From a bacterium (lineage in GTDB: Bacteria; BMS3Abin14): a stretch of 22,000 nucleotides of DNA. Positions 1 through 22,000 of the stretch are shown here, in pieces; the first letter of the stretch is position 1; every line of letters starts with the position of its first letter. The notes below the pieces were generated by a model. It saw only the letters and a list, made by a program, of their open reading frames with translations, made no database searches and was not told the DNA's origin. Made by a program: the position numbers and the translations under genes. The DNA is taken from contig JARGFV010000037.1 of NCBI GenBank assembly GCA_029210545.1, positions 1-22,000 on the forward strand, in the 5' to 3' direction.

Positions 1-81
1 TAAGGAAAGGGAAAACGACGCTTTTCCCTTTCCGTGGAGCGAAAAGTCCCGGATTGGACTTTTTGCGAATCTATCAAGGTT
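1..81 (-). repeat. TCGCAAAAAGTC-family double hairpin beyond slyD
   Basis: Two hairpins lie side by side. The first has 12-bp arms at 4-15 and 22-33 (GGAAAGGGAAAA / TTTTCCCTTTCC). The second has 11-bp arms at 39-49 and 56-66 with one G-T pair. The segment is the reverse complement of 21920-22000 with three mismatches (positions 41, 69 and 78). Read in the direction of slyD it lies about 55-135 nt past the slyD stop. The A-tract/GTCC/GGAC/T-tract layout resembles a bidirectional intrinsic terminator, so it may end slyD transcripts. That function is inferred; the repeat itself is seen directly. Confidence 0.85.
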
Positions 82-134
82 AACGCTTTCTCTTCGCGCT
101 TAGCCCTTTGCGCTTCGCTCTGGCCGTCAGGCCT

Positions 135-617
135 TTAACAGCCGCATCCAGCCCCGTGCTCGTGATTGGCCGCGGCAATCTCTTCGGCGGTGGCCTCGCG
201 GACACTGACTACCGAAACATCGAAGGACAGGCGCACATCGGCCAGGGGATGGTTGCCGTCCAGGGTTATCATGTCTTCCTCGACGCCGGCCACGGTCATG
301 ATCATGGCACCCTGGTCCGTGCCGACCCTGAACTGCATTCCGACCTGGATATCTTCCATGGCTTCGAACTCGGAGGGGGGCACCTCGTAGACCATCGATT
401 CGTCCCTCGCACCGTATCCGTCCTCCGGTTCGATGACAACGGAAAGCTCGTCACCTGCTTTTTTTCCCTCCAGGGCTTTCTCCAGTCCCTGGATGATCTG
501 GCTGGCACCCTGGATATAATCGAGAGGGCCGCGGCCATCGGAACTGTCGAGCACCTGGCCTGAATCGTCTTTCAGAGTGTAGTGAATGGACACGACGCTG
601 TCCTTTGCCACCTGCAT
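135..617 (-). CDS. slyD: FKBP-type peptidyl-prolyl cis-trans isomerase, SlyD-like
   Basis: The 160-residue protein should act as a cytoplasmic prolyl isomerase and chaperone, possibly with a metal-binding tail. The FKBP part is split by an inserted IF chaperone domain. Visible hallmarks are the PLDY...IIQGLEKALEG segment (residues 31-51), EPEDGYG (64-70) and GNHPLAD (121-127). The C-terminus HEHGAGCGC is a short His/Cys tail, as in SlyD proteins that bind nickel, but much shorter than in E. coli. The ATG at 617 is chosen because AGGAAGGAG sits just upstream; an in-frame ATG 27 codons further out adds sequence unlike the family and is rejected. The gene is monocistronic and divergent from the cation transporter gene. 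A hairpin repeat lies beyond its stop. Confidence 0.93.
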   Translation of the reverse strand: MQVAKDSVVSIHYTLKDDSGQVLDSSDGRGPLDYIQGASQIIQGLEKALEGKKAGDELSVVIEPEDGYGARDESMVYEVPPSEFEAMEDIQVGMQFRVGTDQGAMIMTVAGVEEDMITLDGNHPLADVRLSFDVSVVSVREATAEEIAAANHEHGAGCGC

Positions 618-665
618 GATATTCTCCTTCCTGGTTGTGCCTGGATCGAAAGTAGGGTATTCACA

Positions 666-691
666 GGCCAGTGGCCCGTCAGGATCCTGAC
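666..691. promoter_or_regulatory. Two adjacent palindromes upstream of slyD
   Basis: GTCAGGATCCTGAC at 678-691 is a perfect 14-bp palindrome. Directly beside it, 666-676 is a second one (GGCCA / TGGCC around a single central base). They lie 49-75 bp upstream of the slyD start in the divergent slyD/cation-transporter spacer, a suitable place for an operator. No convincing -35/-10 pair was found, so a regulatory role is only a suggestion. Confidence 0.3.
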
Positions 692-749
692 ATGACATCC
701 AACGCGGGCGGCTATTTAAACACAGACAGGCGCGTTTTGCCAGCGTGGA

Positions 750-765
750 ACCGCCTTGCGGCGGT
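750..765 (+). other. Small hairpin in the leader of the cation efflux gene
   Basis: ACCGCC and GGCGGT form a perfect 6-bp stem around the tetraloop TTGC, ending 14 nt before the ATG at 780. It could affect ribosome access, since the gene has only a weak Shine-Dalgarno (GGGGTAAG). The hairpin is seen; the effect is inferred. Confidence 0.35.
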
Positions 766-779
766 AACGGGGTAAGAAC

Positions 780-1703
780 ATGTCCTCATCATCCAGAATG
801 GTCATCTGGGCCGCTCTCACCGGAAACGCCCTCATCGCTATCACCAAGTTCATCGCGTCCGTCGTTACAGGCAGTTCGGCCATGCTGTCGGAAGGGATCC
901 ATTCCCTGGTGGACACCGGCAACCAGGTCCTGCTTCTCCACGGACTGTCCAGGAGCCAGAAGCCACCGGACGACAAGTTCCCCTTCGGACACGGCAAGGA
1001 GGTCTACTTCTGGAGCTTCGTGGTGGCCATCCTCATCTTTGCCGTGGGTTCGGGCGTTTCCCTTTACGAGGGGGTCCACCACATCCGCCACCCGGCACCG
1101 GTGGAAAACCCCGCCGTCAACTACATCGTCCTGGGGCTTGCCTTGCTCTTCGAGGGAGCGGCCTGGATCTTCGCGCTCAGGGAATTTTCACGGGTCAAGG
1201 GCAGGTGGGGGTATTTGGAGGCGGTCAGCCGCGGCAAGAACCCCTCCCTCTTCGTGGTTCTGTTCGAGGACTCCGCCGCCATCCTGGGTCTCATGGCCGC
1301 CTTCATGGGAGTCTTCCTGGGACAGGTCACCGGCAACCCGGTTTACGACGGGGCGGCTTCCATCGTCATCGGTCTCATCCTCGGCGGCACGGCCATCTGG
1401 CTCGCTTACGAGACCAAGGGGCTTCTCATAGGGGAGAGCGCCAACCCGGAGATCGTCCACGGGATAAGGATCCTGGCGGGCGCCTACCCCCAGGTGGAGG
1501 CGGTCAACGAAGTCCTGACCCTGCACATGGGGCCGGACTTCATCCTGGTCAATATCAGCCTTGATTTTACGGACACCGTTCCGGCAGGCGATGTTGAGCG
1601 GACCCTCGAGCGCCTTCGGACAGCCATCAAGGACGGGTTCCCGCAGGTCAAGCGGGTGTTCGCGGAACCGAGGAAGAGCGTTGATCAGATTTCATCTGAT
1701 TAA
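780..1703 (+). CDS. Cation diffusion facilitator (CDF) family transporter
   Basis: This 307-residue inner-membrane protein should export divalent cations such as Zn, Fe or Mn in exchange for protons. It has about six membrane segments in roughly residues 7-215, followed by a cytoplasmic ferredoxin-like C-terminal domain (about 222-300). The second membrane segment carries the classic H41-x3-D45 pair within SEGIHSLVD. A loop motif FPFGHGKE (67-74) is typical of the family. In the fifth segment the usual His-x3-Asp is replaced: D164 is kept and E163 precedes it, but Val160 stands where His or Asp is expected. The string LFEDSAA there recalls the ZnT9 (SLC30A9)-like branch; this subgroup call is from memory. 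The gene is monocistronic, converging on the permease gene. The metal cannot be predicted. Confidence 0.9.
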   Translation: MSSSSRMVIWAALTGNALIAITKFIASVVTGSSAMLSEGIHSLVDTGNQVLLLHGLSRSQKPPDDKFPFGHGKEVYFWSFVVAILIFAVGSGVSLYEGVHHIRHPAPVENPAVNYIVLGLALLFEGAAWIFALREFSRVKGRWGYLEAVSRGKNPSLFVVLFEDSAAILGLMAAFMGVFLGQVTGNPVYDGAASIVIGLILGGTAIWLAYETKGLLIGESANPEIVHGIRILAGAYPQVEAVNEVLTLHMGPDFILVNISLDFTDTVPAGDVERTLERLRTAIKDGFPQVKRVFAEPRKSVDQISSD

Positions 1704-1752
1704 CGCGTATGGAAGTGTCGAGGTACGGGTGTATGGGTGTAAAAGTCATGTA

Positions 1753-1771
1753 CCCCCGGCAAAGCCGGGGG
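1753..1771. other. GC-rich hairpin between convergent genes
   Basis: CCCCCGGC and GCCGGGGG form a perfect 8-bp stem with a 3-nt loop. It lies 50 nt past the cation transporter stop and 70 nt past the permease stop, so it could act on transcripts from either side. No T-run follows in either direction, so it is not called an intrinsic terminator. Confidence 0.5.
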
Positions 1772-1828
1772 GTTTCCCTAAGTACTAAAAATACTGGTTC
1801 ATCCTGGAAATGGATCCCGGATGACACC

Positions 1829-1924
1829 GCTTTGTTCTGTTTCACTGCGTTTTCGTGTCTGTTCTTCTCCGTGTCACCGCATTCCTGCATCGGTTTTCCT
1901 CCGTGTCTCCGCGTCCCTGCGTCT
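1829..1924. repeat. Degenerate tandem repeat, period about 32 bp, three units
   Basis: Successive units beginning near 1830, 1862 and 1894 share the pattern CTCCGTGTC-CCGCGT-CCTGC on the plus strand, with the two right-hand units most alike. The repeat encodes the charged, low-complexity C-terminal tail of the permease on the minus strand. Confidence 0.55.
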
Positions 1925-2822
1925 GCTTTTCCCCCACACCCCCATACTCCGATACTCCCATATCTGTTTTTCTCAGTCCCGCCACCGCGTGCAATGCCAG
2001 CGTTGCGATCAGTATCCCTCCTCCCAGCAGGGTCTCTCCGGGTGGTTTCTCCCCCAAAGCCAGCCACACCCAGAACGGTCCCAGGAACGTCTCCAGGAGC
2101 ATGATGAGACCCACCTCCGCTGCTGGGATGAGCTTGGGCGCCACTGTCATGAGAGCAAGGGGGATAGGGAGAACGACCGACCCCATGACGACCAGCATGA
2201 GGATATCGCCCGTACCAGGGGAGAGTGGGTCCGAGATGAAGGCGGTCACCAGGCTTGTGAGCACACCGCTGAGGATCACCGCGGGGATCATGTTCAGGTG
2301 GCTGTTGCGCCGGATGATAACGAAATTGGACGCCATGAGCAGGGCCGTCAGCAGGGCGAGAAGATCACCGGCAGGGTTTCCTTTTGTGACGCTCCCGGAA
2401 AAGACCACGGCGATACCGGCAAACCCCGCCGCCACAGCGGCCCAGGTCCTCCCCGGAACCTTCTCACCGGTGAAAACCCGTGTGAGGATGGCTGAGAACA
2501 GGGGCATGGCGGCGATGATGACAAGGGTGTTGGCGGCTGACGTCATGCGCACCGAAAGGACGAAGGAGATGGTGCTCATGCCGAAAAAGAGCCCGGTCAC
2601 GATCCCCGCCGCGCCGAGCTTCATGGCCTCCCCGAAAGCCCGGCCGCCGCGGGCGCATATCATGGCCACCGTCAGGGTGCTCGCCGTGAGAAGTCCTCGC
2701 CAGAAGATCAGGACCCAGGGGTCTGAACCCACGAGGGAGATGAGGAGGGCGTCGGGGCTCAAAACGAAGACCGCGGTGACCATGAGCAGGGTTCCCCGGG
2801 ATTTCGGCTGCAGGGGGCTCAT
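1842..2822 (-). CDS. DMT superfamily (EamA-type) permease with a repeat-derived C-terminus
   Basis: This inner-membrane protein has two EamA halves with about ten hydrophobic segments spread over residues 10-285, the usual size for drug/metabolite transporters, which export or import small metabolites. The substrate cannot be told. The ATG at 2822 is the first start after an in-frame TGA; no strong Shine-Dalgarno is visible. The membrane part ends at ...AVAGLRK (residue 285), where family members normally stop. The remaining 41 residues are hydrophilic and rich in Arg, Thr and Gly. They are encoded entirely within tandem and inverted repeat DNA, suggesting loss of the original stop. It lies 74 bp behind the small TPR gene on the same strand and may share its transcript. 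Confidence 0.85.
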   Translation of the reverse strand: MSPLQPKSRGTLLMVTAVFVLSPDALLISLVGSDPWVLIFWRGLLTASTLTVAMICARGGRAFGEAMKLGAAGIVTGLFFGMSTISFVLSVRMTSAANTLVIIAAMPLFSAILTRVFTGEKVPGRTWAAVAAGFAGIAVVFSGSVTKGNPAGDLLALLTALLMASNFVIIRRNSHLNMIPAVILSGVLTSLVTAFISDPLSPGTGDILMLVVMGSVVLPIPLALMTVAPKLIPAAEVGLIMLLETFLGPFWVWLALGEKPPGETLLGGGILIATLALHAVAGLRKTDMGVSEYGGVGEKQTQGRGDTEENRCRNAVTRRRTDTKTQ

Positions 2823-2896
2823 GGTTGAAGGCGGACAACTTCAGGACCGGGGTGCACCACCGGCAAAAGGTAACTGTGGTATGCAAGGGTGTTCAT

Positions 2897-3295
2897 TCAG
2901 CGGGAACGAACCAGGTCGTCCTTCCGCGACCAGTCAACCCCGGTCCACGTCCCGCGGGTTGTGAGGGTCACCTTTCCGGGGCTGCCCCATCGACCTGTGT
3001 GATCCTCCAGGCCGGCATGGAGGATCACGTCCGGTTCGAGAGCCCTTCGGAATTTTTCAAAGGCGGCATCGCAATCCCCCGTCCAGAGACGGGCTACTCC
3101 GAGGAGGTAGAACCCTTCCGAACCTTCCGGGCTTTGTCCCACCGTCTCTTCCAGGAGGGACACCGCCTTGCCGTACTGCCCCTCGGAAATGAGATCCCGG
3201 GCCACTCCGATATCCACAGTGTAAGAGGCTGAGGCCGCACCAGCTGGCAGCAGCGCGGTTAGGCAAGAATAAACGATAATTGTTGTTATTCGCAC
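2897..3295 (-). CDS. Small secreted TPR-containing protein
   Basis: The 132-residue product starts with a Sec signal peptide (hydrophobic stretch residues 3-20, probable cleavage after ASA near residue 24), so it should be periplasmic. Residues 29-87 form two helical TPR-like repeats: one around EGQYGKAVSLLEETV and one around YLLGVARLWTGDCDAAFEKFRRAL. The remaining 45 residues match nothing I recognise, and the chain ends where longer TPR proteins would continue, so it may be truncated. The start is GTG at 3295, supported by GGGAGG four bases upstream. The Shine-Dalgarno abuts a 7-bp tandem repeat. The permease gene follows 74 bp downstream. TPR proteins mediate protein contacts; the partner is unknown. 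Confidence 0.72.
   Translation of the reverse strand: MRITTIIVYSCLTALLPAGAASASYTVDIGVARDLISEGQYGKAVSLLEETVGQSPEGSEGFYLLGVARLWTGDCDAAFEKFRRALEPDVILHAGLEDHTGRWGSPGKVTLTTRGTWTGVDWSRKDDLVRSR
2999..3028. other. Perfect 10-bp inverted repeat inside the small TPR gene
   Basis: GTGATCCTCC (2999-3008) and GGAGGATCAC (3019-3028) are perfect inverted arms around a 10-nt spacer. They lie within codons of the C-terminal part of the secreted TPR protein, so the transcript can fold a strong hairpin there. Confidence 0.6.
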
Positions 3296-3304
3296 AGTCC
3301 CTCC

Positions 3305-3357
3305 CTGACTACTGACTACCGATTACTGATTACTGATTACTGATTACTGATTACTGA
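3305..3357. repeat. Heptamer tandem repeat (CTGATTA, about 7.5 units)
   Basis: Seven full 7-bp units and one partial unit run head to tail. The five units nearest the right end are CTGATTA or one base away, while the two leftmost read CTGACTA. The array ends two bases before the Shine-Dalgarno of the small TPR gene, so it fills the place where that gene's leader or promoter should be. Confidence 0.95.
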
Positions 3358-3551
3358 AAAGTCTATCCTCCCTCAGGCCCCATATCAAGGACAGGCATCG
3401 GGAAGTGAGTACCCGGATGGGAAACCGGCTTTTCAGCACCGTTTCCCAGGGTTCTGAGGCGGATCAACCACTCCGCGGGCGTGGCTCACCGTCGTGAGCC
3501 GGTCTTGCGCTTGTTGAAAAAGGTGTCGAAGGGGGGAGGACCCAGGGTGTC

Positions 3552-3727
3552 ACGTTGATGGACATGCAGCATGTCCATCGACCACCTCGCGCCGGCCAGG
3601 CGGGAGCCGTGTTGGGGAAAGCGCGTCCCGGTCACAGTCTCAAGTACAGGGTCTTGGTCTGTGACAGTGACTGGAAAAAAAGCCGTTCCCCGCCTCGCAA
3701 AATGCCTCGAAGAGACTTTTTCCGAGG
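3552..3727 (-). repeat. Composite palindromic element, copy B, 3' flank of nuoN
   Basis: Read on the minus strand from 3727 it shows CCTCGGAAAAAGTCTC, then CATTTTGCGAGGCGG (3704-3690), then GCTCCCGCCT (3607-3598), and ends in a near-perfect palindrome at 3554-3582 (GATGGACATGC / GCATGTCCATC around one base). The same blocks in the same order and at similar spacing occur on the plus strand at 20216-20380 (copy A). The first hairpin begins 4 nt after the nuoN stop and may end the nuo transcript; that role is inferred. Confidence 0.75.
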
Positions 3728-3730
3728 GTG

Positions 3731-5200
3731 TCAAAGAAGTATGGCAGCCGACACCCGCGCCGCTTCCAGGACATCGCCCGGGAGCACACCCAGCAGGATC
3801 GTACCCAAAAGAGCCAGGGCGATCCCTGCCCAGAGGAGGGGCGAAGTTGCGGCGGCAGGCAGTTCGCGTTCCGGTTCCCTCATGTACATGATCATCACGA
3901 CCCGCAGGTAATAGTAGGCGGCCACTGCGCTGTTGAGGATACCGAGGATGACCAGGACGTAATAGCCGCCCTGGAAAGCCGCGTAGAAGATGGACAGCTT
4001 GGCGGCAAACCCCGCTGTCGGCGGGATACCGGCCAGAGAGAACAGGAAGATGAGCATGGCCAGTGCGGCACCGGGAGATCGCCTCGCCAGCCCGGCGAAA
4101 TCGTCCAGGTCATCGTTGGGCATCCCCTCCCTTCCGAGGAAAACGAGGATGCCGAAAGCACCGATGTTCATGAAGGTGTAGGCGAGGAGGTAGAACATGA
4201 CACCGGAGATCGCCCGGTCGCCGCTGCCGCCCACCGAAGCCACCAGACCGATGAGGATATAGCCCACGTGGGCGATGGAGGAGTAGGCGAGCATCCGTTT
4301 CATGTTGGTCTGGGCCAGGGCGGCCAGGTTGCCCAGCGTCATGGTCAGGACAGCAAGGATGGAAACGACCAGCTCCCACTCATGCGCCATCCGGGGCATG
4401 GCCTCCATGAGGATCCGGATGAGCGCGGCAAGACCTGCCGCCTTGGGGCCGGCCGACATGAACGCCGTCACCGGGGTGGGAGCGCCCTGGTAAACGTCAG
4501 GGGTCCACTGGTGGAACGGCACCACTGAGATCTTGAACCCGAAGCCGACCAGCACCATGAGCAGTCCGACCATGAGCGCCTTGTCGCCCAGGGTCTCGGG
4601 GTGAGCGGCCAGGGTCGCGCCGATGACCTTGAGGTGGGTCGACCCGCTGACACCGTAAACGTAGGACATCCCGAACAGGAGGATGCAGGTGGCGAAAGAT
4701 CCAAGCATGAAGTACTTGATGGAGGCCTCGTTGCTCAGGGAATCCTTGCGGAAGAACCCGGCCAGGATATAAAGGGACATGGAAAGGAGCTCGAGCCCCA
4801 GGAAGATCGTGATGAGTTCGTGTCCGATGGCCATGACCATCATCCCCACCGTGGCCAGGCAAAGCAGGGCGTAGTACTCGGAGTGGTCTTTGGACCCTCC
4901 CGCTTTCATGTACCGGAGAGACAGGGCGATGCACAGGATGAGCCCCAGCAGGAAGGTGATCTTGAAAAAGGTGGCGAAGGGGTCGAGGATGACGGCGTCG
5001 CCGAAAGTGGACACGTTCAGGTGCCGCGACAGCCAGGCCACGAGCAGTGCCGCCAGCGAGCCGACAGTGGCGATGATGACCGAATCCAGGTGGCGTTTCG
5101 TCCGGATGATCAGATCCCACAAGATGACCGTGAAGGCGGTCAGGGTGAGGATCAGCTCCGGTGCAATGACCCTGAAATCGGGGAATAGGATGCTCAGCAT
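3731..5200 (-). CDS. nuoN: NADH:quinone oxidoreductase subunit N
   Basis: NuoN is one of three antiporter-like proton-pumping subunits in the membrane arm of complex I. The 489-residue protein is fully membrane-spanning, with about 14 helices. The pumping residues are in place: Glu137 in FLGLELLSMS, Lys223 in GFGFKISVVPFHQW and a later Lys in FAAKLSIF. The length matches the family (about 480-500). The ATG at 5200 is preceded by GAGAGG, and the gene starts 12 bp after nuoM. It is the last gene of the operon; a hairpin repeat begins 4 nt after its TGA. Confidence 0.97.
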   Translation of the reverse strand: MLSILFPDFRVIAPELILTLTAFTVILWDLIIRTKRHLDSVIIATVGSLAALLVAWLSRHLNVSTFGDAVILDPFATFFKITFLLGLILCIALSLRYMKAGGSKDHSEYYALLCLATVGMMVMAIGHELITIFLGLELLSMSLYILAGFFRKDSLSNEASIKYFMLGSFATCILLFGMSYVYGVSGSTHLKVIGATLAAHPETLGDKALMVGLLMVLVGFGFKISVVPFHQWTPDVYQGAPTPVTAFMSAGPKAAGLAALIRILMEAMPRMAHEWELVVSILAVLTMTLGNLAALAQTNMKRMLAYSSIAHVGYILIGLVASVGGSGDRAISGVMFYLLAYTFMNIGAFGILVFLGREGMPNDDLDDFAGLARRSPGAALAMLIFLFSLAGIPPTAGFAAKLSIFYAAFQGGYYVLVILGILNSAVAAYYYLRVVMIMYMREPERELPAAATSPLLWAGIALALLGTILLGVLPGDVLEAARVSAAILL

Positions 5201-5212
5201 GGGACCTCTCCC

Positions 5213-6823
5213 TTACTCGTCAGTTCCGTGGGACGTCCGGGGCGCGACAGTCAGCGTGGCGATCTCGCCCTCAGTGCCTGATGTAATCAGCTCAAGTACG
5301 GTGTGCGACCTGTCGCTTTCCACTGAGCCCACGTTGAGCCGGGTCACCAGGTCGTCCACAGCGGGTTCCATGACCCTCAGGAACGGCTGGGGATAAAGGC
5401 CGATCCAGAAGATAAGGACGATAATGGGCGCCAGGACCAGGATCTCCCGGAAATTCATGTCCTTGATATTCCTGTTCTCCTCGTGCGTGATCTCACCGAA
5501 CATGACCTTCTGGTACATGTGAAGCATGTAGACCGCTCCCAGGATGACGCCGGTGGCAGCCAGAGCACCGAACACGTACATGCCGGCCTTGAAGACGCCC
5601 AGGAGGATCAAAAACTCCCCGATGAACCCGTTCAGGCCCGGAAGGCCGATGGATGAGAAGGTGGCGATGCCGAGGAACACCGCGAAAACCGGCATTTTCG
5701 CCGTCAGGCCTCCGAAATCGTCCAGCATCCTGGTGTGGCGGCGCTCGTAAAGGACTCCTACCAGGAGGAACAACGCCCCGGTGGAAAGACCGTGGTTGAT
5801 CATCTGGAGAACGCCCCCCTGGATCCCCTGGAACGTCATTGTGAAAAGGCCCAGCATGACGAACCCGAGGTGGCTCACGGAGCTGTAGGCGACCAGTTTC
5901 TTGACATCCGGCTGGACCCAGGCCACCAGAGCTCCGTAGATGATGCCCACAACGGCGAGGACTCCGATGACGGGGATCGCTTTGACCGAGGCGTCGGGGA
6001 GCAGGGGCAGGGAGAACCGGACGAAGCCGTAGGTCCCCATCTTGAGAAGGACGCCGGCCAGGATGACGGATCCGGCCGTGGGAGCCTCGACGTGGGCGTC
6101 AGGAAGCCATGTGTGGAACGGGAAGAGGGGAACCTTGATGGCGAAACCCAGAAACAGCGCCCAGAAAGCCCAGAACTGGATCCCCTCGGGCAATGAGCCG
6201 TCAAGCAATTTTACAAGATCGAAGGTGTAAATGCCTGTTGCGGCCGCGTTGGTGAAATAGATGGCGAGAAAACCGATGAGCATGAACAGGCTGCCCACAA
6301 GGGTGTAGAGGAAGAACTTGACCGCCGCGTAGATCCTTCTCTTGCCCCCCCAGACACCGATGAGCAGAACCATTGGGATGAGCATCACTTCCCAGAACAC
6401 GTAGAAAAGGACGATGTCCAGGGAGAAAAAGACCCCCAGCATGCCGGTCTGGAGGATCAGCAGACAGACCATGTACTCCTTGACCCTGTCGGTGATGGCG
6501 GTAAAGGAGGACAGCACCACCAGGACACCGAGGAGGGTCGTGAGGAGGACCAGCAGGAGGCTTATCCCGTCCACCCCCATGAGATACTGGATGCCCAGGC
6601 CGTCGATCCAGTCGATCCGCTCCATGAGCTGGAAGCCCGGCACACCCAGTTTGAAAAGGGGGAGCAGGAACAGGGACGCGGCGAAGTCCGCCAGGGCGAT
6701 CCCGAGGGCCACCTTCCGGATGGCGCCGGCGTTTCGGCCCGGCACCAGCAGGGCCATCAGGATAGCGCCGAGTGCCGGGATGTAGGTGATCAGAGATAGT
6801 ATGGGAAAATTCAGTTCACTCAT
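5213..6823 (-). CDS. nuoM: NADH:quinone oxidoreductase subunit M
   Basis: This is the second antiporter-like proton-pumping subunit of complex I, 536 residues with about 14 membrane helices. The conserved Glu145 (YVFWEVMLIPM) and Lys230 (FAIKVPLFPFHTWLPDAH) are present, as expected for a working proton channel. The C-terminal 35 or so residues after LYPQPFLRVMEP are hydrophilic and somewhat longer than usual. The ATG at 6823 has AGGAAG about nine bases upstream. The 72-bp spacer from nuoL is the longest in the operon and holds a hairpin that includes the nuoL stop codon. Confidence 0.97.
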   Translation of the reverse strand: MSELNFPILSLITYIPALGAILMALLVPGRNAGAIRKVALGIALADFAASLFLLPLFKLGVPGFQLMERIDWIDGLGIQYLMGVDGISLLLVLLTTLLGVLVVLSSFTAITDRVKEYMVCLLILQTGMLGVFFSLDIVLFYVFWEVMLIPMVLLIGVWGGKRRIYAAVKFFLYTLVGSLFMLIGFLAIYFTNAAATGIYTFDLVKLLDGSLPEGIQFWAFWALFLGFAIKVPLFPFHTWLPDAHVEAPTAGSVILAGVLLKMGTYGFVRFSLPLLPDASVKAIPVIGVLAVVGIIYGALVAWVQPDVKKLVAYSSVSHLGFVMLGLFTMTFQGIQGGVLQMINHGLSTGALFLLVGVLYERRHTRMLDDFGGLTAKMPVFAVFLGIATFSSIGLPGLNGFIGEFLILLGVFKAGMYVFGALAATGVILGAVYMLHMYQKVMFGEITHEENRNIKDMNFREILVLAPIIVLIFWIGLYPQPFLRVMEPAVDDLVTRLNVGSVESDRSHTVLELITSGTEGEIATLTVAPRTSHGTDE

Positions 6824-6862
6824 TTAGGTTCTTCCTGTTTGGTTGTTCCCGATTCCCAATAG

Positions 6863-6899
6863 CTAGGAGTTTGGATGAGGTTCTCCGACAGACTCCTAG
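6863..6899. other. Intercistronic hairpin spanning the nuoL stop
   Basis: CTAGGAGT (6863-6870) and ACTCCTAG (6892-6899) are perfect 8-bp inverted arms around 21 nt. The nuoL stop codon (6896-6898) is inside one arm. The hairpin occupies the 72-bp nuoL-nuoM gap and could slow ribosomes, mark an RNA-processing site or protect one end of the transcript. Function is inferred. Confidence 0.65.
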
Positions 6900-8830
6900 A
6901 AGAAGGCCCATATCAGGACAAGGACCAGCCCGGCGGCCATGGTAAGCGCGTAGTTCTGGACAAATCCGGTCTGGAGCCTGGCCAGGAACCGTCCCGAAAC
7001 CTGTGCCCCGCCGGCGATCCCGTGCAGGGTCCCGTCGATCCCCTTGCCGTCGAAAATGGTCCAGAAGATCCGGCCGAGCCAGTGCAGGGGCCTTATCACC
7101 ATCCTGTCGTAGACTTCGTCCACCCACCACTTGTTGAAGAACAGGTCGTAGAGGAATTTGAAGTCCTCGTGCACCTCCTCGGTGACCGCCGGACGCTTCA
7201 GGATCATTACGTAAGCGAGGATGATGCCGCCCAGGGCCACCATGACCGAGATCACCATGAGCCCCAGCTCGGCCGCGAGGCTGTGAACGGAATGGGACGC
7301 TTCAGCCCCGTGCCGGGCGGCTGCCGTAAAGAACGGCCCGAGCCAGTTGTGCATCACGTTGGCTTTGAGGAAAACGGGGATCCCCAGGAAACCGCCCACC
7401 GCGGCAAGGAACGCCAGGATCATGAGGGGCACGGTGATGACCGGCGGCGACTCGTGGGCATGGGCCTCCACCTCCGGATCCATGCGGGACTCGCCGTGGA
7501 ACGTCTTGTAGACCAGGCGGAACATGTAAAAGGCGGTCATGAACGCAGTGGTGATACCCAGGATCCAGAGAAGGAACCTCGCTCCTCCGGCATGGCTGAA
7601 GTTGAAGGTGCTGTAAAGGATCTCGTCCTTGGACATGAACCCGGCGAGGGGCGGGATGCCCGCGATGGCGAGGGAGGCGATGAGGAAGGTCCTGTAGGTC
7701 CTGGGCATGATCTTTCTGAGGCCGCCCATCTTGCGGATATCCTGTTCGTCGGACAGGGCGTGGATCACGCTTCCCGCTCCGAGAAAGAGGAGGGCCTTGA
7801 AAAAGGCGTGGGTCATGAGGTGGAAGATGGCCGCGGTGTATGCCCCCACTCCGGCCGCAAGGAACATGTAGCCCAGCTGGCTGACGGTCGAGTAGGCCAG
7901 CACCCTCTTGATGTCGTTTTGAACCAGGGCAATGGTCCCGGCAAAGAGGGCTGTCAGGCACCCGACGACGGCCACGACCATGAGGGCCGCCGGGGCGAGA
8001 TCATAAAGAACGTGGCTGCGGCAGACCATGTAGACACCGGCCGTGACCATGGTGGCCGCGTGGATGAGGGCCGACACCGGCGTGGGACCTTCCATGGCGT
8101 CGGGCAGCCACACGTGGAGCGGCAGCTGCGCCGATTTTCCGCAGGCGCCGATAAAGAGGAGCAGGGCGATGAGAACAACCATGGGTTGACCGGTGTGGAA
8201 CTGGTGCGGGGCCGCGGCAAACACCCTGGTAAAGGACAGGGTCCCAAAGTTCAGGACGATCAGCAGCATCCCCAGCATGAAACCGAAGTCGCCAATCCGG
8301 TTGGTGATGAACGCCTTTTTGCCGGCGTTGGCCGCGCTGTCCTTATGGTACCAGAACCCGATGAGCAGGTAGGAACACAGACCCACGCCCTCCCATCCCA
8401 CGAAAAGCAGCAGGTAGCTGTTGCCGAGGACGAGGAGCAGCATGGCGAACACGAACAGGTTCAGGTAGAGGAAGTACCTCCTGAAACCTCCGTCGTGGTG
8501 CATGTACCCGATGGAATAGACGTGGATCAGAAAGCCGACTCCGGTGACGACCAGGATCATGACCGATGACAGGGGGTCCAGAAGGAACCCGATGTCCGCG
8601 GAGAAGGTGCCTGAACCGATCCACCGGTAGAGGACCACCTCGGTGGTCCTGTGCGCAGCCTCCATGCCTGCCAGCCCGAATACCGAAAGGACGGAAGCGA
8701 GGAATGATGCCCCGACTGCTCCGCTGGCCATGACGCCCACGCTGCTTTCGGACATCTTCCGGCCGAAGGCCAGGTTGACAAGGACGGCCAGGAGTGGAAA
8801 CAGGGGGACCAGGACTACAGCGTCAGTCAT
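6896..8830 (-). CDS. nuoL: NADH:quinone oxidoreductase subunit L
   Basis: NuoL is the distal proton-pumping subunit of complex I, recognised by the long lateral helix at its C-terminus that clamps NuoM and NuoN. The 644-residue length fits. Glu147 (LLFVGWEGVGLCSYLLIGFW region) and Lys232 (ACGKSAQLPLHVWLPDAMEGPTP region) are the expected channel residues. The segment around residues 560-600 (EDFKFLYDLFFNKWWVDEVYD area) is typical of the connection between the last helices. The ATG at 8830 has AGGAG seven bases upstream, and the gene lies 11 bp after nuoK. Confidence 0.97.
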   Translation of the reverse strand: MTDAVVLVPLFPLLAVLVNLAFGRKMSESSVGVMASGAVGASFLASVLSVFGLAGMEAAHRTTEVVLYRWIGSGTFSADIGFLLDPLSSVMILVVTGVGFLIHVYSIGYMHHDGGFRRYFLYLNLFVFAMLLLVLGNSYLLLFVGWEGVGLCSYLLIGFWYHKDSAANAGKKAFITNRIGDFGFMLGMLLIVLNFGTLSFTRVFAAAPHQFHTGQPMVVLIALLLFIGACGKSAQLPLHVWLPDAMEGPTPVSALIHAATMVTAGVYMVCRSHVLYDLAPAALMVVAVVGCLTALFAGTIALVQNDIKRVLAYSTVSQLGYMFLAAGVGAYTAAIFHLMTHAFFKALLFLGAGSVIHALSDEQDIRKMGGLRKIMPRTYRTFLIASLAIAGIPPLAGFMSKDEILYSTFNFSHAGGARFLLWILGITTAFMTAFYMFRLVYKTFHGESRMDPEVEAHAHESPPVITVPLMILAFLAAVGGFLGIPVFLKANVMHNWLGPFFTAAARHGAEASHSVHSLAAELGLMVISVMVALGGIILAYVMILKRPAVTEEVHEDFKFLYDLFFNKWWVDEVYDRMVIRPLHWLGRIFWTIFDGKGIDGTLHGIAGGAQVSGRFLARLQTGFVQNYALTMAAGLVLVLIWAFF

Positions 8831-8841
8831 CGTAAGTTCTC

Positions 8842-9144
8842 CTAGCCCTTCAACTGGTTGATCTCGTCAACGAAGACGGTTTCGAGGTTCCTGTAAAGGG
8901 CCACCACGATGGCCAGCCCCAGGGTAGCCTCAGCGGCGGCGATGGTCATGACGAAGAAGACGAACACCTGCCCGGCCGGGTTCTTCAGGAAATAGGAGAA
9001 GGCCACCAGGTTGATGTTCACCGCGTTGAGCATCAGTTCCACCGACAGGAGGATGATGATGATGTTCCTTCTCATGAGGAAGCCGGTCGCCCCGATGACG
9101 AACAGGAGTACGGCGAGCACGAGGTAGTGGGTCAGGGTGATCAT
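8842..9144 (-). CDS. nuoK: NADH:quinone oxidoreductase subunit K
   Basis: NuoK is a small membrane subunit (100 residues, three helices) that links the quinone site to the antiporter subunits. The two essential acidic residues are at exactly the E. coli positions: Glu36 in [13 protein letters not shown] and Glu72 in [12 protein letters not shown]. Its ATG overlaps the TGA of nuoJ by 4 bp (ATGA), indicating coupled translation. Confidence 0.97.
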
Positions 9145-9653
9145 TCCACATCCTCCCTCTTTGCCAGGACCATGGCGCCGAACATGACCACCAGAAGGAC
9201 AATGGAGGCCAGTTCAAAGGGGAAAAGGAAGGTCGTGTAAAGGGAGCCGCCCACAGCCAGGGTGTTGTCCGGGTTCATCTCCAGGGCGAACTCCGGGAAC
9301 GGTCCGGGGAACAGGCTCCCAACGGCCAGCAGGATCATCAGGATCGCCATGACCAACACCACCATCCCGGCCAGGAGCGATTGCCTGTGGGCGATCCTGC
9401 GCCCCTTGACCTTCCACAGGTTGAACAGGAACACCACGAACAGGTACAGAACCATGAGGGCTCCCGCGGGAACCAGGATCTGGATGGCTGCCAGGAACTC
9501 CGCGTTAAGGAGCACGAAGATGCCGGCCACGTGGAAGAAACAGGGCATCAAAAGAAGCACCGAGTGCACCGGGCTCCGTCGGGAGATCGCCAGCAGGGCG
9601 GTCACAACCGCCACCACGGCAAAGTAAAAGAACATAAACGCATGAAGACCCAT
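9141..9653 (-). CDS. nuoJ: NADH:quinone oxidoreductase subunit J
   Basis: NuoJ is a five-helix membrane subunit (170 residues) in the proton-translocating hinge of complex I. The helix-3 signature reads [20 protein letters not shown]. In characterised homologues the position of Pro62 is a Tyr (VYAGA) in the pi-bulge that rotates during turnover, so this substitution is notable. The ATG at 9653 has TAGGAG eight bases upstream, and the gene lies 10 bp after nuoI and overlaps nuoK by 4 bp. Confidence 0.95.
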
Positions 9654-9663
9654 TCTCGTGCTC

Positions 9664-10110
9664 CTACAGGCGATCGTATCGGGGGTCGTCCCCCTTGGTG
9701 AGCATTTTTTCCCGGCAGATCCGGAGTTGCCCGGGGTCGGTCAACGTCAGTTCGTAATCTTCACCCATGAATACGGCGTCCACGGGGCAGACATCCTGGC
9801 AGTAGCCGCAGTAGATGCAAAGGCCCATGTCGATCTCGTAGCTGTCCACCACCTTCCCGTGGTCCTCCCCCTCGGAGGTTTCGATGAAGATGGCGTCCGA
9901 CGGACAGATCGCCGCGCAAAGGCAGCACCCGACGCACCGCTCCCGGCCGTCCTCGTGCCGCTTGAGGACCTGGGAGCCCCTGAACCTTTCCGGGAGGTCA
10001 TAGTAGACCTCAGGGTACCGGAGGGTCACCGGCCTGGAGAAAAAATACCGGAGGGTCAGGGTAAGCCCCTTGATCAGGTCGGTTTGAAATATGTTTGTCA
10101 TCAAACCCAC
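9664..10110 (-). CDS. nuoI: NADH:quinone oxidoreductase subunit I (2x[4Fe-4S])
   Basis: NuoI carries clusters N6a and N6b, which pass electrons from NuoG towards N2 in NuoB. The 148-residue protein has two CX2CX2CX3C ferredoxin motifs: Cys59/62/65/69 (with an extra Cys63) and Cys98/101/104/108. The N-terminal part (about 8-45) is the amphipathic segment that lies on the membrane arm. I choose the GTG at 10110 because GGGGAG sits six bases before it; an ATG three codons later (10101) would be 15 bases from the same site. It follows nuoH by 16 bp. Confidence 0.95.
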   Translation of the reverse strand: MGLMTNIFQTDLIKGLTLTLRYFFSRPVTLRYPEVYYDLPERFRGSQVLKRHEDGRERCVGCCLCAAICPSDAIFIETSEGEDHGKVVDSYEIDMGLCIYCGYCQDVCPVDAVFMGEDYELTLTDPGQLRICREKMLTKGDDPRYDRL

Positions 10111-10126
10111 AGCGTACTCCCCTTTT

Positions 10127-11167
10127 TCAGGTGATATGGGCCCATCTCAGAATACCCGAGATGAAAACGTTGAAGATGGCCAGGGGCAGGAGGACCTTCC
10201 ACCCCAGGGTCATGAGTTGGTCGTAGCGCAGCCTGGGGAAGGTCCAGCGGACCCAGACGAAGAAGAACATGAACACCGCGACCTTGGACAGGAACCAGAT
10301 CACCGGCATGGCGTACAGCACGATACCGGCAGGCAGGATCCCTTCCACCAGCGGACCGATGACGGGCCATGGCAGCCAACCGCCGAAGAACAGGGTCACC
10401 ATGACGCAGGAGGCTGAGATCATGGCCACATATTCGGCCATCATGAACATGGCCCACCTCAGGCTGCCGTACTCGACGAAATACCCCGCCACCAGCTCGG
10501 TCTCGGCCTCGGGGAGGTCGAAGGGCAGGCGGTTGGTCTCCGCAAAGGCCGACACAAGGAACAGGATGAACCCCAGGAACTGGGGGATAATGAACCATTT
10601 GGGGATAAAGCCGAGCCACAGACCCTGCTGGGCCAGGACGATCTTGGTCATGGAGAGGGAGCCCGAATACATGAGGACCCCGATGACCGAGAGCCCCAGG
10701 GTGATCTCGTAGCTGATCATCTGGGCCGAGGACCTGAGTCCGCCGAGAAGGGCGTATTTGTTGTTGGAGGCCCACCCTGCCATGACGATACCGAACACAC
10801 CGAGGGAGGAAACCGAGAGGATATAGACGAGCCCGATGTTGATGTCGGAGACCTGGAGATGGGGACCCACCGGGATGACGGCGAAGGTCAGCAGTGCAGG
10901 GACGAACGCCATGAGCGGGCACAACAGGAAAAGGACCTTGTCCGCGTCCCTGGGAACGATATCCTCCTTGAGGAACAGCTTCAGTCCATCGGCGATGGGC
11001 TGAAACAGCCCGATCGGCCCGACGTAAAGGGGGCCGTGGCGGTGCTGGATGTGACCGCAGACCTTGCGCTCCACCCAGTTCATCACCGTCACGCCGCCGA
11101 GGGCCACCGTGATGATCCCCACGATCTTGAGGAGGATGATGAGAATGAAGATAAAGGCGTTCTCCAT
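10127..11167 (-). CDS. nuoH: NADH:quinone oxidoreductase subunit H
   Basis: NuoH (ND1 homologue) forms much of the quinone chamber and links the peripheral and membrane arms. It has 346 residues and about eight membrane helices. Signature segments are NWVERKVCGHIQHRHGP (30-46), GPIGLFQPIADGLKLF, the acidic loop ETNRLPFDLPEAETELVAGY, and the C-terminal VRWTFPRLRYDQLM. The reading frame stays open far upstream into the TPR gene, but the true start is the ATG at 11167: AAGGA lies seven bases ahead and the family sequence begins there. It is 13 bp behind the TPR gene. Confidence 0.97.
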   Translation of the reverse strand: MENAFIFILIILLKIVGIITVALGGVTVMNWVERKVCGHIQHRHGPLYVGPIGLFQPIADGLKLFLKEDIVPRDADKVLFLLCPLMAFVPALLTFAVIPVGPHLQVSDINIGLVYILSVSSLGVFGIVMAGWASNNKYALLGGLRSSAQMISYEITLGLSVIGVLMYSGSLSMTKIVLAQQGLWLGFIPKWFIIPQFLGFILFLVSAFAETNRLPFDLPEAETELVAGYFVEYGSLRWAMFMMAEYVAMISASCVMVTLFFGGWLPWPVIGPLVEGILPAGIVLYAMPVIWFLSKVAVFMFFFVWVRWTFPRLRYDQLMTLGWKVLLPLAIFNVFISGILRWAHIT

Positions 11168-11180
11168 CGTGATATCCTTG

Positions 11181-12179
11181 TCAGAAGTCCATGGCCCCGG
11201 ACCGTTTGAGCTCCCCGACCCTCTCGAGCAGGAAGTAGGCCTGGGCGTTGTCCGGATCCAGTTCCATCGCCGTTTTGAACGCCTCTTCAGCCTTGTCGAG
11301 CATGTTGAGCTGCACATAGCTCTCGCCGAGGCGGAAGGGGGCCGAGGAGTTTTTCGGCTCGAGTTCCCGTACCTTGAGGAAGTGGTGGATCGCCTCCTGG
11401 TGTTTGCCCTTCCTGGCCAGGGTGGTGCCCGCGTGGTAGTGGGCAAGGGTGAAGTTGGGCGAAAGTTCCAGTGTCTGCCTGAAGGACTCAACGGCGTCGG
11501 CAAGGTTGCCCTTGTGGTACTGGACGATCCCCTTCCAGTAGTAGGCCATGACGTAGGCGGGGGAGATATCCACCACCTTGTTGAGCGTCTCGAGAGCATC
11601 CTTGAGCTGCCCCTTCTGGTAGTAGATGATCCCCAGTGCGTACATGGCCCGCGCGAACTTGGGGTTCAGCTCGATGGCCTTGCGCAGTTCTTCAGCCGCT
11701 TCCTTGAGCTTGGCGTTGTTCTGGTGCAGGAGTCCTAGCCGGTAGTGGATCTGCGGGGTATTGGGGATGATGGATTCGACCTTGCGGAAATATTTTTCCG
11801 ATTCTTCCAGCCTGCCCAGAGCGTAACAGGAAAGACCCAGGCGGTAGTGGATCGAGGCCAGCTCGGGGTTGACCGCCTCGGCCTGTTTGAACTCCTCGAT
11901 GGCGGCGCTGGTCTCGCCCTTGTCGTGGAAAGCGAGCCCCTTGTAATAGTGTGCCTTGCCGAAACCGGGCAGCTCTTCGAGAGCCTTGTCCCACATGGCG
12001 ATGGCCTTGTCGAACTCACCCCTGTGGTAAAGGTTGATCCCGTCGGCCAGATAGTGGTCGGCCTTCTCGGCGGGGGAAAGGACTGCCATCTCCTCCGCAC
12101 TTCCCACCAGGCGGTGCCCGCACTGGGAACAGAAAAGGCTGTCGCCGGGAACCTCGATATTGCAATGTGAACATTTCAT
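11181..12179 (-). CDS. Zinc-ribbon protein with eight TPR repeats, embedded in the nuo operon
   Basis: This 332-residue soluble protein is not a known complex I subunit. It begins with a zinc ribbon, Cys3-x2-Cys6 and Cys17-x2-Cys20. After a short linker come eight 34-residue TPR units starting near residues 41, 75, 109, 143, 177, 211, 245 and 279, with the usual pattern (for example YYQKGQLKDALETLNKVVDISP). There is no signal peptide or membrane segment, so it is cytoplasmic. The ATG at 12179 has AGGGGG about seven bases upstream; the longer frame adds 22 unrelated residues. It is 25 bp after nuoG and 13 bp before nuoH, so it is translated with complex I. A scaffold or assembly role for the peripheral arm is a reasonable inference, but nothing in the sequence proves it. 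Confidence 0.92.
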   Translation of the reverse strand: MKCSHCNIEVPGDSLFCSQCGHRLVGSAEEMAVLSPAEKADHYLADGINLYHRGEFDKAIAMWDKALEELPGFGKAHYYKGLAFHDKGETSAAIEEFKQAEAVNPELASIHYRLGLSCYALGRLEESEKYFRKVESIIPNTPQIHYRLGLLHQNNAKLKEAAEELRKAIELNPKFARAMYALGIIYYQKGQLKDALETLNKVVDISPAYVMAYYWKGIVQYHKGNLADAVESFRQTLELSPNFTLAHYHAGTTLARKGKHQEAIHHFLKVRELEPKNSSAPFRLGESYVQLNMLDKAEEAFKTAMELDPDNAQAYFLLERVGELKRSGAMDF

Positions 12180-12204
12180 CTCAATACCCCCTGTACCGCC
12201 GGGT

Positions 12205-14823
12205 CTATCCTTGATCCCCGCCGCCGGGGCGGGAAACGGTAACAAAAGTAATGGTCTTCTCCTTGACGGCGTCGTACTCCATCAGGGAGTTGACCGGCAT
12301 ATCCGCGTAGTGGGACGGGACGAAAACGATCCCCTTCCCGGAATCGCTCGTGACGCTGGCCACAGCCTCGATCTCGCCTTTTCTGCTGGCCACCCGGATG
12401 CGGTCACCATCGTTTATCGCCGCCGCTTTCGCGTCATCCGGGTGGATCCGGACCCTGGCTTCCGGGGCCAACCCGTTAAGCCCCCTGGCCCACTTGGTCG
12501 TGGTCCCGGAGTGGAACAGGGTCGTGCCCGAGATCAGGACAAAAGGATAGTCCGCAGGCGGGGAGTCGATCTCCCGCTGCTCGACGACAACCAGCTGCGC
12601 GCGGCTGTCACCGAAACCGTCCCCGTAAAGGTAGGGGGTGCCCGGGTGACCAGCATCGGGGCAGGGCCAGTGAAGGCCGTCCGCCTCGAGCCTTTCCGGG
12701 AGGATGCCGGCGTAGGAGGGGATCTGACCTGCGATTGCCCTGGTCACGTCCATTGCCTGGGCGAAACCTGCCGGCTTGCCGAACGCTTCAAACAGATCGC
12801 AAAGGATCTTCCAGTCGGCCTTCGCCTTGCCGGGAGCCTCGAGGGCCTTCCTGACACGCTGGACCCTTCTGTCCGTGTTGGTGAAGGTCCCGTCCTTCTC
12901 AGGCCCCGTGGCGGCGGGCAGGACCACGTCAGCCTTGCGTGCCGCTTCGTTCATGAAGATGTCCTGGACGACCAGGAATTCCAGTTTGTCCAGGGCCTCG
13001 GCCACCCTGGCGGGCTCCGGAAAAGCAGTCAGGGGGTTCTCACCCATGATGAAAAGCCCCTTGAGGGTACCGGCGCGGGCCGCCTCCACCATCTCCATGA
13101 CTGTCATCCCGGTCTCACCCGACACCGGCACGTGACCCGGGAGGTACCCGGGCATGGCGCCCATGTCCATGACGCCCTGGACGTTGTTGTACTCGGAAAG
13201 GGGCAGGATGCCGGATCCGGCCTTGCCCACGTTCCCGGTGATCATGGCCAGGTTCGCTGCCGCGGCCACCGTGTCCTCTCCGGTGTAGGAGGCGGTCATG
13301 GGCGAAAGGAGGATGGTCACGGCGGGCGACGCGGCCAGAGCCTTTGCCGCATCCCTGATGCTGTCAGCCGGCACGCCCGTGGTCTTCTCGGCATTTTCCG
13401 GTGTAGCCGCCCTGACGGACTTCCTTAGTTCCTCCAACCCCGTGACGTTGGCGGCCACGAACTCCTTGTCCTCCAGGCCTTCGGCGAGGATGACATGGAT
13501 CATCGCATTGAGCAGTCCGACCGCGGTGCCGGGCTTCATGGCGAGGTAGCTGTCGGCGAAACGGGCCAGTTTTATCTTCCTGGGGTTAGCGACGATGAGC
13601 TTGCTGCCCTCGTACCTGACACACCGCAGGACTTTCAGGCCGACGATGTGCGCGTCCTCGGTGACGTTGGCGTCCACTGCGAAGATGAGGTCGGCCTGAT
13701 CCAGATCGGCAAGGGAATCGGTGGGAGCGGCCATACCGAACGCCTTGTACAGAGCCTCCATGGCAGGGATGTGGCTGAACCGGGCCACCGAGTCCACGTT
13801 GTCGGAACCCAGGACCGTCCTCACGAACTGCTGGAAGAGGTAGTTCTCCTCGTTGGTACACCGTGCCGAGGCGATGCCGCCCAGCGCCTTCCCGCCTCCG
13901 TCGGAGGCGATGGCGCCCACCCCGTCCACGATGGCCTGGTACGCCTCTTCCCATGTGGCTTCGACAAGCTCCCCGTCCTTTCGGACAAGGGGAGTTTTCA
14001 GGCGCTCGGGGCGTCCCACATACTCGTAGCCGAACCTGCCCTTGGCGCACAGGAACCCGCTGTTGTTGGATCCCTCGTCGTCGACACCAAGGACGTGGTA
14101 GATCCTGTCTTTCCTGACCTCAAGGTTGAGAGTGCAGCCGACCCCGCAGAAGGGGCATGTTGTTCTCACCGGGGTCAGTTCCCAGGATGGGGTGGTGTGC
14201 TTGAAAGGACGGCTGTACAGAGCCCCCACGGGGCAGGTCTGGATGCACTGGCCGCAGAACTCGCAATCCATGACCCGTCCGAAGCTCGGCTCCACAACCG
14301 TCCCGAACCCGCGTTCGACGAAATCCAGCTGCCCCTCTCCCTGCACCTCATCGCAGATCCGCACGCACCGGCCGCACTGGACGCACCGGTTCTGGTTCAT
14401 CTCGACGAGGGGGGACAGGACGTCGATCTGCTTGTCCACCTTGACCGACCCGAACCGTCCCGATTCCTTGCCGTGGGCGAAAGCCAGGTCCTGAAGGGTG
14501 CAGCGGCCGGACTGGGGGCAGACCGGGCAGTCGAGAGGGTGGTAGATGAGAAGGAGCTCGATGATGGCCTCGCGGGCCTTGAGGACCTTCTCGGTGGTGG
14601 TGAGCAGTTCCATCCCCTGGGTCACCGGAGTGACACAGGATGCGAAAAGGCGCCCCGATCCCGCATCCTCCACCACACACATCCGGCACGCCCCGAAGGG
14701 CTTCAGGTACTTGTGATCGCAGAAAGTGGGGATGTCGATGCCGATGGCCCTGGCGGCATCGAGCATCGTCGCCCCGGACCGGATCTCCACCTGTTTTCCG
14801 TCTATGGTCAGGTTGACTTTCAT
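12205..14823 (-). CDS. nuoG: NADH:quinone oxidoreductase subunit G, formate-dehydrogenase-like architecture
   Basis: NuoG conducts electrons from NuoF to NuoI. Visible Fe-S sites in the 872-residue protein: [2Fe-2S] Cys35/46/49/63; His95/Cys99/102/108 (N5 type); two complete ferredoxin motifs, Cys147/150/153/157 and Cys187/190/193/197; and an N7-type Cys223/226/230/259 at the start of a molybdopterin-oxidoreductase domain. A molybdopterin-dinucleotide-binding fold follows to the C-terminus (about 755-860). Canonical NuoG has only one composite ferredoxin-type cluster (N4), so this one resembles FdhA and hydrogenase subunits. At the FDH active site (ARVUH in E. coli FdhF) it reads ARFSH: Ser350 replaces the catalytic Cys/Sec, while His351 remains. 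I therefore infer it is not an active formate dehydrogenase. The gene starts 6 bp after nuoF with AAGGAA upstream. Confidence 0.93.
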   Translation of the reverse strand: MKVNLTIDGKQVEIRSGATMLDAARAIGIDIPTFCDHKYLKPFGACRMCVVEDAGSGRLFASCVTPVTQGMELLTTTEKVLKAREAIIELLLIYHPLDCPVCPQSGRCTLQDLAFAHGKESGRFGSVKVDKQIDVLSPLVEMNQNRCVQCGRCVRICDEVQGEGQLDFVERGFGTVVEPSFGRVMDCEFCGQCIQTCPVGALYSRPFKHTTPSWELTPVRTTCPFCGVGCTLNLEVRKDRIYHVLGVDDEGSNNSGFLCAKGRFGYEYVGRPERLKTPLVRKDGELVEATWEEAYQAIVDGVGAIASDGGGKALGGIASARCTNEENYLFQQFVRTVLGSDNVDSVARFSHIPAMEALYKAFGMAAPTDSLADLDQADLIFAVDANVTEDAHIVGLKVLRCVRYEGSKLIVANPRKIKLARFADSYLAMKPGTAVGLLNAMIHVILAEGLEDKEFVAANVTGLEELRKSVRAATPENAEKTTGVPADSIRDAAKALAASPAVTILLSPMTASYTGEDTVAAAANLAMITGNVGKAGSGILPLSEYNNVQGVMDMGAMPGYLPGHVPVSGETGMTVMEMVEAARAGTLKGLFIMGENPLTAFPEPARVAEALDKLEFLVVQDIFMNEAARKADVVLPAATGPEKDGTFTNTDRRVQRVRKALEAPGKAKADWKILCDLFEAFGKPAGFAQAMDVTRAIAGQIPSYAGILPERLEADGLHWPCPDAGHPGTPYLYGDGFGDSRAQLVVVEQREIDSPPADYPFVLISGTTLFHSGTTTKWARGLNGLAPEARVRIHPDDAKAAAINDGDRIRVASRKGEIEAVASVTSDSGKGIVFVPSHYADMPVNSLMEYDAVKEKTITFVTVSRPGGGDQG

Positions 14824-14829
14824 AGCCCG

Positions 14830-16644
14830 TTATTCCTTCACCACGGCGTCGAACTTGCACACCTCGTAGCAGGTATTGCAGTTGGTGCACCGCTCCTGGT
14901 CAATGACATGGACTTCCTTCCTCTCCCCGGAGATGGCTTCTACCGGGCACTTCTTCTTGCAGACCATGCATCCGGTGCAGGCATCCTCCAGGATCCGGTA
15001 TGTGATGAGCGCCGTGCACACCTTGGCAGGGCACTTCTTGTCCCTGATGTGGGCCTCGTATTCGTCTTTGAAATAGCGGATGGTGGATAGGACAGGGTTG
15101 GGAGCGGTCTGGCCGAGGCCGCACAGGGAGGCGCTCTTGATCTGTACCCCCAGGTCCTCGAGGTCCAGGATGTCCTGGTCGGTCCCTTCCCCGCCTGTGA
15201 TGCGCTCTAAAATGGTGAGCATGGTCTTGGTGCCGAGCCGGCACGGTATGCATTTTCCGCAGGATTCGGCGGCTGTGAAGCTCAGGAAAAACCGCGCCAC
15301 GTCCACCATGCAGTCGGTCTCGTCCATGACCACGACACCGCCGGAACCCATCATGGCTCCGGCCTTGATGAGGGAATCGTAATCGATGGCGGTTTCCGCC
15401 AGCTTCGCAGGCAGGCACCCGCCCGACGGGCCGCCCAGCTGGGCCGCCTTGAACTGATTGCCCCCCTCGATCCCGCCGCCGATCTCGTGGATGATCTCCC
15501 TGAGGGTGGTGCCGGCGGGAACCTCGATAAGGCCGGTGTTGTTAATCTTTCCGGTCAGGGCGAAGACCTTGGTTCCCTTGGTGCCTTCCGTCCCTATGTC
15601 GGCGTAACTGTCGGCGCCGTTGAGGATGATGGGGGGGACGCAGGCGAAGGTCTCCACGTTGTTGATATTGCTGGGCTTTTCCCACAGTCCACGGTTGGCA
15701 GGGAAAGGCGGGCGGGACCGGGGCATCCCCCTCCTGCCCTCGATGGACGCCATGAGGGCCGTCTCTTCGCCGCACACGAAAGCGCCGGCGCCTTCCTTGA
15801 TCTTGAGCTTGAACGAAAAATCGGTGCCAAAGATCTTCTCGCCCAGATACCCTTTCTCCTCTGCCTGCCCGATGGCCGTCTTGAGGCGCTTGATGGCGAG
15901 GGGATACTCGGCCCGGCAGTAGATGTATCCGTAGCCGGCGCCGATGGCGTAGGCGGCGATGATCATGCCCTCCAGGACTGCGTGGGGGTCTCCCTCCAGG
16001 ACGCTCCGGTCCATGAACGCACCCGGGTCACCCTCGTCGGCGTTGCAGATCAGGTACTTGGGGGCTCCGTCGGCCTTGGCGCAGAATTCCCACTTCAGAC
16101 CCGTTGGAAACCCGCCGCCGCCCCTGCCCCGAAGACCCGATTTTTTCACGATCTCACGGACGATGGTGGGGGACATCGTATTGAGGGCTTTCTGCACGCC
16201 CTTGTAGCCGTCAGCGTCTATGTAATCCTGGATCAGGTCCGGGTCGATAAAGCCGCAGCGTCTGAGCACGATCCGTTTCTGTTTTGCGAAGACGGGCAGG
16301 TCCTCGTAGGCCGGGATCCCTTCGTATGGTGTCTCTCCGTCGCTAATGATCTGGCCTATGGTGAATTCCTTGACGGGCTCACCGCCCACGAGATGCTTTT
16401 CCAGGATGTCCGCCACCATCTTCGGCTCCACCTTGCGGTAGGTGACCCGGGAGCGCCCCGGCTGGACGACGTCCAGAAGAACCTCCTGGGAGCACATGCC
16501 GATGCACCCCGTCCTGATGATGGGCACCTCCATTTTGAGGCTGCTGAGCCCCTCGTTGACCGCCGCCAGGACCCCTTCGGCCCCGGTGGCCAGCCCGCAG
16601 GTTCCCATCCCGATGAAAATTCTCTGTCCGCCGTCGCTAGCCAT
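14830..16644 (-). CDS. nuoF: NADH:quinone oxidoreductase subunit F, long HndC/HydB-like form
   Basis: NuoF oxidises NADH with FMN and passes electrons to cluster N3. The protein has 604 residues against about 430-450 for canonical NuoF. In order: an N-terminal thioredoxin-like [2Fe-2S]-type domain (Cys16, 47 and 51, with the usual first Cys absent), the NADH/FMN domain (GRGGGGFPTG at 173-182, NADEGDPGAF at 201-210), the SLBB domain, the N3 cluster (Cys462/465/468 and Cys508), and a C-terminal pair of [4Fe-4S] motifs (Cys556/559/562/566 and Cys586/589/592/596). HndC and HydB of NAD(P)-linked hydrogenases share this layout. I chose the ATG at 16644. GTG codons at 16650 and 16656 are possible; GAGGAG is 5 nt from the 16650 GTG and 11 nt from the ATG. 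It follows nuoE closely. Confidence 0.93.
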   Translation of the reverse strand: MASDGGQRIFIGMGTCGLATGAEGVLAAVNEGLSSLKMEVPIIRTGCIGMCSQEVLLDVVQPGRSRVTYRKVEPKMVADILEKHLVGGEPVKEFTIGQIISDGETPYEGIPAYEDLPVFAKQKRIVLRRCGFIDPDLIQDYIDADGYKGVQKALNTMSPTIVREIVKKSGLRGRGGGGFPTGLKWEFCAKADGAPKYLICNADEGDPGAFMDRSVLEGDPHAVLEGMIIAAYAIGAGYGYIYCRAEYPLAIKRLKTAIGQAEEKGYLGEKIFGTDFSFKLKIKEGAGAFVCGEETALMASIEGRRGMPRSRPPFPANRGLWEKPSNINNVETFACVPPIILNGADSYADIGTEGTKGTKVFALTGKINNTGLIEVPAGTTLREIIHEIGGGIEGGNQFKAAQLGGPSGGCLPAKLAETAIDYDSLIKAGAMMGSGGVVVMDETDCMVDVARFFLSFTAAESCGKCIPCRLGTKTMLTILERITGGEGTDQDILDLEDLGVQIKSASLCGLGQTAPNPVLSTIRYFKDEYEAHIRDKKCPAKVCTALITYRILEDACTGCMVCKKKCPVEAISGERKEVHVIDQERCTNCNTCYEVCKFDAVVKE

Positions 16645-16652
16645 GTGCACTT

Positions 16653-17231
16653 TCACTCCTCGGCGGCTTCATCACCGCTGTCGCCTTCGTCCCCGCCCTC
16701 TGCCTGTATCTGGGCGAGGGCCTTTCGCCGGAACTTCTTGATAATGGACTCGGCCTGGTTGGGATCAAGGTTGCCGAAGGCATCGTCGTCGATCATGATC
16801 ACCGGCGCCAGGCCGCAGGCGCCGATGCAGGCCACGTGCTCGAAGGAAAAGATGAGGTCATCCGTGGTGCCGCCGTGGCCGATGCCAAGCTCGTTCTCCA
16901 TCCTCATGATCACCTGTTTGCCGCCCTTGACGTGGCAGGCTGTCCCGGCGCAGGCGCGGATGATGTGCCGGCCCCTGGGGCTCAGGTGGAACTGGGTGTA
17001 GAAGGTCAGGACACCGTAGACCTGGCTCCGGTAGATCCCCATCTCGTCGGCAACGACGTTGGCCGCCTCCTCGGGGACGTAACCGTAATGTTTCTGGACT
17101 CCCTGAAGGACGGGGATGACCATCCCCTTGATATCGTCCAGCCGGTCGAGGATCTCGTAGACCGGTGAGAGGTCGAGTTCCTTAGTCACTTCAGGGCTTT
17201 GAACCGTGCTCTCGGCAGTTTCGAGGTTCAC
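16653..17231 (-). CDS. nuoE: NADH:quinone oxidoreductase subunit E ([2Fe-2S])
   Basis: NuoE binds cluster N1a next to the NuoF flavin. The 192-residue protein has the thioredoxin-like [2Fe-2S] domain with Cys94, Cys99, Cys135 and Cys139 (CAGTACH and CIGACG), preceded by the helical YVPEEAANVVAD region. It is longer than usual (about 155-170) because of an N-terminal extension of about 20 residues and an acidic C-terminal tail (residues 179-192, mostly Glu, Asp and Gly). The start is GTG at 17231 with GGAGG a few bases upstream. It lies 46 bp after nuoD across a hairpin. Confidence 0.95.
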   Translation of the reverse strand: MNLETAESTVQSPEVTKELDLSPVYEILDRLDDIKGMVIPVLQGVQKHYGYVPEEAANVVADEMGIYRSQVYGVLTFYTQFHLSPRGRHIIRACAGTACHVKGGKQVIMRMENELGIGHGGTTDDLIFSFEHVACIGACGLAPVIMIDDDAFGNLDPNQAESIIKKFRRKALAQIQAEGGDEGDSGDEAAEE

Positions 17232-17254
17232 TGCTACCTCCGCTAATGGGTTGC

Positions 17255-17277
17255 CGTCCCGGAACGCTGTCGGGACG
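17255..17277. other. Hairpin in the nuoD-nuoE spacer
   Basis: CGTCCCG (17255-17261) and CGGGACG (17271-17277) form a perfect 7-bp stem with a 9-nt loop. It sits directly after the nuoD stop codon and about 15 nt before the nuoE Shine-Dalgarno, so it could tune the ratio of the two proteins. Function is inferred. Confidence 0.6.
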
Positions 17278-18450
17278 CTACCTGTCGATCTCGCCCAGCA
17301 CGATGTCCAGGCTACCGATGATAGCCACCACGTCGGCCAGCATGTTGCCTTTCGCCATGGTGAGAAGGGACTGAAGGTTGACGAACGAGGGCGGCCTTAT
17401 CCGGAGGCGGTACGGCTTGGGGCTCCCGTCGCTCACGATGTAAAAACCCAGCTCGCCCTTGGGGGCTTCGATGGTGCTGTACGCCTCCCCCTCGGAAGGG
17501 GCAAGCCCGTCGATGGCCAGTTTGAAATGGTGCACCATCGCCTCCATGGAGTTGGAGACCCGACTCTTTTCAGGGAATACGTACCTGGCGCTGCGTTCGA
17601 TGAACGGCCCCTCCGGGATCCCCTCGATGAGCTGCCTCAGCATCAGGGAGCTCTGACGCATCTCACGGAGCCGGACAAGGTAGCGGGAATAAACGTCCCC
17701 GTCAGACAGGACCGGCACCTCGAACTGAAGCTCGTCGTACACCTCGTATGGCTCGTCCCTGCGGATATCCCAGTCGACGCCCGAGGCCCTGGCGCCCGGA
17801 CCGGACAGTCCAAGGCTGACGGCGTCCTCCCTGCTGATGACGCCAACCTTTTGGGTCCTTCGCATCCAGATCCGGTTCTTGGTAAGCAGCCTCTCGTACT
17901 CGTTGATCTTCACGTCGAACTTGTTCACGAAGGCCCTTATCTTGTCTGAAAAGTCGGGGAGGATATCCCTGACAACACCGCCGGGACGGAAATAGGTGGG
18001 CATCATCCTCGTCCCGCACGTCTCTTCGATGAGGTCCAGGATGTCTTCCCGCTCTCTGAGGGTGTACATGAGCATGGTGACGGCGCCGATGTCGGCGGCA
18101 TGGGTCCCGAGCCAGAGAAGGTGGCTCATGATCCTGGTGATCTCGGCGATGGAGGTGCGGATGTACTGGGCCCGTCTGGGGACCTCGATACCGAGCAGCT
18201 TTTCCACCGCCAGGATGTAGGCAAGGTTATTGGAGCCCGACGCCAGGTAATCCAGCCTGTCTGTGAGGGGAAGGACCTGGATGTACTTCTTCCCTTCGGA
18301 AAGTTTTTCCACGCCGCGGTGAAGGTACCCGATATCGGGCACGGCGTTGACGACGACCTCACCGTCCAGCTCGAGGATCACCCGGAGAACGCCGTGGGTG
18401 GAGGGGTGATGAGGCCCCATGTTGATGGTCATTATTTCCTGCCTGGCCAC
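17278..18450 (-). CDS. nuoD: NADH:quinone oxidoreductase subunit D (49 kDa homologue)
   Basis: NuoD forms the quinone-reducing pocket with NuoB and is related to the [NiFe]-hydrogenase large subunit. The 390-residue protein has MGPHHPSTHG (11-20), where His19 matches the quinone-binding His, and DRLDY with Tyr68 matching the quinone-binding Tyr. It lacks the N- and C-terminal CxxC pairs that bind nickel in hydrogenases, so it belongs to complex I rather than to a membrane-bound hydrogenase. It is not fused to NuoC. The start is GTG at 18450 with GGGAGG five bases upstream, 12 bp after nuoC. Confidence 0.97.
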   Translation of the reverse strand: MARQEIMTINMGPHHPSTHGVLRVILELDGEVVVNAVPDIGYLHRGVEKLSEGKKYIQVLPLTDRLDYLASGSNNLAYILAVEKLLGIEVPRRAQYIRTSIAEITRIMSHLLWLGTHAADIGAVTMLMYTLREREDILDLIEETCGTRMMPTYFRPGGVVRDILPDFSDKIRAFVNKFDVKINEYERLLTKNRIWMRRTQKVGVISREDAVSLGLSGPGARASGVDWDIRRDEPYEVYDELQFEVPVLSDGDVYSRYLVRLREMRQSSLMLRQLIEGIPEGPFIERSARYVFPEKSRVSNSMEAMVHHFKLAIDGLAPSEGEAYSTIEAPKGELGFYIVSDGSPKPYRLRIRPPSFVNLQSLLTMAKGNMLADVVAIIGSLDIVLGEIDR

Positions 18451-18462
18451 CTTAACCTCCCT

Positions 18463-18972
18463 TTACCAGCGCACCCGGCCACCGACAGGGAACTCCTTGC
18501 GCAACGGGTGCCCCTCGAAGCCGTCCGGGTTGAGGATCCGTCTCTGGTCTGGATGACCTTCGAACCGGATCCCGAACATGTCGTAGACTTCCCGCTCCAG
18601 CCAGTCGGCAGCCCGCCAGACCTTGCAGACCGTGGCGGCCGAGCCGCCTTCGGGCAGGGATACCTTCACGCGAAAGCGCATGCGGTGACCGATGGAATAG
18701 AGTTGATAGACCAGGTCGAACTCGAACCCCTCACGCTCCGGCCAGTGAACAGCCGTGACATCCGAGAGGAAATCGAAACGAAGCTCCGGATCGTCCCTCA
18801 GGAAGGTCAGCAGTTCGATGGCCCGGTCCGGCGGCACAACCGCCCAGACCTCGCCGCAGGAGGTGCCGATCTCGAGGACAGCCGGACCGTAAACCCGGCG
18901 AAGAGCTTCGACGACCGGGTGCTTTTCAGGATCGTCACCGGAAAAGTTCTGGCGGTTCCAGTTAACCGTCAC
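18463..18972 (-). CDS. nuoC: NADH:quinone oxidoreductase subunit C (30 kDa homologue)
   Basis: NuoC is a structural subunit of the peripheral arm next to NuoD. The 169-residue protein carries the family signature [19 protein letters not shown] (124-142) followed by RRIL. The reading frame is open upstream through nuoB, but the start is GTG at 18972: it overlaps the nuoB TGA (GTGA) and GGGAGG stands seven bases upstream within nuoB. This makes it translationally coupled to nuoB. Confidence 0.95.
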
Positions 18973-19523
18973 GCCGTTTCCTCCCTGGTCGGTCCCCGGT
19001 ATCCCGGCTCCACTTTCCTGTGGTCGACCCCGAAGTTCCTCTGCCCGTCGATCTTCATCTGGAGGGTCATGATCCCGTGGATCAGGGCCTCGGGGCGGGG
19101 CGGGCACCCCGGGATGTACACGTCCACCGGGATAATGTTGTTGACTCCCGGAACGACGCTGTAGGTCTGGAAAACTCCTCCGCAGGTGGCGCAGCTCCCC
19201 ATGGCGATGACCCACTTGGGCTCGGCCATCTGGTCGTAGAGCTTTTTCACCACCGGGGCCATCTTGTTGGTGACCGTCCCGGAAACGATAATGAGATCCG
19301 CCTGCCTGGGCGAAGCCCTGAAAACCTCCCAACCAAAGCGGGCCAGGTCGTACCGGGCGCCCGCCGCGGAGATCATCTCGATGGCACAGCAGGCAAGGCC
19401 GAAGGTGAGCGGCCACAGGGACGACCGCTGGGCCCAGTTCATGACCTTGCTGGCCGATGTCAGAAGAATGTTCGCTTCCTGGGGACCGGGCCCCTTGTAG
19501 ACTCTCGTCGGTTTATTCTTCAT
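18969..19523 (-). CDS. nuoB: NADH:quinone oxidoreductase subunit B ([4Fe-4S] N2)
   Basis: NuoB holds cluster N2, the last electron carrier before quinone. The 184-residue protein has the ligands Cys45-Cys46 (GLACCAIEM), Cys111 (MGSCATCGG) and Cys140 (IPGCPPRPE). The N-terminal 25 residues are polar and the C-terminus is short, as in most bacteria. The ATG at 19523 overlaps the nuoA TGA by 4 bp (ATGA); a longer open frame upstream is not homologous and is ignored. There is no strong Shine-Dalgarno close by, which fits coupling to nuoA translation. Confidence 0.97.
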
Positions 19524-19900
19524 CGCCAGTCCAACGCACCCTTTCTCCAGATATAGGCATATCCGAACAGCAGAACCACCATGAACAGGATCATTTCGAT
19601 AAACCCGAATATCACCGGGTCGAATTTGTCGAACAGGATGGCCCACGGATAAAGGAACACCACCTCGATGTCGAAGATGATGAACAGCATGGCCACGAGG
19701 TAGAAGCGGATGTCGAACCGGCGGCGGGCGTCCTTGATGGGCGTCATTCCGCATTCATAGGTCGACGTTTTCTCCTCGTTGGTGTTCTTGCGGAGCAGGC
19801 CCATGACGTGGGAAGCAGCGAGCATCCCGATACCGATGACACCCACGACCAGCAGAAAAATAAAGATGGGCAGGTAACCGACAATGAGATCTTCCCTCAA
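19520..19900 (-). CDS. nuoA: NADH:quinone oxidoreductase subunit A
   Basis: NuoA is a three-helix membrane subunit (126 residues) next to the quinone chamber and NuoH. The signature [19 protein letters not shown] (between helices 1 and 2) and [15 protein letters not shown] are unmistakable. It is the first gene of the nuo operon. The open frame reaches further upstream, but no in-frame ATG or GTG has a ribosome site. The best start is TTG at 19900, with GGGAGG seven bases before it and the protein beginning [11 protein letters not shown] as in other NuoA. A TTG start at the head of the operon may limit expression. Confidence 0.93.
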
Positions 19901-19920
19901 AACGAAACCTCCCTTAAGCT

Positions 19921-19939
19921 GCGCCCCGGTCGGGGACGC
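19921..19939. other. GC hairpin in the nuoA leader
   Basis: GCGCCCC and GGGG-A-CGC pair as a 7-bp stem with one bulged base and a 4-nt loop. In the nuo transcript it lies directly upstream of the nuoA Shine-Dalgarno and TTG start, where it could affect translation or RNA stability. Confidence 0.55.
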
Positions 19940-19962
19940 CAAACGTGAAAATAGTAACAGAA

Positions 19963-20007
19963 ATTGTATTCTGTATAATGTATACAATAAGTGATCCCTC
20001 TTGTCTA
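19963..20007 (-). promoter_or_regulatory. Candidate nuo promoter overlapped by an inverted repeat
   Basis: On the minus strand a -35-like TAGACA (20007-20002) and a -10-like TATACA (19984-19979) are 17 bp apart, giving a start site near 19972 and a leader of about 70 nt to nuoA. The inverted repeat ATTGTAT-N12-ATACAAT (19963-19988) covers the -10 region and start, the classic place for a repressor. It contains the smaller palindrome TGTATACA. The palindrome is seen; the promoter matches are moderate and regulation is inferred. Confidence 0.4.
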
Positions 20008-20093
20008 CGGGTTTTCTCAACCCGGATCCAAAAAGCACAATTGATCATATATTCCGCGATTTTGGGAAGGGGCATATGAGGTAATCCACGACA

Positions 20094-20145
20094 CCCGAAA
20101 CAGGCGATCGGTTTTGACAAGACAAAACCGACAACCTATTTCGGG
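20094..20145. other. Long imperfect hairpin upstream of nuoA
   Basis: Outer arms CCCGAAACAGG (20094-20104) and CCTATTTCGGG (20135-20145) pair with one mismatch. After a symmetric 4-nt internal loop, inner arms CGGTTTTG (20109-20116) and CAAAACCG (20123-20130) pair perfectly around a 6-nt loop. It overlaps a plus-strand TTGACA hexamer. It lies well upstream of the nuo promoter candidate and differs from the TCGCAAAAAGTC family. Confidence 0.65.
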
Positions 20146-20215
20146 TCTTGACAGCCAATCACCCGTATGGTAGATGGAAACTCTTTAATTTTAAAGGGAA
20201 AATCAACAAATACAA

Positions 20216-20380
20216 CCTCGCAAAAAGTCTCCCTTGGAACTATTGGGACCCATTTTGCGAGGCGGTCACGCCAAGGCATGATCCCCCGCCGGTCGGAGTG
20301 AAGCCGCCCGGTTCCACCCCCACCCCAGCTCCCGCCTCATCGGCGTGCGCTGTATTGATGGACATCTTGTTTGTCCGTCG
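20216..20380 (+). repeat. Composite palindromic element, copy A
   Basis: It opens with CCTCGCAAAA (20216-20225), which pairs perfectly with TTTTGCGAGG (20253-20262). CATTTTGCGAGGCGG (20251-20265) and GCTCCCGCCT (20328-20337) follow, and it ends in a hairpin at 20357-20379 (GATGGACA against TGTCCGTC). The same ordered blocks are found on the opposite strand at 3727-3552, so the two copies flank the nuo operon as inverted repeats about 16.5 kb apart. The region between the shared blocks is not conserved. Confidence 0.75.
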
Positions 20381-20394
20381 GCTGAAACAGGGTC

Positions 20395-20541
20395 GCAAAA
20401 AGTCCAGGCGGGACTTTTTGCTCCACGGAAAGCGAAAAGTGTCATTTCCGCTTTCCTCACAGATCAATGACTCACACTGACGGTCATTGATCCGGACGCC
20501 CCGCACGGGGCGCATTGATGACTTTCTGCGTAGTCATCAAT
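20395..20541 (+). repeat. Array of five consecutive hairpins upstream of hemL
   Basis: Perfect stems in order: GCAAAAAGTCC/GGACTTTTTGC (20395-20405, 20411-20421); GGAAAGCG/CGCTTTCC (20427-20434, 20449-20456); ATCAATGAC/GTCATTGAT (20463-20471, 20483-20491); GCCCCG/CGGGGC (20498-20503, 20506-20511); ATTGATGACT/AGTCATCAAT (20514-20523, 20532-20541). The first two match the hairpins at both window ends in order and spacing, and the last resembles the one after hemL. The array ends 15 nt before the hemL ATG, so it lies in or beside its leader. Confidence 0.88.
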
Positions 20542-20556
20542 CAGGGAGCACCTTTT

Positions 20557-21837
20557 ATGACCAGGTCTCAGGATCTTTTTAAAGCAGCCAAAAGCGTCAC
20601 ACCGGGCGGCGTCAACAGCCCCGTTCGAGCCTTCAAATCGGTGGGCGGCGACCCCTTGTTTATCAGCAGCGCCAAAGGTTCGATGATCGTCGATGCCGAC
20701 GGCAGGTCGTATATCGATTACGTGGGTTCCTGGGGTCCCATGATCGTCGGTCACGCCAACGAAGAGGTCCTGGAGGCCATCTTCGAGGCAGCCCGCCTGG
20801 GGACCAGCTTCGGAGCCCCGACCGAAAGGGAGACGGATCTTGCCAGGCTGGTCCTCGGTGCAGTGAGGTCCATGGACAAGGTCCGCATGGTCAACTCGGG
20901 GACCGAGGCCGCCATGAGCGCCATCAGGGTCGCCCGCGGCGCCACCGGCCGTGACCGGATCATCAAGTTCAACGGGTGCTACCACGGTCATGCGGACGGC
21001 CTGCTGGTCAAGGCGGGTTCAGGCGCCCTGACCCTCGGTGTTCCCGACAGCCCCGGTGTTCCCGCCGACTATGCAAAGAACACCCTCATCGCGGAGTACA
21101 ACGATCTCGAATCGGTTACGGCCCTGTTCGCGAAGCACCCGGGAGAGATCGCAGCGATCATCGTTGAGCCGGTGCCCGGGAACATGGGGGTCATAATCCC
21201 GGCTGAAGGGTTTCTCCAGGGTCTCAGGGACATAACCGCAAGAGAGGGTGCCCTCCTCATCTTCGACGAGGTTATGAGCGGCTTCAGGGTGGCCTTCGGC
21301 GGCGCCCAGGAACGGTACGGGATAACGCCCGACCTGACGGCTCTCGGAAAGGTCATCGGCGGCGGCCTCCCGGTCGGCGCCTACGGCGGGAAAGCCGAGT
21401 ACATGTCCCTGGTGGCTCCCGAGGGGCCGATCTACCAGGCAGGGACCCTTTCCGGGAACCCCCTTGCCATGGCCGCCGGCATCGCCACCCTCTCTATCCT
21501 TATGAGGCCAGGGACCTACGAGGCCCTGGAAAGGGCCGCCGCCGCCCTGGCCGGGGGGCTGGCCGATGTGAACCGGCGCCTTGGTGCCGAACTGGCCTTC
21601 AACCGGGCAGGCTCCATGTTCACCACCTTCTTCACACCCGGGCCCGTGACGGACTTTAACGGCGCCAAAAGGTCCGACACGACCAGGTTCGGCCATTATT
21701 TCCGGGCCATGCTGGACGAGGGCATCTATCTCGCCCCTTCCCAGTTCGAAGCTGCCTTCCTGTCCCTTGCACACTCGGATGAGGATATCGAGGCCACGGT
21801 CAAGGCCCACGAAAGGGCTCTTAAAAAGATCCTCTGA
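20557..21837 (+). CDS. hemL: Glutamate-1-semialdehyde 2,1-aminomutase
   Basis: HemL converts glutamate-1-semialdehyde to 5-aminolevulinate with PLP, the last step of the C5 route to haem and other tetrapyrroles, in the cytoplasm. The 426-residue length is typical. Visible features are [13 protein letters not shown] (14-26), the substrate and cofactor region [16 protein letters not shown] (113-128), CYHGHAD (141-147), Asp237 in [10 protein letters not shown], and the PLP-binding Lys265 in [18 protein letters not shown]. The ATG at 20557 has GGGAG eight bases upstream; an in-frame start at 20515 lies inside a hairpin and adds 14 foreign residues. The gene is flanked on both sides by hairpin arrays and appears monocistronic. 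It shares no obvious operon with nuo, though haem serves respiration. Confidence 0.97.
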
Positions 21838-21892
21838 CCTCGGGATCGCAAGATCAGATTCCGTTGCGATTCCGGGGCTGATACACTGGTAG

Positions 21893-22000
21893 ATGTTGAT
21901 GACCTGGCAAGAAGTCATCAACATTGATAGAGTCGCAAAAAGTCCAATCCGGGACTTTTTGCTCCACGGAAAGGGAAAAGCGTCGTTTTCCCTTTCCTTA
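21893..22000 (+). repeat. TCGCAAAAAGTC-family triple hairpin beyond hemL
   Basis: Three perfect hairpins in a row: ATGTTGATGAC/GTCATCAACAT (21893-21903, 21914-21924), GCAAAAAGTCC/GGACTTTTTGC (21935-21945, 21952-21962) and GGAAAGGGAAAA/TTTTCCCTTTCC (21968-21979, 21986-21997). The last 81 bases are the reverse complement of the first 81 of the window with three mismatches. It starts 56 nt past the hemL stop in the same orientation as the copy past slyD. The second hairpin, with A-tract and T-tract around GTCC/GGAC, could work as a terminator for hemL. Confidence 0.88.

Follow-up and report, generated by a model that had tools for sequence, protein, structure and literature searches.

Does a NuoG subunit whose large domain resembles formate dehydrogenase (FDH), and which carries serine where FDHs carry their catalytic cysteine or selenocysteine, still perform formate chemistry, and how did such a protein come to serve in respiratory complex I? 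The gene in question lies in a window of 22,000 bases that is one whole contig of a 2.7 Mb genome (241 contigs, 97.5% complete), within a complete nuoA-N operon on the minus strand in the order nuoA, B, C, D, E, F, G, a TPR gene, nuoH, I, J, K, L, M, N (Table 1), where nuoE, nuoF and nuoG sit between nuoD and nuoH in the middle of the 14 nuo genes. Relatives were sought in 12 genomes of the small phylum concerned, all of one family. The TPR gene is kept between nuoG and nuoH in most of these relatives at 52-56% identity, and was not found at that place in one of them (G008, L033).

Table 1. Genes and sites of the nuo operon in the window, listed in the direction of transcription
Feature	Position	Strand
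nuoA (start approximate)	19520..19903	-
nuoB	18969..19523	-
nuoC (start approximate)	18463..18972	-
nuoD	17278..18450	-
nuoE / bfuC: thioredoxin-like [2Fe-2S] subunit, C94, C99, C135, C139	16653..17231	-
nuoF / bfuB: N-terminal thioredoxin-like part, FMN domain, SLBB, B1 cluster, C-terminal dicluster ferredoxin	14830..16656	-
NuoF CPAKVC (C542, C547), conserved in Bfu-type NuoF and absent in plain NuoF; putative B2 site	15016..15033	-
NuoF B3/B4 dicluster ferredoxin Cys (C560 to C600)	14857..14979	-
nuoG / bfuA, 872 aa, ATG start; five Fe-S ligand sets and an FDH-like Mo-bisPGD-type domain without catalytic residues	12205..14823	-
NuoG N1b-type [2Fe-2S] ligands C35, C46, C49, C63	14635..14721	-
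NuoG N5-type ligands H95, C99, C102, C108	14500..14541	-
NuoG first ferredoxin motif C147, C150, C153, C157	14353..14385	-
NuoG second ferredoxin motif C187, C190, C193, C197 (absent in E. coli NuoG)	14233..14265	-
NuoG N7-type ligands C223, C226, C230, C259	14047..14157	-
NuoG Ser350 (AGC) at the FDH Cys/Sec position	13774..13776	-
NuoG His351, counterpart of FdhF His141, kept	13771..13773	-
NuoG Ser543-Glu544-Tyr545 replacing FDH Arg-Gly-Gln (FdhF Arg333)	13189..13197	-
TPR protein, N-terminal CxxC..CxxC motif, between nuoG and nuoH	11181..12179	-
nuoH	10127..11167	-
nuoI	9664..10101	-
nuoJ	9141..9653	-
nuoK	8842..9144	-
nuoL	6896..8830	-
nuoM	5213..6823	-
nuoN	3731..5200	-

Because NuoG matches the Pfam families Molybdopterin (3e-68), Fer2_4, NADH-G_4Fe-4S_3, Fer4_Nqo3 and Molybdop_Fe4S4, together with NCBIfam models for both protein types, its likeness to FDH is not a matter of chance, and the homology proposed for the large domain is upheld by alignment with E. 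coli FdhF, in which residue 350 pairs with Sec140, H351 with H141, S543 with R333 and K261 with K44. The protein, encoded within a nuo operon, scores above the cut-off of the NCBIfam NuoG model TIGR01973 (476.3 against 470.05 bits) and below that of the Fdh-alpha model TIGR01591 (609.1 against 666.25 bits), on which an active Cys-FDH taken as control (L051) reaches 874 bits. An AlphaFold2 model built from 21 sequences (mean pLDDT 77, with residues 125-212 poor) finds its best full-length fold matches among NAD-linked FDHs (8j83, Z 45.9, rmsd 7.3 over 778 residues), and its predicted Mo domain superposes on E. coli FdhF with Z 44.0 and rmsd 2.1 over 649 residues, though a fold held in common with FDH shows no function. 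HydA shares only about the first 205 residues with this NuoG. A literature search returned no paper matching NuoG as "formate dehydrogenase-like".

The original prediction of five clusters agrees with the ligand sets, all of which are complete (CCCC, HCCC, CCCC, CCCC and CCCC for N1b, N5, the two ferredoxin motifs and N7), so that the protein could hold five clusters, within the range of three to five described for NuoG proteins, which lack the molybdenum cofactor (PMC5123574). The second ferredoxin motif occurs in most nuo-operon NuoG proteins sampled from Desulfobacterota and Nitrospirota and is absent from E. coli NuoG and two Nitrospirota proteins; the idea that two ferredoxin motifs specially mark this NuoG was discarded, as they are common in the NuoG of anaerobes.

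At the catalytic site, the serine read from the sequence is confirmed: codon 350 is AGC and falls on FdhF Sec140. Selenocysteine at this position was ruled out, the codon being AGC in an open frame without recoding. The nine closest relatives, all of the same phylum, carry glycine (seven) or alanine (two) at position 350, leaving serine to the window genome alone, and this variation also eliminates Ser350 as a conserved molybdenum ligand. The active-site histidine is kept in all nine orthologues, each of which has SEY in place of the RGQ of active FDHs, and the catalytic arginine has become serine in all ten members of the clade; further changes turn TGR into SGT and MGxTQ into PMxAS. Among 114 Mo-domain columns that are at least 97% invariant in 99 sampled active FDHs (those with Cys or Sec, His and Arg), the window NuoG keeps 83, including His351 and Lys261, and the losses fall on 21 of the 36 columns in active-site and pterin loops as against 10 of the 78 elsewhere, the loops (around residues 336-395, 505-515, 540-547 and 763-768) having been picked after seeing the data and guided by what is known of FdhF. 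A count independent of the loops points in the same direction, with 13 neighbouring pairs of lost columns where 8.2 were expected (p = 0.02).

Judged from these residues, the FDH-like domain is very probably catalytically dead, and formate chemistry is very unlikely because both the ligand and the arginine are lost. The suggestion that a pterin is retained sits poorly with the glycine or alanine of close kin, the clade-wide loss of arginine and the concentration of changes in the loops; because most FDH-invariant columns persist, His351 and Lys261 among them, the domain might nonetheless bind a pterin or nucleotide while doing no chemistry.

The partners of NuoG, missed earlier, tell more about function than Ser350 does, as NuoE and NuoF are of the HydBC/Bfu type. 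NuoF scores above the cut-off for PF01512, PF10531, PF10589 and Fer4, which we take to correspond to IPR011538, IPR019554, IPR019575 and IPR017896; NuoE (PF01257, 2.4e-49) has its four cysteines and the NuoE-type domain IPR002023, and NuoG has Fer2_4 and Fer4, as expected of a protein with IPR001041 and IPR017896. The four NuoF domains are those by which BfuB has been defined (PMC9304861), and the NuoE and NuoG domains are those of BfuC and BfuA. Bifurcating enzymes are the best solved relatives of NuoF (NiFe-HydB 7t2r at 2e-241, an Nfn-ABC subunit, StnB 8oh5 and HydB 7q4v), with Thermus Nqo1 (6e-119) and R. capsulatus FdsB (4e-107) far behind. The putative ligands of B1, B3 and B4 are all present, the CPAKVC motif is the same as in NiFe-HydB 7t2r, and the B5 [2Fe-2S] site has three of the four cysteines of 7t2r. 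In the NuoF tree, the window protein is sister to four NuoF proteins of Desulfobacterota nuo operons (100/95), inside the Bfu type and apart from plain NuoF.

Domains, ligands and operon thus fit an already-known type of complex I, Nuo-Bfu, which we consider the operon quite likely to encode. Nuo-Bfu was described in 2022, also in Geobacter, with the proposal that NADH and reduced ferredoxin are oxidised together while menaquinone is reduced, a confurcation that is itself a prediction (PMC9304861). Applied to the window, the proposal would give a proton-pumping quinone reductase of 14 subunits, in which NuoE, NuoF and NuoG form an input module of the electron-bifurcating HydBC/Bfu type. NADH at the FMN of NuoF and reduced ferredoxin at its C-terminal clusters may be oxidised jointly, and electrons would pass along the cluster chain of NuoG to NuoI, NuoB and then presumably menaquinone, a flow that would power proton pumping through NuoH and NuoJ-N. 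The genome contains futalosine-route menaquinone genes (two PF02621 hits). The FDH-like domain of NuoG, derived from an active formate dehydrogenase, would now lack a working Mo/W cofactor and act as a scaffold around the N7-type cluster, and the second ferredoxin cluster, if occupied, would form a side branch left over from the electron wire of FDH. We hold this account as a whole, cofactor-less scaffold included, to be probably correct.

That the operon instead encodes an ordinary NADH:quinone complex I, in which the extra NuoF clusters are vestigial and ferredoxin goes unused, seems to us unlikely, even though bifurcation by Nuo-Bfu is so far only predicted, the B5 site has three of its four cysteines, and bifurcation is absent from those members of the wider HydABC-like group that lack B2-B5 (PMC9304861). 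Against such a reading, the B3/B4 cysteines and the CPAxxC site are fully conserved, and NuoF stands far nearer the proven bifurcating HydB and StnB than plain Nqo1.

On the origin of the FDH-like NuoG, similarity and phylogeny diverge. By identity, the clade comes closest to Sec-FDHs of Solincola (47%), with one nuo-operon NuoG at 46%. In trees resting on quick searches, with a long E. coli branch and without full bootstrap, the clade falls outside the set holding the active FDHs, both at full length (97) and over the first 216 residues, a part that makes no contact with the Mo site (98). When the Mo-domain tree is rooted on FDH-N-type enzymes, nearly all proteins without the cysteine, among them the E. 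coli type, form one set (99), although proteins losing the same cofactor may be drawn together, and this set is nested in the FDHs by branches of 88-94 only. The same set contains an FDH-like NuoG that adjoins NuoA-, NuoJ-, NuoK- and NuoL-like genes (L109, 9986-12664) and has glutamate at the Cys/Sec position with the catalytic histidine and arginine kept; it may be an intermediate or have a different activity. A tree of 36 rows separates the active FDHs from every Cys-less NuoG-type row with an SH-aLRT of 100, and AU tests on that set under LG+G4 reject joining the clade to the active FDHs it most resembles (p = 0.002) and do not reject the clade as next neighbour of the active FDHs in the unrooted tree (p = 0.64). 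The grouping with Desulfobacterota nuo operons seen for NuoF does not recur for NuoG (AU p = 0.055).

These results bear on whether the nuo operon of this phylum once took in an fdhCBA operon whose catalytic subunit then lost its activity and displaced the original NuoG. Such a history could account for the closeness of the clade to Sec/Cys FDHs (47% to Solincola FdhA), for the second, plain NuoEFG set that stands beside the FDH-like one in most relatives, and for the mixing of FDH-operon and nuo-operon NuoF in the NuoF tree. We nevertheless find it improbable, as the AU test rejects the required grouping, the Mo-domain tree unites the clade with other Cys-less NuoG types, the N-terminal part also places it outside the FDHs, and its high identity reflects slow change rather than recent descent. 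Most simply, the retirement of the Mo site looks like an old one common to NuoG-type proteins rather than a recent local event, and the clade like a slowly changing branch near the FDH/NuoG split. The original prediction offered an FDH retired into complex I or a shared older form; the latter is the better fit, and the former, as an event of this lineage, is not favoured. The protein is thus placed with NuoG-type proteins, yet its second ferredoxin motif has all its cysteines. Separate retirements in other lineages may have occurred, because two further proteins (L188 and L194) lie beside an active FDH in the full-length tree and elsewhere in the Mo-domain tree.

Serine can ligate molybdenum in the DMSO reductase group. 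That the window NuoG is an active Mo/W enzyme with such a ligand and another substrate is highly improbable: His351 and Lys261 remain, and FdhD and an intact Sec-FDH-N are encoded in the genome, so the cofactor is probably made, but glycine or alanine at position 350 in the nine closest relatives, serine for arginine throughout, and the RGQ, TGR and MGxTQ replacements all speak against it.

Several other FDH-like proteins depart from the usual catalytic set. On another contig of the same genome (C14), two FDH-N alpha-like genes lie side by side (L035, 4463-7276 and 9049-12147), one of them intact with Sec (TIGR01553, 1403 bits) and the other a diverged paralogue of 937 aa with serine before the histidine at the Sec position and no arginine (379 bits, below the cut-off), which is a second, separate retired FDH-like protein in this genome. 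Two full-length FDH-like proteins from other genomes (L168 in G100 and L174 in G094) have the catalytic cysteine with glutamine or leucine for histidine, and L168 also has cysteine for arginine, which could reflect sequence error or an unusual enzyme. Two nuo-operon NuoG proteins (L183 and L194) have cysteine at the catalytic position without the histidine and arginine, probably through chance drift. On the current view that NuoG arose from a Mo/W formate dehydrogenase, the present clade, among the least changed cofactor-less forms sampled, helps to reveal the residues given up in the transition and what persisted through it: the histidine, the lysine next to a cluster and the second ferredoxin cluster. 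The operon also adds one lineage to the Nuo-Bfu type, whose confurcation is still a prediction.

The double-module operons of the relatives are more unusual than the window gene and are a better lead. In at least six genomes (G001, G002, G003, G006, G007 and G011) two NuoG genes lie no more than a few kilobases apart, and in G002, G003, G006 and G011 (L028, L030, L029 and L034) the order is nuoD, E1, F1, G1, E2, F2, G2, TPR, nuoH onward, in which F1 is a plain NuoF and F2 belongs to the set adjoining the FDH-like NuoG. In F2 of G002, Fer4_20 and Pyr_redox_2 domains of the NfnB/GltD type stand in place of the C-terminal ferredoxin, and this NuoF-NfnB fusion aligns over its full length in G003, G006, G011 and G010; the window genome and G008 have a single NuoEFG set whose NuoF keeps the ferredoxin domain. 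A limited literature search found no description of the double-module arrangement. We tentatively suggest that complex I of this phylum has exchangeable or doubled input modules, a plain NADH module (E1F1G1) and one with the FDH-like NuoG, whose NuoF has either a ferredoxin domain, as in the window, or an NfnB-type FAD/NADPH domain, as in most relatives, so that one membrane arm might be fed by NADH, ferredoxin or NADPH. If their products act together, the operons with the NADPH-type NuoF fusion would represent a new way to feed complex I. Three further genomes (G145, G042 and G116; L189, L190 and L191) have NuoF-NfnB fusions beside NuoG-like proteins without the catalytic cysteine, with no nuo genes in the stretch examined around them, and these are possibly soluble Stn-like transhydrogenases.

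Among the closest known systems is Nuo-Bfu of Geobacter sulfurreducens and others (PMC9304861), with which the window operon shares a nuoA-N operon with BfuABC-type NuoEFG in the middle, a NuoF with FMN, SLBB, B1 and a C-terminal dicluster ferredoxin, and a NuoG with N-terminal clusters and an FDH-like domain; it differs in coming from a different small phylum and in the TPR gene between nuoG and nuoH, and its NuoG keeps 83 of the 114 FDH-invariant columns, compared with 66-73 in proteins from the Desulfobacterota nuo operons that form the sister group of the window in the NuoF tree. StnC of the Stn (Nfn-Bfu) transhydrogenase of Sporomusa ovata (8oh5; PMC10482914) likewise combines a five-cluster NuoG domain, an inactive FdhF-like domain and HydBC-type partners, but adds a GltD/NfnB domain in a soluble complex, whereas the window NuoG belongs to the operon of a membrane complex I. 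FdsA, of the NAD-dependent FDH of Rhodobacter capsulatus (6tg9), has the same full-length domain order and five cluster sites, and FDHs of its type are the best full-length fold matches of the modelled NuoG; in place of its active-site residues Cys386, His387 and Arg587, which accompany bis-MGD (PMC7171172), the window NuoG has Ser, His and Ser, and FdsB, the partner of FdsA, is without the bifurcating clusters. The Sec/Cys FdhA proteins of fdhCBA-type operons in Nitrospirota, Solincola and Desulfobulbaceae (L041-L115) share 41-47% identity, the architecture and NuoE-NuoF-like partners with the window protein, but keep Cys or Sec, His and Arg and lie outside nuo operons. Canonical NuoG, as in E. 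coli and Thermus (Nqo3), is alike in operon position, in N1b, N5, one ferredoxin cluster and N7, and presumably in having no Mo cofactor, whereas the second ferredoxin motif is missing in E. coli and 33 of the 114 FDH-invariant columns are retained against the 83 of the window protein.
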